A DNA stretch of 64,000 nt from an uncultured Draconibacterium sp. Its GTDB lineage: Bacteria; Bacteroidota; Bacteroidia; Bacteroidales; Prolixibacteraceae. Positions 1-64,000 of this stretch are shown here, piece by piece. The number at the start of each line of letters is the position of its first letter. Position 1 is the stretch's first letter. Made by a program: the position numbers and the translations under genes. The notes under the pieces are model-generated. The model had not been told where the DNA came from, did not search any database, and saw nothing but the letters and a program-made list of their open reading frames with translations. Where the stretch lies: assembly GCF_913060805.1 (NCBI RefSeq), contig NZ_CAJXTC010000022.1:1-64000 (forward strand), read 5' to 3'.

Positions 1-170
1 TTCTTTTTAATATCTTGGTTTATACTCAAAATTAATCCTTTCCATTCCATCAAAAAATATCTTCGCAAATCTAAGGTTCATGAAGAGAGGGACGATTGTG
101 TCGAAGGCACAATCAGGGTGAGTCCATAAATTTTGAAGTAGATTTTCGCTATTTATTTTATTGGACTTTC
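1..170. other. gene-free left edge
   Basis: I see no convincing reading frame here. The only structure is a short inverted repeat, GATTGTG at 94-100 with CACAATC at 108-114 around a 7-nt loop, in otherwise AT-rich sequence. It has no T-tract. It may belong to whatever lies left of the window, so no function is assigned. Confidence 0.4.
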
Positions 171-207
171 AAAAAAAAGCCGGCTAAGAAACTCTTAGCC
201 GGCTTTT
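171..207 (-). terminator. intrinsic terminator of yidC
   Basis: A perfect 15-bp stem (175-189 with 193-207) has a 3-nt loop. On the minus strand it is followed by eight T (complement of the A-run at 171-178). It lies about 18 bp beyond the yidC stop codon and so should end the pyrG-yidC transcript. Confidence 0.93.
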
Positions 208-224
208 CAATATTTAATCGTTGA

Positions 225-2174
225 TTATTTTCTTTTTGGTGCTTGCACCCCGCGTTGTTTAGCCATTTCTTCCAAACGCTTCTGGAAGTTCGACTGCTTT
301 TTCGCTGGTTTCTTTTTATTGGCTTGCAGCTGTGCTCTAATCTTTTCGTCGTCAACAAACGAGCGGATCAGGTAAGTCTGGCCAATAGTAATCAAGTTGG
401 CAAGGAAATAGTAGTAACTCAAACCTGATGGATAGCTGTTCAACAGGAAGAAGAACATTAATGGCATAATATACATCATGGTTTTCATTCCCGGCATTCC
501 CTGGCTGGTAGTAGCCGACTGGCTTAGCTTCGTAGAAATGATCGTTGTAATGGTCATTAATATCGTAAATAAGCTCAGGTGGTTACCCATAAAGTTTCCG
601 ATCAGCGGAATGGTAAAATCCCAGCTCAGAATCGAATCATAGGTTGATAAATCGTGTGCCCACAAGAAACTCTGCCCTCTTAACTCGATTGATGTTGGGA
701 AGAAAAAGAACATTGCAAACAGGATTGGCATCTGTAATACCATCGGCAAACAACCTCCCATCGGATTCACGCCGGCCTTTCGGTACAGCGCCATTGTTGC
801 CTGTTGTTTTTCCATGGCTTTCTCCTGCCCCGGAAATTTGGCATTTATCTCATCAACCTCAGGCTTTAATGCACGCATTTTGGCCTGCGACATGTATGAT
901 TTGTAAGTAAACGGGAACAGTACCACTTTAATCATCAGCGTAAGCAGCAGGATGATGATACCAAAGTTGTCGATAGAACGACGTAACCAGTTAAATACCG
1001 GAATAATGACGTAACGGTTAACCGGACGTACAATGGCGTATCCCAGATCAATCTGGCGCTCCATATCAAGACCGTATTGTTTTAGGGTTTGATAGTGGTT
1101 AGGGCCAAAATAAAACTGCAAACCAATCTTTTCATTTTGTGTTCCGTTGAAAGGAATGGCAATATCAGCTCTGAAATTTCCTAAATAATTATGGTTGTCT
1201 TCGTAATCGTACTTTTCCTGACGTACCATCGCATTCGGGAATGCTTCGTCGCCAATTATAGTAGAGTTAAAGAATAACTGCTTAAAACCGATCCATTTAA
1301 CGCTTGTTGAAAGGTTTTCTTCGTCCGATTTGTTTTTATCCAGGTTATCAACCTCGTCTTCAAAAAACTTATAGGTCATATAAGTATAGCGGTCTTCACC
1401 AAAACGAGAATAGTGTTCCTGACGCGGAACATCGAAAGCCCAGCTAAAATTGAGGTACGATTGATTTCGCGAAATATAGCTGTCCATACCCTGCATGTTC
1501 ACGTCAAAGTCAACCATAAACGAGTTATAAGCTAAGGTATAAGTGTACGCTATAAATTTACCCGGTGCTACTTCTAAACGGAAAGTTACCGATTCTGCTC
1601 CACCCGGATTTTCATTATTAAACTTAATCTTTCCTTCGTCGCCTTTTGGAACTTGTGGTCCGCTGATGCTTACATTTTTAGCACCACCAACTTGCTCAAA
1701 GTACAGGTTATCAGTGCTGATACTTCTGTTTTGTGCAAAGAAATTCAGACCAAACAGAGTTTCAGGACCATCAAAAAGAACTAATTGTGTTGAATCGTAT
1801 CTTTTATAGTCTTTCAGCTCAACCGAGTAAATACGTCCCCCTTTGTTCGAGAAGGTAATTTTTATCTGGTTATTTTCGAGGGTGGTAAACTCTTCGGTAC
1901 CAACTGATGCGGCACCAAAAACACCAAGTTCCTCTGCTTTTTGTTGCATTATTTGATTTTGAACAGCAGTGTCGGCTTCCATAGCCGCATTTTGCTGTTC
2001 TTGCTGTTGCTGCATTTTCTGCAGCTCCAGCGCTTGCTGTGCTTCAACTTGTGCTATGGAATCGCGTCGTTGCTTCGCAGCTTCAACTTCTTCTTTCGAT
2101 GGCTGGTTGATCAATGAAAATACAACCAGGATCACAAAGATTAAAACGATTCCAATAATCGATTTTTTATCCAT
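225..2174 (-). CDS. yidC: membrane protein insertase YidC
   Basis: This is the YidC/Oxa1 insertase, which places and folds inner-membrane proteins, alone or with SecYEG. The 649-residue protein begins with one transmembrane segment (about residues 5-23). A Gln-rich linker and a large periplasmic beta domain (about 90-370) follow. The conserved five-helix insertase core occupies about 385-620, and the tail is Lys-rich. Its length fits the long Gram-negative type with a periplasmic domain. The ATG start gives a proper N-terminal signal-anchor. It lies 6 bp downstream of pyrG on the same strand, so the two are probably cotranscribed, and a strong terminator follows it. The identification is firm from the fold order and the core sequence. 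Confidence 0.97.
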   Translation of the reverse strand: MDKKSIIGIVLIFVILVVFSLINQPSKEEVEAAKQRRDSIAQVEAQQALELQKMQQQQEQQNAAMEADTAVQNQIMQQKAEELGVFGAASVGTEEFTTLENNQIKITFSNKGGRIYSVELKDYKRYDSTQLVLFDGPETLFGLNFFAQNRSISTDNLYFEQVGGAKNVSISGPQVPKGDEGKIKFNNENPGGAESVTFRLEVAPGKFIAYTYTLAYNSFMVDFDVNMQGMDSYISRNQSYLNFSWAFDVPRQEHYSRFGEDRYTYMTYKFFEDEVDNLDKNKSDEENLSTSVKWIGFKQLFFNSTIIGDEAFPNAMVRQEKYDYEDNHNYLGNFRADIAIPFNGTQNEKIGLQFYFGPNHYQTLKQYGLDMERQIDLGYAIVRPVNRYVIIPVFNWLRRSIDNFGIIILLLTLMIKVVLFPFTYKSYMSQAKMRALKPEVDEINAKFPGQEKAMEKQQATMALYRKAGVNPMGGCLPMVLQMPILFAMFFFFPTSIELRGQSFLWAHDLSTYDSILSWDFTIPLIGNFMGNHLSLFTILMTITTIISTKLSQSATTSQGMPGMKTMMYIMPLMFFFLLNSYPSGLSYYYFLANLITIGQTYLIRSFVDDEKIRAQLQANKKKPAKKQSNFQKRLEEMAKQRGVQAPKRK

Positions 2175-2180
2175 TTTCTA

Positions 2181-4150
<1,970 letters not shown>

Positions 4151-4182
4151 AAAAAGGCCATTGGTCAACACCAACGGCCTTT
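4151..4182 (-). terminator. intrinsic terminator after flavodoxin gene
   Basis: The stem pairs AAAGGCC (4153-4159) plus TTGGT (4161-4165) with ACCAA (4170-4174) plus GGCCTTT (4176-4182), with one mismatch and a CAAC loop. On the minus strand a T-run follows (complement of 4151-4155). It ends the E2-E1-flavodoxin transcript about 54 bp after the last stop. Confidence 0.85.
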
Positions 4183-4235
4183 ATGCAAATAGAAAAACCT
4201 TATATAGCAAGAGTTTTTCTCTAATCGATTTTCAT

Positions 4236-4742
4236 CTATTTAAACTCTTTTTTGAGTTGTTCTACCCAGTCTTCTACCCGTTGTTTTGTTTTACGAGCCT
4301 GGTTTTCCTGGTCAATCGGCAATCCGATAAAATTATCGCCTCGTTGAGCACGCGATGCTTCGAAGGTATAACCTTCAACCGAAGTCTGTCCAACGATAGT
4401 TGCTCCACACTCTTCAAGTATTTCGGCCAATAAACCAATTGCATCACAGAAATTCTCTGTATATCCTTTCTGGTCGCCTAATCCGAAGATTGCAAACTTC
4501 TTCTTTTTAAGGTCCATTTCTTCCAGATCAGGTACAAACTCATCCCAGTAGTTGGGTAATTCGCCGTCGAACCAGGTTGGTGCGCTAAGAATAAAATTGT
4601 TGTATTTATTCAACACATCTTTGCTAAGCTCTTCAGCATTAACTGCTTCAATCTCTTTCTCACCAAAAGCAGCAATCACTTTCTCTGCTACCTTTTTCGA
4701 TTTTTGAGTATTGTAACTGTATATAATTGCGGTTTTACTCAT
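4236..4742 (-). CDS. flavodoxin
   Basis: A 168-residue long-chain flavodoxin, a soluble FMN electron carrier. The N-terminal phosphate-binding loop YSYNTQKSKK starts near residue 8. The FMN-contacting loops follow at SAPTWFDGELPNYWDEF and FGLGDQKGYTENFCDAIG, the latter typical of FldA-like proteins. The usual T/S-x-T-G-x-T loop is slightly altered (Asn-Thr-Gln-Lys), which is acceptable for the family. It lies 11 bp downstream of the 2-oxoacid dehydrogenase E1 gene on the same strand and is followed by a terminator, so it may be cotranscribed. Its redox partner cannot be told from this window. Confidence 0.9.
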   Translation of the reverse strand: MSKTAIIYSYNTQKSKKVAEKVIAAFGEKEIEAVNAEELSKDVLNKYNNFILSAPTWFDGELPNYWDEFVPDLEEMDLKKKKFAIFGLGDQKGYTENFCDAIGLLAEILEECGATIVGQTSVEGYTFEASRAQRGDNFIGLPIDQENQARKTKQRVEDWVEQLKKEFK

Positions 4743-4753
4743 TTTTCCGATTT

Positions 4754-6808
4754 TTAGTATTCAATTAATTCTTTTGCTGCTGTGTAAATACGCTCTGTAT
4801 TTGGTAAGATCGCTTTCTCCAAAATACGGTTGAAACCAACCGGCGTAAATGGCGAACCTACACGTTTAATAGGTGCATCAAGGTATTCAAAACCTTTTTC
4901 GTTGATAAGCGCGCTTAACTCGCCACCAAAACCACCAAACACTTTGTCTTCGTGAACAACCAATACTTTGTTGGTTTTCTTGATCGAGTTCAAAATGGTT
5001 TCTTCATCCAGCGGAATCAGTGAACGCAAATCGATAACTTCAACATTAGCCACACCTTCTTCTGCCAGTTTATTAGCAGCGTCAAGACTTAAGTGAGTTG
5101 TGTTTCCATAAGTAATAATGGTAAGATCACTACCCTCACGGCGAACACGAGCTTTTCCGAACGGCACCTCAAAATCATCAGGTACTACAGTTGCAGCTTT
5201 CGGATCCTGGTAAAGTGCTTTTGGCTCCATAAACATGGTTAAACCTTCCGAGCGTAATGATGTACGCAACAATCCGGCTGCATCATCAGCAAACGACGGA
5301 TAAACAATACGTACTCCCGGAATGGCAGCCAGCGAACCTTCAATGTTTTGCGAGTGGTACATTCCACCGCCGATATAACCACCTGACGCCAGGCGAATGG
5401 TTACATTTGGCGAAAATTTACCGTTCGATCGCCACAGATCGTGACTGGTATCAACGTACTGTTCCATTGCCGGCCAGAAATAATCGGCAAACTCAGCACC
5501 TTCAACAACTACACGAATTTTCTCGTGGTAGCGCGACATTCCGTTAGCCGTTCCAAGGATAAAATCCTCAGCAATCGGACCGTTAAATACACGCTTATCG
5601 CCAAACTCGGCCTGCATACCTTTCGATACGTTGAAAATACCGCCTTTATCTTTGTTGGCCATATCCTGCCCCCAGATAAAAGTATCAGGGTTATGACGGA
5701 ATTCTGCCTTTAAAGTCTCGTTAAGTGCTGTGATAAATTTTGTCTTATCACCTTCTTTCTGGTTATGTAATCCTTCCGGATATTTCTCCGATACAAACGG
5801 ATCAGAAAATACATGATCGTAAATCGAAGCAGGATCCGGATCCGGAGCAGCCATAGCGGCTTTGTGAGAAGCTTTAATTTCAGCTTTTACTTCAGCATCA
5901 ATCTTATCCAGCTCTTCTTCAGTGAATCGCTCGTAACGCAATAACAACCTTCTGTATTTTGCCAGCGGATCGTATTCCACTACATAATTTCTTTCCGCAT
6001 CTGAACGATAAAGCAAATGATCATCAGAGTTGGAGTGCGATCCCATACGTACACAGTTGGCCTGCAGCAATACAGGTTTGCTCTCCTCGATGGCATAACG
6101 TTTGGCTTCTGCCATGGCGTTCATCGAATCGAAAACATCTTTACCGTTACAATGAATGATGCGCAGGTTTTTAAATCCTGTGAAGTTATTGGCCACTTTT
6201 CGTTGTGCTGTCTGGTCTTTTTTAGGTACCGAAATACCATAACCATTATCCTGAACCACAAAAATTACAGGCAATTCTTCTTTATCGGCACCGGTAATGG
6301 CCTCGTAAACGTAACCTTCACTAACCGACGATTCGCCCTGGCTACTGATAGAAACCGCTTTCTCGCCATAGTATTTAATAGCGCGTCCGGTTCCAACAGC
6401 GTGCAAAGTGTGGTTTCCGGTTGCCGACGACACACTGTGCATGTTCCACTCAGGTTTTGCCAGGTGATTCGACATGTGGCGACCACCACTCGATGGATCG
6501 GTTGCCTTTGAAATACCGTTTAATATGATCTCTTCCGATGTCATTCCGCCCGCAAGAGCAGTCAACATATCGCGATAATACATATATAAATGGTCTTTCT
6601 TTTGCTCAAAATTCTGTCCGATAGCCAGCTGAATTCCATCATGACCGGCATAAGGAGCATGGTAAGACCAGCCAATGGCTTGTTTCAGGTAGTTGGGCGC
6701 TTTTTCGTCGAGTGCACGGCCAACTTTCATTAACCGGTACCAACTCTCTAAAGTCTCCTTCGGAGTTTTCTTAATTGTATATTGCTTTGGTACTTTTAAA
6801 TCCTTCAT
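4754..6808 (-). CDS. 2-oxoacid dehydrogenase E1, fused alpha and beta subunits (branched-chain type)
   Basis: The E1 component decarboxylates a 2-oxoacid with thiamine diphosphate and passes the acyl group to lipoyl-E2. Residues about 20-330 are the alpha part, with the ThDP-binding region around SSQGESSVSEG and VVQDNGYGISVP. Residues about 350-684 are the beta part, with the VFNGPIAEDFILGTANGMS and RLASGGYIGGGMYHSQ blocks. Bacteroidota often carry this fused form, annotated as 2-oxoisovalerate dehydrogenase, and the 684 residues fit. The usual GDG of the ThDP motif reads GES, with Glu in place of Asp. It is 6 bp downstream of the E2 gene. No E3 gene is in the window. The substrate is inferred by family; branched-chain 2-oxoacids are most likely. 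Confidence 0.9.
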   Translation of the reverse strand: MKDLKVPKQYTIKKTPKETLESWYRLMKVGRALDEKAPNYLKQAIGWSYHAPYAGHDGIQLAIGQNFEQKKDHLYMYYRDMLTALAGGMTSEEIILNGISKATDPSSGGRHMSNHLAKPEWNMHSVSSATGNHTLHAVGTGRAIKYYGEKAVSISSQGESSVSEGYVYEAITGADKEELPVIFVVQDNGYGISVPKKDQTAQRKVANNFTGFKNLRIIHCNGKDVFDSMNAMAEAKRYAIEESKPVLLQANCVRMGSHSNSDDHLLYRSDAERNYVVEYDPLAKYRRLLLRYERFTEEELDKIDAEVKAEIKASHKAAMAAPDPDPASIYDHVFSDPFVSEKYPEGLHNQKEGDKTKFITALNETLKAEFRHNPDTFIWGQDMANKDKGGIFNVSKGMQAEFGDKRVFNGPIAEDFILGTANGMSRYHEKIRVVVEGAEFADYFWPAMEQYVDTSHDLWRSNGKFSPNVTIRLASGGYIGGGMYHSQNIEGSLAAIPGVRIVYPSFADDAAGLLRTSLRSEGLTMFMEPKALYQDPKAATVVPDDFEVPFGKARVRREGSDLTIITYGNTTHLSLDAANKLAEEGVANVEVIDLRSLIPLDEETILNSIKKTNKVLVVHEDKVFGGFGGELSALINEKGFEYLDAPIKRVGSPFTPVGFNRILEKAILPNTERIYTAAKELIEY

Positions 6809-6814
6809 AATAAA

Positions 6815-8116
6815 TTATATTGCGCGGTTTATATCAAATTGTTCCAGATGATCAGCAATGCGACGCAGGAAAGCTCCTCCCAGTGCACCATCGATAATAC
6901 GGTGATCGTAGGATAACGACAGGTACATTTTGTAACGAATTGCAATTACATCGCCGCTTGGAGTTTCCAGAACGGCTGGTTTTTTCTCGATAATTCCTGT
7001 TGCCAGAATAGCAACTTGCGGTTGGTTGATAATTGGTGTTCCGATAATATTTCCGAACGACCCGAAATTGGTTATAGTAAATGTTCCACCCTGAATTTCT
7101 GATGGATCAAGTTTATTGTTACGTGCTGCATCAGCCAGTCGGTTCAACTCTTTTGTTAAACCAACCAGGTTACGTTGTTCTGCATTTCTAATTACAGGAA
7201 CGATCAGGTTTCCATCGGGTTTAGCAACAGCGATTCCCACGTTTACATCTTTTTTCATAACGATCTGATCACCGTTTACAGATGAGTTCACCATTGGAAA
7301 TTCAGCTAAAGCAGCAGCAACTGCCTCCGTGAAAATTGGCATGAACGTAATTTTGTCGCCATATTTTTTCTGGAAAGCATCTTTGTTTTTGTTTCTCCAG
7401 ATTACAAGATCGGTAACATCGGCTTCAACCACTGAAGTAACGTGTGGCGAAACTTGTTTCGACATCACCATGTGATCTGCAATCAGTTTACGAACACGAT
7501 CCATTTCAACAACAGTATCGTTGGCTCCCACTGAAACCGGAGGTGCGGCTTTCTTCTCAACAGCCGGTGCGGCTGGAGCTGCTGGTTTGCTTTCTTTCTG
7601 GGCTGCAGAACTGTCTCTGCTTTCCAGGTAGGCCATAATATCTTTCTTCTGAACGCGGCCTCCAACGCCCGATCCTTCAATGCTTTCCAACTCGTCAAAC
7701 GAAACATTTTCTTCTTTGGCAATGGTTTTTACCAAAGGAGAATAGAAACGGTTTGAAAGTTTTCTACTGTCATCAACCGAAGCATCGGTTGTTTCTGCTT
7801 TTGCAGGTGCCTCGTCTGTTTTTGCAGTTTCCTCTTTGCTATCAGTCGCTTCCGGTTCAGTTTCTTCAACCTCACCATCAAGACTTACAACAGCCAGAAC
7901 TTCGCCAACTGCAACCAGACTATCTTCCTCATAATTAATTTTTGTGATTACGCCATCTACTGGCGACGGGATCTCTGAATCTACTTTGTCAGTAGCAACT
8001 TCGAAGAGCATGTCATCCTCTTCAATAGTATCTCCCTCTTTTACGAACCATTTAGTAATGGTGCCTTCCTGGATACTTTCGCCCAGTTTAGGCATAACGA
8101 TATTAAAACTTGCCAT
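6815..8116 (-). CDS. 2-oxoacid dehydrogenase E2, dihydrolipoyl acyltransferase
   Basis: This is the lipoyl-bearing core of the complex; it takes the acyl group from E1 and gives it to CoA. An N-terminal lipoyl domain covers about residues 2-77 with lipoyl-lysine K44 in ATDKVDSE. An acidic/Ala-Pro-rich linker follows. The peripheral-subunit (E1/E3) binding domain contains RFYSPLVKTIAKEE and GSGVGGRVQKKDI. After a second Ala-Pro linker comes the acyltransferase domain, ending with the catalytic SYDHRIIDG. The ATG at 8116 gives MASFNIVMPKLGES, the canonical start, and 433 residues. An upstream GTG at 8152 in frame is rejected. It heads the E2-E1-flavodoxin gene set. Confidence 0.95.
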   Translation of the reverse strand: MASFNIVMPKLGESIQEGTITKWFVKEGDTIEEDDMLFEVATDKVDSEIPSPVDGVITKINYEEDSLVAVGEVLAVVSLDGEVEETEPEATDSKEETAKTDEAPAKAETTDASVDDSRKLSNRFYSPLVKTIAKEENVSFDELESIEGSGVGGRVQKKDIMAYLESRDSSAAQKESKPAAPAAPAVEKKAAPPVSVGANDTVVEMDRVRKLIADHMVMSKQVSPHVTSVVEADVTDLVIWRNKNKDAFQKKYGDKITFMPIFTEAVAAALAEFPMVNSSVNGDQIVMKKDVNVGIAVAKPDGNLIVPVIRNAEQRNLVGLTKELNRLADAARNNKLDPSEIQGGTFTITNFGSFGNIIGTPIINQPQVAILATGIIEKKPAVLETPSGDVIAIRYKMYLSLSYDHRIIDGALGGAFLRRIADHLEQFDINRAI

Positions 8117-8332
8117 AATAAATACTTTAAATCTATGTTTTGCTATTTGCACTTATAACAACAGAACTAAAATTGAAATGTTCAGATTGCAATTTTAATT
8201 TTGTGCAAAAATAGAGTTAAATGTATTTTAACAGCTAAAATCGGGGAAAATCGTACTAAATAGTATTTATCTCAGATAGATTTTATCGAATGACAAAAGT
8301 TATATACAGAAGTGTAATGTGACAAATGTATA

Positions 8333-9244
8333 CTACACTTGTAAACCACCAATTAATTCATTGACAGACTGCATATTGTGGCGTTTCAGATAATCTTCGA
8401 TGCCTTCAACAATCTTCACCGGAATCATCGGATCTTTAAATATTGCCGTACCAACCTGTACAACCGAAGCTCCTGCCAGCATAAACTCTATGGCATCGGC
8501 AGCATTCATTATACCACCAATTCCTACAACCGGAATTTTTACGGCATTGGCAACCTGCCAAACCATACGTAATGCAATTGGTTTTATAGCCGGACCTGAT
8601 AATCCGCCGGTTATTGTAGATAAAAGCGGCGTTCTTTTTTCGGCGTCAATGGCCATTCCCAGGAAAGTGTTTACTAACGACACAGCATCAGCCCCCTGTC
8701 CTTCTACGGCCTTGGCTATTTCTGTAATGTCGGTAACATTTGGCGATAGTTTTACTATCATTGTTTTATCGTAAACTTTGCGCACTTCGCGGGTAACCAT
8801 CTCTGCTCCCGGACAGCTAACACCAAAGGCCATTCCGCCTTCTTTAACGTTAGGGCAAGAGATATTCAACTCAATGGCATTAATTTTATCCAGCTCGTTA
8901 ACTTTCTCGGTTAAAGCAATGTAATCTTCAACGGTAGATCCGTTTACATTTATAATCAATTGTGTATCATAGTCAACAATATCAGGATAAATGTTTTCAA
9001 TAAAGTAATCGATGCCTTTATTTTGTAAACCCACCGCATTTAACATGCCCGATGGCGTTTCGGCCATTCGCGGATAGTTATTACCATCGCGGTTTTTAAG
9101 CGTTGTTCCTTTCAGAAAATAACCTCCAAGCAAGCCTGGTTCAAAGAATTCAGCTGTTTCGCGTGCAAATCCGCAGGTTCCCGATGCCAGTGTTACCGGA
9201 TTTTTAAATTCTATATCGTGTAATTTTACTTTTAAATCTACCAT
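8333..9244 (-). CDS. pyrD: dihydroorotate dehydrogenase, type 1B catalytic subunit
   Basis: Oxidises dihydroorotate to orotate in pyrimidine synthesis, using FMN. The 303-residue TIM barrel shows the substrate/FMN signature around [26 protein letters not shown] and VNGSTVEDY. The catalytic Cys is in [13 protein letters not shown], where type 1 enzymes have Cys instead of the Ser of type 2. The C-terminal phosphate-binding loop is [12 protein letters not shown]. It overlaps pyrK by 7 bp, as expected for the type 1B heterotetramer (PyrD2-PyrK2), which passes electrons to NAD. An ACAAATGT octamer lies at 8322-8329, just past the stop. Confidence 0.96.
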
Positions 9245-10014
9245 TTCAAATCATTAATGTTAAACACCGGACCATCAGTACACACACATTGATTTCCTTT
9301 GTTTGTGGGCTCAATGCAGCACAAACACACCCCAAAACCGCAAGCCATAAGGTTCTCGAGCGATACTTCGCAAAATACATTGGCAGCTTTTGCCTCTTTT
9401 GCAATGGCTCGCATCATTCCATCCGGGCCACAAGCATATATTTTAGTGTATGAATTTAAGTTATCGGTAAATACCGAATGCTGCGTTACAAATCCCTTTT
9501 CACCAAGCGAACCGTCTTCTGATGCATAATGTAAACTCGCATACTTTTTATAGTCATCTACATTTATATGGTCTTCTTTTGAGCGAGCTCCCAATAAAAT
9601 GTCGACATTTTCTACCGGCAAACCCGATTCTTTGGCTAAGAAAAGCATTGGCGCAACTCCGCTACCACCACCAATCAGCAAGATTTTATCGTCTGCTGAC
9701 GGATACGTAAACGTTTTTCCCAGTGGATAAACCATACTAAGCTTACTTCCCGCTTTAATCTCCGTTAATTTACGCGATCCTCTCCCCAGTATTTTAACAA
9801 TCATCGAGATTACATCATTCTCGTAATCCACTTCAAATACTGAGAAAGGCCGGCGAAGAAAGATCTCTTCCGCTTCCTTAATTTCAATATTTACAAATTG
9901 TCCTGGTTTTATCTCCGGAAGTTCGGTATCCGACTGTACTTTGATAAGAAAGTTTGTAGCGTTTAGCGCACTATTTTCAATTACGTTGAATTCTTTAACA
10001 AACTTTTTTGGCAT
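9238..10014 (-). CDS. pyrK: dihydroorotate dehydrogenase electron transfer subunit
   Basis: PyrK carries FAD and a [2Fe-2S] cluster and moves electrons from PyrD to NAD. The 258-residue protein shows the FAD-binding [10 protein letters not shown] in a ferredoxin-reductase barrel. A nucleotide-binding half contains [14 protein letters not shown]-terminal four-Cys cluster site follows: [10 protein letters not shown] and then CVCTDGPVF. It is the first gene of a two-gene operon, with its stop overlapping the pyrD start. A terminator-like hairpin sits about 70 bp upstream of its ATG, which may matter for regulation. Confidence 0.95.
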
Positions 10015-10085
10015 GTATTCTGATTTTGCCGCAAAGATAATAGAATAATCGTTGAATTTCGCGCTTAGAATTGATACAAAAAGAA

Positions 10086-10107
10086 AAGACCGTTGAATAA
10101 CGGCCTT
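10086..10107 (-). terminator. intrinsic terminator upstream of pyrK
   Basis: Read on the minus strand this is a 9-bp stem, 10099-10107 with 10086-10094, with a 4-nt loop and one G-U pair that would be an A-C mismatch on the plus strand. A T-rich tract follows (complement of 10081-10087). It therefore points toward pyrK, whose ATG is about 70 bp further on. It either ends an upstream non-coding transcript or acts as an attenuator in the pyrKD leader. Confidence 0.7.
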
Positions 10108-10240
10108 CTATGTAATATTTAAATTAGGTAAAAAATAAGGGTCTTTGTTTATATGTGTACAAATGTATTAATAAAATTTACATTTCCAAAACAATATTTT
10201 ACTTTTTTACTATTAAATCCATTTCGCAATAACATACTTC

Positions 10241-10313
10241 TACAAACCAGAAATGGCCACTATTACTAGTGGCCAAGCGACTTCTGGATTTATCAACTTA
10301 AATTGGGTTTGTA
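10241..10313. ncRNA. candidate structured RNA element
   Basis: Three nested pairings are visible. TACAAA (10241-10246) pairs with TTTGTA (10308-10313). CCAGAA (10247-10252) pairs with TTCTGG (10282-10287). The perfect 9-bp stem TGGCCACTA (10254-10262) pairs with TAGTGGCCA (10267-10275) around a TTAC loop. The nesting is more than expected for random AT-rich sequence. The element lies between two terminators and upstream of pyrK. The strand is uncertain because there are no G-U pairs; it may be a small RNA or part of the pyrKD leader. I do not recognise a known RNA family. Confidence 0.4.
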
Positions 10314-10520
10314 AATTGAATCTATATTGTTTTAATCATCCTGTCGTATTGTTGTTTACTTTTGTTGTTACAAATATGAAGACAATAATTCACATATGCA
10401 AACGTTTTTGAAATTATTTTTGTAAAAAGTTTACTTTTGTTTCTAATCGCATTAAATATTAACGATTTAGGCATGTTACATTTGTAAGCACCAACTATAC
10501 TAAATTGTGAATTTACATAT

Positions 10521-10558
10521 AAACAAAAGAGGACCGTAATACTACAGCCCTCTTTGTT
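10521..10558 (-). terminator. terminator-like hairpin downstream of XRE gene
   Basis: AACAAAAGAGG (10522-10532) pairs with CCTCTTTGTT (10549-10558) with one bulged base. Read on the minus strand it ends CCTCTTTTGTTTATAT, a weak T-tract. It is about 220 bp past the stop of the XRE gene and is its most likely transcript end. It could also work in the plus direction. Confidence 0.5.
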
Positions 10559-10780
10559 ACTCTGGTTTAATCACCGTTTGGAGATCAAATACCTTTTAGT
10601 AAAAACGATTACAATTCTCTACAACATATAATATACAAATGTTTTTATTCTATTTATTATTAAAACCACCGGGTCTAATTCTTTCGATTATCACTGTGGT
10701 TATGCAAAACTTCATTGTAGGTAAGTTATATTATATAGTAATATGTTACTACTTGCTTTATACATTACCTGTCTAATTTC

Positions 10781-11197
10781 CTAGCGTTGTTTATATATAT
10801 TAAATGTACCATCACGGTATATAATAACCATTTTGTCTATTTCGCTATCTGAAGCCGTCATTGATGCTTTACTATTCTCCTCCGTAATAATGTTCTTCGC
10901 CACTGGCTTTTCAGCTAAAGGCTGCTGTTTTCTTACTTCCTCAACTATAGGAAGCTTTTGTTGCGGACTATTATCTGTTGATACTTGTCCACTAAACATG
11001 TCTCCCTCACCGGTAAGCAGCCAGCGAGCGTTTAAATCAGGGAATTCCAGTAATAACTTCTCAATGAATGAAGCACCTGGTTTATTCCTGCCATTAAGAA
11101 TATGTGAGATATTAGATCGTTGCACGTCAAGAACTGCAGCCAGTTCGCCGGCGGAGATTCCTTTTGCATCGATAAAATTTTTAATTCGGTCTTTCAT
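10781..11197 (-). CDS. small XRE-family DNA-binding protein
   Basis: A 138-residue protein with an N-terminal helix-turn-helix (about residues 3-60: IKNFIDAKGISAGELAAVLD, then VQRSNISHILNGRNKPGASF). A low-complexity middle and a short C-terminal strand-like end, IDKMVIIYRDGTFNIYKQR, follow. This layout is common in Bacteroidota XRE regulators of unknown target. It stands alone in about 2.1 kb of otherwise non-coding DNA. Two oppositely oriented copies of the octamer ACATTTGT lie 24-73 bp upstream of its start, so I suspect it recognises them and controls itself; that is an inference only. Confidence 0.8.
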   Translation of the reverse strand: MKDRIKNFIDAKGISAGELAAVLDVQRSNISHILNGRNKPGASFIEKLLLEFPDLNARWLLTGEGDMFSGQVSTDNSPQQKLPIVEEVRKQQPLAEKPVAKNIITEENSKASMTASDSEIDKMVIIYRDGTFNIYKQR

Positions 11198-11220
11198 TTT
11201 TTAAGGTGTGTTGTGAAGAT

Positions 11221-11270
11221 ACATTTGTCATGCGTCCAACAGACTTCGTGTATACTTCAACAACAAATGT
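11221..11270. promoter_or_regulatory. paired ACATTTGT/ACAAATGT sites upstream of XRE gene
   Basis: ACATTTGT at 11221-11228 and its reverse complement ACAAATGT at 11263-11270 face each other with centres 42 bp apart, four helical turns. They fill the expected promoter zone of the XRE gene starting at 11197. The same octamer recurs in the pyrG, pyrD and pyrK spacers. They look like an operator pair; the binding protein is unknown. Confidence 0.45.
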
Positions 11271-12176
11271 AAATATTCTTTTCGAATTTAACAACTACTT
11301 TTTACTAAATGTAAATGCCACACAAACTTGAAAACCTCTAACAATACTACATATACAACTTCATATGAATACTATAATACATTAGAATACAATACTTAAA
11401 AGTGTATTTATAGCAGAAAAAGACATTATTTGGGCAAACAATGGGGTGTGTCACTAATTGTACTTTACTTAAACATTGCAAACACTTAATATAGAGCTAC
11501 ATAAACCTATTTACAATACTTGTATATTTATACATAGTGAATAATGACCGTAATTTTCTACTTTGTATAATTTTGCTTTATTTATTTAAACACTACCCTC
11601 TTTAACTGTTACATATATATAAATTGATGCCCGTTACAATTTAAAAAGTTGAACTTTTATCTGATGCAGCATTTTTACACCTAATACATTTGTGACATAT
11701 TTCGAATCGTAGGTTGACAACATATGTGTACGATTCATATTGACATGATTCGTTATCCCTTTATACTTTTGTAAATACATATGTGAATTTTACAAGTGTA
11801 CTTGAAAGTGCTGTTACATTAACATGCCGATTTATGTCGCATTTGTTGAGAAGTATTTTTTCAAACGTTCGCCCGGATAAAATCTAATTTTCTATCCTGA
11901 TCAATTGAAAAGACTCCTGTCCTTTCATCTTTTATGATTTTATTTAAAATGCTGAAAATATTAACGCGCAATTACACGTAAAAAGAAATCTGTCGAATTC
12001 TCAATGGCTTAAAAAATGACATTTTATGACATAAACCACACTATTTCATCTACTTACCGTAAAAATGCATGAATTAGACAATTTTGTCAATTAGAGAAAA
12101 TAGCGCTGAATTCCGAATTTTGAGCACAATTTGCTTAAAAGGCTAATCTTTGGATGATTGTTTTTTTTGAATTTGC
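11271..12176. other. long gene-free AT-rich spacer
   Basis: About 0.9 kb without a convincing gene on either strand. It holds one more ACATTTGT (11686-11693), two ACATATGT variants (11720-11727 and 11777-11784), and an imperfect inverted repeat centred on the second (11766-11796, CTTTTGTAAAT against ATTTTACAAG). No terminator is visible for the gene ending at 12177, which is read leftward into this region. Its size for a compact genome is notable. Confidence 0.5.
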
Positions 12177-15059
12177 CTACAACGAATTAAAATCAACAGA
12201 AAGCAAGAAATCGAAACCAACGTCTTCCAGTTCTTTAAGGTACGAAGCTCTGACTCCTATTTTTACCGGAGCATAAAACCGAAAGAAATTAACATCTCCC
12301 AACAACTCGACACCATAAGAAGAAATGTCGACGTTATATTTAGTTGGGACTTCACCGCCATGGTAGCTTCCCTGCAAATTTGCGTAATCAGCAAACAAGG
12401 TTGCACTTATCCTGCGTATATAGGTAAGTCCGCCAATGCTTAGATCAGGATTAATAAGTGGCAGCGCATAATTAAGCGATAAAGATTGCAATTGTTCAGT
12501 TTCCACTTTTGTCCATCCCCGCGGGAAACGGATCGCATCAGAAAATCCAAAGAGATTTCCGGAACTCTTATCTTGCAAACCTCCATATAAACGAATGCCG
12601 TGATTTTTCAAAAGGCCGGGAAGATATATTGTTGCTGCACCCGCTGCCAATTGCCCCATTTCGTATGATTGCCAGGGCGAGTGTCGAAAATTACCTTCCA
12701 AAGCAAATCCAAAATTCGGATATATATCCTGGCGACTTCTGCGGAGAATCTGGTAATAGTACAAACGGTATGACAACGATTGATAATTACCGGCGCTAAA
12801 ATCATCCGGTGTCGACTGCTCTTTTCCGTAATGTGCCAACTGGTAATCCACTTCGGGTTGCAAAAGGCGTGAAAATGCTCCTCGTGATAAATTCAAAGGA
12901 ATACGCATATTGGCACTTAAAGTCGTTTCATTCCATTTAAAATCCTGAAGCGTGGTATCTCTGTCAACCACTTGTCCATTCTGATCCTGGTATTCCCGAA
13001 TTAACCAATATTGCGACGCGCGTTTACCTCCTGTTACTTCAAAATCGAATACCGGAAACCAACCTTTATATGTGTACCGTCCATAAAAATGGCCTGTTTT
13101 TTCGCTGGTATCCCATTTATAACCCAGAGTTGTAAATGCGGTTCCCAACTTATTTTGCGACATTAAACTAACGCCGGGCAAAAACTCATAATTATCGGGA
13201 TCGACAAAAACAGGTGCCCAACTATGAAAGTTCAACAAATGTTTTGCTTTACTATAACCCTCTGATGCAAAAAACTTTGTGCTATCGACACGCGTAAAAT
13301 CTACAACACCGGGTTCTTGCTGTTGCATTGAATTTGCAAGTGGCCAGCTGCCGGGAGTAAGGTCTGCCAACGGCACATTATTTTCAGGATGAATTTCGAT
13401 AATCCGAAAACCATCTCCGGTGTAGTCGCTAAGTGCAATTGTTCCGTTATTACTAATGGCCGGATAAGCAACATCAAATCGAGGTTCGTATACTTGCTCA
13501 ATTTCAGAATTGCTTAAGTCGTACTTATAAAGCGCATTTTTACCCGAATAGCTGCTGATAAAATACAAATTGTTGTCAGAAACCTGCAACTGTTTTATCT
13601 CTCCCAGTTCAGTGCCCGGGAGAAATGTCTGCTTATTATTTTGCAGATCAACTTTAGCAATTCGTTTACCTTTCTCATCCAGCAACACAACTATTAATTC
13701 GTACTGGTTGAGCCAAACCGGTGAAAAGAAAAAATTGTTATTCGCCGTTTGGTAGCGGTATTTCATTTTTCCGCTCGAGATATCATAAACCGTTAAATAA
13801 TTAGCACTTGAGAAATCGGTTTCAACAACTGCCACCTCTTTTAAATCGGGTGAAAGAACCGGGGCGAAAGCCTTAAATTCTGGCGCAACAGAATACATCT
13901 TTTTTGTATCTGCATTGAATATCCGAATTCGCGAAAGCCCACTGTGCGTCCAACGAACATCGGGGACTTTTTCGGCCCACACAATCCATTCTCCTCTGAA
14001 ATTAACCGACTCCTCAAAAATTAATCCCGGTGTAATCAATTTTGTTTCGGCTCCGGTTTTTGTGTTGATCTTAACAAATGAAGCAACCACATCCAGACCC
14101 GTTTTGTAGGCAATCAGTTCATCATTGTTAAGCCAGTTTTTGTACAAATAATTGGTGTACGTTTTATTTTTTTTCGAGAGTTGAGTTGATGGAATTTCCT
14201 CAAATTGTGCGTTGGAATTTTTCCACTCAGTTGCTAAACTATCGAATATAGATTCGTAAAGCTGCACTTTGCCCAAACCGGTCTCCAGCTTTAAAGCTTT
14301 ATTAAAAGGAGTTACCGAAAAAGGTTTGGTCCCTACTCTTTTTAAGGCCTTTTCCCAGATTTCACTTCCGTATCGTTCTCTTGAATTGGCCACCAAATAA
14401 TACCCCAATTGATAATGATTGGGAACGTAATCTTTGAATGATCCGAGGTAAGCTTTATCGTACGAAAATGTTTTGTTGTCGACCACCTGCGCCTGATGTT
14501 CCACCAGGAATGAGGGGAAACGACCGCGCCCGTAATTGCCTAATGCCGTTTCTGTTACCACAGCATCACCTTCGATAAACCACCACGGAAGATAAGCTCC
14601 AAATAACAAAGCAGTTCCTTGTTCGCCCAATATAATTTTGATGATTTTGGGTAATTCGGAATTCAATTTATCGATCTGTACCACATGGCGGAATTCGTGT
14701 AAAGCTAGCTGTTCCAGCCAGTCTTGCGGATATATTGATTGATGTGGTGTCGTATAAAACTCCGAACGTTTTGGAGCATAAGCCACCAACCCGTTCGATT
14801 GCACCGTTTGTGTATGAAGAATAACCGATATTTTTCCCGGTTTGTATTTTAACGAATAGCTCCCGAAATCGTAAACCATCTCCAGTTTTTGAGCCAAAAC
14901 CTGCGCCTGGTGTTCGTAATAATCGGGATATATCAATTGGAAATTTGTAGTGTTGATTTGCCGCCATTTCAGCGAAGCCGGATCCTGCCCTGTATCGAAA
15001 TACTGAGCTTGTGCAACAGAGGTTGCTAGTACAAGAAATAGTAGATATAGTTTCTTCAT
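12177..15059 (-). CDS. outer-membrane protein: gluzincin-like metallopeptidase, beta-propeller and beta-barrel
   Basis: I recognise no named family for the whole 960-residue protein. A signal peptide (MKKLYLLFLVLATSVAQAQ) comes first. A zinc-peptidase-like domain follows, with H121-E-F-R-H125 and a downstream WWFIEGDAVVTET that could supply the third ligand (E163). Residues about 280-600 look like a WD40/TolB-like propeller of repeated short strands. The last approximately 330 residues alternate aromatic and polar positions like an outer-membrane barrel, and the protein ends SVDFNSL. The ATG at 15059 is chosen because it begins the signal peptide; the frame stays open upstream to 15113. It is monocistronic by position, with a terminator of the upstream gene at 15116-15135. 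Protease activity is inferred from the motif only. Confidence 0.75.
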   Translation of the reverse strand: MKKLYLLFLVLATSVAQAQYFDTGQDPASLKWRQINTTNFQLIYPDYYEHQAQVLAQKLEMVYDFGSYSLKYKPGKISVILHTQTVQSNGLVAYAPKRSEFYTTPHQSIYPQDWLEQLALHEFRHVVQIDKLNSELPKIIKIILGEQGTALLFGAYLPWWFIEGDAVVTETALGNYGRGRFPSFLVEHQAQVVDNKTFSYDKAYLGSFKDYVPNHYQLGYYLVANSRERYGSEIWEKALKRVGTKPFSVTPFNKALKLETGLGKVQLYESIFDSLATEWKNSNAQFEEIPSTQLSKKNKTYTNYLYKNWLNNDELIAYKTGLDVVASFVKINTKTGAETKLITPGLIFEESVNFRGEWIVWAEKVPDVRWTHSGLSRIRIFNADTKKMYSVAPEFKAFAPVLSPDLKEVAVVETDFSSANYLTVYDISSGKMKYRYQTANNNFFFSPVWLNQYELIVVLLDEKGKRIAKVDLQNNKQTFLPGTELGEIKQLQVSDNNLYFISSYSGKNALYKYDLSNSEIEQVYEPRFDVAYPAISNNGTIALSDYTGDGFRIIEIHPENNVPLADLTPGSWPLANSMQQQEPGVVDFTRVDSTKFFASEGYSKAKHLLNFHSWAPVFVDPDNYEFLPGVSLMSQNKLGTAFTTLGYKWDTSEKTGHFYGRYTYKGWFPVFDFEVTGGKRASQYWLIREYQDQNGQVVDRDTTLQDFKWNETTLSANMRIPLNLSRGAFSRLLQPEVDYQLAHYGKEQSTPDDFSAGNYQSLSYRLYYYQILRRSRQDIYPNFGFALEGNFRHSPWQSYEMGQLAAGAATIYLPGLLKNHGIRLYGGLQDKSSGNLFGFSDAIRFPRGWTKVETEQLQSLSLNYALPLINPDLSIGGLTYIRRISATLFADYANLQGSYHGGEVPTKYNVDISSYGVELLGDVNFFRFYAPVKIGVRASYLKELEDVGFDFLLSVDFNSL

Positions 15060-15115
15060 TTTATCGATGGAAATGAATAGCCAAAATACACAAACGATAC
15101 CATATAAAAACAAAA

Positions 15116-15135
15116 AGCCCGGAAAAATCCGGGCT
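15116..15135 (-). terminator. intrinsic terminator of the 15.2-15.9 kb gene
   Basis: AGCCCGG (15116-15122) pairs perfectly with CCGGGCT (15129-15135) around a 6-nt loop. On the minus strand CTTTTTG follows the stem. It is 26 bp beyond the stop of the membrane-protein gene at 15161. Confidence 0.85.
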
Positions 15136-15160
15136 CCTAAACTTGAACATGTTTTGTTTT

Positions 15161-15874
15161 TTATTCTTCTACTTCGTTAACTCCTAAAATCGGGATTGGA
15201 TTCTCATCTTCTTTCTCTCCGTCAACCGATGCATAAAGTGTTGCAAATGCAGCACTAATCCACATCGATGAAAAGAAAACTCCTACAATACAAACGATCA
15301 ATCCGGCAATAATAATAAAGAAAGATAAGATAGCCATTCCGAAAATGGTCCAACCGTAACCGCGTGTCATTTGCCAGCTTTTTTCAACTGCTTTCATGGC
15401 GTCCAGTTCTTTGTCCATAACCAGGTAAGGAACAAAAGCTAATCTACATGCCACAATAATACCGGGTATTATCAGCATAAAAAATCCGACAGTTACCAAT
15501 GCCAATACGATTAAATTCGCTAAAATGATATTTAAATATTGCGTTTTAAAGCCTTCGAACATTACTTTCAAATCAACTTCTTCATCTCTCATGGCATTTA
15601 AGAACAGCTTCTTTTTGCCGTATTTAATTACTGGTATAAATAAAAAAGCATATGCGAGTGCAAATAATGCGAGAGGTAAAAGCAGTAAGCCGAAGCCATT
15701 AATATCATCGCCGTTCCATTCGCCTCTAAATCCATATCCCGGACCATTTAATAGTCCGACAATTATTACGGCTACAAGAAGTGGCAGGAATGATTTTTCA
15801 AACATTTTTCTCCAACCGTAACTAAAACTTCCACCTGCCGATGGTCTCAATTCAAAATACTTTAAGCTTTCCAT
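15161..15874 (-). CDS. multi-pass membrane protein of unknown function
   Basis: A 237-residue protein with about six hydrophobic segments, including FLPLLVAVIIVGLL, LLPLALFALAYAFLFIPV, IILANLIVLALVTVGFFML and IFGMAILSFFIIIAGLIVC. It has an amphipathic stretch RLAFVPYLVMDKELDAMKA before SWQMTRGYGW. This pattern resembles the DUF975/glycerophosphodiester-phosphodiesterase membrane-domain type seen in many Bacteroidota, with no known activity. The start at 15874 (MESLKYFELRPSAGG) is preferred over an upstream in-frame start at 15937. Its leader carries a GAAA-capped hairpin. It is divergent from the LuxR-type gene at 16085, and the two share 210 bp containing two palindromic sites. Confidence 0.75.
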   Translation of the reverse strand: MESLKYFELRPSAGGSFSYGWRKMFEKSFLPLLVAVIIVGLLNGPGYGFRGEWNGDDINGFGLLLLPLALFALAYAFLFIPVIKYGKKKLFLNAMRDEEVDLKVMFEGFKTQYLNIILANLIVLALVTVGFFMLIIPGIIVACRLAFVPYLVMDKELDAMKAVEKSWQMTRGYGWTIFGMAILSFFIIIAGLIVCIVGVFFSSMWISAAFATLYASVDGEKEDENPIPILGVNEVEE

Positions 15875-15914
15875 TGTTTTTGTTTTTAATGTTTTTGTTT
15901 TCTGTTTTCCGAGT

Positions 15915-15930
15915 GGCACCTTTCGGCGCC
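15915..15930 (-). other. GAAA-tetraloop hairpin in the leader of the 15.2-15.9 kb gene
   Basis: On the minus strand GGCGCC-GAAA-GGTGCC forms a six-pair stem capped by a GNRA loop, with one G-U pair that exists only in this orientation. It lies about 41-56 nt upstream of the start at 15874. It could affect mRNA stability or translation. No known riboswitch consensus is apparent. Confidence 0.45.
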
Positions 15931-16015
15931 TGAACATTGTTTTTTGTAATTGTTATTCAAATCTACTGTATATCTCAAAAAAATCCTTCCTACTAAAGTT
16001 GGATTTAGTAATTTC

Positions 16016-16080
16016 ACTACTTTCGTAGTTAGCGCTGCACGGGCAAAGTGCGTAAAATTGCAATACACTACTTAAGTAGT
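16016..16080. promoter_or_regulatory. two ACTAC-N4-GTAGT palindromes in a divergent promoter region
   Basis: ACTACTTTCGTAGT (16016-16029) and the perfect palindrome ACTACTTAAGTAGT (16067-16080) share arms ACTAC/GTAGT with a 4-bp centre. Their centres are 51 bp apart. The second ends 4 bp before the ATG of the LuxR-type gene at 16085, so an occupied site would block initiation. They are good candidates for dimeric regulator binding, possibly by that protein itself. Confidence 0.6.
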
Positions 16081-16084
16081 CTTT

Positions 16085-17032
16085 ATGTGGATTAAAATTT
16101 TAGCATACATTATTACATTTGTTATTTCTGCCGGAATTTCGGCTGTGGGAATACTGCTTGCTTACCAGCAATATCAGCAAAACAAGAAGCCAATTTTCAC
16201 CACTTTACTGTATCAGCAAATATTTCTTTTCTCCTTTCTTTTTTATGGAGTTTGGGGAAATATAAGTCTGCGGATGGTTATTGCCGATTTAAATATTGGC
16301 GATGCTTTAAGTGCCAAGTTAGCCGTTTTTATACCCATAATTGGTATTCCGTTTATGGTGGTAAGTTGGTTTATGCTTTTAAAGTTTGCCAATAATTGCA
16401 ACGGGCGCCGACTAACAAAAACATTCATTTTTTCCTTCTTTCCTACTTTTGTAGTGTTGGCTTTTGCCCTGGTTTTTCTTATTCAGAAAGAACACATTTA
16501 TGTTCCCGACAACGCAGATCTTTTTGTGGTACGTATTTTAGTGCTGTTGAATCTGGTGGTTTATTTGTTTTTCATGTTACCCTTTTTCAGAAAAACAAAA
16601 GATGCCGGCCTACTAAAAGAAAGCGGACTCGACAAAAATCGGGTACTCATTGTTTTTGCGGGCACGGTACTTTATTCCGCCGTAATGTTCTTTTTCAATC
16701 GGTTCGGGTATATTTCAACCTGTATTGCTTTAATTATTTTGTTTGCGTGCAATCTGTTTCTTCCGGCAATTATTCGCTTTAAAAATCAAACAACGCCCGA
16801 GAATGAGAACATGGATTTTCAATCGTTTTGTAATTTTTACGAAATATCGAAACGGGAAGCAGAGATTATTCAGGAAATTTGCAGCGGAAAATCAAATAAA
16901 GCAATTGCCGATAAATTGTTTATCACCTTACAAACGGTAAAAGATCATAATCACCGGATTTACACCAAAACCGGTGTGAAAAGCAGGGTTCAACTGGCTA
17001 ATCTGGTTCGCGAAAAAACCGGCGAAAACTAG
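16085..17032 (+). CDS. membrane-bound LuxR-type transcriptional regulator with 7 predicted TM helices
   Basis: A 315-residue protein. Residues about 4-230 contain seven hydrophobic segments and no recognisable receiver or sensor domain. Residues about 250-312 form a LuxR/FixJ-type helix-turn-helix, with EISKREAEIIQEICSGKSNK, IADKLFITLQTVKDHNHRIY and VKSRVQLANL. Similar 7-TM-LuxR proteins occur in Bacteroidota and are presumed to be one-component membrane sensors. The ATG at 16085 has no Shine-Dalgarno and is preceded by a perfect 14-bp palindrome. It is divergent from the membrane protein at 15161-15874, a likely target. The signal is unknown. Confidence 0.85.
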   Translation: MWIKILAYIITFVISAGISAVGILLAYQQYQQNKKPIFTTLLYQQIFLFSFLFYGVWGNISLRMVIADLNIGDALSAKLAVFIPIIGIPFMVVSWFMLLKFANNCNGRRLTKTFIFSFFPTFVVLAFALVFLIQKEHIYVPDNADLFVVRILVLLNLVVYLFFMLPFFRKTKDAGLLKESGLDKNRVLIVFAGTVLYSAVMFFFNRFGYISTCIALIILFACNLFLPAIIRFKNQTTPENENMDFQSFCNFYEISKREAEIIQEICSGKSNKAIADKLFITLQTVKDHNHRIYTKTGVKSRVQLANLVREKTGEN

Positions 17033-17047
17033 TTTCTTCTCCCCCGG

Positions 17048-18298
17048 CTATTCATCAAAAAACAGATCCTCTTTTAACTTTTCAATACGTTCGAGCGCAT
17101 AAATGGCATTTTTTGCACCTTCACCTGATTCTGTTAAATAAATCCGATAGTAGTTCATCGCCAGCGTTTTGTTCGAGTTATATTCCTCGTAGGTAGTTGC
17201 AATTTCAAACAGCACTTCTGTTTTGCCTGGATTCAACTCGTAGGATTTCTCCAGGGCTTCTATCGATTCTTTAAACATTCGTTGCTGACCGTACATTTGC
17301 CCGAGGTGATGATACATTTCCGACACATAATCCGGCACCGTTGCATCAATGGCAAAAGTCATCAGTTCAATGGCATCGTCGTAATTTTTGAGTTTCCGGT
17401 TACACAAACTTTGGTAGTACATCACCAGCGGATCGTTCGGGCTAAGCAATTTTAAGTCGCCAAAAATGTCCAGTGCCTTTTCTTCCTGCTCGGCAAAATA
17501 AGTGCTTATCCCATAATTCATCATGGTTTCGAAAGCCGGTTGTTTTTCCTGTTCCAGGTATTTCTCAAACTGCAACATCGCCGGGCCGTAACGTTTGGTT
17601 TTATAAAAAAACATCGCCTTTTCAAACAACAAGTCCTTGTCAGCCGGAAACTGCACCAAACCTGAATCGATGGTAGCCATTATTTCATTGGCTTCCTTTT
17701 TCCAGTTGTAACAATGTATCAGATTTATGTAAGTTCCATGATCGCGGGGATTGGCCACCAGCACTTTTTCATACAAATCGCGTGCTTTCTCACGCTGAAA
17801 AACACGGTATGAACAATAGGCCAACTGTTTGTTCCAATACACATTGGTGGAGTCCTTTTCATAAATTCCGGAGAAAACTTTGAAGGCTGTTTTATAGTCA
17901 TCCATATTAATGTGAACCCGACCGAGTTTTCCGGCTAATGGCAGGTTATTCGGCTCAACCTGCAGCGCTCTATCGTAAAAAGCAATGGCATCGCGGTTGT
18001 TGCCCAAAATGGAAAAACATTCTGCTGTTTCTTCCAGCATTGTAATATTATTGGCTTCGTATTGAAGTCCGTTCATAAAAGCCTCCAATGCCTGTTGGTA
18101 ATCCTGCAGGTTTTTGTAAACCACTCCCTTTTTATAAAACAATTCAGCCGAAGGATTGGCAGCCAATTCTTTTTCAATCTCTTGTAAAGCTTTATCGTAG
18201 CTCTTTTCAATTAAAAGCAAATCTATTTTGCGCTGTGCCAACGTGGTAGTTGCAACACAGAACATTATCAATAGCAGGGTTAATAATTTTAATCGCAT
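17048..18298 (-). CDS. secreted/periplasmic TPR-repeat protein
   Basis: A 416-residue protein with a signal peptide (MRLKLLTLLLIMFCVATTTLAQ) followed by about ten tetratricopeptide repeats. Examples are AELFYKKGVVYKNLQDYQQA, AIAFYDRALQVEPNNLPLAG and YHHLGQMYGQQRMFKESIEA. TPR solenoids act as protein-protein scaffolds; no catalytic domain is seen. It converges on the LuxR-type gene with only 15 bp between stops and lies 58 bp downstream of the M56/BlaR1-like gene on the same strand. It could therefore be the last gene of that cluster. The partner is unknown. Confidence 0.85.
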   Translation of the reverse strand: MRLKLLTLLLIMFCVATTTLAQRKIDLLLIEKSYDKALQEIEKELAANPSAELFYKKGVVYKNLQDYQQALEAFMNGLQYEANNITMLEETAECFSILGNNRDAIAFYDRALQVEPNNLPLAGKLGRVHINMDDYKTAFKVFSGIYEKDSTNVYWNKQLAYCSYRVFQREKARDLYEKVLVANPRDHGTYINLIHCYNWKKEANEIMATIDSGLVQFPADKDLLFEKAMFFYKTKRYGPAMLQFEKYLEQEKQPAFETMMNYGISTYFAEQEEKALDIFGDLKLLSPNDPLVMYYQSLCNRKLKNYDDAIELMTFAIDATVPDYVSEMYHHLGQMYGQQRMFKESIEALEKSYELNPGKTEVLFEIATTYEEYNSNKTLAMNYYRIYLTESGEGAKNAIYALERIEKLKEDLFFDE

Positions 18299-18356
18299 AA
18301 ATATTTATTTATTCAATCGTGTTATCGTTTGCAGAGGTGTTTCAATTCATTAAATT

Positions 18357-19775
18357 TTATTGAAGAACAAAATTAATTGGCACGGTGTAACTCACATTAA
18401 CCGGCTCGCCACGCTGATATCCAGGTTTCCATTTAGGTAAGGAATTAACAACCCGCAGTGCCTCTTTATCAATTGAAGGATCAACTCCACGAGCAATTTT
18501 TGCATTGGCAATTTTACCACTACCCGTAACTACAAAAGTTACGTACACTTTTCCCTGAATACCATTCTGAATAGCAATTTCCGGATATTTGATCGAGTTA
18601 GCAATGTATTTACGCAAGGCAACATCGCCGCCCGGAAATTCCGGCATTTTTTCTACAATAAAAAATACCTGATCTTTTTCCTCCAACTGGATCGTTTCAG
18701 GCTCTTTACTTTTTACGAGAAAAACTTCACCAGTACTATCAGTATCAAATTCGTATTTATTTTTGCCATTAAGCATGGCATGTAAATATTCCAGATCTTC
18801 CTGGCTACCTTCTAGTTTCGCGCCGTCATCTGCCAGCCGAATGGTGATTTTCCGTTCGTTACTATCCTCAATTTTAGTTACCTGAAGTGCTTCTTTTTGT
18901 TCACATGCAAAAATTACAACCAAAGCCAGTAACGAAACAAATCCTAAAATATATTTCAGGTTCGCCAACTTCGATGACCTGATTTTTGAAATCATATGAA
19001 TCCGCTTTTTAATCAGCGACGAATTGAAATTATTGGCGATATCCAACTGCATACCAACCGCCTGACTTAAAAGCAACTGTTTATACTGGGCAGAACTTAT
19101 TCCTGAATTCAGAACAGCATGGTCGGCGAGGTATTCGTGATTTTCTCGAATGGCACGTTTTAGCATCCACATAAACGGATTGAACCACTGAAAAACAGTA
19201 AGGATTTCAAGAATCAGCACATCGAAAGTATGTCCTTGTTTGATGTGTTCCATTTCGTGGGTTACCATTTTCTCGTACCCCGAATCCTTTTTCATTTTCG
19301 GATTGATAAAAATGTAGCCCAAAAACGAAAATGGACTGAAGTCTTTATCAACCATCACAAATCGATAATTATCGACGTGTTGAACTTCATTTTTTGCAAT
19401 TATCAGCCAAATCTGAACGATCCTAAAAATCATTCGTCCGAGGAAAAACATCAATCCTAATAAATAGATAAGAATGATGATTTTACTTGAACTGATTGAT
19501 TGTACCATTGCGCCGGAAAGATCCTGTCCGTAAATGGTAACCGCCTCTAAAACATTACGGTATGGTGTTACGGTAACTTCGGCCAGCATGTTTGTTTGCG
19601 GTGCGTAAACCCGGAAATGCAGAAACGGTAGAATGACGGAAAACAAAATGGAAAAAAGCAGGAAAAGCCGGTTTAAACGGAAGAATGTTTCTTTCCGTAA
19701 AAACAGTACGTAAATAAGCGACAGCAGCGACAGGCTTATTCCCGATTCAATAATAAAATTCACTAAATTATTCAT
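18357..19775 (-). CDS. M56 (BlaR1/MecR1-like) sensor peptidase fused to a TonB C-terminal domain
   Basis: A 472-residue integral membrane protein. Hydrophobic segments lie at about 4-25, 34-55 and 98-125. A zinc-peptidase motif, H173-E-M-E-H177, is on the cytosolic loop, followed by ENHEYLADHAVL with a probable third ligand E214. A last TM segment is at about 274-291. The periplasmic end (about 385-472) is a TonB_C domain beginning EKMPEFPGGDVALRKYIANS. In BlaR1/MecR1 systems the sensor peptidase inactivates the paired repressor; here beta-lactam-binding modules are absent and TonB_C takes their place. It overlaps the blaI-like gene by 8 bp, so translation is coupled. The signal sensed is unknown. 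Confidence 0.9.
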   Translation of the reverse strand: MNNLVNFIIESGISLSLLSLIYVLFLRKETFFRLNRLFLLFSILFSVILPFLHFRVYAPQTNMLAEVTVTPYRNVLEAVTIYGQDLSGAMVQSISSSKIIILIYLLGLMFFLGRMIFRIVQIWLIIAKNEVQHVDNYRFVMVDKDFSPFSFLGYIFINPKMKKDSGYEKMVTHEMEHIKQGHTFDVLILEILTVFQWFNPFMWMLKRAIRENHEYLADHAVLNSGISSAQYKQLLLSQAVGMQLDIANNFNSSLIKKRIHMISKIRSSKLANLKYILGFVSLLALVVIFACEQKEALQVTKIEDSNERKITIRLADDGAKLEGSQEDLEYLHAMLNGKNKYEFDTDSTGEVFLVKSKEPETIQLEEKDQVFFIVEKMPEFPGGDVALRKYIANSIKYPEIAIQNGIQGKVYVTFVVTGSGKIANAKIARGVDPSIDKEALRVVNSLPKWKPGYQRGEPVNVSYTVPINFVLQ

Positions 19776-20154
19776 CGGTATCCCGGTTTTCGTTTTCTAT
19801 ATCGCGTTTCACATCCTCCATCAGTTCATCCAGTTCCGATAAACTCATGTTGTCTTCCTTGGCAAAAAACGAAACCATTTCCTGGAACGAGCCACTAAAA
19901 TAGTTTCGCATAAAATTCTTCATAAACGAACGGGTGTACTCTTTTCGCGAAATCAGCGGAAAATACTCGTGTGTTTTTCCGTAGGCATTGTGACCCACAA
20001 AACCTTTCTTTTCCAAAATGCGGATAATCGTAGAAACCGTATTATAAGCGGGTTTCGGAACAGGCATTTCTTCAATAATGTCTTTTACAAATGCTTTTTC
20101 AAGTTTCCAGAGTAATTGCATCACCTGCTCTTCGGCTTTGGTAAGTTCCTTCAT
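19768..20154 (-). CDS. BlaI/MecI/CopY-family repressor
   Basis: A 128-residue winged-helix repressor of the penicillinase-repressor family. The start MKELTKAEEQVMQLLWKLEK, the recognition-helix region KPAYNTVSTIIRILEKKGFV and the dimerising tail RNYFSGSFQEMVSFFAKEDN match the family. The C-terminus is very acidic. Such repressors bind inverted repeats as dimers and are cut or displaced by the partner M56 peptidase, encoded here immediately downstream with an 8-bp overlap. Candidate operators with AACTA/TAGTT arms lie 55-70 bp upstream and again upstream of the tonB-like gene (21844-21879). Confidence 0.93.
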   Translation of the reverse strand: MKELTKAEEQVMQLLWKLEKAFVKDIIEEMPVPKPAYNTVSTIIRILEKKGFVGHNAYGKTHEYFPLISRKEYTRSFMKNFMRNYFSGSFQEMVSFFAKEDNMSLSELDELMEDVKRDIENENRDTDE

Positions 20155-20193
20155 TATGTTCGTTTGTTTTTGATTTCTGCTAAACTACAAAAA

Positions 20194-20237
20194 CTGTACC
20201 TAAAAATTTAGTTAGAAAACTATTCTTTTAGGTACAG
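20194..20237 (-). promoter_or_regulatory. 12-bp inverted repeat with embedded BlaI-like sites
   Basis: CTGTACCTAAAA (20194-20205) and TTTTAGGTACAG (20226-20237) are perfect inverted repeats. On the minus strand TTTTTG follows, so this may be the terminator of the gene ending at 20254. The loop region holds TAGTT-N4-AACTA (20209-20222), sharing arms with the palindromes at 21844-21879, and it sits in the promoter zone of the blaI-like gene. Both functions are possible. Confidence 0.6.
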
Positions 20238-20253
20238 TGTGAGAATATTACGA

Positions 20254-21009
20254 TTAGTTTAAAGCAAAATTAATCGGAACTGTGTACTGAACACGAACAG
20301 TTTTGCCTCGCTGTTTACCGGGTTTCCACATCGGAAGTGCTTTTACCACACGAAGTGCCTCTTTGTCTAATGAAGGATCTACGCCTCGTTCTATTTTTGC
20401 ATCACCAATAGAACCATCTTTTTCTACCACAAACGAAACATACACTTTGCCTTGTATACCATTCTTTTGTGCCACTTCAGGATAATTAAGGGCGTTGGCA
20501 ATATATTTTCTTAAGGCCTCGTCGCCACCCGGAAATTCCGGCATATCTTCTACAATAAAAAACACCGCGTCAGCTCCTTCTCCACTTTTAATATTTTTCT
20601 CTTCGGCCGCTCCTTCATTTAAAGCAAACATTATCGGCACCGTGTAACTCACCTTTACAGGAACACCTTTTTGTTTTCCGGGGGTCCAGGTTTTATCAAG
20701 TGCATTAATAACCCGTAGCGCCTCTTTATCGAGCGACGGATCAACACCGCGTGCTATTTTCGCATCTTCAATTTTCCCCTCTTCGTTTAATACAAAAGTC
20801 ACGTACACTTTACCCTGAATTCCATTCTCTTTGGCTGCAACCGGGTATTTTACCAAAGATGCAATATCATTGCGCAAAGCCTCCTCGCCTCCCGGATATT
20901 CCGGCATATCTTCAACAATAACAAATACTTGTTCTTTCTTACTGCTGTCCTGTGCGAATACATTCATTGTCAGGATTACACCCAAAATGATTAATACATA
21001 ATTCCTCAT
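20254..21009 (-). CDS. periplasmic protein with two TonB C-terminal domains
   Basis: A 251-residue protein. After a signal peptide (MRNYVLIILGVILTMNVFAQ) come two near-identical TonB_C domains, about 28-135 and 147-251. Each starts with EDMPE[YF]PGG and ends with VPVKVSYTVPIMFALN or VRVQYTVPINFALN. Both contain the block NGIQGKVYV-FV and ARGVDPSLDKEAL or its variant. There is no transmembrane anchor and no proline-rich linker, so it cannot work as a normal TonB; it more likely binds partners in the periplasm. It lies 33 bp downstream of the tonB-like gene and upstream of blaI on the same strand. Confidence 0.88.
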   Translation of the reverse strand: MRNYVLIILGVILTMNVFAQDSSKKEQVFVIVEDMPEYPGGEEALRNDIASLVKYPVAAKENGIQGKVYVTFVLNEEGKIEDAKIARGVDPSLDKEALRVINALDKTWTPGKQKGVPVKVSYTVPIMFALNEGAAEEKNIKSGEGADAVFFIVEDMPEFPGGDEALRKYIANALNYPEVAQKNGIQGKVYVSFVVEKDGSIGDAKIERGVDPSLDKEALRVVKALPMWKPGKQRGKTVRVQYTVPINFALN

Positions 21010-21042
21010 AATTCTTTTTATTAGTGGTTATTTTAAAATTGT

Positions 21043-21732
21043 TTACTGCAGCTTAAATGTTATTTGTGCATTGTAGTACACTTTTACCGGTTTGCCACGT
21101 TGTTTACCGGGTTTAAACCGTGGAAGGCTGTTTATTACCCGCAGTGCTTCCTTGTCTAACGACGGATCAATGGGTCTTAGCACCTGAGCATCACTTACAT
21201 CCCCCGTTTCATTAACTACAAATTTCACATATACTCTCCCCTGTATCCCGTTTTCCTGGGCAATTACCGGGTAACGAACATTGGAATTGATGTACTGATA
21301 CAAAGCCCGTATACCACCCGGGAATTCGGGTACTTCTTCTACTACTACAAAAATTTCATCAACTGCCTCTTCTTCTTCATTCGTGCTTTCAATTATAGGC
21401 TGCACGTCAATTACAGTCTCATCATCGGCCTCGGTGTCTTCAATCAACAGTTCATCTTCAATTTCAATATCGTCGTCAACGATATTTAGCACCTCAATTA
21501 CTTTTGGTGGCGGCGGCGGTGGCGGAGGTTTTACTTCCGCTTCCCGGGTAATAGGAATTATTTCCTCCTCAACCTCGAGCGATTGAATTACTCCAAGTGA
21601 GTCGGCTTTTGCCGGAGTTGTTGTCCACTCAAAAGCCGCAAGCGTAGTTCCCAGCGCTACTACTAACCCAATTAAAAAGAAGGTGTTTCGCTTTCTTTCC
21701 AGGTCGGCCTTTTGTTCTTTTTTTACTTCCAT
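21043..21732 (-). CDS. TonB family energy-transducing protein
   Basis: A 229-residue TonB-like protein. A cytosolic N-terminus and a single TM segment (about 19-38, FFLIGLVVALGTTLAAFEW) lead to a proline run (EVKPPPPPPPPKVIEV). A highly acidic linker and a C-terminal TonB_C domain follow, starting VEEVPEFPGGIRALYQYINS. TonB uses the ExbB/ExbD motor to open TonB-dependent outer-membrane transporters; no exb genes are in the window. The ATG at 21732 is preferred over a TTG at 21741. Two perfect palindromes with AACTA arms lie 112-147 bp upstream, suggesting control by the neighbouring BlaI-like repressor. Confidence 0.9.
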   Translation of the reverse strand: MEVKKEQKADLERKRNTFFLIGLVVALGTTLAAFEWTTTPAKADSLGVIQSLEVEEEIIPITREAEVKPPPPPPPPKVIEVLNIVDDDIEIEDELLIEDTEADDETVIDVQPIIESTNEEEEAVDEIFVVVEEVPEFPGGIRALYQYINSNVRYPVIAQENGIQGRVYVKFVVNETGDVSDAQVLRPIDPSLDKEALRVINSLPRFKPGKQRGKPVKVYYNAQITFKLQ

Positions 21733-21843
21733 AATCGTCAAAATTTTGTTATTACTTTAAAAATTCACCGTTCATTTTTAGTAAAAACAACATCCTCTTT
21801 CTGACTATAGCTTTTCAGTTATCCTTTACATGAGCAAACATAT

Positions 21844-21943
21844 AACTAATAAATTAGTTTTCAAACTAAATATTTAGTTATTTATTTTCACAAAATTGCA
21901 ATTAGCTGGTTTAATGATCTTTAAAACAACTATATTTTTAGTT
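21844..21943 (-). promoter_or_regulatory. cluster of three AACTA...TAGTT palindromes (candidate BlaI operators)
   Basis: AACTAATAAATTAGTT (21844-21859) and AACTAAATATTTAGTT (21864-21879) are 16-bp inverted repeats, perfect apart from a central AA in the first. Their centres are 20 bp apart. A weaker AACTATATTTTTAGTT lies at 21928-21943. BlaI-family repressors bind such paired palindromes. They lie upstream of the tonB-like gene and share arms with sequences ahead of blaI. The nitrilase gene ends at 21977, so the site serves the tonB side. Confidence 0.65.
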
Positions 21944-21976
21944 TAAAAGTCTGAGATTTGGTTTGAAAAGAGAATT

Positions 21977-22744
21977 TTACAGAATTGAGAAGGTATCACG
22001 ATCGTTGAGCAGAGGGAATTTTTGTCGGAAATTGTGTAATTCGGAGTAAGAAATTTCAAAAGTTTTAATCGTTTCTTTCTCCCCCATAAACTCAGCTATA
22101 CCTTTTGGAGAAATACATGCAGAGTCGCCCAAATAACTTAAACCTGTACCATCGGTTCCAACACGGTTAACGCCAAAACAATACGATTGATTTTCAATGG
22201 CACGCGAAATAAGCAGGTTTTTCCAGACATGATGACGAGGCGATGGCCAGTTTGCCATATAAAAGACAACGTCGTAATCTTCCAGGTTTCGGGCAAACGC
22301 AGGAAAACGGAGATCGTAACAGATTTGTGGACAGAATTTCCAGCCTTTGTATTCGACGATTAATTTGTCTTTACCGGGTTCGTAGTGTAAATGCTCCTGC
22401 CCCATACTGTATAAATGGCGTTTATCGTACGATTCAATTTTACCATCGGAAAATACCCAAAGTGCACGGTTGTATACCTTCCCTTCATCTTCAATAATAA
22501 GGCTTCCAACCACTACCGCGTTTTTATCAGCAGCTACTTGCTGCATCCATTTTACTGACGCTCCATTCAATGGTTCCTTTAACTTCTCAGGATGCATCGA
22601 AAAGCCGGTTGTAAACATTTCCGGGAGAATGATCACATCTGTTTCTTCAATAGTTTCCAACCAATTGGAATACTTTTCCAGGTTTGCTTTTGGATCTTCC
22701 CAGATGATATCGGGTTGTATGATGGTAATTTTTAGGTTTTTCAT
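21977..22744 (-). CDS. carbon-nitrogen hydrolase, omega-amidase-like (nitrilase superfamily)
   Basis: A 255-residue nitrilase-fold enzyme with the catalytic Glu in ILPEMFTTGF, Lys in YDKRHLYSMG and Cys in CPQICYDLRFP. The MFTTGFSM and MGQEHLHYEPG blocks fit the YafV/Nit2 omega-amidase subgroup, which hydrolyses alpha-ketoglutaramate or alpha-ketosuccinamate formed by glutamine/asparagine transaminases. Its length is standard. It lies 34 bp downstream of the alcohol dehydrogenase gene on the same strand, with a short CGCAGAT repeat between them. The substrate is inferred from the subgroup. Confidence 0.88.
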   Translation of the reverse strand: MKNLKITIIQPDIIWEDPKANLEKYSNWLETIEETDVIILPEMFTTGFSMHPEKLKEPLNGASVKWMQQVAADKNAVVVGSLIIEDEGKVYNRALWVFSDGKIESYDKRHLYSMGQEHLHYEPGKDKLIVEYKGWKFCPQICYDLRFPAFARNLEDYDVVFYMANWPSPRHHVWKNLLISRAIENQSYCFGVNRVGTDGTGLSYLGDSACISPKGIAEFMGEKETIKTFEISYSELHNFRQKFPLLNDRDTFSIL

Positions 22745-22753
22745 GTTGTTTCT

Positions 22754-22779
22754 CGCAGATTACGCAGATAAACGCAGAT
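22754..22779. repeat. short repeat, three copies of CGCAGAT
   Basis: CGCAGAT occurs at 22754-22760, 22763-22769 and 22773-22779, spaced 9 and 10 bp. The last copy runs into the stop codon of the alcohol dehydrogenase gene. Similar CGCAGAT strings are, from memory, dispersed repeats in Bacteroidota genomes; I could not check copy number here. Confidence 0.6.
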
Positions 22780-23819
22780 TAGAATTTATTGATAACAGTA
22801 ACTCCCAGATTTGCAAAGTTGTTCATGTTGACTAATGCTTCCGGTGCTTCTTCCAGAGAAATGGTTTTGCCTAACATCAATTCCGGATGTACTTTACCGG
22901 CTTTTATCATTTCAAAAACAGCATCGTAACGAAAGGCTTGCATCCCGTGGCTTCCAAGGATTTCAATCTCATGCGCAACAACTTTATCCATAGGTACTTT
23001 CGGGTGTTTATGATCGGCAGTTGTTAAACCAACCTGCACATGTTTTCCCCGTTTTCTCAAACAGGAAATGGAATTAAAACAGGTTTCCTGGCTGCCCAAT
23101 GCATCGATGGAAAGATGTGCTCCGCGGCCCGTAACTTTTATAATTTCTGCAGGAACGTTTGGTATTTCTTTTGCGTTGATGAGAACGTTTGCGCCTAACT
23201 TTTTGGCCAGTTGCAATTTTGCATCATCAATATCAATTGCAACTACATTTGCTCCTGCACCCGATGCAATATTTATGGCCGACAATCCAACTCCTCCACA
23301 TCCATGCACGGCCACCCATTGTCCGGCCGTAACTTTCCCCTGGTCGATTACCGCACGAAACGAGGTGATAAACCGGCATCCCAGACTGGCGGCTGTGACA
23401 AAATCAATTTCATCGGGCAAATGTACCAGGTTGATATCGGCATATTTTATTTCCACTAACTCGGCAAACGATCCCCAGGCTGTAAATCCCGGTTGAAACT
23501 GATTATCACAAACTTGCTGATTACCGGTCTGGCATTCGGGACAGCAGCCACAGCCGCTTACAAACGGAACCGTAACGCGGTCGCCAACGTTAAAGTTTTT
23601 GATTTCCGATCCAACTTCGGCTATGGTTCCTGCCAGTTCGTGACCGGGAACATGTGGTAAAACAATATCCGGGTCGTGCCCCATCCACCCATGCCAGTCG
23701 CTTCGACAAAGCCCGGTGGCTTCAACTTTTACAATCACACTATCGGGTGAAACAGTTGGATTGGGGACTTCTTTGATTTCAACTTTCCCTTTAAATTCTT
23801 CGTAATAAACAGCCTTCAT
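22779..23819 (-). CDS. zinc-dependent alcohol dehydrogenase
   Basis: A 346-residue medium-chain dehydrogenase/reductase. The catalytic zinc site is in [13 protein letters not shown] and HVPGHE. The structural zinc lobe has four Cys in [15 protein letters not shown]. The NAD(P)-binding Rossmann motif is [13 protein letters not shown], and the following [11 protein letters not shown] with an acidic residue favours NAD(H). The start at 23819 (MKAVYYEEF) is the family-typical one; the frame is open to 23843. The alcohol or aldehyde substrate cannot be stated. It precedes the omega-amidase-like gene. Confidence 0.92.
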
Positions 23820-23959
23820 TGAACATACTTTTGTTAAACTCAAATGTAGTTAGAAGTAATTTGAAAAGGAAATATTTGGGAACAAGTTCAGCGCTTAATT
23901 ACCGAAGTTCTATATGCTTTATTATTTTATTTCAACAAACAATTTTAGTCTGTCATTAC

Positions 23960-24403
23960 TCATTTTTCTGGATTATAAATTTTTGAGGTAACGGTTCCGT
24001 CATTCTTAAACTCAAACAGAACAACTATTGACACATCTACTTTTTGCTCGCTTTTAATTCCCGGGCGCCATGTTTTTTCCAACTTATTAATAACCCTCAA
24101 AGCTTCTCTGTCAAAGTCAGGACCAATCCCCCTTGCAATTTTAGCATCTGCAATTTTTCCTTCTTTATTCACAACAAAATTCACATATACTTTCCCCTCA
24201 GTTCCATTAAAAGATGCTCCTTCAGGATATTTAATAAGGTAAGCGATTTCTTGTACTAATGCTATTTCGCCTCCCGGATATTCCGGCATTTCATCTACGA
24301 CATCATAAACTTTAGAATCTCTTTCTTGCGCTTTACTTTGAGAGATGCTTACAAAAAATACGATTGTAAGCATCAATAAGAAATTTAATGCTTTTGTTTT
24401 CAT
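23960..24403 (-). CDS. small secreted TonB C-terminal domain protein
   Basis: A 147-residue protein with a signal peptide (MKTKALNFLLMLTIVFFVSI) and then a single TonB_C domain starting DEMPEYPGGEIALVQEIAYL, with GTEGKVYVNFVVNKEGKIAD and DREALRVINKLEKTWRPGIK. There is no TM anchor or proline linker, like the two-domain protein at 20254-21009, of which it is a paralogue. The ATG at 24403 starts the signal peptide. It lies outside the BlaI cluster, separated by two metabolic genes. No AACTA palindrome is seen upstream. Function unknown. Confidence 0.85.
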   Translation of the reverse strand: MKTKALNFLLMLTIVFFVSISQSKAQERDSKVYDVVDEMPEYPGGEIALVQEIAYLIKYPEGASFNGTEGKVYVNFVVNKEGKIADAKIARGIGPDFDREALRVINKLEKTWRPGIKSEQKVDVSIVVLFEFKNDGTVTSKIYNPEK

Positions 24404-24480
24404 GGTTGTTGAATTTTGGTACAATATTTAATTACGAAGCAACAGTCAAATAGTTATTTTTAATTTGAAAACTTTGTCGT

Positions 24481-27400
24481 TTAAATCATCTTCCCTTCTT
24501 CGATATAATTAGCTCCCATTAACCGACTTTTATCCGGTGCCTTCAACCGTGTTGACGGCTCTTCCATATTCTCATTAGGTAAGCGATAAATTTCAGTCGC
24601 TTCAATACTGAGAAAGCCAAATTCTTCCACCACTTTCCCTTTTATCAGGTAGCAACCACCACCTGAAAAAGGGTAACGCGCGGCAATTTCCGGAAACTGT
24701 ACCGTGTCGATCCAATGCCCTTTAAAATCGATGAATACACCAAAACTCATGGTTTTACCATCGTTGGTGCGGGTGCGTTTTACATGTACCAAACTTCCTA
24801 CAATAGCCACATTTTGGTTAATCAAAAAAGGAAGATCACCGGCAGTGGTTAGCGGCAACTGCATAGCTTCCAGCAAATGAAAAGGCGAGCAGGTAACCGG
24901 AAATCCCAGCAACTCAATTTCGTCGTAAGCATTTTCCAGCGGATGATAATACAACTCCGGAATTTTAAACTCCTTCACTTCCTGCTTAAACAAAGTGCGC
25001 TCGGGTGCCGTTTTTTTCGATTTCGACAGAATAAAATGTGCATTCCACAACAGCTCCTTTTTCGATTTGCGGGTAAAATTAAAGGCGCCAATCCGGATTA
25101 AAATACTCAGCTGCTCCAGCGAAATGGGCACACGCTCCAGAAAATCCTGCAGATTGTGGTAATAACCGCCGCGGTAACGTTCTTTCAAAACAGCATTTAT
25201 CGTATTTGTTTCCAGGCTTTTTAAAAATCCCAGGCCGAGATGAATGACTTTTCCGTCGATTACGGTCTGCATTTCGCTGCGGTTAACACAAGGCGGAAAA
25301 ATAGTTGCCCCGTGCATGCGTGCCTCGTGCACATACAATTCGGTGCGGTAAAAACCACCGCCGTTGTTTATGGTTGCCACAATGTACTCCAGCGGATAAT
25401 AGGCCTTTATAAACAGCGCCTGAAAACTCTCTACCGCATACGACGCCGAATGTCCTTTGGAAAAAGCATAGTTGGCAAAACTCTCAATCTGCTCCCACAC
25501 ACGTTTTACCAAATCGAGGACGTAACCGCGTTCGGCACAATTGGAGAAAAATTTATCCTTGATCTTTCCAAACTCGTTGCGCTGCTTAAATTTCCACGAC
25601 ATACCACGCCGCAAAATATCCGATTCGGCCAGTGTAAGACCGGCAAAAAGGTGGGCAACTTTTATCACATCTTCCTGATAAACCATTACACCGTAGGTTT
25701 CTTCCAGCAGTTGGTAAAGTTCCGGAGCCTCGGCTTTTGCTGCCACACAACGACTACGATCGCGGTAACGCAGAATGTACTCGCGCATCATTCCACTTTG
25801 CGCCACCCCCGGACGAATAATGGAGCTGGCCGCCACCAAACGCAGGTAATCGTCGGCCTCCAGTTTGGTAAGCAACATGCGCATGGCCGGCGACTCCACA
25901 TAAAAACACCCGATGGTATTTCCGCGTTTTAGCAACTCCTTTATTTGCGGGTCTTCCTTAAAAGTTTTCAGGTCGTGAATATCAATTTCGGCGCCGGCAT
26001 TTTCGTGTGCCAGTTGAATAGCATCCTGGATTTTACTCAGTCCGCGCTGTCCCAGAATATCGAACTTGGCAAAACCAATGTCTTCGGCTTCGAGCATACT
26101 GAAATGAATGGTTGGGAAACCTTTTGGCGGCATGATGGTTGCTGAATACACACTGATAGGCTCTTCGGAAATAAGAATACCGCTGGAGTGTACGCTCAAA
26201 TGGCTCGGAAAACCATGAATCAGTTTACTGTACTGCAACACCAGCCGACTGATATCATCAAGACTACCAAAATCTTTTACTTTTTGCAATTTCTCAATTT
26301 CATGCGCAGGCAAACCAAAAACCTTTCCCAACTCGCGAACCACCGATTTATACTGAAATGTAATATAGGTTCCCACCAGTGCCGTGTGATCCCAACCATG
26401 CCGGTCGAAAATGTAGCGGGTAATATGATCGCGGTCACGCGAGGCAAAATCAATGTCAAAATCAGGCGGACTTTGCCGCGAGGGATTGATAAAACGCTCG
26501 AAATACAGGTCCAATTCAATGGGATCGACATCGGTAATACGTAGCAAATAAGCCACCATACTGTTGGCGCCACTTCCCCGCCCCACATAGTAACAACCTT
26601 CGCGTCGGGCATACTCCACCAGGTCCCAATTGATGAGAAAATACGAGGCAAAATCCATTTGTCGGATCACTGCCAGTTCTTTCTCCATTCGTGCAATTAC
26701 AGCCTCCGAAGGATTGCTAAAACGATATTTTAATCCTTCATTCGCTAATTTTCTTAGCAACTCAAAATCCTCTTCGGGCGAGTTGGTAAAACACTTTTTG
26801 TTTTTGGCCTTTTTGAACGTAAAATGAATGGAGCAATTGTTAATCAGGCGCTGTGTATTCTCAATAATATCCGGGAAATCGCGAAATATTTCCCTAATTT
26901 TTTCTTGCGGAAACATAATTTCATCCGGACTGGCTTCTTCGCTTTTGGGCAGACGACTTAACAGCGTATTATTATCCATCGTACGCAAAAGCCGGTGGAT
27001 ATTAAAGTCGCGTTTATTGCGAAAAGTAACTGGCTGCAACACAAGCAGTTTTTCCCGGTAGTTTCTCAGATCGCCAAATATTTTGCTGATCTGCGTTGGT
27101 TTTACACCGATAAATTCATTCTTGCGCAACAGTTTTGGATGCACTTTCCCAACCGGATAAATAAAATATACGTCCTCCATTTCCGGAGCTCGTTCCGCAA
27201 AATCAGCCTCTTCGTGCAAATGCATCGTCAGGTGCTCGTTCAGCTTCTGAAAACCACTGTTATTTCGTGCAATGCCAATGTATTGTTGCTGTGCGCCATT
27301 TCTGAAATCGATGCCCACAACCGGACGCAGGTCTTTTCCTTCGCAACGGCGGATAAAATCGATGGTAGCCGAAGTATTGTTGATATCGGTCAGCACCAGC

Positions 27401-27495
27401 GAATTGTAGCCTTTTCCGGTCGCTTCATCAATCAACTCGTCGATGGAAAGCGTACCGAATTTGTAGCTGTAGTATGTATGGCAATTTAGTAACAT
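24481..27495 (-). CDS. second DNA polymerase III alpha subunit (DnaE2-like, error-prone type)
   Basis: A C-family polymerase of 1004 residues, shorter than replicative DnaE (about 1160 or more). The N-terminal PHP domain is degenerate: LNCHTYYS lacks the first metal His, and LTDINN replaces the usual LTDHGN, so exonuclease activity is unlikely. The polymerase active site shows PPDFDIDFASRDRD, preceded by GRGSGANSMVAYLL. A helix-hairpin-helix/finger region and an OB-fold (VAIVGSLVHVKRTRTNDGKT) close the protein. The ATG at 27495 is taken over a TTG at 27501. It lies downstream of dinB on the same strand with 120 bp between. This pairing with dinB and an S24 repressor suggests SOS translesion synthesis. 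Confidence 0.92.
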   Translation of the reverse strand: MLLNCHTYYSYKFGTLSIDELIDEATGKGYNSLVLTDINNTSATIDFIRRCEGKDLRPVVGIDFRNGAQQQYIGIARNNSGFQKLNEHLTMHLHEEADFAERAPEMEDVYFIYPVGKVHPKLLRKNEFIGVKPTQISKIFGDLRNYREKLLVLQPVTFRNKRDFNIHRLLRTMDNNTLLSRLPKSEEASPDEIMFPQEKIREIFRDFPDIIENTQRLINNCSIHFTFKKAKNKKCFTNSPEEDFELLRKLANEGLKYRFSNPSEAVIARMEKELAVIRQMDFASYFLINWDLVEYARREGCYYVGRGSGANSMVAYLLRITDVDPIELDLYFERFINPSRQSPPDFDIDFASRDRDHITRYIFDRHGWDHTALVGTYITFQYKSVVRELGKVFGLPAHEIEKLQKVKDFGSLDDISRLVLQYSKLIHGFPSHLSVHSSGILISEEPISVYSATIMPPKGFPTIHFSMLEAEDIGFAKFDILGQRGLSKIQDAIQLAHENAGAEIDIHDLKTFKEDPQIKELLKRGNTIGCFYVESPAMRMLLTKLEADDYLRLVAASSIIRPGVAQSGMMREYILRYRDRSRCVAAKAEAPELYQLLEETYGVMVYQEDVIKVAHLFAGLTLAESDILRRGMSWKFKQRNEFGKIKDKFFSNCAERGYVLDLVKRVWEQIESFANYAFSKGHSASYAVESFQALFIKAYYPLEYIVATINNGGGFYRTELYVHEARMHGATIFPPCVNRSEMQTVIDGKVIHLGLGFLKSLETNTINAVLKERYRGGYYHNLQDFLERVPISLEQLSILIRIGAFNFTRKSKKELLWNAHFILSKSKKTAPERTLFKQEVKEFKIPELYYHPLENAYDEIELLGFPVTCSPFHLLEAMQLPLTTAGDLPFLINQNVAIVGSLVHVKRTRTNDGKTMSFGVFIDFKGHWIDTVQFPEIAARYPFSGGGCYLIKGKVVEEFGFLSIEATEIYRLPNENMEEPSTRLKAPDKSRLMGANYIEEGKMI

Positions 27496-27621
27496 AACCA
27501 ATGCGTTAATGCAAGAATGCTTAAATCAGTTTCGAGTCACTGGTCATTGGTTCTGAACACTGCGACTGCTCACTTTTTCCTTCATTATTCTTAAATCGTT
27601 AATCATCATTCATCACTCAAT

Positions 27622-28836
27622 TTATATCCTCCTGTGTGCCGGAATTACAGGCGGCTGACCGTTAAACGGATTACTCATTTGTCCGATTCCACGGGTTCCC
27701 ATGGTTGAGGCGCGCTGCACGGCATTTTGCCCAAAACGGTTCCGAATCTTATCCATGCGCTGGTACAGGTTTATCAGTTTGGTATCGTCTTCAAACAGTT
27801 TCATCTGGTAGCTTCCGCCCACCAAATGACTAAAACGCACGCCCACCAGCCGCACCAAAACCCGACGCGTGTACAACTGATCAAAAAGCTCCATGGTAGT
27901 TTGAATTAGCGTATGATCAAGCGAGGTGTACGGAATTCGCTTTTGGCGGGTGCGGGTATCAAAATCCGAATAACGCACGGTTACCGTAACACACGATGTT
28001 AATTTGTTTCCGTTGCGCAGGTAAAAAGCCAGTTTTTCGGCCATGGCCAGCAACAAGTTTTTCAGCGCCTGCACATCAATGGTATCTTTCTCGAAAGTCA
28101 GCGACGACGAAATAGATTTCCGCTCGTGATAGGGTTCCACCAGCGAATTATCGATGCCCTGCGCCTTTTTCCACAACACAATGCCATTTTTACCCATCAC
28201 TTTGTCCATCAACTCGATTGGCATTTCCTGAATGGTTTTCACATAACGGATTCCCATACTCAGCAGCATTTTGTAAGTCTGATCGCCCACCATCGGGATT
28301 TTTTTCACCGGCAGCGGCGCCAGAAACTCTTTTTCATGCCCGAATTCAATCTGCTGAAAACCATTGGGTTTTATCTCGCCAGTTGCCACTTTCGACACCG
28401 TTTTATTGGTCGATAGTCCGAACGAAATAGGCAAATGCGTTTGATCGATAATTCGCTCGCGCAATTCCTGCGCCCATTTGTAGCAGCCGTAAAACTTATC
28501 CATTCCGCTTACATCGATATAAAACTCGTCGATGGATGATTTTTCGTAAAGCGGTGCCTCCTCTTTAATAATATCGGTTATCTCGTCGGAGAATTTGCTG
28601 TAAATAGAGCTGTTTCCTTTTACCACAATGGCCTCGGGACAAAGTCGGCGTGCCATTTGCATAGGCATGGCCGAATGTATGCCGTATTGCCGCGCTTCGT
28701 AACTGCAGGCCGCCACCACTCCCCGTCCACTGGTACCTCCAACCAACACCGGTTTGCCGATCAACTCACGGTTCATCAGCCTTTCACACGACACAAAAAA
28801 GGTGTCCAGATCAATATGTACAATATTTCGATTCAA
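27622..28836 (-). CDS. dinB: DNA polymerase IV (Y-family)
   Basis: Error-prone Y-family polymerase that bypasses lesions. The 404 residues begin NRNIVHIDLDTFFVSCE with the first catalytic Asp. The second site is YEKSSIDEFYIDVSG, and GRGVVAACSYEARQYGI is the usual fingers motif. A thumb and little-finger domain follow. The C-terminal 30 residues are Pro/Arg-rich rather than a clear beta-clamp peptide. No ATG or GTG is available, so the start must be the TTG at 28836. A GACTA-N5-TAGTC repeat lies 27 bp upstream. It is divergent from the S24 repressor and upstream of the second dnaE. Confidence 0.94.
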   Translation of the reverse strand: MNRNIVHIDLDTFFVSCERLMNRELIGKPVLVGGTSGRGVVAACSYEARQYGIHSAMPMQMARRLCPEAIVVKGNSSIYSKFSDEITDIIKEEAPLYEKSSIDEFYIDVSGMDKFYGCYKWAQELRERIIDQTHLPISFGLSTNKTVSKVATGEIKPNGFQQIEFGHEKEFLAPLPVKKIPMVGDQTYKMLLSMGIRYVKTIQEMPIELMDKVMGKNGIVLWKKAQGIDNSLVEPYHERKSISSSLTFEKDTIDVQALKNLLLAMAEKLAFYLRNGNKLTSCVTVTVRYSDFDTRTRQKRIPYTSLDHTLIQTTMELFDQLYTRRVLVRLVGVRFSHLVGGSYQMKLFEDDTKLINLYQRMDKIRNRFGQNAVQRASTMGTRGIGQMSNPFNGQPPVIPAHRRI

Positions 28837-28862
28837 AATGTCGATATTTTCGTCAATTTTAC

Positions 28863-28877
28863 GACTATAATTTAGTC
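28863..28877. promoter_or_regulatory. candidate SOS operator upstream of dinB
   Basis: GACTA (28863-28867) and TAGTC (28873-28877) are a perfect 5-bp inverted repeat with a 5-bp centre, 27 bp before the dinB TTG start. The position suits a repressor site for the LexA-like protein encoded at 29504. I found no clear second copy upstream of that gene, so the assignment is tentative. Confidence 0.35.
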
Positions 28878-28940
28878 AATTATTATTACATTTGGTAGGA
28901 AAAAAGAGAAAGACAGAAGTTTGAAAAGAGAACTTTTTTG

Positions 28941-28994
28941 CACCGCGGCTTTAGCCCGGTGATTATGAGACACAATAGAGAAACGGCTTTAGCC
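28941..28994. repeat. left REP sequences of the transposase unit
   Basis: Two REP-like units. CACCG (28941-28945) and GGC (28947-28949) pair with GCC (28954-28956) and CGGTG (28957-28961) around a TTTA loop. A second GGCTTTAGCC lies at 28985-28994. Both share the core GGCTTTAGCC, which reappears inverted on the right side of the transposase gene. Confidence 0.8.
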
Positions 28995-29008
28995 TTTAAT
29001 TTTAAGTT

Positions 29009-29443
29009 ATGTCGTACGTTAAGATTTGGATTCATGCTGTCTGGGCAGTAAAAAACCGGGAGCCTATAATTTCGGAAGAGAATAGAAAGATTCTTTTTGA
29101 GCATATCCATAAAAATGCTTTGGAAAAAGAGATCCTAATAGAAGCAGTTGGAGGATATAACAACCATGTACATTGTCTTTTTCGATTGAAGAATGATCAA
29201 ACCATTGAGAAAGCTATGCAATTAATAAAAGGGGAATCATCCTTCTGGTTTAACAAGAATATAACTAATCACGTAAAGCTAAGCTGGCAAAAAGAATACT
29301 TCGCTGTAAGTGTGAGTGAATCACAAATAGAGAGAGTTATAAACTATATTCAGACACAGGAAAGCCACCATAAAAAGAAAACATGGGAAGAAGAATACCA
29401 GGAGTTCATTAAGAATTATGGTTTTAACGTTTTTAAAGGCTAA
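29009..29443 (+). CDS. REP-associated tyrosine transposase (Y1, IS200-like)
   Basis: A 144-residue HUH single-strand transposase. The metal-binding HUH motif is H53-V-H55 in GGYNNHVHCLF. The catalytic Tyr is most likely Y113 in RVINYIQTQESHHKK. The start MSYVKIWIHAVWAVKNREPI is typical of the Bacteroidota TnpA-REP group. Such enzymes cut and rejoin single-stranded REP hairpins. The stop codon (29441-29443) lies inside the right-hand GGCTAAAGCC REP core, so the gene and repeat are physically linked. All key residues are present, so it may be active. Confidence 0.93.
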   Translation: MSYVKIWIHAVWAVKNREPIISEENRKILFEHIHKNALEKEILIEAVGGYNNHVHCLFRLKNDQTIEKAMQLIKGESSFWFNKNITNHVKLSWQKEYFAVSVSESQIERVINYIQTQESHHKKKTWEEEYQEFIKNYGFNVFKG

Positions 29444-29489
29444 AGCCTGTTTTTATCATCAATTATTATCGCCAAGCTAAAGCATGGCG
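29438..29489. repeat. right REP sequences of the transposase unit
   Basis: GGCTAAAGCC (29438-29447) contains the transposase stop codon. A second unit pairs CGCCA (29470-29474) with TGGCG (29485-29489) and has a GC-TAAA-GC core. Both are inverted relative to the left-hand REPs. Confidence 0.8.
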
Positions 29490-29503
29490 CAAAACAAAAA
29501 AAT

Positions 29504-30217
29504 ATGCACTTTGCTCAAAACCTGAAATTCCTAAGAAAACGCCGCAAAAGATCGCAAATGGATCTGGCAACAGAGCTGGGACTGACGCGCACAACCCTTT
29601 CCGGCTACGAGAAAAATGTACAGCCACCTTTTCCGGTGCTGATAAAAATGTCGGAGTATTTTAATGTGTCGCTCGACGCATTGATTAAATACCGGCTGGA
29701 TGTTTTATCGGAACAGCAACTTTCGCAAATAGAAAAAGGATTTGATGTGGATGTTACCGGTCGAAAACTACGACTACTGACAATCTCGGTGGACAAAGAG
29801 GGAAAAGAAAACATTGAAATGGTTCCGGTAAAAGCACAGGCCGGCTATACCAACAGCTACGGCGATTTGGATTTTATTGCTTCGTTGCCCAAATTCAAAC
29901 TACCATTTCTGCCGGAAGACAAAACATACCGTACTTTCCAGATTCAGGGAGATTCGATGTTGCCAATAAAAGAAGGCTCGTGGGTAACGTGTTCGTTTAC
30001 AGAAGACTGGACCAACGTAAAAGATGGCAAAGCCTGCATTGTTGTAACAAAAGATGAAGGCGTAGTTTTCAAGCTGGTTTACAAACGTTTAGAAGACAAA
30101 AACTTCTTACTGGTTTCGTTAAACAGAAATTATTCGCCATATGAAATTCCGGTTTCGCAAGTGGTTGAAATATGGCAATTTGAAACCGTAAACAGTTTTG
30201 AGGTAGAAAGCGATTAA
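29504..30217 (+). CDS. LexA-like repressor: XRE helix-turn-helix plus S24 peptidase
   Basis: A 237-residue self-cleaving repressor. The N-terminal XRE domain (about 1-62) contains SQMDLATELGLTRTTLSGYE. The C-terminal S24 domain has the scissile pair A113-G114 in VKAQAGYTNSY, the nucleophile S151 in IQGDSMLPI and the general base K190 in VVFKLVYK. This is the LexA/CI design: on DNA damage, RecA filament stimulates self-cleavage and derepression. Its divergent position to dinB and the second dnaE makes those genes its likely targets. The REP transposase unit now lies between them. Confidence 0.92.
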   Translation: MHFAQNLKFLRKRRKRSQMDLATELGLTRTTLSGYEKNVQPPFPVLIKMSEYFNVSLDALIKYRLDVLSEQQLSQIEKGFDVDVTGRKLRLLTISVDKEGKENIEMVPVKAQAGYTNSYGDLDFIASLPKFKLPFLPEDKTYRTFQIQGDSMLPIKEGSWVTCSFTEDWTNVKDGKACIVVTKDEGVVFKLVYKRLEDKNFLLVSLNRNYSPYEIPVSQVVEIWQFETVNSFEVESD

Positions 30218-30276
30218 AACTTTAAACCTAAAAGGAGATTGGTAGTCCAACTTCAAATAAACCAAAAACTTTTACC

Positions 30277-31563
30277 ATGAAATCTCAAATCTTTCTATTT
30301 TCTCTTCTTTTTCTTTTTGCTGTTTCAACGAGCAAAGCACAACCCAAAGCCGAAGACAATTGGATGCAATGGCGCGGTCCGCTGGGTAACGGCGTAGCTG
30401 TAAAAGCGAATCCCCCGGTTGATTTCAGCGAAACCAAAAACCTGAAATGGAAAATCGCAATACCGGGTAGAGGAAACGCCACGCCAATTATTTACGAAGA
30501 CAAGATTGTAATTTTGACTGCTGTTCCAACAGATCCGTCTGTTGATCCGCAAGTATCGCCCAATGTAGACCACGATTTTAAAGTAATTCTGGTAAACAGA
30601 AACGATGGCAGTGTTATCTGGGAGAAAACTGTAGCCACCGATCTTCCTCAAGGCAAAATTCATGAATTAAGCAGCTGGGCCTCGAATTCTCCCTGCACCG
30701 ACGGCGAAATGATTTATGCCTATTTCGGATCTTTTGGCCTGTACGGCCTCGATTTTGACGGGAACGTCATTTGGAAACGCGATTTTGGAACAATGGAAAA
30801 ACGCATGAACTTTGGTGATGGTGCGTCGCCTTACCTATACAAAGACCGGCTTTTTATACAATGGGACCACGAAGGTGATTCGTACATCTATGCGTTGGAC
30901 AAAAAAACAGGAGAAGATGTTTGGAAGCTCGAAAGAGATGAGCCAACCTCTTGGTCCACTCCTTTTGTAGTGGAGGCCAACGGAAAAACACAGGTAATTA
31001 CCAGCGGAACCAACCAAATCATTAGTTATGATTACGAAACCGGCGAAACTATTTGGTCCGGAAAAGGACTAACACAAAATGTAATTCCGGTTCCGGTTTA
31101 CGAAAATGGTATTGTTTACCTAATGAGTGGATTTAGGGGCTCGTTTTTAAAAGCTGTCGATCTGTCGAAAGCCAGTGGCGATATTACCGATTCTGATGCA
31201 ATTATTTGGAGTTATGACCAGGATACACCTTATACCCCAACTCCTCTTTTAATGGACGGAAAGCTTTATTTCTTACGTGTAAATAATGGAGTTATGACTT
31301 GCCTTGATGCAAAAAACGGCAGCGTACATTATTCTAAAGAAAGACTGGAAGGTATAAGCACTATTTTTTCATCACCTTCGGGAGCCGACGGCAAAATTTA
31401 TATTGCAGCAAAAGGAATTTGTTTAGTTGTAAAAGCCGGTGAAAATTTTGAAATTCTGGCTTCAAACGAACTGGATGACGATTTTCATGCATCACCAGTA
31501 TTCGTTGATAACCAACTTTTTTTAAGAGGATTTGAAAATTTGTATTGTTTTGAAGAAGAATAA
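30277..31563 (+). CDS. secreted PQQ-like beta-propeller (quinoprotein-type) protein
   Basis: A 428-residue protein with a signal peptide (MKSQIFLFSLLFLFAVSTSK) and an eight-bladed-type propeller with tryptophan-docking repeats. Examples are DNWMQWRGPLGNGVAVKA, DGSVIWEKTV, YALDKKTGEDVWKLERD and YDYETGETIWSG. This is the PQQ-like/BamB-like fold. No PQQ-dehydrogenase metal or catalytic residues were recognised, so it is probably a non-enzymatic or unknown-function propeller. It converges on the GH97 gene, sharing a bidirectional terminator. It follows the LexA-like gene by 59 bp, but a functional link is not implied. Confidence 0.85.
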   Translation: MKSQIFLFSLLFLFAVSTSKAQPKAEDNWMQWRGPLGNGVAVKANPPVDFSETKNLKWKIAIPGRGNATPIIYEDKIVILTAVPTDPSVDPQVSPNVDHDFKVILVNRNDGSVIWEKTVATDLPQGKIHELSSWASNSPCTDGEMIYAYFGSFGLYGLDFDGNVIWKRDFGTMEKRMNFGDGASPYLYKDRLFIQWDHEGDSYIYALDKKTGEDVWKLERDEPTSWSTPFVVEANGKTQVITSGTNQIISYDYETGETIWSGKGLTQNVIPVPVYENGIVYLMSGFRGSFLKAVDLSKASGDITDSDAIIWSYDQDTPYTPTPLLMDGKLYFLRVNNGVMTCLDAKNGSVHYSKERLEGISTIFSSPSGADGKIYIAAKGICLVVKAGENFEILASNELDDDFHASPVFVDNQLFLRGFENLYCFEEE

Positions 31564-31585
31564 TAAATAATCATCACACAAAAAA

Positions 31586-31614
31586 ATGGCGGAAACTTTA
31601 CTAGTTCCCGCCAT
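31586..31614. terminator. bidirectional intrinsic terminator
   Basis: ATGGCGG (31586-31592) and CCGCCAT (31608-31614) pair perfectly, extended by AACT/AGTT. An A-run flanks the left and a T-run the right, so the hairpin can stop both the propeller gene (plus) and GH97 (minus), which converge here. Confidence 0.9.
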
Positions 31615-31636
31615 TTTTGTTTGAATGTTTTAATAT

Positions 31637-33577
31637 CTATTGAACCGACTCCAAAACGGCAGCATAACCACCACCGGCAACCATTTCAATTTCTATTACA
31701 TCTCCTTTTTTTACCACTTTTTCTATCTCCGCTACAGCTTCACCATGAACCGGTGTTTCATCAGTATCTGAATATATTGTCATTTTATATTCTCCTTCCG
31801 ACAGAAAATCAAGAGCCACTTCCAGTTTTCGGTCTTCACTGTTGGTCATTGCACCAATAAACCAGTCACTTTCGCTGCGGCGAGCCATTGTAATGTATTC
31901 TCCAATTTTACCGTTTAAAACATGCGTATCGTCCCAAACTGTTTTTACTTTCTTCAGGAATTCAACACCGGTTTGTCCTCTGTAATTATCAGGATGATCG
32001 CAGGCCACCTGGTAAGGACTATCGTAAATAACAAACTGCGCTAACGTGTTTGCACGGCTTCCCATAACATTGGCGGGCGTACCGTTTCTGAATTTATCGG
32101 GCATACGGTTTAAAAATCCACCGGGTGTGTAATCCATCGGACCGGCCAGCATTCGCGTAAATGGCAATGTACACAGATGCTCAGGCGTCATACACAACGA
32201 CCATTTATTGTACTCATTCCCCATCACGCCTTCGCGAGTCATTAAATTCGGATAAGTCCGGCGCCATCCTGTTGGTTTATACGCTCCATGAAAATCAACC
32301 ATTAACTGGTGTTTTGCCGCAGTGGTAACAATACGGTGATACCAGTTTACCATTTTCTGGTCGCTGCGGTCCATAAAATCAATTTTAATACCGGCAGCTC
32401 CCCATTTGTGATACAACGCGCAAGCGGCATCAAAAACCGAGCGATCAACGTCTGTCCAGTACATCCACAGCCAACATTTTACATTTTTGCTTTTTGCATA
32501 TTTAAAAATGGCTGGCATATCAAGTTGCTCGGCAGGAGTTGTAATATCTGCTTTGGGCTGATTATACATTCCGTACCACTGCCAGTCTATCAGCATATAA
32601 TCCCAGCCCATTTCCGAGGCCAGATCAATGTATTGCAGAATCACATCCTGCTCCATTTTTACTTCACCGCTCCACCAATGATCCCAGGCACTAATTCCCG
32701 GTTTAATCCACGACGGATCTTCAATTTCGCAAGGATCATTCAGGTTCTGAACGATTTCCGACTCCACCAAATCACCGGGAGTTTCACCAAGCATAAGAAC
32801 ACGCCATGGCGTAAAATGCGGAAATTTGAATACCACTTTATTTCCATTTTTAGGTTGTCCGGGCAGCGGTGCTAAATCGGAACGTAAAGCAAATTTTCCC
32901 GCTTTTGAATATGGTTTCACAAACATTCCGGCATAATCCGTCAGGTCAGCCTCTGTAAGCGCGGCATAACAATTATCAGCCACTTCAATGGTCATCGGCA
33001 GCCCGGTTACCATTTTATCCGTAATATCCGATATTTTCTTTTTCCAGAATTCCGTTTCCTGAGAGCTTACATAGTTTTTATAATCCGCCGACCAGCATGT
33101 AAAATCATCAGCAAAATTGAACACAGATAGTTCGTCGGTCATTGTATTCTCTCTGCCAGCAAACTGTTCCGGAAATTCAACACGGTAAGCAACACCATCG
33201 TTGTAGGCCCGGAATTCAACATTCACCAGACGTTTTGGGAAACGACTTTCCTGCGTATACAAAACCAGGCTGTTATAATTATTTCGAATTTCGTCGTACC
33301 GTTTTAATACCGGTTTCCAGGTTTCATCAACAGTACTTTGCTTTGAATCGAGCACAGTAAATTCTTTTCCAATCGGAGCAGCTTCAACAAACTCGAAAGC
33401 GATCGTTGAAAAATCCAATACCTCATTGTTGTTGTAGGCCACTGTGTAACCCAGCTGTTCACCAACGGAAATGGCAACAACTACTTTCCCATCGGGAGAT
33501 TTTAACTGATATTCACTTGCAGAAAGGCTGAGCACAGAAAAGGTCAGCAGTATTGTACAAAAAACGGCTCGAAACAT
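31637..33577 (-). CDS. glycoside hydrolase family 97 (alpha-galactosidase/alpha-glucosidase type)
   Basis: A 646-residue periplasmic GH97 enzyme with signal peptide MFRAVFCTILLTFSVLSLSA. The N-terminal beta-super-sandwich opens SPDGKVVVAISV and the central TIM barrel contains SAWDHWWSGE and MGWDYMLIDWQWYG. In GIKIDFMDRSDQ the Asp (D400) matches the nucleophile of the retaining alpha-galactosidase branch, rather than the inverting SusB branch. TREGVMGNEYNKW probably supplies the acid/base Glu. It would act on alpha-linked glycans in the periplasm. It is not next to the SusCD pair and is isolated by terminators. The subgroup assignment is from remembered family features. Confidence 0.9.
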   Translation of the reverse strand: MFRAVFCTILLTFSVLSLSASEYQLKSPDGKVVVAISVGEQLGYTVAYNNNEVLDFSTIAFEFVEAAPIGKEFTVLDSKQSTVDETWKPVLKRYDEIRNNYNSLVLYTQESRFPKRLVNVEFRAYNDGVAYRVEFPEQFAGRENTMTDELSVFNFADDFTCWSADYKNYVSSQETEFWKKKISDITDKMVTGLPMTIEVADNCYAALTEADLTDYAGMFVKPYSKAGKFALRSDLAPLPGQPKNGNKVVFKFPHFTPWRVLMLGETPGDLVESEIVQNLNDPCEIEDPSWIKPGISAWDHWWSGEVKMEQDVILQYIDLASEMGWDYMLIDWQWYGMYNQPKADITTPAEQLDMPAIFKYAKSKNVKCWLWMYWTDVDRSVFDAACALYHKWGAAGIKIDFMDRSDQKMVNWYHRIVTTAAKHQLMVDFHGAYKPTGWRRTYPNLMTREGVMGNEYNKWSLCMTPEHLCTLPFTRMLAGPMDYTPGGFLNRMPDKFRNGTPANVMGSRANTLAQFVIYDSPYQVACDHPDNYRGQTGVEFLKKVKTVWDDTHVLNGKIGEYITMARRSESDWFIGAMTNSEDRKLEVALDFLSEGEYKMTIYSDTDETPVHGEAVAEIEKVVKKGDVIEIEMVAGGGYAAVLESVQ

Positions 33578-33670
33578 GTTTTACTTTTTTAGTTATTGTA
33601 GGTTGTACAAATATAATATTTGAACCTTACAACTTGCCACATGAAGAGCCGAAAATCAATACCATAAAAA

Positions 33671-33702
33671 AGCCTGCTTTCGTATTTCTACTAAAACAGG
33701 CT
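33671..33702 (-). terminator. intrinsic terminator of hsp20 gene
   Basis: AGCCTG (33671-33676) pairs with CAGGCT (33697-33702), extended by TTT/AAA across one mismatch. On the minus strand the complement of TAAAAA (33665-33670) gives a T-tract. It is 30 bp beyond the stop at 33733. Confidence 0.8.
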
Positions 33703-33732
33703 CGTACTTTATAACCTTTTCTCTAAAACCAA

Positions 33733-34179
33733 TTATGACACTTTAATTTCAAGAGGCTCTTTTTCAAGCGCTTCTTCCTTTTTCGGAAGTTCGATATTCA
33801 GAATTCCATTTTCGAATTTCGCGCTAATCTTTTCAGCATCAACCGATTTTGGCAAACGATATTTCTTTTCGAAATTTTTTGGGCCAAACTCGCGGTGTGC
33901 ATATTTATAAACCTCGTTGTTTTCTTTTTCTTCTTTCTCAACCTTTACAGTCAATACATTTTTGTGAACATTCAACTGAAGATCTTCCTTCACAAATCCT
34001 GGCAACAATACTTCAATTTTAAATTCCTTTTCTGTTTCAAAAACGTTAGTTGCCGGCGATGCAGCACTATTATTTACATAGTTTTCGTGGTAATCGTTCT
34101 TCAGGAAATTGTTGAATAATTCATCAACTAAAGTTCTGTTTACGTTGTAACGTGGGTTTTCAAATCTTACTAAATTCAT
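33733..34179 (-). CDS. small heat shock protein Hsp20 (alpha-crystallin family)
   Basis: A 148-residue ATP-independent holdase chaperone. A short variable N-terminal arm (NPRYNVNRTLVDELFNNFLK) leads to the alpha-crystallin domain, starting PATNVFETEKEFKIEVLLPG, with KNFEKKYRLPKSVDAEKI and KFENGILNIELPK. No IxI tail motif is obvious; the end is LEIKVS. The ATG at 34179 is preceded by a full AGGAGG seven bases upstream, unusual for Bacteroidota and implying strong or selective translation. A second AGGAGGAAAAGT lies 85 bp further upstream. Confidence 0.95.
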   Translation of the reverse strand: MNLVRFENPRYNVNRTLVDELFNNFLKNDYHENYVNNSAASPATNVFETEKEFKIEVLLPGFVKEDLQLNVHKNVLTVKVEKEEKENNEVYKYAHREFGPKNFEKKYRLPKSVDAEKISAKFENGILNIELPKKEEALEKEPLEIKVS

Positions 34180-34186
34180 GACTTTT

Positions 34187-34192
34187 CCTCCT
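34187..34192 (-). promoter_or_regulatory. canonical Shine-Dalgarno of hsp20
   Basis: On the minus strand AGGAGG ends 7 nt before the ATG at 34179. Most genes in this window have no such site, so it decides the start and hints at special translational control. Confidence 0.85.
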
Positions 34193-34211
34193 AATATTTT
34201 AAATTCTGTTG

Positions 34212-34277
34212 TTAAAATTTTGTTTTCAAATTCTGCATGCCATAAATCAATTCCTGTTCCAATAAACTTTTCCTCCT
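34212..34277 (-). other. second AGGAGG and possible leader ORF upstream of hsp20
   Basis: AGGAGGAAAAGT at 34266-34277 repeats the 12 bases that precede the hsp20 start. Nine bases after the AGGAGG a TTG (34262) opens a 16-codon frame, MEQELIYGMQNLKTKF, stopping at 34212-34214, 33 bp before hsp20. It might be a leader peptide or the remains of a duplicated translation-start region. The TTG start makes coding uncertain. Confidence 0.35.
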
Positions 34278-34432
34278 GATTTTGTCGTTTTCGCTCCTTA
34301 AAACTATGCCATATTGGCCGTTTTGCGGTTTTCTCCCTGCATATATGTCACACCTCGTGGTTTAATGGAGATATAACCAAAAACAATCAAAGCTGAAAAT
34401 ATTGTTACCTTTGGCGCAAAATTTTTCCAGAA

Positions 34433-35125
34433 ATGAGGATCGATATCATAACAGTTTTGCCGGAAATTATTGAAAGTCCGTTCAGTCATTCAATCATTAA
34501 ACGGGCGCAGGATAAAGGACTGGCAGAAATCCATATTCATAATCTACGCGATTTTTCGGAAGACAAACACCGACGTGTTGACGACTATTCGTTTGGCAAG
34601 GGTGCCGGCATGGTAATGGCCATTCAACCCATTGAAAAAGCCATTGAAACCTTAAAAGCCGAACGCGATTATGATGAGATAATTTTCACTACACCCGACG
34701 GAGGAGTTTTTGATCAGCAGGAAGCCAATAAACTCTCGTTAAAGAAAAATTTGATCATTCTTTGCGGACATTATAAAGGAATCGATCAGCGAATTCGGGA
34801 TACATATATTACAAAAGAAATATCGGTTGGCGATTTTGTGCTAACCGGCGGCGAACTTGCTGCGGCGATTATAACCGATGCCGTTGTTCGCCTATTGCCA
34901 GGGGTGCTTTCCGACGAAACCTCTGCCCTCACCGATTCGTTCCAGGATCACCTGTTAAGTCCGCCGGTTTATACCCGTCCGGCTGAGTACAAAGGAATGA
35001 AAGTGCCCGAAGTTTTGCTTAGCGGTAACGATAAACTGGTTGATGACTGGAAACATGAACAGGCCATTGAAAGAACAAAAACATTGCGTCCCGACTTGTA
35101 CAAAAAGTATTTAGGAGAAGATTAA
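34433..35125 (+). CDS. trmD: tRNA (guanine-N1-)-methyltransferase TrmD
   Basis: Methylates G37 next to the anticodon of several tRNAs using S-adenosylmethionine, preventing frameshifts. The 230-residue SPOUT enzyme shows [12 protein letters not shown] at the start. The deep-knot SAM site follows: [25 protein letters not shown] and [14 protein letters not shown]. The C-terminal half begins [16 protein letters not shown]. The length is standard. Hsp20 is divergent to the left, and the M14 peptidase follows three bases after the stop, so those two are likely cotranscribed. No ribosomal-protein neighbours are present, unlike many bacteria. Confidence 0.97.
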
Positions 35126-35128
35126 TTT

Positions 35129-35758
35129 ATGCCAAACACAACACCATTCAACACGATTGAAGTTATTAAAAGAGCCTCGAACCATACTGAAGCTAAAAAC
35201 ATTCTGATAATTGGCGTTTTTCATGGGGAGGAACCTCAGGGAGAATATGTAATCAACAGATATCTTGAAAACGGGATTCTTTCTGACACTAAGAATCATT
35301 TGTTTTTTATTCCCTGTTTAAATCACTGGGGAAAAGAGCGCGGCGTTCGTGTAAATCAAAATGGTGTGGATTTAAACCGAAACTACCCAACAAAAAATTG
35401 GATCGAAACAGATAAAGACGAAAACTATTCGGGGCAAAACCCTGCTTCGGAAATCGTAACCCAGCAAATGATCGATTTACTGGAAGAAGTAAAACCTGAT
35501 ATAATACTTACGCTTCATGCACCATTAAAATGTGTGAATTATGATGGTCCGGCAAAAGATCTGGCGGAGAAAATCTCTGAATTTTGTGACTATCCTGTAA
35601 TCGCTGATTTAGGTTACCCTACTCCGGGATCGTTTGGCACTTACTGCGGAGTTGAGCGCAATATTCCAACCATTACATTGGAGTATGACGACAAAGAAGA
35701 TTACGAAAGCATTTACAATAAAACGGAAAAGATTTTTGACTGGCTGGCCTCTTTTTAG
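35129..35758 (+). CDS. M14-type zinc carboxypeptidase, MpaA-like
   Basis: A 209-residue cytosolic (no signal peptide) M14-family peptidase. Zinc ligands are predicted as H32 and E35 in GVFHGEEPQG and H130 in ILTLHAPL. The catalytic Glu is E185 in TITLEYDDKED. NGVDLNRNYPTKNW carries the substrate-binding Arg. This set matches the short MpaA type, which trims gamma-D-Glu-diaminopimelate from murein tripeptide during cell-wall recycling. That substrate is an inference. The start is 3 bp after the trmD stop. Confidence 0.85.
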   Translation: MPNTTPFNTIEVIKRASNHTEAKNILIIGVFHGEEPQGEYVINRYLENGILSDTKNHLFFIPCLNHWGKERGVRVNQNGVDLNRNYPTKNWIETDKDENYSGQNPASEIVTQQMIDLLEEVKPDIILTLHAPLKCVNYDGPAKDLAEKISEFCDYPVIADLGYPTPGSFGTYCGVERNIPTITLEYDDKEDYESIYNKTEKIFDWLASF

Positions 35759-35811
35759 TTAGCAGTCTCAGTAGACAGTTATCAGTTTAGGTTACTTCCA
35801 ACTTCGAGACT

Positions 35812-38661
35812 TTAAAACCTCCTGCAGATACCACGATAGGCGCAGTACTCGCACTTTTTATCGTGTTCGGTTTGTGCAAATTCATTGTCTTCTGAAAAGA
35901 TTTCGGAAACCAAACCGGCCAACTCGCCTTCAAATTCTTCAGCAACTTCGTCAAAGAAAAAGTCTTTGTAATTCATTTTCACTGCCGCGGTAAAATTCTC
36001 GGAAAACAAACTGCGCAACGGGTAAATAGCCGCCTGAATTTCTGCTGCATTGGTTTCTGTTGCCAATCCCCACGAATAAATCAAAGCCTGCAAAATCTCC
36101 TTTTTGGGCTCTTTTGCGTCTCTTTCAAACAACTCATCAACCGTTTTAAACCGGGTCGTTTTCACATTTCCAGTTTTATAGTCGAGCACCCGGGTTACGC
36201 CTTCAGTCCGATCAACCCTGTCGATCATACCTCCAACACATATCTTTTTATCACCGGCATTTATCCAACGTTTGTAGCGCTGCTCCAGGCTAACTACCGT
36301 AAAAGGTGCCAGATCCTTATCAATTTTTAAAAGCTGTCGTAAATAGGTTATGGCATTCTCGAAAATCAGCAAAGTTTTGCCTTCCAGCTTTATTTCGCCT
36401 TTTAACGGAAGTTTCTTTTTCAAATAGTGTACAGCAATTTGTTTGGTCACCTCGTTCTCCAGCCACACACGGTCTTTCTGGATTTTTTCGATATTTTCTT
36501 TTTCTACCACACGACCAACAAACGGTTTGTACAGCTCCTCGAGTGTATCGTGAAAAATATTACCGAAAACAACACCGTCAATTTCTTCTTTCACTTCCTC
36601 CGGCTCCGGTAAGCGCACAACATACTGATAGTAAAATTTCAACCTGCAATTCAGGTAAGTATTAATAGCACTTGGCGAAAGCGGGTGATCTTCCGAATTA
36701 TTGGCCAGCAATTTCGCCACAATTTCTTTCGAACTTTTTATACGAATTTCCTCAACAGGATCATTCGAAAACGAAAAATCGAGGTTCAACATCGAAGGTT
36801 TATGCACCGAATCGTATTGCAACTGATAACCATAACGACTTAACTCACCTGTTCCGATGCCTTCTTTCACCACACTATAGGTGGCTGTAATATTTTTTGC
36901 GCGCTGAATTAGTCGATAGAAATAATAGGCATACATGGCATCCTGCTCGTCAATTCCCGGCAACCCAAATCCCAAACGGATATTAAAAGGAATAAATGAC
37001 GGTGCTGTGAATTTTCGCGGCCATTTATTTTCGTTCAATCCTAAAATGATCAGGTTTTCAAAATCAAGACAGCGGGTTTCCAGAATTCCCATTACCTGCA
37101 TTCCACTCAGCGGTTCGCCTTCAAAAGCTACTGAAACCTGTCCTAAATACTGCGAAAACAGCCTAAAATAAACGGCTTCGCTTATTTCGCGTTGCTGCTC
37201 ACTAAGTACATCATCAACAACAGCCTTTAGCTTTTCAATGGCTTGATAAATGGAATAGATCAGCTCCAAAAGCATCGCATTGTCAATTTCCGCATCTTTT
37301 AAATGACCATAAAATGCAGCAAGCACATTTAAGAAGTACGAACTGTAATCCGCAGTTTTTTCCGGCAGCGTAAATATTTGTTTGTGCAACGGCGAGAAGT
37401 CAATTTCGGCAAGTGGCACAGTAATTCGGTTGTAATTTTTTAAATGGTTAATGTACGCTTTACAAGCTTCATTCGCAGTGTCGCCCAATAATTGATGATT
37501 CAACACATCAGTTACATACCGATAATAAGCCACAAAATTATCACCTTCTTTTCGTTTGTTTTTCAGCAGCGTTACCAGCAACATTAAAAAGCCGTAAACC
37601 ACCGAATTTCGCACCGAATATCCCATAGTAACATTTACCTTGTCGATATTCGCCGGCACCGCCCCCATTGCTGAAAACAGTAAACTTTCGTCGGCCAACA
37701 CAATTGCCGTATTGTCGAACTCTTTTTTGTATGACTTTTTCGTTTCATCCAGAAAATTAGGTACCTGCTGCGCCTGGCCAAAAACCGAAGAAACAGCAAC
37801 CATCTTCATGTTTTTCCGATGGTTAAATTGCGTAGTATCCAAATCAAAACCGTCAGGCTGCGGAAATTCCAGGAGGTTTGTTCGCAGAAAATGGCCGGCT
37901 TCATTTTGCTGATCGTTCAAATATGATTCATCGTAATCCCATAAAAACTCAGCCTTTCCCAAACGTTGTAAGTGCTTAAAAAAACGTTTCTCGCAGGCAT
38001 TCAAGGCATTCAAACCTACGATATAATATTTTTTGTACGGAAAACTCTTATTTTCATCATCCAGATTTTCTGCCACTTCCCGGTCTTGCATTCCCGGATA
38101 AGCCAGTTGTTTTTCAGCCAGCTGCTTTTTAAAATCCTGATAAACGGGATACAACTTATCCCATATCGATATGTATTTTTCCTTGAATCCCTTTTTGTCT
38201 ACAACGGCCATACTTCCCCAAAACTGCTCCAGCGCTTTTTTCTGCTCGTCGGTGAGGTAGTCAAACACTGATTCAATTTCTTTCAGATCAGAAACATTGG
38301 TGAACAGATCTTTGGCATTTACCAGGTAACGATCAATATCGTTAAAATCAGCCAGCAGAATTTCACCCCAAAAGTAGAACTCATCAAAGGTTTCAGTGGT
38401 TTTGGTGTGCTTCAGAAACACATCGTAGAGCAACGAAATCAGCTGCAGCTTCTCGCCTTTTTGCATGGACGAATACGACGCCATTAACTCATTTATCGTC
38501 GTTGTATTGGGGCCAATTGCCGCACCATCAACCGTTTTCTGCAGATAATGCGTAAAAAATACACCGGCTCTGCGGTTAGGAAAAACCACACACAGATCTT
38601 TTAACTCGTTTTGATGTTTTTGATAAATAAATTTAGCGCATTGCGAGAGAAATCGTTCCAT
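35812..38661 (-). CDS. AddB/RexB-like PD-(D/E)XK nuclease with 4Fe-4S cysteines
   Basis: A 949-residue protein. The N-terminal half has the inactive-helicase look of AddB, with CVVFPNRRAGVFFTHYLQK in place of a true Walker A. The middle has GLNENKWPRKFTAPSFIP. The C-terminal nuclease shows LSPSAINTYLNCRLKFYYQY, GGMIDRVDRTEGVTRVLDYKTG and finally CEYCAYRGICRRF. The first of those Cys plus the last three form the iron-sulfur staple typical of AddB. It would act with an AddA/UvrD-type helicase in double-strand break resection. No such partner adjoins; the only neighbours are the M14 peptidase (convergent) and ggt (divergent). Confidence 0.85.
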   Translation of the reverse strand: MERFLSQCAKFIYQKHQNELKDLCVVFPNRRAGVFFTHYLQKTVDGAAIGPNTTTINELMASYSSMQKGEKLQLISLLYDVFLKHTKTTETFDEFYFWGEILLADFNDIDRYLVNAKDLFTNVSDLKEIESVFDYLTDEQKKALEQFWGSMAVVDKKGFKEKYISIWDKLYPVYQDFKKQLAEKQLAYPGMQDREVAENLDDENKSFPYKKYYIVGLNALNACEKRFFKHLQRLGKAEFLWDYDESYLNDQQNEAGHFLRTNLLEFPQPDGFDLDTTQFNHRKNMKMVAVSSVFGQAQQVPNFLDETKKSYKKEFDNTAIVLADESLLFSAMGAVPANIDKVNVTMGYSVRNSVVYGFLMLLVTLLKNKRKEGDNFVAYYRYVTDVLNHQLLGDTANEACKAYINHLKNYNRITVPLAEIDFSPLHKQIFTLPEKTADYSSYFLNVLAAFYGHLKDAEIDNAMLLELIYSIYQAIEKLKAVVDDVLSEQQREISEAVYFRLFSQYLGQVSVAFEGEPLSGMQVMGILETRCLDFENLIILGLNENKWPRKFTAPSFIPFNIRLGFGLPGIDEQDAMYAYYFYRLIQRAKNITATYSVVKEGIGTGELSRYGYQLQYDSVHKPSMLNLDFSFSNDPVEEIRIKSSKEIVAKLLANNSEDHPLSPSAINTYLNCRLKFYYQYVVRLPEPEEVKEEIDGVVFGNIFHDTLEELYKPFVGRVVEKENIEKIQKDRVWLENEVTKQIAVHYLKKKLPLKGEIKLEGKTLLIFENAITYLRQLLKIDKDLAPFTVVSLEQRYKRWINAGDKKICVGGMIDRVDRTEGVTRVLDYKTGNVKTTRFKTVDELFERDAKEPKKEILQALIYSWGLATETNAAEIQAAIYPLRSLFSENFTAAVKMNYKDFFFDEVAEEFEGELAGLVSEIFSEDNEFAQTEHDKKCEYCAYRGICRRF

Positions 38662-38789
38662 ACTTCATTTCAAAGTTCAGGGTTTAAAGTTCATAGTTTA
38701 GCCTGAATAAACAAGAATTTGATGCAATAAAATTTTCTTAAATTAGAGCTTTCGTAGTAACCTTATAGTATAAATCATTCTTTCACAAT

Positions 38790-40475
38790 ATGAAAAAAAT
38801 TGCACTGTCACTTTTCTCAATCGTTTTAGCCTTCCAAGTCTTTGCACAAGATCGTATAACAGGCCTTACTTTTGCCACACGCAGCGAGGTAATCGCACAA
38901 AACGGAATGGCATGTACCAGCCAGCCATTGGCCACACAAGCAGCGCTTGACATACTAAAAGCCGGCGGAAATGCCATTGATGCAGCCATCGCTGCCAACG
39001 CTGTTCTGGGGTTAGTAGAACCCACGGGAAATGGCATGGGCGGCGACTTGTTCGCCATAGTTTGGGATGCCAAAACAAAAAAGTTGTATGGCTTAAATGC
39101 AAGCGGACGCTCGCCTTACGAGTTGACTCTTGACTATTTTAAAGAAAACGGCTATGAAAAAATTCCGTCGCATGGGCCGCTTCCGGTTTCAGTTCCGGGT
39201 TGTGTTGACGGCTGGTTTGAACTCCATAATAAATTTGGCAGCCTGCCAATGAAAGAAGTGTTGTGTCCGGCCATTTCTTATGCTGAAAACGGATTTCCAC
39301 TAACCGAACTTATTGCATATTACTGGGGACGCAGTGCCTTTTTAAAACAATATCCGGGATTCGAAGAAATATTTATGCCCGATGGCAAAGCGCCTAAAAA
39401 AGGTGAAGTTTTTAAAAATCCTTATTTGGCAAACACATTTAAACTGATTGCAGAACAAGGCCGCGATGTTTTTTACGAAGGTGAAATCGCCGAAAAAATT
39501 GTAGAATATATACGCGAACAAGGTGGATTTTTAAGCATGAAAGACTTTGAAGACCATCATTCGGAATGGGTGGAGCCAATTTCTACCAACTACCGGGGAT
39601 ACGATGTTTGGGAGCTTCCACCAAACGGGCAAGGAACGGCAGTGTTACAGATGTTGAACATCCTGGAGAATTACGATATTGCAAGCATGGGATTTGGTTC
39701 ACCAGAGTACATGCATCATTTTATTGAAGCGAAAAAACTGGCCTACGAAGACCGTGCGAAATACTATTCCGACATGGATTTCAATGATCTGCCCATTGAA
39801 GAACTGATCTCAAAAGAATACGGAAAAGAACGAGCAGCATTAATAAATGAAAATCGTGCAGCCCGCTCCTATCCTGCCGGAGAACTGGAACAAGGGAACA
39901 CAATCTATCTGACTACTGCTGATAAAGACGGCAACATGGTTTCGCTAATTCAAAGTAATTACCGCGGCATGGGTTCGGGAATGACTCCTGGAAAACTGGG
40001 ATTTATTCTGCAAGACCGTGGAGAATTGTTTGCTTTGGAAGAAGGCCACATGAATGTTTACGAACCTCACAAACGCCCGTTTCATACAATTATTCCGGCG
40101 TTTATAACAAAAGATGACGAACCATACATCAGTTTTGGATTAATGGGCGGCGCTATGCAACCACAAGGCCATGTTCAAATTGTTTGCAACCTGATCGACT
40201 TTGGAATGAACCTGCAGGAAGCGGGTGATGCACCGCGTATAAGCCACGATGGATCGAGCCAGCCAACAGGAGAAAAAATGAATGACGGTGGCCGTGTTTC
40301 GTTGGAGAGCGGTTTTGAATACCAAACCATTCGCGAGCTAATGGGCAAAGGACACCGAATTGGATATGCACTTGGCCCGTACGGTGGCTACCAGGCCATT
40401 ATGTGGGATAAAGAGAATAAAGTGTACTACGGCGCATCTGAATCGAGAAAAGACGGGCAGGCAGCCGGCTATTAA
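38790..40475 (+). CDS. ggt: gamma-glutamyltranspeptidase
   Basis: Cleaves glutathione and other gamma-glutamyl compounds, transferring or hydrolysing the gamma-glutamyl group. The 561-residue precursor has a signal peptide (MKKIALSLFSIVLAFQVFAQ), so it acts in the periplasm. It self-cleaves before the N-terminal nucleophile T371 in EQGNTIYLTTADKDGN, giving large and small subunits. GLVEPTGNGMGGDLFA and the glycine-rich GLMGGAMQPQGHVQ are family motifs. The lid loop between is short, as in YwrD-like enzymes. A terminator follows at 40535-40570. The SusCD pair starts 609 bp downstream, probably as a separate unit. Confidence 0.95.
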   Translation: MKKIALSLFSIVLAFQVFAQDRITGLTFATRSEVIAQNGMACTSQPLATQAALDILKAGGNAIDAAIAANAVLGLVEPTGNGMGGDLFAIVWDAKTKKLYGLNASGRSPYELTLDYFKENGYEKIPSHGPLPVSVPGCVDGWFELHNKFGSLPMKEVLCPAISYAENGFPLTELIAYYWGRSAFLKQYPGFEEIFMPDGKAPKKGEVFKNPYLANTFKLIAEQGRDVFYEGEIAEKIVEYIREQGGFLSMKDFEDHHSEWVEPISTNYRGYDVWELPPNGQGTAVLQMLNILENYDIASMGFGSPEYMHHFIEAKKLAYEDRAKYYSDMDFNDLPIEELISKEYGKERAALINENRAARSYPAGELEQGNTIYLTTADKDGNMVSLIQSNYRGMGSGMTPGKLGFILQDRGELFALEEGHMNVYEPHKRPFHTIIPAFITKDDEPYISFGLMGGAMQPQGHVQIVCNLIDFGMNLQEAGDAPRISHDGSSQPTGEKMNDGGRVSLESGFEYQTIRELMGKGHRIGYALGPYGGYQAIMWDKENKVYYGASESRKDGQAAGY

Positions 40476-40534
40476 AACAGCACAACACTGATAAGAAGAT
40501 TGTAGTCGGAAAAACGCTACTTCAACAACTTCAT

Positions 40535-40570
40535 AAAAAGCTAATTAGTGAGTACACTAACTAGCTTTTT
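40535..40570 (+). terminator. intrinsic terminator of ggt
   Basis: AAAAAGCTA (40535-40543) and TTAGTG (40545-40550) pair with CACTAA (40555-40560) and TAGCTTTTT (40562-40570) around an AGTA loop with one mismatch. It lies 60 bp after the ggt stop and ends in a T-run. Confidence 0.9.
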
Positions 40571-41084
40571 ATATTTTATGGGAAATATGTATTACATATT
40601 TAATTTTCATATAAATTATTTATGAAATTAAAATTCACCACATTAATATTCCTCTAACATTTGTTTTACATTTAACTAACATAGTAACCGAATACCTCTA
40701 CAACCCTCTACTAGCAGTATGTTTCTGATTTTTAGGGCAAAATATAAATACCTGAACATTCAAAATTAAAGCCTCACTACTTTAGACGTCCTGTATTTTA
40801 TCATATTTATTATTCAATTAAAATTAGTATTTTTATTAACACTTATAATATATAATACAATATGATGTCATTTCTCAATATATTTCACAATATTGCATCA
40901 TATTATCAATTTTTCAATCTCAGAGCTTGAATATTGACATTATTCAAAACCAAAAGCTATTAAAACAAGAAATCAATAAACAATTAGTTAATCAACAATT
41001 TCTAAAAATTCAGAAAGATCAATTCGAAAACACAGGAAATCCAACAGAAAATCAATTTACTTTTTATAACACAAATAATTCTCT
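40571..41084. other. long AT-rich leader/promoter region of susC with a nested inverted repeat
   Basis: About 0.5 kb without a gene, exceptionally AT-rich. AATATGATG (40859-40867) pairs perfectly with CATCATATT (40896-40904), and inside it CAATAT (40876-40881) pairs with ATATTG (40890-40895). One ACATTTGT lies at 40657-40664. The structure is 180-225 bp before the susC ATG and may be an operator or a leader hairpin. No convincing -7 box was found. Confidence 0.45.
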
Positions 41085-44000
41085 ATGAAAAGATTCTTAT
41101 TCACAATCTTCTTGATGAGCGCGGTTACAATATTTGCAACGGCGCAGAAACGCACCATAAATGGTGTCGTGCGAGAACAATCTACCAATGATTTACTCCC
41201 CGGAGTAACAGTACTGGAAAAAGGGACTTCAAATGGAACGGTGACGAATGTCGACGGTGAATTTTCCCTTTCTGTGGAACAAGGGGCAACTCTTGTGGTA
41301 TCTTACATCGGACTTGAATCGAAAGATGTCGTTGTGGGCACCTCTTCTACTCTTGAAGTTTTCCTTGCTCCATCTTCTGAACAGGTTGATGAAGTAGTGG
41401 TAACTGCAATGGGTATTCGTAAAGAAACCAAGGCCCTGGGTTATGCCGTTCAGGCAATTGAAGGCGATGAGCTTGTAAAAGTTAAGCAGCCCAACCTGGT
41501 AAACTCGTTAAACGGTAAAATTGCCGGTGTTAACGTTACCAACTCAGGTGGTGGTGCAGGTACATCGTCGCAAATTATTATTCGTGGTAGCACCTCACTT
41601 TCGGGTGATAACCAACCACTGTTTATTGTAGACGGAATTCCAATCGACAACAGTACAGTAAGTGCTGACTACGGCGCCGGGTTGAGTGCAACTTCAACCT
41701 ACAGTGGAAACCGTGGTATGGATATCAACTCGGATGATATTGAGTCGATTTCGGTACTTAAAGGCCCTGCTGCTGCTGCATTATACGGTTTGAAAGCAGC
41801 TGCCGGAGCGATTGTAATTACCACTAAAAAAGGTGAAGCCGGAACAATGCAGGTAAATGTTAGCTCGAAATTTAAAGTTGACACCTACAACAAATTGCCT
41901 GAACAACAAGCCATGTACGGACAAGGTAACGACGGTGCTTTTGATGATGGAACAACATCATCGTGGGGAGCTCCACTTACCGGAACAGTTTACAACAACC
42001 TGGAAGATTTCTTTGAGCCAGCATTCTCATACGATGTAACCGGTAGTATTTCGGGTGGTACTGAAAACGGAAGCTACTTTATGTCGGTTCACCGTTTGGA
42101 TCAGAACGGTATTGTGCCAACTACTGAATATGCAACCAACTCTATTCGTTTTAACGGCGAGCATAAAAAAGGCTGGTTTACAATCGGAATGAATACCAAC
42201 TATATTTATTCGCAAACTACCAAAACACTTACCGGTTCGGGATTATACGGCTCGGGAGGAACAGGTGCAATGCTTAGTTTGCTGAGATGGCCACGATCGA
42301 ACGACATGAGCCATTGGATTGAAGGTGGACAACGTGTTCCGCTTCTGCCAAATGTTGATCCGGAAGACGATGTTGACAACCCTTACTGGACAGCACACAA
42401 AAATCCGGTAACCGACGATGTACACCGTTTTATCGGATCGGGGTATGTTACTATGCAACCAACAGAATGGTTGAGCGCCACTTACCGTGCGGGTATCGAC
42501 CATTACAATACCTTCTCACGCAACCTTGTAACTCCTGGTTCTGCAGTGGCTCCTCCATACGACGAAGGTGCTGTAACCGAGTCGCAAAGAGAGAACAACA
42601 TCCTTACATCAAACTTAACGGTTTCGGCCAACAAAAAAGTTGATGATTTTGATTTAGGTCTGATGTTGGGACACAACTACGAGCAAACAACTTATTTCAG
42701 CCAACGCCAAAGTGCAATTGGTTTGCTTTCTGATTTTATGAGCGTAAACAACGCTGACCGCGAAAATAAATCATTCAGCAACTACCAATCGAAAAAGAGA
42801 TTGTACAGTGCTTTTGGTGAATTTAGTGCCAGCTACAAAAACACAATATTTATGAGTGTTACCGGCCGTAACGACTGGTCGTCAACACTGGCTGAAGAGA
42901 ACCGTTCGTTCTTCTACCCTTCTGTTAGCGGTAGTTTTGTTTTCTCTGAATTATTCGGCGAAGACCTGAAAGAAACCTTCTCGTTTGGTAAAATTCGCGC
43001 TTCGTGGTCGCAAGTTGGTAAAGATGCTCCTGTGTACCAAACAGCAACTTACATCGAAACAGTTAACACAATCGGTGGAGGTTATAACAACAGCTACACC
43101 GGCGGTAACCCATACCTGGCTCCTGAAACTACTGAGTCGACTGAACTTGGTTTAGACCTTCGTTTCTTTAACGGCCGCTTGGGTGCCGACTTTACATACT
43201 ACGATACCCGAAGTAAAGACCAAATCATTTCGCCAAGGGTAAGTATGGCAACCGGTTATATTTTCCAGTATACCAACTTCGGAACCGTTACCAACAAAGG
43301 TTTTGAGTTTACCTTAACCGGAAAACCAATCCAGAACCGCAACTGGAACTGGGAAACAACATTAAACATTTCGCATAACAACGGAACTGTATCTGATCTT
43401 CCTGAAGGTGTTCAGTTGCTTTACGTAACCGACGTTCAGGTTGGACCTGCAACACCGGCCTCAATTGGCGACGATATTTTCCTTGGTTTAATTGGTACGC
43501 GTTGGGAAAGAACCGACGATGGTGAATTGATCCTGGATTCTGACACCGGACGCCCGATTACTTCAACTGATGCAACAAACGTTGTTGGCGACCGTGAACC
43601 AGACATGCTTTTTGGTTGGAACAACAGCATTACACATAAAAACTGGAACCTTTCCTTCTTGGTTGATGTAAGAGTTGGTGGCGATGTTTATAACGCTACT
43701 GAATATGCGATGACTTACTCAGGAATGAGCAAAATCACCGAAAACCGTGGTGGGACTCAAACCTTTGAAGGAGTGATGATCAACAGCGAAACAGGTGAAT
43801 ACGAACCGGCAACAAGCACTATCACACTTGATCAGGATTACTACCAAAACTACTACACCCGAGAAGCTGAGCCATTTATTACCAGTGTAAACTGGTTCCG
43901 TTTGCGTTCTGCATCGTTGAGCTACACTGTGCCTGCAGAGTTTTGCAATCGCATTGGTTTTGTAAAAGGAATTGATCTTTCGTTAACAGGAACCAACTTG

Positions 44001-44144
44001 CTTCTGTTCACCAACTACGACGGAATGGATCCTGAAGTTAGTGCCGGTGGTTCTGGTGTATTAGGAGCCGGATCATCAGGTATTGATTATGCCGGAGTAC
44101 CTGCTACTACAAGTGTTTCATTCGGCTTAAATGTTAAGTTTTAA
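41085..44144 (+). CDS. SusC/RagA-family TonB-dependent transporter
   Basis: A 1019-residue outer-membrane transporter that imports oligomers with its SusD-like lid, powered by TonB. After a signal peptide (MKRFLFTIFLMSAVTIFATA) comes a CarboxypepD_reg-like domain (about 22-100, KRTINGVVREQSTNDLLPGV). A TonB-box region follows (EQVDEVVVTAMGIRKETKA). The plug (about 115-225) carries the SusC signature QPLFIVDGIPIDN and DIESISVLKGPAAAALYG, and then a 22-strand barrel ends in VSFGLNVKF. The SusD gene begins 12 bp later. The substrate is unknown: no glycosidase, regulator or sulfatase adjoins. Peptide-type (RagAB-like) cargo is possible given nearby ggt, but that is a guess. Confidence 0.96.
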   Translation: MKRFLFTIFLMSAVTIFATAQKRTINGVVREQSTNDLLPGVTVLEKGTSNGTVTNVDGEFSLSVEQGATLVVSYIGLESKDVVVGTSSTLEVFLAPSSEQVDEVVVTAMGIRKETKALGYAVQAIEGDELVKVKQPNLVNSLNGKIAGVNVTNSGGGAGTSSQIIIRGSTSLSGDNQPLFIVDGIPIDNSTVSADYGAGLSATSTYSGNRGMDINSDDIESISVLKGPAAAALYGLKAAAGAIVITTKKGEAGTMQVNVSSKFKVDTYNKLPEQQAMYGQGNDGAFDDGTTSSWGAPLTGTVYNNLEDFFEPAFSYDVTGSISGGTENGSYFMSVHRLDQNGIVPTTEYATNSIRFNGEHKKGWFTIGMNTNYIYSQTTKTLTGSGLYGSGGTGAMLSLLRWPRSNDMSHWIEGGQRVPLLPNVDPEDDVDNPYWTAHKNPVTDDVHRFIGSGYVTMQPTEWLSATYRAGIDHYNTFSRNLVTPGSAVAPPYDEGAVTESQRENNILTSNLTVSANKKVDDFDLGLMLGHNYEQTTYFSQRQSAIGLLSDFMSVNNADRENKSFSNYQSKKRLYSAFGEFSASYKNTIFMSVTGRNDWSSTLAEENRSFFYPSVSGSFVFSELFGEDLKETFSFGKIRASWSQVGKDAPVYQTATYIETVNTIGGGYNNSYTGGNPYLAPETTESTELGLDLRFFNGRLGADFTYYDTRSKDQIISPRVSMATGYIFQYTNFGTVTNKGFEFTLTGKPIQNRNWNWETTLNISHNNGTVSDLPEGVQLLYVTDVQVGPATPASIGDDIFLGLIGTRWERTDDGELILDSDTGRPITSTDATNVVGDREPDMLFGWNNSITHKNWNLSFLVDVRVGGDVYNATEYAMTYSGMSKITENRGGTQTFEGVMINSETGEYEPATSTITLDQDYYQNYYTREAEPFITSVNWFRLRSASLSYTVPAEFCNRIGFVKGIDLSLTGTNLLLFTNYDGMDPEVSAGGSGVLGAGSSGIDYAGVPATTSVSFGLNVKF

Positions 44145-44156
44145 AAAGGATTAGAT

Positions 44157-45737
44157 ATGAAGAAGATAACATTAATAATATTGCTTTTTACAGGAGTATT
44201 TTTCACCTCTTGCGAATACGACCTCGACATAAACAACTCTCCCAACGCGCCTCAAGAGGCAGGTCCGGAACAGCGCCTTCCATACGTACTGGCCGAAACG
44301 GTTGACTTTTACGGTAGCCACGGAACACGTACTGCAAACCTTACTCAGCAGTTAGGTTACGCTTATCGTCCCGGCTACCGCTATTATATGTTTCAGAACT
44401 GGCAGTTTGCCAACAATGCTGACGCATGGGTATGGCAGTGTTGGTACGGTTATGCATGGGTAAACATTGAAGAAATGTTGAAAGATGCCGAAGATATTGA
44501 AGCATGGCATTATACCGGTGTTGGAAAAATCCTAAAGGCATTTGGAAACGGCTCGTTGGTTGATGCTTATGGTTATATTGCCTACCAGGATGGTATTGCC
44601 GGAAACATTCAGCCCGATTACGACGATGCTGAATACGTTTACAGCCAAATTCTTCCGTTAATCGACGAAGGTATTGCTGATCTTCAAAAAGCACAAGGCG
44701 AAAATGCCCCTGACCTATCGGTTGGCGATGTAATGTATAATGGCGATGTTGACAAGTGGATTAAGTTTGCCTACGGTGTAAAAGCCCGTTTTATGAGCCA
44801 CCTGTCGAAAAAAGCTGAAGGAACCGACCTGTTGGCTTACAATCCTGCAGGAATCCTTTCAAATATCTCACAGTCTTTCAGTTCTAATAACGACGATGCA
44901 GAATATATTGGTGAAGATGGCGACATTTCAGCAAGATGGTGTATTCAGCGTCAGAATATTGGCAGCTCGAATAAACCCGGTAAATTATGGAAAGACTACC
45001 TGATGAATACTGTTGATACTATTAACGGTGCCGGCGAAAGTTGGAACAGCGGCGTGGTTGACCCACGTACGGAAGTGCTGATCCCAAGAATTCTGGAAGG
45101 TGAGAATGCAGGCGAATTCTCGTTTGCTGTTGATTTGGGCGAAACAGATCATGCACCCACCACCGACGATGTAAACTATGTTGGAATGCGTTCTTCGGAA
45201 GAGAATCCATTGTTTTACACTGAAAAGAATTCACCTTATTTCTTACTTTCTTATTCTGAGTTGAAATTTATTGAAGCAGAGGTTTATTTCCGCCAGGGAA
45301 ATACTTCAAGCGCTTTGTCATCATATCAAGATGCTATTCAGGCGAACATGGATAAACTGGGAATTCCGGCTGAAGAAAGTGCTGCATTTATGGCAAGCGA
45401 AGCTGTTGCTCAAACCGCATCGGAATTGACATTGAGCCACATTATGATGCAAAAATACATTGCATGTACATACAGTCCTGAAGTTTGGACCGATATGCGT
45501 CGTTGCGATTACTGTATCGGTCCTGATGGAACATACGACTATGCAGCCGGTGTTTACAAAGGGTTTGATCGTCCGCCGTTTGTATACGAAACTGCATTTC
45601 CACAGGATGACGACTACATTCGTCGTTACCAAATGGCTTATTACGAGCGTTATTACAATGCTTCGAAAGTAGAAGCACTGGGCGTTTTTGAAAATGAATA
45701 TATGACTACACCAGTTTGGTGGGACATTGAAGAATAG
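44157..45737 (+). CDS. SusD/RagB-family substrate-binding lipoprotein
   Basis: A 526-residue surface lipoprotein that forms the lid on its SusC partner. The signal peptide ends in a lipobox, GVFFTSC, with Cys at about residue 19, followed by acidic EYDLDIN as in surface-exported Bacteroidota lipoproteins. The helical TPR-type SusD core shows LNPNAPQEA-like NSPNAPQEAGPEQRLPYVLA, GVGKILKAFGNGSLVDAYGY and the C-terminal YYERYYNASKVEAL. It is of the SusD-like_2 style, of usual length. A strong terminator follows, so susC-susD is a two-gene unit. Confidence 0.94.
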   Translation: MKKITLIILLFTGVFFTSCEYDLDINNSPNAPQEAGPEQRLPYVLAETVDFYGSHGTRTANLTQQLGYAYRPGYRYYMFQNWQFANNADAWVWQCWYGYAWVNIEEMLKDAEDIEAWHYTGVGKILKAFGNGSLVDAYGYIAYQDGIAGNIQPDYDDAEYVYSQILPLIDEGIADLQKAQGENAPDLSVGDVMYNGDVDKWIKFAYGVKARFMSHLSKKAEGTDLLAYNPAGILSNISQSFSSNNDDAEYIGEDGDISARWCIQRQNIGSSNKPGKLWKDYLMNTVDTINGAGESWNSGVVDPRTEVLIPRILEGENAGEFSFAVDLGETDHAPTTDDVNYVGMRSSEENPLFYTEKNSPYFLLSYSELKFIEAEVYFRQGNTSSALSSYQDAIQANMDKLGIPAEESAAFMASEAVAQTASELTLSHIMMQKYIACTYSPEVWTDMRRCDYCIGPDGTYDYAAGVYKGFDRPPFVYETAFPQDDDYIRRYQMAYYERYYNASKVEALGVFENEYMTTPVWWDIEE

Positions 45738-45763
45738 TTATTTTAAGTCTAGAGTTAAGCTGT

Positions 45764-45804
45764 AACGGCTTGCCCGATTCCATTTCGGGCAGGCCGTTTT
45801 TTTT
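45764..45804 (+). terminator. intrinsic terminator of susCD
   Basis: AACGGC (45764-45769) and TGCCCGA (45771-45777) pair with TCGGGCA (45785-45791) and GCCGTT (45793-45798), with a single T-G apposition between. A run of T to 45804 follows. It ends 17 bp before the 21-bp repeat array begins. Confidence 0.93.
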
Positions 45805-45820
45805 ATGCCTAAAAAAAATT

Positions 45821-46021
45821 CCGGAAAGGTAATAATGATAATTACCGAGGTAAGAAGATATATACCCAAGGGTAGAATGATTTTTACCAAGGTAAGAAGA
45901 GCTATACCCAAGGGTAACAAGGTTATTACCAAGGGTAGAAAGCTTTTACCCAAGGGTAGAATAATTATTACCAAGGTTCGAAGCCTCCTAACCAAGGTAA
46001 GGATGATAATTACCGAAGTAA
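45821..46021. repeat. array of palindromes at exact 21-bp spacing
   Basis: Nine palindromic units have centres at 45847.5, 45868.5, 45889.5, 45910.5, 45931.5, 45952.5, 45973.5, 45994.5 and 46015.5, a constant 21 bp. A half-degenerate unit sits at 45826.5. Two types alternate: TTACCAAGGTAA-like and TACCCAAGGGTA (45863-45874, 45905-45916, 45947-45958). The linkers between are variable and AT-rich. Since 21 is a multiple of 3, both strands stay open. The plus frame reads seven-residue units such as RRAIPKG, NKVITKG and RKLLPKG from an ATG at 45805. The minus frame gives Leu/Ile-rich heptads. The array lies between the susCD terminator and the convergent gene at 46038. It looks more like a DNA or RNA element than a gene. 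Confidence 0.9.
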
Positions 46022-46037
46022 TATTTAAAATTCCCTA

Positions 46038-46571
46038 CTACTGCTCAATCTCCCTGACCAGATCAAGAATCTTATCGCGCAAGGGTTTGTATTTGAAATA
46101 CCAGATCACAAGCCCAATTATCACTCCAAAGAGTATTGCCCCGAGAAAAAAGACCTGCGAATCGAGCACCGATTTGCCTTCCCTAATCCAGTCGAAAGTT
46201 AATCCCACATCCATTAATAGAAGGCCCGGAATAATCCACACTCCCCTTTTCTGAAATGGCTGGTAACGATAGGTGGCTTTTTTCAGCATTTCGAGTGTGG
46301 GCAACGAATAATCAACATACTGGTAGTCCTTATAATATTTACGAAAAGTGAGCGCAATGATCAGAAATCCCAATATAAGCGCAACACCGCCAATTAAATC
46401 GTTAATGCTCTGCGAATCGGAGTATTGTCGGGCAGTTTTTACAATAAACACAGGTATAAAAATCCAGTAAAATATCTGAATTGCTTTTACAATTGTGGCA
46501 TACTGTCTGTCTTCCTTTTTCAGTTTCCCGGTTAATTTACTCAGGTTGGTATCGAATTCGTGTGCGGTCAT
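46038..46571 (-). CDS. membrane protein, likely partner (anti-sigma-like) of the ECF sigma factor
   Basis: A 177-residue protein with a cytosolic N-terminal region of about 30 residues, MTAHEFDTNLSKLTGKLKKE. Four hydrophobic segments follow: ATIVKAIQIFYWIFIPVFIV, LIGGVALILGFLIIALTF, WIIPGLLLMDVGLTF and VFFLGAILFGVIIGLVIWYF. No named domain is recognised. Its start overlaps the stop of the ECF sigma gene by 4 bp (ATGA), so the two are translationally coupled. Membrane proteins in this position often act as anti-sigma factors; here that is inferred from context only. Confidence 0.75.
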   Translation of the reverse strand: MTAHEFDTNLSKLTGKLKKEDRQYATIVKAIQIFYWIFIPVFIVKTARQYSDSQSINDLIGGVALILGFLIIALTFRKYYKDYQYVDYSLPTLEMLKKATYRYQPFQKRGVWIIPGLLLMDVGLTFDWIREGKSVLDSQVFFLGAILFGVIIGLVIWYFKYKPLRDKILDLVREIEQ

Positions 46572-47080
46572 AATTGTTCTCCTTTCAGCTTTTCTTTTAA
46601 TTGCGATTTAATACGATGAATCTTCACCTTTACATTGGCCTCGGTAATACCAATAACCTCGGCAATCTCTTTCATCGACAGCCCTTCGAGCATCAACGAG
46701 ATCAATGCTTTATCGATTACCGACAGCTGATTTAGCTCAAGTTGCATTCGATCAAACAGCTTTTCCTCAGCCAGTTTTTGTTTCAGGTTTTCATCATCCA
46801 ATATCGAATTCAGGTTTGTTGTGTCGCTGTTTACCATCAGTTTCATGTGTCTGAAAGCCTTTCCGGTAAATGTTAATGACGTATTTACAGCCACCCGGTA
46901 CACCCAGGTACTCATGGCCGAATCGCCCCTGAAACTGTCGAGACTTTTCCAGATATTTACCAGCACTTCCTGGTACATATCTTTCTGGTCTTCGACGTTA
47001 GAATTGTAGTACCTGCAAATGTTGCGGATCCGCTCGCCATTGTCAGATACAATCGTTTTAAATTTCTCTTCTTTCGTCAC
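46568..47080 (-). CDS. ECF-type RNA polymerase sigma factor
   Basis: A 170-residue extracytoplasmic-function sigma factor. Region 2 contains NVEDQKDMYQEVLVNIWKSL and FRGDSAMSTWVYRVAVN. Region 4 contains LSVIDKALISLMLEGLSMKE and the helix-turn-helix IAEVIGITEANVKVKIHRIK. It would direct polymerase to a small regulon, held in check by the coupled membrane protein downstream. The start must be the GTG at 47080, since no ATG fits. A CACAGAG repeat lies about 225 bp upstream. Confidence 0.93.
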   Translation of the reverse strand: MTKEEKFKTIVSDNGERIRNICRYYNSNVEDQKDMYQEVLVNIWKSLDSFRGDSAMSTWVYRVAVNTSLTFTGKAFRHMKLMVNSDTTNLNSILDDENLKQKLAEEKLFDRMQLELNQLSVIDKALISLMLEGLSMKEIAEVIGITEANVKVKIHRIKSQLKEKLKGEQL

Positions 47081-47425
47081 TTTTCAGTGTTTTTTCCTAT
47101 TTAGTAAAGCTGAAAAAGGATAGTTACATTTTTTCCTGAAAATATTTAAAAAAGATTCAATGAAATAGATTTTCGAGGTTTCAAATCAGAAAGTTAACGC
47201 ATTAAAAAAGTTGGGTAATAAATTGGTTAATGAGGGAAATAGTGATTGGGTTAATGAGTAATTGTGGGATGATTAAAGAGGCAGCTTCAATATTTTCGTT
47301 CTCTACCACAGAGATACACAAAGAAAGCACAGAGTTTCACAGAGAAAAGATTAACGATTTAGAATTACAATTTACCAATTTTGCAATCTAATTCAATCTT
47401 TCTCAATCTTAAAATCAATCTAGTT
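47081..47425. other. spacer with a CACAGAG repeat
   Basis: There is no gene. CACAGAG occurs three times, at 47307-47313, 47328-47334 and 47338-47344, within an otherwise plain spacer between two minus-strand genes. It should hold the ECF sigma promoter near 47100. Strings of CACAGAG resemble dispersed repeats known to me from other bacteria, often with no gene attached. Confidence 0.5.
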
Positions 47426-48040
47426 CTATTTCTCCTTTCCGCCTTTAACAAGCAACCAAACCGTAAACGCCATTTCACCAAAAATACTTGGTACAGCAAC
47501 CAGAGCAAGAAATATTCCGGCAAATTCGGCATAGTTGGGCAAAAGGAAATGTGCAGCAGTATCAACCATATACATTACACCTGCAGCGGTTAGAAATGCT
47601 GCGATCCACTTTGGTTTTTTAATAATATTGGAGAGTAAAATTAAGTGTGCGCCAAAAAAGAATAAACCAATCAGCCAGATAATTTCAAATACATTTACCT
47701 GGTACAAAATCTCATCTGCCGAATCCAGATTCAAAATAAGAACCAAAGCAAAAACAGCAACTCCCATTATTGCAGCATGCATTAATCGAAAATATGTACT
47801 TAATCGTGTAAGCTTATTTTTCCGGTATAACCCAAAAAGTCCCCACGCAACAACTACATCGAACAGTACGGTGATTAAAAAAGCTAAAATGCCAAACCGC
47901 ACAGACATATGATTGAGTCTGATCGTTCCGAGCGGATTTTGCTTGATCGACTCAAGCATAACAAAATTGGCAAAAATGGCCGCAAAAAATATGATCAGGT
48001 AGCTAATTCCGGTAATGATCGAGAGTTTTCTTTTATCCAT
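47426..48040 (-). CDS. DUF4386-family membrane protein
   Basis: A 204-residue protein with about six TM segments. It starts MDKRKLSIITGISYLIIFFA, followed by FGILAFLITVLFDVVVAWGL, LMHAAIMGVAVFALVLIL, VFEIIWLIGLFFFGAHLILL and WIAAFLTAAGVMYMVDTAAH. The pattern, including the conserved GHL/GAHL-type segment and the ending FGEMAFTVWLLVKG, fits DUF4386, whose function is unknown. It is a lone minus-strand gene; the terminator of the next gene lies upstream of it. Confidence 0.85.
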   Translation of the reverse strand: MDKRKLSIITGISYLIIFFAAIFANFVMLESIKQNPLGTIRLNHMSVRFGILAFLITVLFDVVVAWGLFGLYRKNKLTRLSTYFRLMHAAIMGVAVFALVLILNLDSADEILYQVNVFEIIWLIGLFFFGAHLILLSNIIKKPKWIAAFLTAAGVMYMVDTAAHFLLPNYAEFAGIFLALVAVPSIFGEMAFTVWLLVKGGKEK

Positions 48041-48124
48041 ATCAATTGTTTGTTCCGCAAACGGAGTTTAAATACGGAATAATAACCACAACCGTCTGTC
48101 AAATGTTTACAAGCAGCCATAAAA

Positions 48125-48156
48125 AAAGGTTCCGTTCGTATCAACAAACGGAACCT
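48125..48156 (-). terminator. intrinsic terminator of the 1157-aa protein gene
   Basis: AAGGTTCCGTT (48125-48135) pairs perfectly with AACGGAACCTT (48146-48156) around a 10-nt loop. On the minus strand a T-run follows. It lies about 29 bp after the stop codon. Confidence 0.9.
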
Positions 48157-48184
48157 TCTATATTTTGTACAGAGAATCTATCTC

Positions 48185-51100
48185 CTACTTACACAGCGGA
48201 TCAACCCCAATTGTGCCAACCAACTCTTTTAGATATTGTTTCGATTCAACGTTTTTCAAACGTTCTTTTGCCAGTGCCAAACGGCCATTGATATCCATTT
48301 CGGCAACCAACGCAGCATTGTTTTCGTTGTCAATAAAATCCTCCAGATAACCAATCTGCTCCACAAGGAAAGCAATATCCTTTTCTTGCTTCAGTTTCAG
48401 GCGGGCTTTATACCAGTCGCTTTTTAGCACCTCTTCCCTGTCGAAAAGTTTACGCAGCTCCGGATCGCTGATATCCTTGCCTTCGTAATGGCCGTAAGCC
48501 ATAACATGCAGCAGCACTTTCAGCGGCGGAATGGCAGATTCAACACTTCCATCCTCGAAAAATGGTTGAGCAGCGCGCTGCATGGCTTCTGTAATATTAT
48601 TTATACCATCAACATAATCATCCATGTTTTGCAGTTCCGGCTTCAGCATGCGCTCGTTAAACACTGCCAGCGGCTCATCAAATAAGCGGTTCATACAACG
48701 GAACGCAAAGTTTTTGGTTATTCGGTAGCCCAAACGGCTGGCCAGTACTTTTTGTCCTTTGTATTCAAAGTCCTCCAGTTTTTCCAAACAGCCATTTTCA
48801 ATCAGCTTCTTCGGATCGCGATCTTCAGGAACCAAACGTGCCCAAATTTCAGGAATAAGAATACTGATATCGTGGTCGAAACGGTTTTCCGACCCAATGT
48901 ATCCGGCAGCCGAACTAAATCCCTGGTATTCTGTCAGAATGTACGACAGCAAGGCATTATTCAAATCGGTAGTTGGCACCAACATGTTAAAAGGCCCTTT
49001 GGTAAGCGCACCTTCCAGTCCGGCACCGGTTGTTGATGGAGACTTTCCGGTGATACTTGCCACAAAATCCATGAACAACTCAGGTAACTCCTGATAGTGA
49101 ATTGGATTGTAAACCGCTAATGGGCGAATTCCGGCTTCTTTGTCGGCAGGATTGTTTCTTCGTCCGGGCAGGACGGCATTTACAGGCCAAACCACTGGAT
49201 CTTTGTCTTTTATCTTGCGGAACAAACGCACACCAATTTCTCCGAGGTATGAGTCTTGTGTTTCGTCCTTAAATATATTGCACTGCAGGTAACGCGGGTT
49301 CTTTGTTGGCTCACCGTCAACAATACGTGGATGCGACGGTGTAACAAAGTAATTATCGCTATCGCCTTCAGCCACTTCCTTAATAAAGTTTTTTACCGGC
49401 TTGGTATATTTCTCAAAGCTAATGGCGTCTTCAATCAGTTCAACTGCATTCTCGCGCGTTAACGGCTCGTAATTCGTCAGGAATGTGTTATTGTCCACAA
49501 TTTCCTTTTCAGCTTCTTTATCGTAGCCTCTGATTACGGCTTCATCAGGGCGTTGGAACAGGTAACTTTCGCAGTTAGCAACCAGTTTTACACTCGGATT
49601 ATCGTACTCCCTATTCAGATCCTTCAGGCGATTTGACGGAACTGTAATCGTAGCCGAAATATCATCCTCTGTTTGGATTTTCATCGACGGAACAAAATCC
49701 GAACGTAGTTTATGCAAATACCAACGTCCTTCTTCGTTAAATCCAATACGCACATAACTTGCAGCAATCGGGTTGTGTTTGTAGCGCAACACATTTCCGG
49801 GGCGGCCATTTACAATTTCAACATTGAATAACTCGCGCCATTTCAATCCTTTTTCTTCGTTGCCACGGTAGTGACGTTTTACGAAAAAGGCCAGTGTGCG
49901 AACATTGTCTGGCAGGTCTTTCAGGAATTTATTATACTCGTCGCTGTATTGATCCGACGGTGTTAACAATTTTACAGCCGAACCTAAAGTACGTTCTTTA
50001 CTCAGGAATGAACGTGACGGATCAGCATCGGGACGCACTTCTTTCCATCGGTCAGAATAATCTTTATTAATGATTTCATCCACCATATTCTCCACCAACT
50101 CCAGGTTTTCGATGTAGAAAGACCCGAATTTAATGGCGTTTTGCATCGATTTTGAGATCTCTGATTTTCCACCACCGGAAACGGTACTTGGTTTATGGCA
50201 GAACATTCCTTCCGGAGCCGTGTCGATAATACGCCACATAGCTTGTGTTGGGTGTTTTACCAACTGAAATTTATGTCCGGTAGGATGAACGTATACTTTG
50301 TTTGGCGAAAGTTTCAGGCTGTAATCTTTGTTTTTGTATTTCCAGCTAACCGAACTTTTCTCCACATCAATATCAGCGTTTTCAGGAATGTAAACTACCT
50401 CCGGAAATTTCTTATCGATTGCGTAATTTCCTTCCTGCACCTCAATGCGGTTGCCCAGCAACTTTTTCACTTCATCGAAAGAGTACGGCTGGTCGAACTT
50501 TTTAGTAAAATTGGTTCCAAAAACGCTGTCGCTCATGTTTCCACGTGGGAAAGCAATGGCGCCACCGGCATGTTCTTCTTCAACCAAACCAAAAAGGTTA
50601 GCCGAATAGCTGATTTGAGTTTTTATCTCTTTTTTGGAATAACCGTAATAATTATCGGCAATAATGGTAACCACTACCCCGCGTTCATCGCGACAGGTAA
50701 GTTTAAAAGCAGAACCATCATTGTAAAGCTCATTTTCGTCTTTCCAACACATGCCGTCGCGTTTCTGTCGCTCCGATGCATCATCGTAATGTGGCAAGCC
50801 AACATCTTTCTTTTTGAGTTGAGTTAAGTGTGGTGCCAGAATAATACATCCGGTGTGGCCGGTCCAGTGCTCCACATCCAATGCGGCATCGTTAACAGCC
50901 AGGTTCGGATCGCCGGCATTACCAAAAATGGTTTCCACAAAGTCGAGGTTACTAACCAGACTTCCCGGTGCAAAAAAGCGTACTTCCATACTCTTTTGAC
51001 TAACAATACCGGGCACTTCAGGACAAACCACAGGGCGCAGCAACAGCGATACCATTACTTTTGCTTTTTCATCCTGTGCCGATGTAAATGGCAATGTCAT

Positions 51101-51658
51101 TAATTCATCGGTTGGTTTTAAGGCTGCGCTCAACAGATGCGCGAAAGTAATTTTCGGCACTTCTTTTTTGTCGGCAGGTACCGGAAGTCCGCCACGTACA
51201 ATATGGAAAGTTCCTTTTGTTGTTCGCTTATCTTTGGCCGGATTGTTCAGAATACCCTGCTTTAAGCGGTAAGAACTTAACAAATCGCTTTTAAACTCGT
51301 TGCCATTTGGTGGCAAACTCAGCTCACGCGCCATTTTTTTCTGGTTCAAAACCAACGTATTATTTGGCAAACGATAAGGCTTTTTGAATTCCAGCTCTTT
51401 TAAATAGTCATCGATAAAATGCTGAATTCGCGCATCGGCTGGAGACATGTGCTCGCTAAGCAAGCGCGATTTCTCCTGGAAGCTTTTTACCAGACCTTCG
51501 GTTAGTTCCTGAAATTTTGAATTGGCGTATTTTGTGCCCGAATCCGAATCGTCATTAAACGTAGGCTGACCTAAGGAAGCCAACTGCAGGTTAATGTATT
51601 GAATCATATCGCGGCGATCTCGTCTCGTCTGTTTTGAGGGAGTGGATTTTTTACTCAT
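48185..51658 (-). CDS. large protein, candidate pyrophosphate-dependent PEP carboxykinase
   Basis: A 1157-residue soluble protein without signal peptide or TM segment. It is not of a common Bacteroidota family, and the size matches the PPi-type PEP carboxykinases of about 1100-1150 residues known from Entamoeba and Propionibacterium. The glycine-rich stretch TVSGGGKSEISKSMQNA (about 491-507) would be the nucleotide/PPi loop. Other conserved-looking blocks are EEHAGGAIAFPRGNMSDSVF and TGKSPSTTGAGLEGALTKGP. Such an enzyme interconverts oxaloacetate + PPi and PEP + CO2 + phosphate. The assignment rests on memory of the family and is moderate; otherwise it is a conserved hypothetical. It is transcribed alone. 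Confidence 0.6.
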   Translation of the reverse strand: MSKKSTPSKQTRRDRRDMIQYINLQLASLGQPTFNDDSDSGTKYANSKFQELTEGLVKSFQEKSRLLSEHMSPADARIQHFIDDYLKELEFKKPYRLPNNTLVLNQKKMARELSLPPNGNEFKSDLLSSYRLKQGILNNPAKDKRTTKGTFHIVRGGLPVPADKKEVPKITFAHLLSAALKPTDELMTLPFTSAQDEKAKVMVSLLLRPVVCPEVPGIVSQKSMEVRFFAPGSLVSNLDFVETIFGNAGDPNLAVNDAALDVEHWTGHTGCIILAPHLTQLKKKDVGLPHYDDASERQKRDGMCWKDENELYNDGSAFKLTCRDERGVVVTIIADNYYGYSKKEIKTQISYSANLFGLVEEEHAGGAIAFPRGNMSDSVFGTNFTKKFDQPYSFDEVKKLLGNRIEVQEGNYAIDKKFPEVVYIPENADIDVEKSSVSWKYKNKDYSLKLSPNKVYVHPTGHKFQLVKHPTQAMWRIIDTAPEGMFCHKPSTVSGGGKSEISKSMQNAIKFGSFYIENLELVENMVDEIINKDYSDRWKEVRPDADPSRSFLSKERTLGSAVKLLTPSDQYSDEYNKFLKDLPDNVRTLAFFVKRHYRGNEEKGLKWRELFNVEIVNGRPGNVLRYKHNPIAASYVRIGFNEEGRWYLHKLRSDFVPSMKIQTEDDISATITVPSNRLKDLNREYDNPSVKLVANCESYLFQRPDEAVIRGYDKEAEKEIVDNNTFLTNYEPLTRENAVELIEDAISFEKYTKPVKNFIKEVAEGDSDNYFVTPSHPRIVDGEPTKNPRYLQCNIFKDETQDSYLGEIGVRLFRKIKDKDPVVWPVNAVLPGRRNNPADKEAGIRPLAVYNPIHYQELPELFMDFVASITGKSPSTTGAGLEGALTKGPFNMLVPTTDLNNALLSYILTEYQGFSSAAGYIGSENRFDHDISILIPEIWARLVPEDRDPKKLIENGCLEKLEDFEYKGQKVLASRLGYRITKNFAFRCMNRLFDEPLAVFNERMLKPELQNMDDYVDGINNITEAMQRAAQPFFEDGSVESAIPPLKVLLHVMAYGHYEGKDISDPELRKLFDREEVLKSDWYKARLKLKQEKDIAFLVEQIGYLEDFIDNENNAALVAEMDINGRLALAKERLKNVESKQYLKELVGTIGVDPLCK

Positions 51659-52029
51659 AATAATTATATTTCTAGTCCATAAACAAAAATACAGAATTGA
51701 AGTTTTACCAATCTCATGAAATTTCTTAATTAACCATAAAACAGCAATTCTTTATTGTTTTGTTAACCCTAAGGGGACTTATGGTATCAAAATGTAAATG
51801 ATTTAGTCTTTCATCCGATATACGTGACTTTCTCGTCAATGTTACCCATATGATAAGTATCATAAGCGCTTATTAATTGTAAAATAATTTCAGGAATATC
51901 TTTGGGCTTTTATTGTATTAAATTAAATAGGTAAAGCCGAATCATTCATAAACATATGATCATCTGAACTATAATTGATTGTTACTAACAACCTGATTCT
52001 GTTATGCCGAAACCAAAAAATTATTACAA
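51659..52029. other. divergent intergenic region with overlapping palindromes
   Basis: No gene. It lies between the divergent 1157-aa protein and the FadL-like porin. ATGATAAGTATCAT (51850-51863) and the perfect palindrome ATAAGCGCTTAT (51862-51873) overlap by 2 bp, 157-180 bp before the porin ATG. An imperfect inverted repeat TTAAC...GTTAA spans 51730-51766. These may be operators for either gene. Confidence 0.45.
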
Positions 52030-53292
52030 ATGAAACACTTAAAACTAAAGGCTTTGCTGGTCTTAATGGCTGGTCTTTTTATTTCTTCACAAACATTCGC
52101 AACCGATGGTTATTTTAGCGTTGGCTATGGTACAGTAAACAAAGGTTTAGCGGGTGCCGGAATTGCATTTTACCAGGGATCGTTGATAAACGGAAACCCT
52201 GCTGGAAATGTGTTCCTTGGAACAAAATATCAACTGGGAGTTAACTTTTTTAATCCGAACAGAAAGTACACTGTAACAGGAAATCCATCAGGTATGGAAG
52301 GTACATTTGGTTTAATGCCGGGTACAATTGAAAGCGACAGCAAAATGTTTTTGATGCCATCGGCAGGTGCAAACTGGATGGTTAGCGACAACTCAAGTAT
52401 TTCTGCTGCCCTATTCGGAAACGGCGGAATGAACACTGATTATCCTACTGCAACATTCTACGATCCGATGTCGGAAACTACAGGTGTTAATCTTGCCCAG
52501 ATGTACGGTAACATTACCTACTCACAGAAATTGGGTGAAAAACACAGTGTTGGTGTAACAGGTGTGTTGGCTTACCAATATTTCGAAGCAAAAGGTTTAA
52601 CTGCTTTTGGCGCGTTCTCTTCTGATCCAACAGCAATTTCAGGAAACGGAACCGACAGTGGTTTTGGATACGGTTTTAAAATTGGTTACCTGGGACAATT
52701 AACAGATAACTTTTCAATTGGTGTTACATACCAGTCGAAAGTTTGGATGAGTGAATTTGATGATTACGCAGGATTGTTTGCCGAGCAGGGTGATTTTGAT
52801 ATCCCATCAAGCTGGACAGCTGGTATTGCCTGGGAAGTTGCCAGCGATTTCACAGTAATGGCCGATGTAAAACAAATAATGTACAACGATGTAAAATCAA
52901 TTGGCAACCCAATGCTACCTAACCTGATGACTTCGCCTCTTGGAACTGACGAAGGTGCCGGTTTCGGTTGGGATAATATTATGGTTTACAAACTTGGTTT
53001 TAACTATGCAGGTGTTGACACTTGGGAATTCCGTGCCGGACTTTCAATTGGCGACAACCCAATTCCTTCATCAGAAGTAATGTTTAACATTCTTGCTCCT
53101 GGTGTAATCGAAAACCAAATTGCGCTAGGTTTCTCAAAAGAAGTTGGAAATTCCGGAAATCAATTCCACGTTGCATTTAATTATGCAATGAACAGTAGCG
53201 TAGAAGGTGTAAATCCAATGGATCCTCCATCAGGACAAACCATTGAAATTGAAATGAATCAGTTCGAACTGGAACTGGGATTCTCGTTCTAA
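52030..53292 (+). CDS. OmpP1/FadL-family outer-membrane transport protein
   Basis: A 420-residue beta-barrel with signal peptide ending QTFA and the N-terminus ATDGYFSVGYGTVNKGLAGA GI-type that starts the FadL hatch domain. Alternating strands follow, such as DNFSIGVTYQSKVWMSEFDD and WEFRAGLSIGDNPIPSSEVM. The protein ends in an outer-membrane C-terminal strand, MNQFELELGFSF. FadL relatives move long-chain fatty acids or other hydrophobic compounds across the outer membrane; the actual substrate is unknown. A terminator follows, so it is monocistronic. Confidence 0.85.
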   Translation: MKHLKLKALLVLMAGLFISSQTFATDGYFSVGYGTVNKGLAGAGIAFYQGSLINGNPAGNVFLGTKYQLGVNFFNPNRKYTVTGNPSGMEGTFGLMPGTIESDSKMFLMPSAGANWMVSDNSSISAALFGNGGMNTDYPTATFYDPMSETTGVNLAQMYGNITYSQKLGEKHSVGVTGVLAYQYFEAKGLTAFGAFSSDPTAISGNGTDSGFGYGFKIGYLGQLTDNFSIGVTYQSKVWMSEFDDYAGLFAEQGDFDIPSSWTAGIAWEVASDFTVMADVKQIMYNDVKSIGNPMLPNLMTSPLGTDEGAGFGWDNIMVYKLGFNYAGVDTWEFRAGLSIGDNPIPSSEVMFNILAPGVIENQIALGFSKEVGNSGNQFHVAFNYAMNSSVEGVNPMDPPSGQTIEIEMNQFELELGFSF

Positions 53293-53339
53293 AATACAAT
53301 TTAGCATACTCCAAAAAATAAGAAATAGTATAATTTCTG

Positions 53340-53364
53340 ACCCGGGCTTTCGTCCGGGTTTTTT
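53340..53364 (+). terminator. intrinsic terminator of the FadL-like gene
   Basis: ACCCGG (53340-53345) pairs with CCGGGT (53354-53359) around an 8-nt loop and is followed by six T. It lies 48 bp after the stop codon. Confidence 0.9.
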
Positions 53365-53444
53365 ATTGGTTTTTATTTTGAACTCTTCCTCGATTTAACT
53401 GTAATTATTATTTTAACCGCTTATATTAATTTGAAAGAATAAAA

Positions 53445-54212
53445 ATGAAACTTATATCGTGGAATGTAAACGGAATACGTGCCGTTGCCAAAAAGAACTT
53501 TTTTGAAGATTTTAAACAGTTGGATGCCGACATCCTTTGCTTGCAGGAAACCAAAGCGCAAGATGACCAGGTTACTGAAACACTGGCTCCAATAAACAGT
53601 TATCACATTTATTCCAATTCGGCCGAAAAGAAAGGTTACTCGGGAACAGCCATCCTTTCAAAAACAGAACCGGTAAGCGTTTCGCGCGATATGGGAATTG
53701 AGGTCCATGATACTGAAGGCCGTGTTTTGTGCCTCGAATACGAAAAGTTTTATTTGGTAAATGTTTATGTACCGAACTCGGGAAGCGAATTAAAACGCCT
53801 TGATTACCGTCAGGAATGGGATCGCGCATTTTTCAACTACCTGAAAGAAATGGAAAAAACGAAGCCGGTTGTGGTGTGTGGCGATTTTAATGTAGCCCAC
53901 CGCCCTATCGATTTGGCACGACCAAAGCCAAACTACAATAAATCGGCCGGATTTATGCAGGAAGAGATTGACGGAATGGACCGCTTTACACAAGGTGGAT
54001 TGGTTGATACTTTCCGCCATTTTTACCCCGATGCCACCGATAAATACTCCTGGTGGAGCTACCGGGCCGGAGCGCGCGGCAAGAACGTAGGCTGGAGAAT
54101 CGATTATTTTCTTGTTTCTGAAAGTTTTATTCCACAGGTAGAAAAAGCCTATATTTTAAACGAAGTTATGGGTTCCGACCATTGCCCGGTGGGAATTGAT
54201 ATAGCTAATTAA
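53445..54212 (+). CDS. xth: exodeoxyribonuclease III / AP endonuclease
   Basis: A 255-residue Xth/ExoA enzyme that nicks abasic sites and degrades 3' ends in base-excision repair. The endonuclease/exonuclease/phosphatase fold is read from KLISWNVNGIRAVAKK (metal-binding Asn), ILCLQETKAQ (metal Glu), VVVCGDFNVAHRPIDLARP (catalytic Asp and Asn), SWWSYRAGARGKNVGWRIDY and the final SDHCPVGIDI (His). All key residues are present and the length is standard. It lies between the FadL-like gene and hrpB, with terminators on both sides, so it is its own unit. Confidence 0.96.
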   Translation: MKLISWNVNGIRAVAKKNFFEDFKQLDADILCLQETKAQDDQVTETLAPINSYHIYSNSAEKKGYSGTAILSKTEPVSVSRDMGIEVHDTEGRVLCLEYEKFYLVNVYVPNSGSELKRLDYRQEWDRAFFNYLKEMEKTKPVVVCGDFNVAHRPIDLARPKPNYNKSAGFMQEEIDGMDRFTQGGLVDTFRHFYPDATDKYSWWSYRAGARGKNVGWRIDYFLVSESFIPQVEKAYILNEVMGSDHCPVGIDIAN

Positions 54213-54234
54213 TTAGTAATACATAAAATATTTT

Positions 54235-54267
54235 CAGCGGGTGAATTAAGTTTTTCCCGCTGTTTTT
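54235..54267 (+). terminator. intrinsic terminator of xth
   Basis: CAGCGGG (54235-54241) pairs with CCCGCTG (54256-54262) around a 14-nt loop, followed by five T. It lies 20 bp before the HrpB start. Confidence 0.85.
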
Positions 54268-54286
54268 ATATAAAATCGATCTACTT

Positions 54287-56794
54287 TTGCATTTTAAACA
54301 GAATATATTGAGTTTCGATCCACATACAACCAATTTACCCATCGTTGACGTAATCAACGAGGTAAAACATCACCTGCAAAAGGAAAATACATTAATCGTA
54401 CATGCGCCTCCGGGAGCCGGTAAAAGTACCGTAATCCCACTTGTTCTTCTTGAAGAAAATTGGTTGAATGGGCAAAAGATTATCATGCTGGAGCCGCGTC
54501 GTCTTGCAGCTAAAAGTATTGCCACTCGTCTGGCAGAACTTTTGGGGGAACCGGTTGGAAAACGTGTTGGGTATCGCATTCGTTTTGACAATTGTGTAAG
54601 TGAATCTACACAACTTGAAGTGGTTACCGAAGGAATCCTGACCCGCATGCTACAAAGCGACAATGCGTTGGAAGGCATCGGAATGGTAATTTTTGATGAG
54701 TTTCACGAACGCAGTCTTTTTGCCGATGTGGCTTTGGCTTTGTCGCGCGAAGCACAGCAGATTTTGCGTCCTGATTTGCGAATCATGATTATGTCGGCCA
54801 CGCTGAATATGCCCCAACTTACGCAGCTCCTTAATGCTCCGTCGGTGGTTAGCGAAGGTCGTCAGTATCCCGTTGAAATTCATTACGAAGGAGACAACGA
54901 TCTCAAGCTTCTTCCGGAATTAACAAGCCGTGTAATTACAAAAGCGGTTCAAAATCATGATGGCGACATTTTGGTGTTTTTGCCTGGTGAAGCAGAAATC
55001 AAAAATACAGAGGCCATTATTCGAAGCAAACACAAAGGAATTGCCATTCATCCGCTTTACGGCCAGCTGTCGCCACAAAAACAGTTTGCTGCTATTATGC
55101 CCGGCCGCGAAGGACAGCGTAAAATTATACTTGCTACATCCATTGCCGAAACCAGCTTAACGATTGAAGGCGTTAAAGTTGTGGTTGACTGCGGTTTTAG
55201 CCGGACACTTAAATTTAATCCAAACACAGGCTTGTCGCGCCTCGAAACAGTTGAAATAACTTTAGATTCAGCCGATCAAAGAGCCGGACGTGCTGGTCGA
55301 CTTGGCCCCGGCGCCTGTTACCGCATGTGGACAAAAGCCACACATCATCGTTTAATTAAACACCGCACTCCCGAAATTGAAGAAGCTGATCTCGCGTCAC
55401 TGGCTCTGGAAATGGCCAAATGGGGTGTCGACGATATCAATAAACTGACCTGGCTAACTCCACCACCAAAAGGACATGTTTTGCAAGCCAACGAACTGCT
55501 GGAGCAACTGGATGCCATTGACGATGGAAAAATTACTGAACACGGAAAAGCGATTCATCGTCTCCCTTGTCATCCGCGATTGGCGCACATGTTGCTGTTG
55601 GCGCAAAACGAGGATGTTACAGCACTGGCATGCGATATTGCAGCTATTTTGGAAGAACGCGATCCCTTAAACCGCGATGCCGGAATCGATATTAATTTAC
55701 GCATTGAAGCTTTGCGCCGTTATCGTACCGGAACATTAAAAAACAAGCGATTAAAACATATTGCAAAGATTTCGGGGCAATACCAGAAAATGCTCAATAT
55801 TGATGAAGACAATTCATCTGTTGATCCATTTGAAACCGGTTTATTGCTGGCCTATGCTTACCCGGAACGTATTGCTCATGCTACTCCGGGCAACAATGCC
55901 CAATTTAAACTGGCAAACGGGAATATCGCGGCTGCCGGGCACGAAGACGACCTTGCACATGAAGATTGGCTGTCGATCGCAAGTGTAAATGCCCGGGATG
56001 GTGTTGGCCGAATATTTTTGGCATCGCCACTAAATCCTCGCGACCTTGCACCGATGGTTAAAAATGTTGAATCCATCAGTTGGGATACAAAAAGAGGTGG
56101 TTTTTCTGCTTTTTCAGAGTTAAGAATTGGCAGCATTATTCTTCAACAAAAACCATTACAGGAGTATAACATCGACCAGAAAATTAAGGCAATTTCAGAT
56201 GCCATAAAAAAGGAAGGTGCCTGGCTGCTTGATTTTAATGCGGAAGTTGAACAATGGCAAAACCGGATAATCAGTTTGAGACAATGGGATGCAACTAATG
56301 ACTGGCCTGATGTGAGTACCAGCCACTTGTTGGCAACTAACCATGAATGGCTTTCACCTTATCTTTCCGATGTAAAAAAGCCCGAAGACCTGAAGAAAAT
56401 CAAACTAAAAGAAGTACTTCAACACTACTTGAATTACGACCTTCAACAATTATTGGATAAGCTGGCACCTGAGCGTTTGCAAGTGCCCAGCGACTCGAAC
56501 ATTAAACTTAAATATGGTTCAGGCGGCGAAGCACCGATTTTGGCTGTGCGTTTGCAGGAAGTATTTGGGATGCTCGACACGCCAACCGTTAATAATGGAA
56601 GTGTAAAAGTTTTACTGCACCTTTTATCGCCGGGATTTAAGCCCGTGCAAGTAACCGATGATTTGAACAGCTTTTGGGCCACTACCTATTTCGAGGTAAA
56701 AAAGGAATTAAAAGCACGCTATCCGAAACATCACTGGCCTGACAATCCGTTGGAGGCTGAGCCATTGAGAGGAGTTAAACGGAAAAAGAATTAG
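54287..56794 (+). CDS. hrpB: ATP-dependent helicase HrpB (DEAH type)
   Basis: An 835-residue DEAH-box RNA helicase of the HrpB family. Walker A is APPGAGKST (about 40-48) and motif II is IFDEFHERS. Further motifs are MIMSATLN (III), ATSIAETSLTIEGVKVVVDCG (V-like) and DQRAGRAGRLGPG (VI). The HA2 and HrpB C-terminal domains follow, with SIASVNARDGVGRIFLASPL. Only TTG starts exist. The track start at 54287 gives MHFKQNILSFDP; the TTG at 54308 gives MSFDPHTTNLPI, which fits relatives better and is my preferred alternative. HrpB's physiological RNA is not well defined. It converges on the DHFR-like gene. Confidence 0.94.
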   Translation: MHFKQNILSFDPHTTNLPIVDVINEVKHHLQKENTLIVHAPPGAGKSTVIPLVLLEENWLNGQKIIMLEPRRLAAKSIATRLAELLGEPVGKRVGYRIRFDNCVSESTQLEVVTEGILTRMLQSDNALEGIGMVIFDEFHERSLFADVALALSREAQQILRPDLRIMIMSATLNMPQLTQLLNAPSVVSEGRQYPVEIHYEGDNDLKLLPELTSRVITKAVQNHDGDILVFLPGEAEIKNTEAIIRSKHKGIAIHPLYGQLSPQKQFAAIMPGREGQRKIILATSIAETSLTIEGVKVVVDCGFSRTLKFNPNTGLSRLETVEITLDSADQRAGRAGRLGPGACYRMWTKATHHRLIKHRTPEIEEADLASLALEMAKWGVDDINKLTWLTPPPKGHVLQANELLEQLDAIDDGKITEHGKAIHRLPCHPRLAHMLLLAQNEDVTALACDIAAILEERDPLNRDAGIDINLRIEALRRYRTGTLKNKRLKHIAKISGQYQKMLNIDEDNSSVDPFETGLLLAYAYPERIAHATPGNNAQFKLANGNIAAAGHEDDLAHEDWLSIASVNARDGVGRIFLASPLNPRDLAPMVKNVESISWDTKRGGFSAFSELRIGSIILQQKPLQEYNIDQKIKAISDAIKKEGAWLLDFNAEVEQWQNRIISLRQWDATNDWPDVSTSHLLATNHEWLSPYLSDVKKPEDLKKIKLKEVLQHYLNYDLQQLLDKLAPERLQVPSDSNIKLKYGSGGEAPILAVRLQEVFGMLDTPTVNNGSVKVLLHLLSPGFKPVQVTDDLNSFWATTYFEVKKELKARYPKHHWPDNPLEAEPLRGVKRKKN

Positions 56795-56810
56795 CCGAAA
56801 CGAATATTGC

Positions 56811-57350
56811 TTATCGTTTGCGTCTGTATTTAACCTGTGTGATGGCATTTAGAAATACTTCTGATGAAATCAATTCGAATTCGAATACTTGAGAAAGATC
56901 TCCAAACAATGGAATACCTCCTCCCAAAATAACAGGGATTGTGGAAATTATTAGCTCGTCGATTCTGTCTTCTTTTAGATATCGCTGAATTGTAGTTCCT
57001 CCGTCAACGTATATATTGGCAAATCCTTTTTCGTTTAATTCTTGAGTAATTTCTGACGGAGTTCCATTTACAATGTCCACCTTGCCAATCAAATTATCAG
57101 GAACTGATTTCAAGGTTGAACTAACCACAAATACAGGCACCTGGTAAGGCCACGGAATGTTGAAGCCCAGCACCGTTTCGAAAGTCCCCCGCCCCATAAC
57201 AATAGCATCAATCTTATCAATAAAAGTATTGTATCCAAGATCTTTATGCTCCGGATTGGGCACACTGTTCAAAAATTCGAGTCCACCATTTTTGTCAGCA
57301 ATAAAACCGTCTAAACTTGTGGCTATAAATACGTGATTTTTTGTTTTCAT
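56811..57350 (-). CDS. dihydrofolate reductase-like protein (RibD C-terminal domain family)
   Basis: A 179-residue NADPH-dependent reductase-fold protein of the RibD_C/YyaP type, not a true FolA. The N-terminus TKNHVFIATSLDGFIADKNG, the NADPH-binding VMGRGTFETVLGFNIPWPYQ and VFVVSSTLKS, then IYVDGGTTIQRYLKEDRIDE and STIPVILGGGIPLFG are typical. The ATG at 57350 gives this N-terminus; the open frame upstream to 57434 runs into a palindromic repeat and is rejected. Its substrate is unknown. Confidence 0.88.
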   Translation of the reverse strand: MKTKNHVFIATSLDGFIADKNGGLEFLNSVPNPEHKDLGYNTFIDKIDAIVMGRGTFETVLGFNIPWPYQVPVFVVSSTLKSVPDNLIGKVDIVNGTPSEITQELNEKGFANIYVDGGTTIQRYLKEDRIDELIISTIPVILGGGIPLFGDLSQVFEFELISSEVFLNAITQVKYRRKR

Positions 57351-57409
57351 ATTCCTTTCAAAATAAATGTTGTGGGAAATAATAAATATGAATACTATAA
57401 TGTTTCTTT

Positions 57410-57492
57410 CGTCATGCTGAACTTGTTTTAGCATCTATCACTAGATTGATTAAATCAATTAAAAATGATCCTGAAACAAGTTCAGGATGACG
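57410..57492. repeat. inverted pair of TGAACTTGTTTCAG-type palindromes
   Basis: Two 26-bp arms, 57410-57435 and 57467-57492, are inverted copies differing at three positions. Each arm is itself a hairpin, ATGCTgAACTTGTTttAGCAT on the left and ATCCTgAA...TTCAGGAT on the right. Two of the differences are compensatory and keep the pairing. This resembles a dispersed interspersed palindrome of many bacteria and lies 60 bp upstream of the DHFR-like gene. Confidence 0.85.
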
Positions 57493-57561
57493 TTCTACTA
57501 TTTATGTAAGAAATCTACAAAACTCAATACTACCATCAATTATGGAAAAATACAAAAGAAA

Positions 57562-57588
57562 AGAGGCTGCTCCTCTGAGCTAGCCTCT
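57562..57588 (-). terminator. intrinsic terminator of the 1573-aa protein gene
   Basis: AGAGGCT (57562-57568) pairs perfectly with AGCCTCT (57582-57588), and GCTC/GAGC pair inside. On the minus strand CTCTTTTCTTTTG follows, giving a T-tract. It lies about 82 bp after the stop at 57670. Confidence 0.8.
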
Positions 57589-57669
57589 CATCTTACTTTT
57601 AGTAGAACCTCCCGAAATCAATTACTGTTTTTCAGTAAAGTTGTAATTTATTGATTCTGAAAAAGTATT

Positions 57670-60600
57670 TTATTTATTTCGGTATATAAGTTTTCCAATA
57701 CGGATGTCTCCGTCAATATCCAGTTTGTAGAGGTACATTCCTGAAATTTCTGTTTCAGGTCTGAATTCTACGCGCTGCAATTCACCTGCTTCAACCGGTT
57801 TGTCGAGTAAACGAACAATCCGTTGTCCAAGCATATTATGAATTTCAAGAACAGCATGACCACTAACTGCAGGTACAAACTCGAAGTTCACTACCTCGTC
57901 GAATGGGTTCGGGAAGGCTTTGAATTCGCTCTCCAGCAAGTCAAGATCTTCTGTTTCAACTTTCTTCTTACCATTGCCTTTACCTTTATCCTGAGCAATC
58001 ATTACGCTTCCGGATAATGATGCTTGCTGATTGAAGTAGTCTATATCACAAACACATTGAGGAATACAGGTTACGGCATGAATAATGATGAAAACAGATT
58101 TCGGTGCTCCCGTTAATTCCAGATCAAAGCCATCTAATGGTTGAGCTCCTTCATAAACTATATTATATTGTCCCGGAGCAACCGTTGGTTTACCATTTTT
58201 CATGCTTGGATACATATCTTCACCCGCATAGATATGAGCTTCTGATAAGATCCAGCCATCAAATAAGTCATAGTATACAGTGATAACTCCTTCGCTCTCA
58301 AAGTTAACAACAGCAGTGCCAACATGCGTGCCTTTGCTCTCATCACATTGAGCTGCACCGGCATATATAGGCATATAGTAAGTTTTACCTTCTTGAATTA
58401 AGTTCGTCCAACCCCATCGGCTATATCCATCTTCAAGGAAACACCTTGCACCTAAGGTATCATTTGTTTCTGATAATTCTTCATCCAGTCGGGCAAATGC
58501 AGTTTCGCAACCACCATATTGATTGATCATCCATGTAATGGTCTGTTCGCATGTCTCTCTGTTGCCGCAATAGTCAACTGCCCAGTGTGTATGAACAACT
58601 TCGTAGTAACAACCGTCGTCTGATACTGTTGGAGTACCTTCGATAACACCTTTATCCGCCACACCGCAATTATCACTCCAAGTAACAGTATCCATAGGCA
58701 TCCAGTCTACATATTCCGGATCACATCCTATATCAACAGGTTCTGGACAATTATCTGCTGTTGGTTTTTCAGTATCAGCGGCTACTCCAAACGTTGCACT
58801 AGCGGTCGTTTCATCACACAGATCCTCGATAGTCCATGTTACTGTGATCGTATCGCCTTCACAAAGTACCGGGTAAACTTCATCCCAGTCATTCTCTGTT
58901 ACCTGAGGATCACAACCCTGACCTACAAGCTCTGTTTGTATTGCGGTCAACGATGCTGACATCCACGCATCAAATGCTGCACTCAGCTGTTCCTGACTAT
59001 CATAGTCACATGAGCTGTTGTCATCATCATCGCTCGGATCAGTCACTACAAGATCATCTACGCCGGCTACTCCAAACGTTGCACTAGCGGTCGTTTCATC
59101 ACACAGATCCTCGATAGTCCATGTTACTGTGATCGTATCGCCTTCACAAAGTACCGGGTAAACTTCATCCCAGTCATTCTCTGTTACCTGAGGATCACAA
59201 CCCTGACCTACAAGCTCTGTTTGTATTGCGGTCAACGATGCTGACATCCACGCATCAAATGCTGCACTCAGCTGTTCCTGACTATCATAGTCACATGAGC
59301 TGTTGTCATCATCATCGCTCGGATCAGTCACTACAAGATCAGCTGGTGCTGGCAACCTAAATGTTGCTGAACAAGTATTCGGATTAGCACATTCATCATG
59401 TAATGTCCACGTTACAGTTACAGTATCACCACAAGCATCAGGATAAGTTACACTATCCCAATCAGTAGTAAGTATAGAGTCACTTCCAATTACTGTTACT
59501 CTTGCCATCCATTCATCAAATGCTGTTTCAATTTCAGCAGAGGTCAAACAAGTTGTAACAGTAGTGTCATTTGGACAAGTCAAAATCACTGGATCGCGGT
59601 CACCAACAGTTCCTGTACAATTCACTGATTGCGGCACAGTTAAGGACGTATCAGTAATTACAAGTTTATAATCACCTGAATCTAATCCGGTAATCATAGT
59701 GTCGTTACTAATTACTGTCACATCATCTGGTAAGGCATACCATTCAAACAAATAGTTAGTATAATTTGTAGGTACGGTTGCTATTTTAGCCCAACCATCT
59801 GAAGCCCCGTCGCATGTTGCATCCTCTGTATCAACTGTACATGGTGGTGTTGTATAGGTCGGTGCTGAAATTCTTACCATACAAGTTACCTCACATCCAT
59901 TTACATCCACTAAATCAACATAATATGCTATACCTCCTACACTACCTTCTATTCCCCATATGGAGTCTGTACCTTGCCCGCCACCAATAGTACCATCAGT
60001 GGTATACCAGTAATAGGACACTATATCCGGAGTATTTACTTTAGCAGAACCATCATATAGAAACTGATTGGATGCTGCATGAGCCGTTGTATTACAAATT
60101 GGGTTTGGATATACAGTTACTAGTACATCTGCAATATCCTCACAATTGTTGTGATTTATTGTTTTTATCCAGAATGTGGAATCGCCTACAGAAACAGTTA
60201 CTGAAGGGCTTATTGAATTTGTTCCTGCTAATGCATCTGCCTCACTGGCAAAGTAACTTACAGTACCTCCACCATCGTCAGTTATAGCGGTAGACAAATC
60301 AAAAGATTTTGCTCCTGTTTCTCCATTTTCACAACTGTCAAGATTCGTTACTTCCAACACAGGGTTCGGATATACAGTCAACTGTACTTCTGCAATATCC
60401 TCACAATAATTAGCATTTATCGTCTTAATCCAGAATGTGGAATCTCCTACGGACACAATTACTGAAGGGCTTATTGAATTTGTTCCAGTTATTGCATCTG
60501 CCTCACTGGCAAAGTAACTTAGAGTACCTCCACCATCGTCAGTCACAGCGGTAAACAGATCAAAAGACTTTGCTCCTGTTTCGCCATTTCCACAGCTGTC

Positions 60601-62391
60601 AAGATTCATAACTTCCAACACAGGATTCGGATATACAGTAACTAGTACATCTGCAATACTGTCGCAGCCGTTAGTACTAACTGTTTTAACCCAAAAAGTT
60701 GAATCGCCAACAGAAACAGTAACCAGTGGAGAAATAGTTGGAGAACCATTATTCGCGTTCGCATAACTCGAATAATAAGTTGGACTACTTCCACCATAAG
60801 ATACTACAGCTGTTGAAAGATCGAAAAGTTTTTCACCTGTTTCGCCATTTTCACAACTATCCAAATTCATAACTTCCAAATCAGGATTCGGATAAAATCC
60901 AATGATAAAACTGTCTACAACGTAACATTCAACATCCTGCGGATTAGAAGCCCTGACATATATTGTTTTAGGCATTTCATTAGCAGGAATATTGTGCGAT
61001 AAAGAATCGTCTATTACTCCTAAGAATTTATCAGCATCTTCAAAAGTATTATGATATGTTATAATATTGCCAAATGTAGTATCAACATTAGCTGTTAAAT
61101 CAATATCATAAGACACTTCATCCTGGCATTCTTCCGAATTATGAACAGCCACATCTGTAGTTAATTCATAACCGAAAAGAAATGGCCCTGCAAAGTCTTT
61201 TAACTCAGCAGTAAACGAAGCAGAAGCACGTGTTTTAACCATCAAACTACCTAAAGTTTTATTACATGCATCATCGCCTCCAAAACTACCGAGACCAATT
61301 TCCGTTAAATTAATTGCAAATTCGGCATATTGAAGTGCCTGAATTTCCTCATACCAAGCTTTTGCTTCCAAACTTCCCCATGGTGCGCCCAACACAGCAT
61401 CATTTACATTTACAATAGCCCAAGCTACTGCAAACGATCCTGTGGCTTCAATTCCGGCATAACCAAAACCGTCAGCATCTTCACCACTATCGAATTCACC
61501 GGTTAAAGTAAAGTCAACAGAATCTGGCATTGCTATGGAAAGCGCAGCAAAGGTGGCGTCAGACATCCATAATCTAACTGAAGCTGCAGGATCTGTACCT
61601 CCATTTTCAAAATCTATACTCACAATCAAATCTCCTGCCTGCGTAACGTCCTTAGGTCCAAACTCCCATGCCGTATGACCTGCATCATCATCGAGATTTG
61701 TTAATGCAGTACCACTAAAATCAAGCTGGTTTCTAAAAAATTCAAAATCGGCATGTGAATTACCATCTGATGAAATGGTAGTAAAAGCACCTATTCCATA
61801 AATATCACCATTGGTATCTTCCCTCATATGACCCATTACATCAACTAGATCATTTTTCTGAGGCGTACCTCCTGTTCCTAAACTCCAGGTAGCGGGATTA
61901 CCTCCGTTTTTATCCTGACCACCAGTAAATACACTTTCGTCATTAAAACCACCCTGAGAGTTCCAGTCACGAAAATAAACACCATCAATCCACAGATAAC
62001 CACCATTTAGAGTATTTCTTGGCACACTCATTCTTAATTCAAAAGAAGTATTGTAGTCGGCAAGAACATCTTGGAGTAATGCAGCGGCATTTGTTTGGTC
62101 AATAACCCCTGATCCAGACCCTGAATACAGAGTTGTATCAAACCAATCGTCTGTATTATATACATAACTCCCTTCATATACTGTAAGAGTATCAGCATAA
62201 ATATCAGAATCAATACCAAAATTTGCCTTGACAGTGGCTCCCTCTGTTACAATTTGTCCATAACTAACAGGAGCCGTAAAAATGGCTAAAAGAAGTAATG
62301 TTACACCACTGCACCAACATCGAAATAGCCATTTTTTCATTTCAGACAACGAGAAATCTGTTCTCGAAGGTTCTACGTAATTTTGTTTCAT
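57670..62391 (-). CDS. large secreted T9SS protein with Ig/HYR-like and tandem repeats
   Basis: A 1573-residue cell-surface or secreted protein. Residues about 18-46 are the signal peptide (MKKWLFRCWCSGVTLLLLAI). About 47-470 is a unique domain of no recognised family. About 500-763 holds three repeats of about 85 residues opening YPNP[DV]LEVMNLDSC. About 930-1205 holds three Cys-containing modules ending in TVTWT-E-like strands, two of them identical (95 residues, boundary DLVVTDPSDDDDNSSCDYDS). The last 85 residues are the type IX secretion sorting domain, FKAFPNPFDEVVNFEFVPAV to GKLIYRNK. T9SS export and surface attachment follow from that domain; the ligand is unknown. A second in-frame ATG lies at 62340. 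Confidence 0.85.
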   Translation of the reverse strand: MKQNYVEPSRTDFSLSEMKKWLFRCWCSGVTLLLLAIFTAPVSYGQIVTEGATVKANFGIDSDIYADTLTVYEGSYVYNTDDWFDTTLYSGSGSGVIDQTNAAALLQDVLADYNTSFELRMSVPRNTLNGGYLWIDGVYFRDWNSQGGFNDESVFTGGQDKNGGNPATWSLGTGGTPQKNDLVDVMGHMREDTNGDIYGIGAFTTISSDGNSHADFEFFRNQLDFSGTALTNLDDDAGHTAWEFGPKDVTQAGDLIVSIDFENGGTDPAASVRLWMSDATFAALSIAMPDSVDFTLTGEFDSGEDADGFGYAGIEATGSFAVAWAIVNVNDAVLGAPWGSLEAKAWYEEIQALQYAEFAINLTEIGLGSFGGDDACNKTLGSLMVKTRASASFTAELKDFAGPFLFGYELTTDVAVHNSEECQDEVSYDIDLTANVDTTFGNIITYHNTFEDADKFLGVIDDSLSHNIPANEMPKTIYVRASNPQDVECYVVDSFIIGFYPNPDLEVMNLDSCENGETGEKLFDLSTAVVSYGGSSPTYYSSYANANNGSPTISPLVTVSVGDSTFWVKTVSTNGCDSIADVLVTVYPNPVLEVMNLDSCGNGETGAKSFDLFTAVTDDGGGTLSYFASEADAITGTNSISPSVIVSVGDSTFWIKTINANYCEDIAEVQLTVYPNPVLEVTNLDSCENGETGAKSFDLSTAITDDGGGTVSYFASEADALAGTNSISPSVTVSVGDSTFWIKTINHNNCEDIADVLVTVYPNPICNTTAHAASNQFLYDGSAKVNTPDIVSYYWYTTDGTIGGGQGTDSIWGIEGSVGGIAYYVDLVDVNGCEVTCMVRISAPTYTTPPCTVDTEDATCDGASDGWAKIATVPTNYTNYLFEWYALPDDVTVISNDTMITGLDSGDYKLVITDTSLTVPQSVNCTGTVGDRDPVILTCPNDTTVTTCLTSAEIETAFDEWMARVTVIGSDSILTTDWDSVTYPDACGDTVTVTWTLHDECANPNTCSATFRLPAPADLVVTDPSDDDDNSSCDYDSQEQLSAAFDAWMSASLTAIQTELVGQGCDPQVTENDWDEVYPVLCEGDTITVTWTIEDLCDETTASATFGVAGVDDLVVTDPSDDDDNSSCDYDSQEQLSAAFDAWMSASLTAIQTELVGQGCDPQVTENDWDEVYPVLCEGDTITVTWTIEDLCDETTASATFGVAADTEKPTADNCPEPVDIGCDPEYVDWMPMDTVTWSDNCGVADKGVIEGTPTVSDDGCYYEVVHTHWAVDYCGNRETCEQTITWMINQYGGCETAFARLDEELSETNDTLGARCFLEDGYSRWGWTNLIQEGKTYYMPIYAGAAQCDESKGTHVGTAVVNFESEGVITVYYDLFDGWILSEAHIYAGEDMYPSMKNGKPTVAPGQYNIVYEGAQPLDGFDLELTGAPKSVFIIIHAVTCIPQCVCDIDYFNQQASLSGSVMIAQDKGKGNGKKKVETEDLDLLESEFKAFPNPFDEVVNFEFVPAVSGHAVLEIHNMLGQRIVRLLDKPVEAGELQRVEFRPETEISGMYLYKLDIDGDIRIGKLIYRNK
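58779..59341 (-). repeat. perfect 285-bp tandem duplication inside the T9SS protein gene
   Basis: Bases 58779-59056 and 59064-59341 are identical over 278 bp with a period of 285 bp, i.e. 95 codons. Synonymous sites show no divergence at all, so this is a very recent duplication, an assembly artefact, or actively homogenised. It encodes two identical modules of the T9SS protein. Confidence 0.9.
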
Positions 62392-62680
62392 ACATGTAAT
62401 TTTGAAGAGTTAAAATAATTTTGTAAACCAAGTTTGTTTTAGTCTCTGTTTTACTCAATTACCTTCATCTTCAAAAGGAGAAGTTTCCTTCTAGGCGTCC
62501 GGATGTATTCGTCATGATTTTTTGAAATTACATCTGGGGCAAGATGCAATTTCCACCCTTATTTATCATTTCATGACAACCTTTTCAGAATTGCAGATAC
62601 AAGTTACCATAAGATAAAATTCGATTCAATCGGGAATTTTCCTGAATTTTTTTGTGCTTATTGGGTATGAAATTAAGGTA
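62392..62680. other. spacer upstream of the T9SS protein gene
   Basis: No gene is seen. It holds an imperfect AGGAGAAGTTTCCTTCT inverted repeat at about 62477-62493 and little else. It should include the T9SS gene promoter; no clear -33/-7 pair was found. Confidence 0.35.
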
Positions 62681-63319
62681 TTAATGTAGGTTATTTTGAT
62701 AGGCAAATTCGATCATTTCTGCAGTAGACCTTACACTTAATTTTGTTTGTATATTTTTTTTGTGCGACTCTACTGTTCGTGGGCTTATATTCAATTTAAC
62801 ACCTATCTCTTTATAAGTGTAGCCTTTACAGAAAAGTTTCAGAATAGAGAGTTCTCTGTTGGTTAGAATCCTTTTATCCTCGAAGGTTACAGAAACCTTC
62901 TTACTTCTTAAATATTTTTTAAGTAATTGCCATACTCGTGGAGGGAAATGATCATCTCCGTTTTTCACAGTTTTAATAGCATTTACCAACATATCGTTTC
63001 CGGCATCGTTAAAGATAAAACCATTAACTCCCAGGCTAATATACTCCTCGAAAAAGTCAGAATAATCGGTACTTAATACCAGTAAAACCGGAGTTCGCGA
63101 AGTTTTTCGTCTGATTTTTTTTATACTACTGATTCCTTCATCCAAACAATGAATGATATCAATTAGAATTACATCGGGCTTTTGGACCTTCAGTTTGCTT
63201 ATAAACTCGTTGATAGTTTTCGATTCAAAAACTATTTTACACTCTCCTGAATCTTCCAGTACCGACTTTATGCCGGAACAAAAAAGTGAATAGTTTTCCA
63301 ATATGGCAACATTGCACAT
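62681..63319 (-). CDS. NarL-like response regulator with an atypical receiver
   Basis: A 212-residue protein: a receiver domain (about 1-120) and a LuxR-type helix-turn-helix (about 150-212, LTNRELSILKLFCKGYTYKE, then IGVKLNISPRTVESHKKNIQ). The phospho-acceptor D54 in DVILIDIIH is present. The usual acidic pair is E8-N9 in NVAILENYSLF, and the conserved Lys is Asn in FIFNDAG, so normal phosphorylation-driven switching is doubtful. The ATG at 63319 (MCNVAILENYS) begins the receiver; the frame is open to 63388. It lies upstream of the large T9SS gene on the same strand and is a likely regulator of it. A paralogue precedes it. Confidence 0.85.
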   Translation of the reverse strand: MCNVAILENYSLFCSGIKSVLEDSGECKIVFESKTINEFISKLKVQKPDVILIDIIHCLDEGISSIKKIRRKTSRTPVLLVLSTDYSDFFEEYISLGVNGFIFNDAGNDMLVNAIKTVKNGDDHFPPRVWQLLKKYLRSKKVSVTFEDKRILTNRELSILKLFCKGYTYKEIGVKLNISPRTVESHKKNIQTKLSVRSTAEMIEFAYQNNLH

Positions 63320-63723
63320 AATCCCCCCATTTTTTATCATTATACACTTACAAAGTCGGAATAAATCCAACTGCGCAAGGGATTCCACTATTGCTAATTT
63401 AAGGGTGGGGCTTGGAATTACGTGAATTCAAGATACAATATACCACTTTTTACGTAGCCAGTCAATCCGTAATTTTCCGTAAAATATTTCCGTAAAATTA
63501 CGCAATAAAATACCTATTAGTATTCTATATGTTTTCCATTTAAAACTCATATTTCATTTAAATGCACAATTAAATTGTAGTAAAATAGCTATTAAATAAG
63601 AAATTGAAGGTTCTTAATTTTTATAAGGGAATCTTCGGCCATGCCAATGATCGCACTCTGCAGCTCTTTTTCTTAAATATTCAAGTCCTTTATTCTGGGT
63701 GAGCGAATTGCATATAAATTAAC
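63320..63723. other. spacer between two NarL-like genes with TTTCCGTAAAAT repeats
   Basis: No gene is seen. TTTCCGTAAAAT occurs twice, at 63474-63485 and 63487-63498, and a related CCGTAATTTT is at 63467-63476, together a small tandem motif about 150 bp upstream of the regulator at 63319. It may be a binding site for these regulators. Confidence 0.4.
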
Positions 63724-64000
63724 TCAGACGATATTATTTTTGACAGCATAACCAATAAGTTCTTTCAACGAACCGATTCCAAGTTTAACAAGAATATTAT
63801 TCTTATGCGACTCCACTGTTCGTGGACTAATGGAAAGCTCCTCACCAATTTGTTTGTACGAATAACCTTTGGCGAACAATTTCAACACGGTTAATTCTCT
63901 CGTCGAAATCTTATCTAGATATTCTTTATTGGTCTTTAGCTTAGCGGTATCCGATTTTAAGTCCCTTTCATTAATTCTCAGATATCGATCGCCATTTAAG
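63724..64000 (-). CDS. NarL-like LuxR-type regulator, 5' part beyond the window
   Basis: The last 91 codons of a regulator read from the right edge to a TGA at 63724-63726. The LuxR-type helix-turn-helix is complete: ISTRELTVLKLFAKGYSYKQ, then IGEELSISPRTVESHKNNIL and VKLGIGSLKELIGYAVKNNI. It is a close paralogue of the gene at 62681-63319. The upstream, presumably receiver, domain is missing because of the window limit. Confidence 0.85.
   Translation of the reverse strand, partial: LNGDRYLRINERDLKSDTAKLKTNKEYLDKISTRELTVLKLFAKGYSYKQIGEELSISPRTVESHKNNILVKLGIGSLKELIGYAVKNNIV

Follow-up and report, generated by a model that had tools for sequence, protein, structure and literature searches.

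The window, a stretch of 64,000 nucleotides of Draconibacterium DNA, holds a phased array of nine 12-bp near-palindromes with 9-bp linkers (45842..46021), set between two genes that run towards each other. On the left, a SusD-like gene (44157..45737, plus strand; PF12771) is directed at the array and is followed by a terminator-like inverted repeat, AACGGCTTGCCCGA/TCGGGCAGGCCGTT and then a T-run (45764..45798), which bounds the slot towards susD and is conserved in several relatives. On the right, a gene for a 177-aa membrane protein (46038..46571, minus strand) ends 16 bp from the array, and the gene of an ECF-type sigma factor (46568..47080, minus strand; PF04542, PF08281) lies upstream of it. 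The first-pass annotation had placed the array just past a terminator on the susD side and opposite an ECF-linked membrane gene, which these coordinates confirm. The membrane protein has a weak Pfam match (MscS_TM) under the cut-off, and its orthologues serve as the slot marker in other species. The six window proteins compared with Pfam were a TonB receptor, SusD, the membrane protein, the ECF sigma factor, a DUF4386 protein and one frame without a match. Further along, a 1157-aa open frame (48185-51658, minus strand) has no Pfam match and has relatives at the same slot in four other species. A 285-bp perfect duplication and 261-bp tandem repeats in about three copies lie at 58779-59341 and 60101-60894, and perhaps represent repeated surface-protein domains.

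The nine cores are TTACCGAGGTAA (core 1, 45842..45853), TACCCAAGGGTA (core 2, 45863..45874), TTACCAAGGTAA (core 3, 45884..45895), TACCCAAGGGTA (core 4, 45905..45916), TTACCAAGGGTA (core 5, 45926..45937), TACCCAAGGGTA (core 6, 45947..45958), TTACCAAGGTTC (core 7, 45968..45979), TAACCAAGGTAA (core 8, 45989..46000) and TTACCGAAGTAA (core 9, 46010..46021). They are separated by eight exact 21-bp steps; a degenerate tenth core, CCGGAAAGGTAA (45821..45832), of which the right half alone survives, lies in phase 21 bp ahead of core 1 and brings the number of steps to the nine originally counted. The proposed alternation of two core types is seen over cores 1-4 and breaks down afterwards, as core 5 combines both half-site types and the final three cores are worn, core 7 in its right half; exact matches amount to three of the nine cores for TACCCAAGGGTA and one of the nine for TTACCAAGGTAA. 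Tandem Repeats Finder (TRF) reported periods of 21, 42 and 84 bp at the array, and alignment with orthologous arrays indicates that the window copy is 42 bp short. Both strands are indeed open across the array (45805-46254, plus; 45738-45995, minus), yet neither frame is gene-like.

Distribution and pitch of the array family

The window array belongs to an undescribed family, whose intergenic members mostly have 9-13 units; among the literature records listed, titles and the beginnings of abstracts contained no description of such arrays. Its two-core pattern matched 13 of 61 genomes, its own included; these 13 are all among the 37 genomes that represent the genus, and 24 genomes from other families gave no match. 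With R1, a model that uses sequence only and was derived from 36 array segments, at least 23 of the 37 matched at E 0.001 or better and, under stricter filters, 8 of 197 other genomes of the order. Among the R1 matches listed, the window's own genome has four places (contigs C16, C22, C1 and C34): besides the array described here, there is a copy at C16:70546-70786, a weak one at C34 and, next to a glyoxalase-fold gene, a remnant at C1:180801. A GCCCC-type array is also present on contig C27. A search of a plasmid collection returned no plasmid copies.

In 47 examined loci (46 fetched and the window), a 21-bp chain was found in 41. Nine or more units were present in 26, of which 24 have 10-13 units and none is longer; elsewhere arrays reach 14 units within the genus (L373) and 16 outside it (L223). 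Relatives generally keep the phase, the exceptions being a worn copy (L105), the C1:180801 remnant and a one-base slip inside L098. When the 26 arrays of at least nine units were placed by hand, convergent genes flanked 14, tandem genes flanked 8 and 4 had no clear assignment. If the called frames are real genes, two of these last (L075 and L099) lie between divergent genes, and so does L087, which has 8 units. At several loci the array starts 10-50 bp past a stop codon. Single motif sites showed no clear enrichment genome-wide (with arrays counted, 94 compared with 78 for the reversed pattern), and a decoy for a regulator with dispersed operators was rejected on this count.

The pitch was examined with a sequence-blind scan in which rows of palindromic 12-mers were scored at each period from 13 to 84 over 1.26 Mb, namely the window and 1.2 Mb of a congener (G007, 60 stretches). 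The highest ten-unit score was that of the window array (39 of 50 pairs, period 21), in keeping with the exact spacing first noted, and the second-highest that of a G007 array at 211270 (37, also period 21); the next were 34 and 33, both at period 45, and another 33 at period 21, so that no other period exceeded 34. Controls with the partner slid by 1-3 bases scored 33-34 away from arrays and 33-38 on arrays at 21 bp, the latter because tandem units pair out of register too. Scores exceed the control level at 21 bp only, within a limited sensitivity: of three G007 arrays that the model had found in the scanned stretches, among the matches listed, one was clear, one was at control level (near 1680420) and one was absent (near 1003638), so that weak arrays at other pitches could be missed. 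Under a criterion of five palindromes in seven units, period 21 appeared twice and period 76 once. In 0.58 Mb around array loci, some of them overlapping, matches fell at 21 (25), 42 (20) and 41 bp (1), against 21 (10), 42 (6), 41 (2) and 29 bp (1) in the slid control. Ordinary tandem repeats in the 1.2 Mb of G007 had mixed periods.

Spread beyond the genus is a lead, since the loose pattern used there itself imposed 21 bp and CC..GG. It matched at least 118 stretches, many of them plain 21-bp tandem repeats. Among the 115 stretches in which it was refound, 25 had both free pairs complementary in at least half of the units, with about 7 expected, and 12 of these 25 came from Bacteroidota. Two Niastella arrays (L140, L164) look similar by eye, contain a one-base slip and fail the half-of-units cut. 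Like these, other Bacteroidota carry 21-bp arrays of other core types, wholly or partly palindromic, namely a Tannerellaceae MAG (L118, L159, L170, L209), Marinilabiliaceae JC017 (L223) and a Bacteroidetes MAG (L125, L148, L175); L147 is the same array as L104 and adds no case.

Recurrent slots, divergence and exchange of the palindrome

Three slots recur: slot I is that of the window, marked by the membrane gene; slot II follows an ArsC-family gene, with the array 10-13 bp past it in five of six copies; and slot III adjoins the gene of a 118-aa protein. A fourth follows a glyoxalase-fold gene. Nine orthologues of the membrane gene are close (E below 1e-90), and seven of them have an array downstream, in G000, G029, G002, G012 (followed by an inserted transposase element), G030 (worn), G024 and G009; none was seen after the close orthologues in G007 and G034, or within 900 bp of nine more distant homologues (0/9). 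Upstream of the ArsC-family gene, a 41-bp tandem repeat of the GAACAGTTTTTC type was observed at positions 115-394 in G017 (L325) and 320-558 in G004 (L326), its pitch being near, yet not, 42 bp.

Orthologous arrays at loci I and II were compared over 21 sequence pairs, which are non-independent, after the worn L105 had been dropped. Core positions 1, 4, 5, 8, 9 and 12 differed in 83 of 1077 comparisons (7.7%), positions 2, 3, 10 and 11 in 134 of 714, the core centre in 88 of 363, the linkers in 288 of 1449 (19.9%) and the aligned flanks, coding ends included, in 1972 of 5956 (33%). Key core positions thus diverge 2.6 times less than linkers, and the equal divergence expected of an old microsatellite was not found. 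The view that cores are kept stands; that linkers are free needs correcting, since they diverge less than the flanks. Taken phase by phase, the contrast is less clean: the figure is 15% for C4 and C5, and linker positions 19 and 21, at 6.2% and 8.1%, are as slow as key core positions. Unit exchange and homogenization could mimic core conservation. Over 4520 aligned columns within arrays, gaps were of 84 bp (8), 42 bp (3), 41 bp (2, in one sequence pair), 2 bp (5) and 1 bp (2); outside them, 69 gaps of 1-16 bp occurred in 6655 columns. Small gaps are therefore rarer in arrays (7/4520 against 69/6655), and large length changes are mostly 42- or 84-bp blocks. Together with the slow key positions, this agrees with the earlier suggestion of constraint beyond plain slippage.

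What the first-pass annotation had not foreseen is that the palindrome itself is replaceable: pitch and symmetry persist while the core sequence is exchanged, and the type can change at the same slot. At slot I, G024 and G009 carry another near-palindrome, CTTCAACTGAAG-like, in about 9-11 units at the same 21-bp pitch, with CTTCA..TGAAG-like cores, linkers such as aaatgagtg and the same terminator-like repeat behind; slot II of G009 has a TTCCC-type array. Cores in other families of the order include TCCCC..GGGGA, TCTCC..GGAGA and TTACT..AGTAA, and a single genome (G034) holds several core types together (GCCCC, GTACC, TTTCC). Around the 118-aa gene, G003 and G036 show allele exchange: they are 96.9% identical over 1006 bp starting 411/472 bp past the 118-aa gene, just beyond the array, and 83.5% identical over the gene and its upstream region, and the array between has no match of at least 60 bp. 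The class-B arrays of G036 and G029, by comparison, are 90.9% identical, their 118-aa genes 85.2% and the downstream flanks 78.7%.

Within the genus, 20 of 37 genomes encode the 118-aa protein, with 37 matches in all. Among 148 further genomes sampled from the order it is found in two (G134, G118), both of which belong to the eight non-genus genomes matched by the array model; in G118, gene and array match lie on different contigs. Of 40 gene copies, the 33 with a locus were examined with a strict test, in which palindrome score and self-similarity both had to peak at 21 bp among periods 14-35. Downstream, 18 of 33 copies had an array by this test; upstream, none of 32 did. Self-similarity alone added five downstream and one upstream, and palindromes alone none downstream and one upstream. 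The core types following the gene were GCCCC (7, two on self-similarity only), TATCC (2), CAACC (2) and GTACC (1), and TTACC, TCCCC and class B cores were seen in others. The proteins of all seven GCCCC copies group in a single clade (support 96/91), which also includes one array-less member, and the two CAACC proteins are sisters. TATCC and TTACC are each found in distant clades, so protein and array type are linked in part only. Four genomes (G001, G013, G012, G002) have 3-5 matches of the family each, some without a visible array. The window array has no adjacent 118-aa gene, and the sole match in its own genome is at C27. In G134, 8-bp satellite runs (AATGAGAG, CATTCTAT) lie between the 118-aa gene and the 21-bp array at L406 and L408.

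Searches returned no Pfam match for this protein, a weak NCBIfam match (phasin, E 0.039) and weak PHROG matches. Its named relatives, among the best 120 of 212, belong to Draconibacterium, Maribellus, Sunxiuqinia, Mangrovibacterium and Mariniphaga. The predicted structure is an all-helical rod with a 58-residue helix (pLDDT 80.5, pTM 0.44), and a fold search of this model against the PDB gave nothing at E 0.001. By its position, the protein is a candidate for binding the array.

Symmetry, folding and the rival explanations

Symmetry was analyzed in 328 cores from 31 arrays, which had been found with a model of the same motif. T1, C4, C5, G8, G9 and A12 are 79-93% fixed, and the two halves at positions 2 and 3 agree no more than in within-array shuffles (z -0.3); T5 and A8 occur together in one core three times, against 7.3 expected. 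This lack of covariation between halves speaks against core hairpins, and selection on such hairpins was rejected as unsupported. Palindromy is a property of the array type, without unit-by-unit repair. In the consensus cores of 45 arrays, several of them chosen by palindromy, 3 of 5 pairs were kept in 8 arrays, 4 in 25 and 5 in 12. Order is also present outside the cores, as linkers show self-palindromy (z 5.4), inverted similarity at lag 2 (z 5.5) and direct similarity at lag 4 (z 6.1), and half-sites are related across two units (z 4.0 and 4.8).

The first of two serious, though less probable, rivals is a transcribed RNA element, in which the array would be the 3' untranslated end of the upstream gene's messenger and a string of hairpins acting in stability, as a protein sponge or as a small RNA. 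The array starts shortly past stop codons agree with it, as does folding: against dinucleotide shuffles, 52 of the 62 strands folded from 31 arrays reached z of -2 or below, and the window array gave -4.8 and -3.2. The gene strand gives the better fold in five of six copies at locus II but is no better than the other in four of four full-length copies at locus I, and strand preference was discarded as inconsistent. The greater variability of C sides over G sides (13 of 46 vs 4 of 44 columns) is a further sign in favour of RNA. G-U cells outnumber A-C cells on the gene strand at loci I and II (40 vs 23) and slightly at III (24 vs 19), and 23 oriented class-B hairpins gave 35 G-U and 4 A-C cells on one strand; this last count, however, comes from rows selected for pairing, and in L098 the strand so favoured is antisense to the neighbouring gene. 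The cores lack internal compensation, RNAalifold found no consensus structure in 36 segments, Rfam gave nothing at the gathering score in ten loci (the window match was at chance level), and the exact pitch is left unexplained. The RNA option of the first-pass annotation is accordingly weakened, while the folding scores and locus II still speak for it. A long class-B hairpin (18-bp stem, 15-nt loop) was set aside, given the missing RNAalifold consensus and the pairing-selected rows behind its strand count. Its pair 40-78 was A-U in 17, U-A in 11, U-G in 3, C-G in 2 and unpaired in 3 of 36 rows, and on three of five measures the structure outscored every one of 500 shuffles. Arrays with different linkers, however, seem to be the main source of the U-A rows.

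The second serious, though again less probable, rival is a palindromic satellite, whose 21-bp units would have been amplified by replication or recombination, homogenized by unequal exchange and then left to functionless decay. Some arrays look young, with near-identical units (L333, L336, L408; in L408 the core TCCCCAAGGGGA is identical in nine units and the linkers differ). Super-periods of 42, 63, 84 and 105 bp and the 42/84-bp gaps point to unit exchange, and the setting of palindromy per array, with single mutations uncompensated, fits such a history. It leaves unexplained the dominance of 21 bp, the narrow unit number (at most 13 in the 47 loci, with 14 and 16 as the extremes elsewhere), the one gene family that precedes arrays and never follows them in the strict test, and the G036/G029 arrays, which are more alike (91%) than their gene (85%) and downstream flank (79%).

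We consider it improbable that the arrays are recombination substrates, at which gene-plus-array alleles are exchanged with half-sites as recombinase sites. The G003/G036 comparison, where near-identity begins just beyond arrays that share no long match, can be read this way; homologous recombination in the flanks accounts for the exchange equally well, and no recombinase gene was recognized beside the arrays that were read, where most flanking genes are without annotation. One transposase-bearing insertion also abuts two arrays of G012 (L081 and L082): the same element, with an rve-type transposase of 306 aa that we take to be IS3-like, sits at the outer array edge in two different slots, as if arrays were insertion targets in that genome. 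The short-repeat coding option of the first-pass annotation, a heptapeptide repeat of seven codons per 21 bp, was rejected as very improbable: in 26 arrays the second frame is open in 8 on the plus and 5 on the minus strand and the third in 1 and 2, but most frames contain stops, the motif itself forbids them at several codons of the open frame, conserved positions 1, 4, 5, 8, 9 and 12 have no codon period, substitution by phase modulo 3 between orthologues (0.134/0.181/0.179) shows no codon-wise constraint, and open frames share neither start nor extension.

A proposed docking array and its comparison with known systems

The reading we favour, at a probability of a little under 0.4, is that dimers of a DNA-binding protein dock on such arrays at the 3' ends of genes; the protein-binding option of the first-pass annotation is thus the best supported. 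It is favoured because independent half-sites, fixed key positions, the two-turn pitch, narrow lengths and placement at 3' ends fit it best. The half-sites resemble binding half-sites and are unlike stems, as the shuffle and T5/A8 results indicate, and pitch, palindromy, a narrow unit number and a position mostly at gene 3' ends characterize the family. Each 12-bp palindrome would take one dimer, the two-turn spacing would serve protein contacts along one face of the helix, and dimers would fill the array side by side on that face. Once filled, the array would separate converging transcription units, either as a boundary or as a roadblock. Arrays beside the 118-aa gene would form a swappable gene-plus-array module, of which window-type arrays would be orphans.

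Several observations count against the docking array. One sequence-reading protein cannot serve all of the core types that occur together in G034. Loci I and II, read on the adjacent-gene strand, vary in 13 of 46 columns on the CC side and in 4 of 44 on the GG side, an inequality that a symmetric dimer does not predict. Single sites show no clear enrichment, the linkers have structure, C4 and C5 are fast and linker positions 19 and 21 slow; the possibly divergent L075, L099 and L087, the slip in L098, the limited sensitivity of the scan and the scores that slid controls reach at 21 bp on the arrays weigh in the same direction.

The window array belongs with 21-bp phased palindrome arrays, understood as rows of 12-mers whose palindrome is free to differ, and none of the known families tested fits it. 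Plasmid centromere and iteron arrays (sopC, parC, tubC, R6K-type) consist of about ten phased protein-binding repeats that form one nucleoprotein patch, often with a small gene alongside. The arrays resemble them in repeat number, phasing and the frequent small gene. They differ from partition centromeres in that several chromosomal arrays of different sequence occur in one genome, and no partition NTPase or adaptor gene was found among the window proteins scanned. Type III toxin-antitoxin systems likewise have a small gene adjoining a tandem repeat array with allele-specific repeats. Here, however, the array is downstream and the 118-aa protein is predicted to be all-helical and has no family match of weight, its Pfam, NCBIfam, PHROG and PDB fold searches giving no sign of a ToxN-like endoribonuclease. 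CRISPR arrays combine conserved palindromic repeats of 21-48 bp with unique spacers of about 30 bp; the present arrays share conserved palindromic repeats and variable intervals, but the repeat is 12 bp, the interval is 9 bp and non-unique, and no cas gene is among the six window proteins compared with Pfam. Sites of the datA type, which titrate a protein with a cluster of binding sites without a promoter, are similar in being such a cluster and differ in that single motif copies are not clearly enriched elsewhere here. REP/BIME elements are short intergenic palindromes found mostly between convergent or tandem genes and clustered in some genomes, and REPs carry an unpaired GTAG or CGTC tag, reach high copy number and form dimers at varied distances (PMC3733652). 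Window-type arrays are likewise short intergenic palindromes mostly between convergent or tandem genes, but they lack the tag, are few per genome, keep an exact 21-bp pitch and have interchangeable sequence. By eye, GTAG occurs only where a TACCC-type palindrome precedes G, and GCCCC, TATCC, CAACC and CTTCA arrays have no tag; the window's own genome, with four R1 matches among those listed and the one GCCCC array, falls short of REP-like copy number.

Repeated palindromes are usually explained by their sequence, be it a tag, a protein motif or a stem. Here, unrelated palindromes share one spacing, one symmetry and narrow lengths, partly at the same slots and often beside one uncharacterized protein family. 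A tentative extension, which we regard as possible and somewhat unlikely, is that the element is coded by geometry instead of sequence: about eleven dyads at two helical turns would be inherited, the palindrome would be an exchangeable allele swapped with a small coiled-coil protein gene, and the window would have a solo copy of such a module. In view of the exchange of gene plus array, a two-part module stays a live option. Should the arrays bind protein, they would be natural variants of one architecture written in different letters, with which the role of helical phasing in bacterial chromosome organization could be tested. If it exists, a geometry-coded element of this kind would be a chromosomal locus of a new class in Bacteroidota, a two-part system in which the array is the half that confers specificity.
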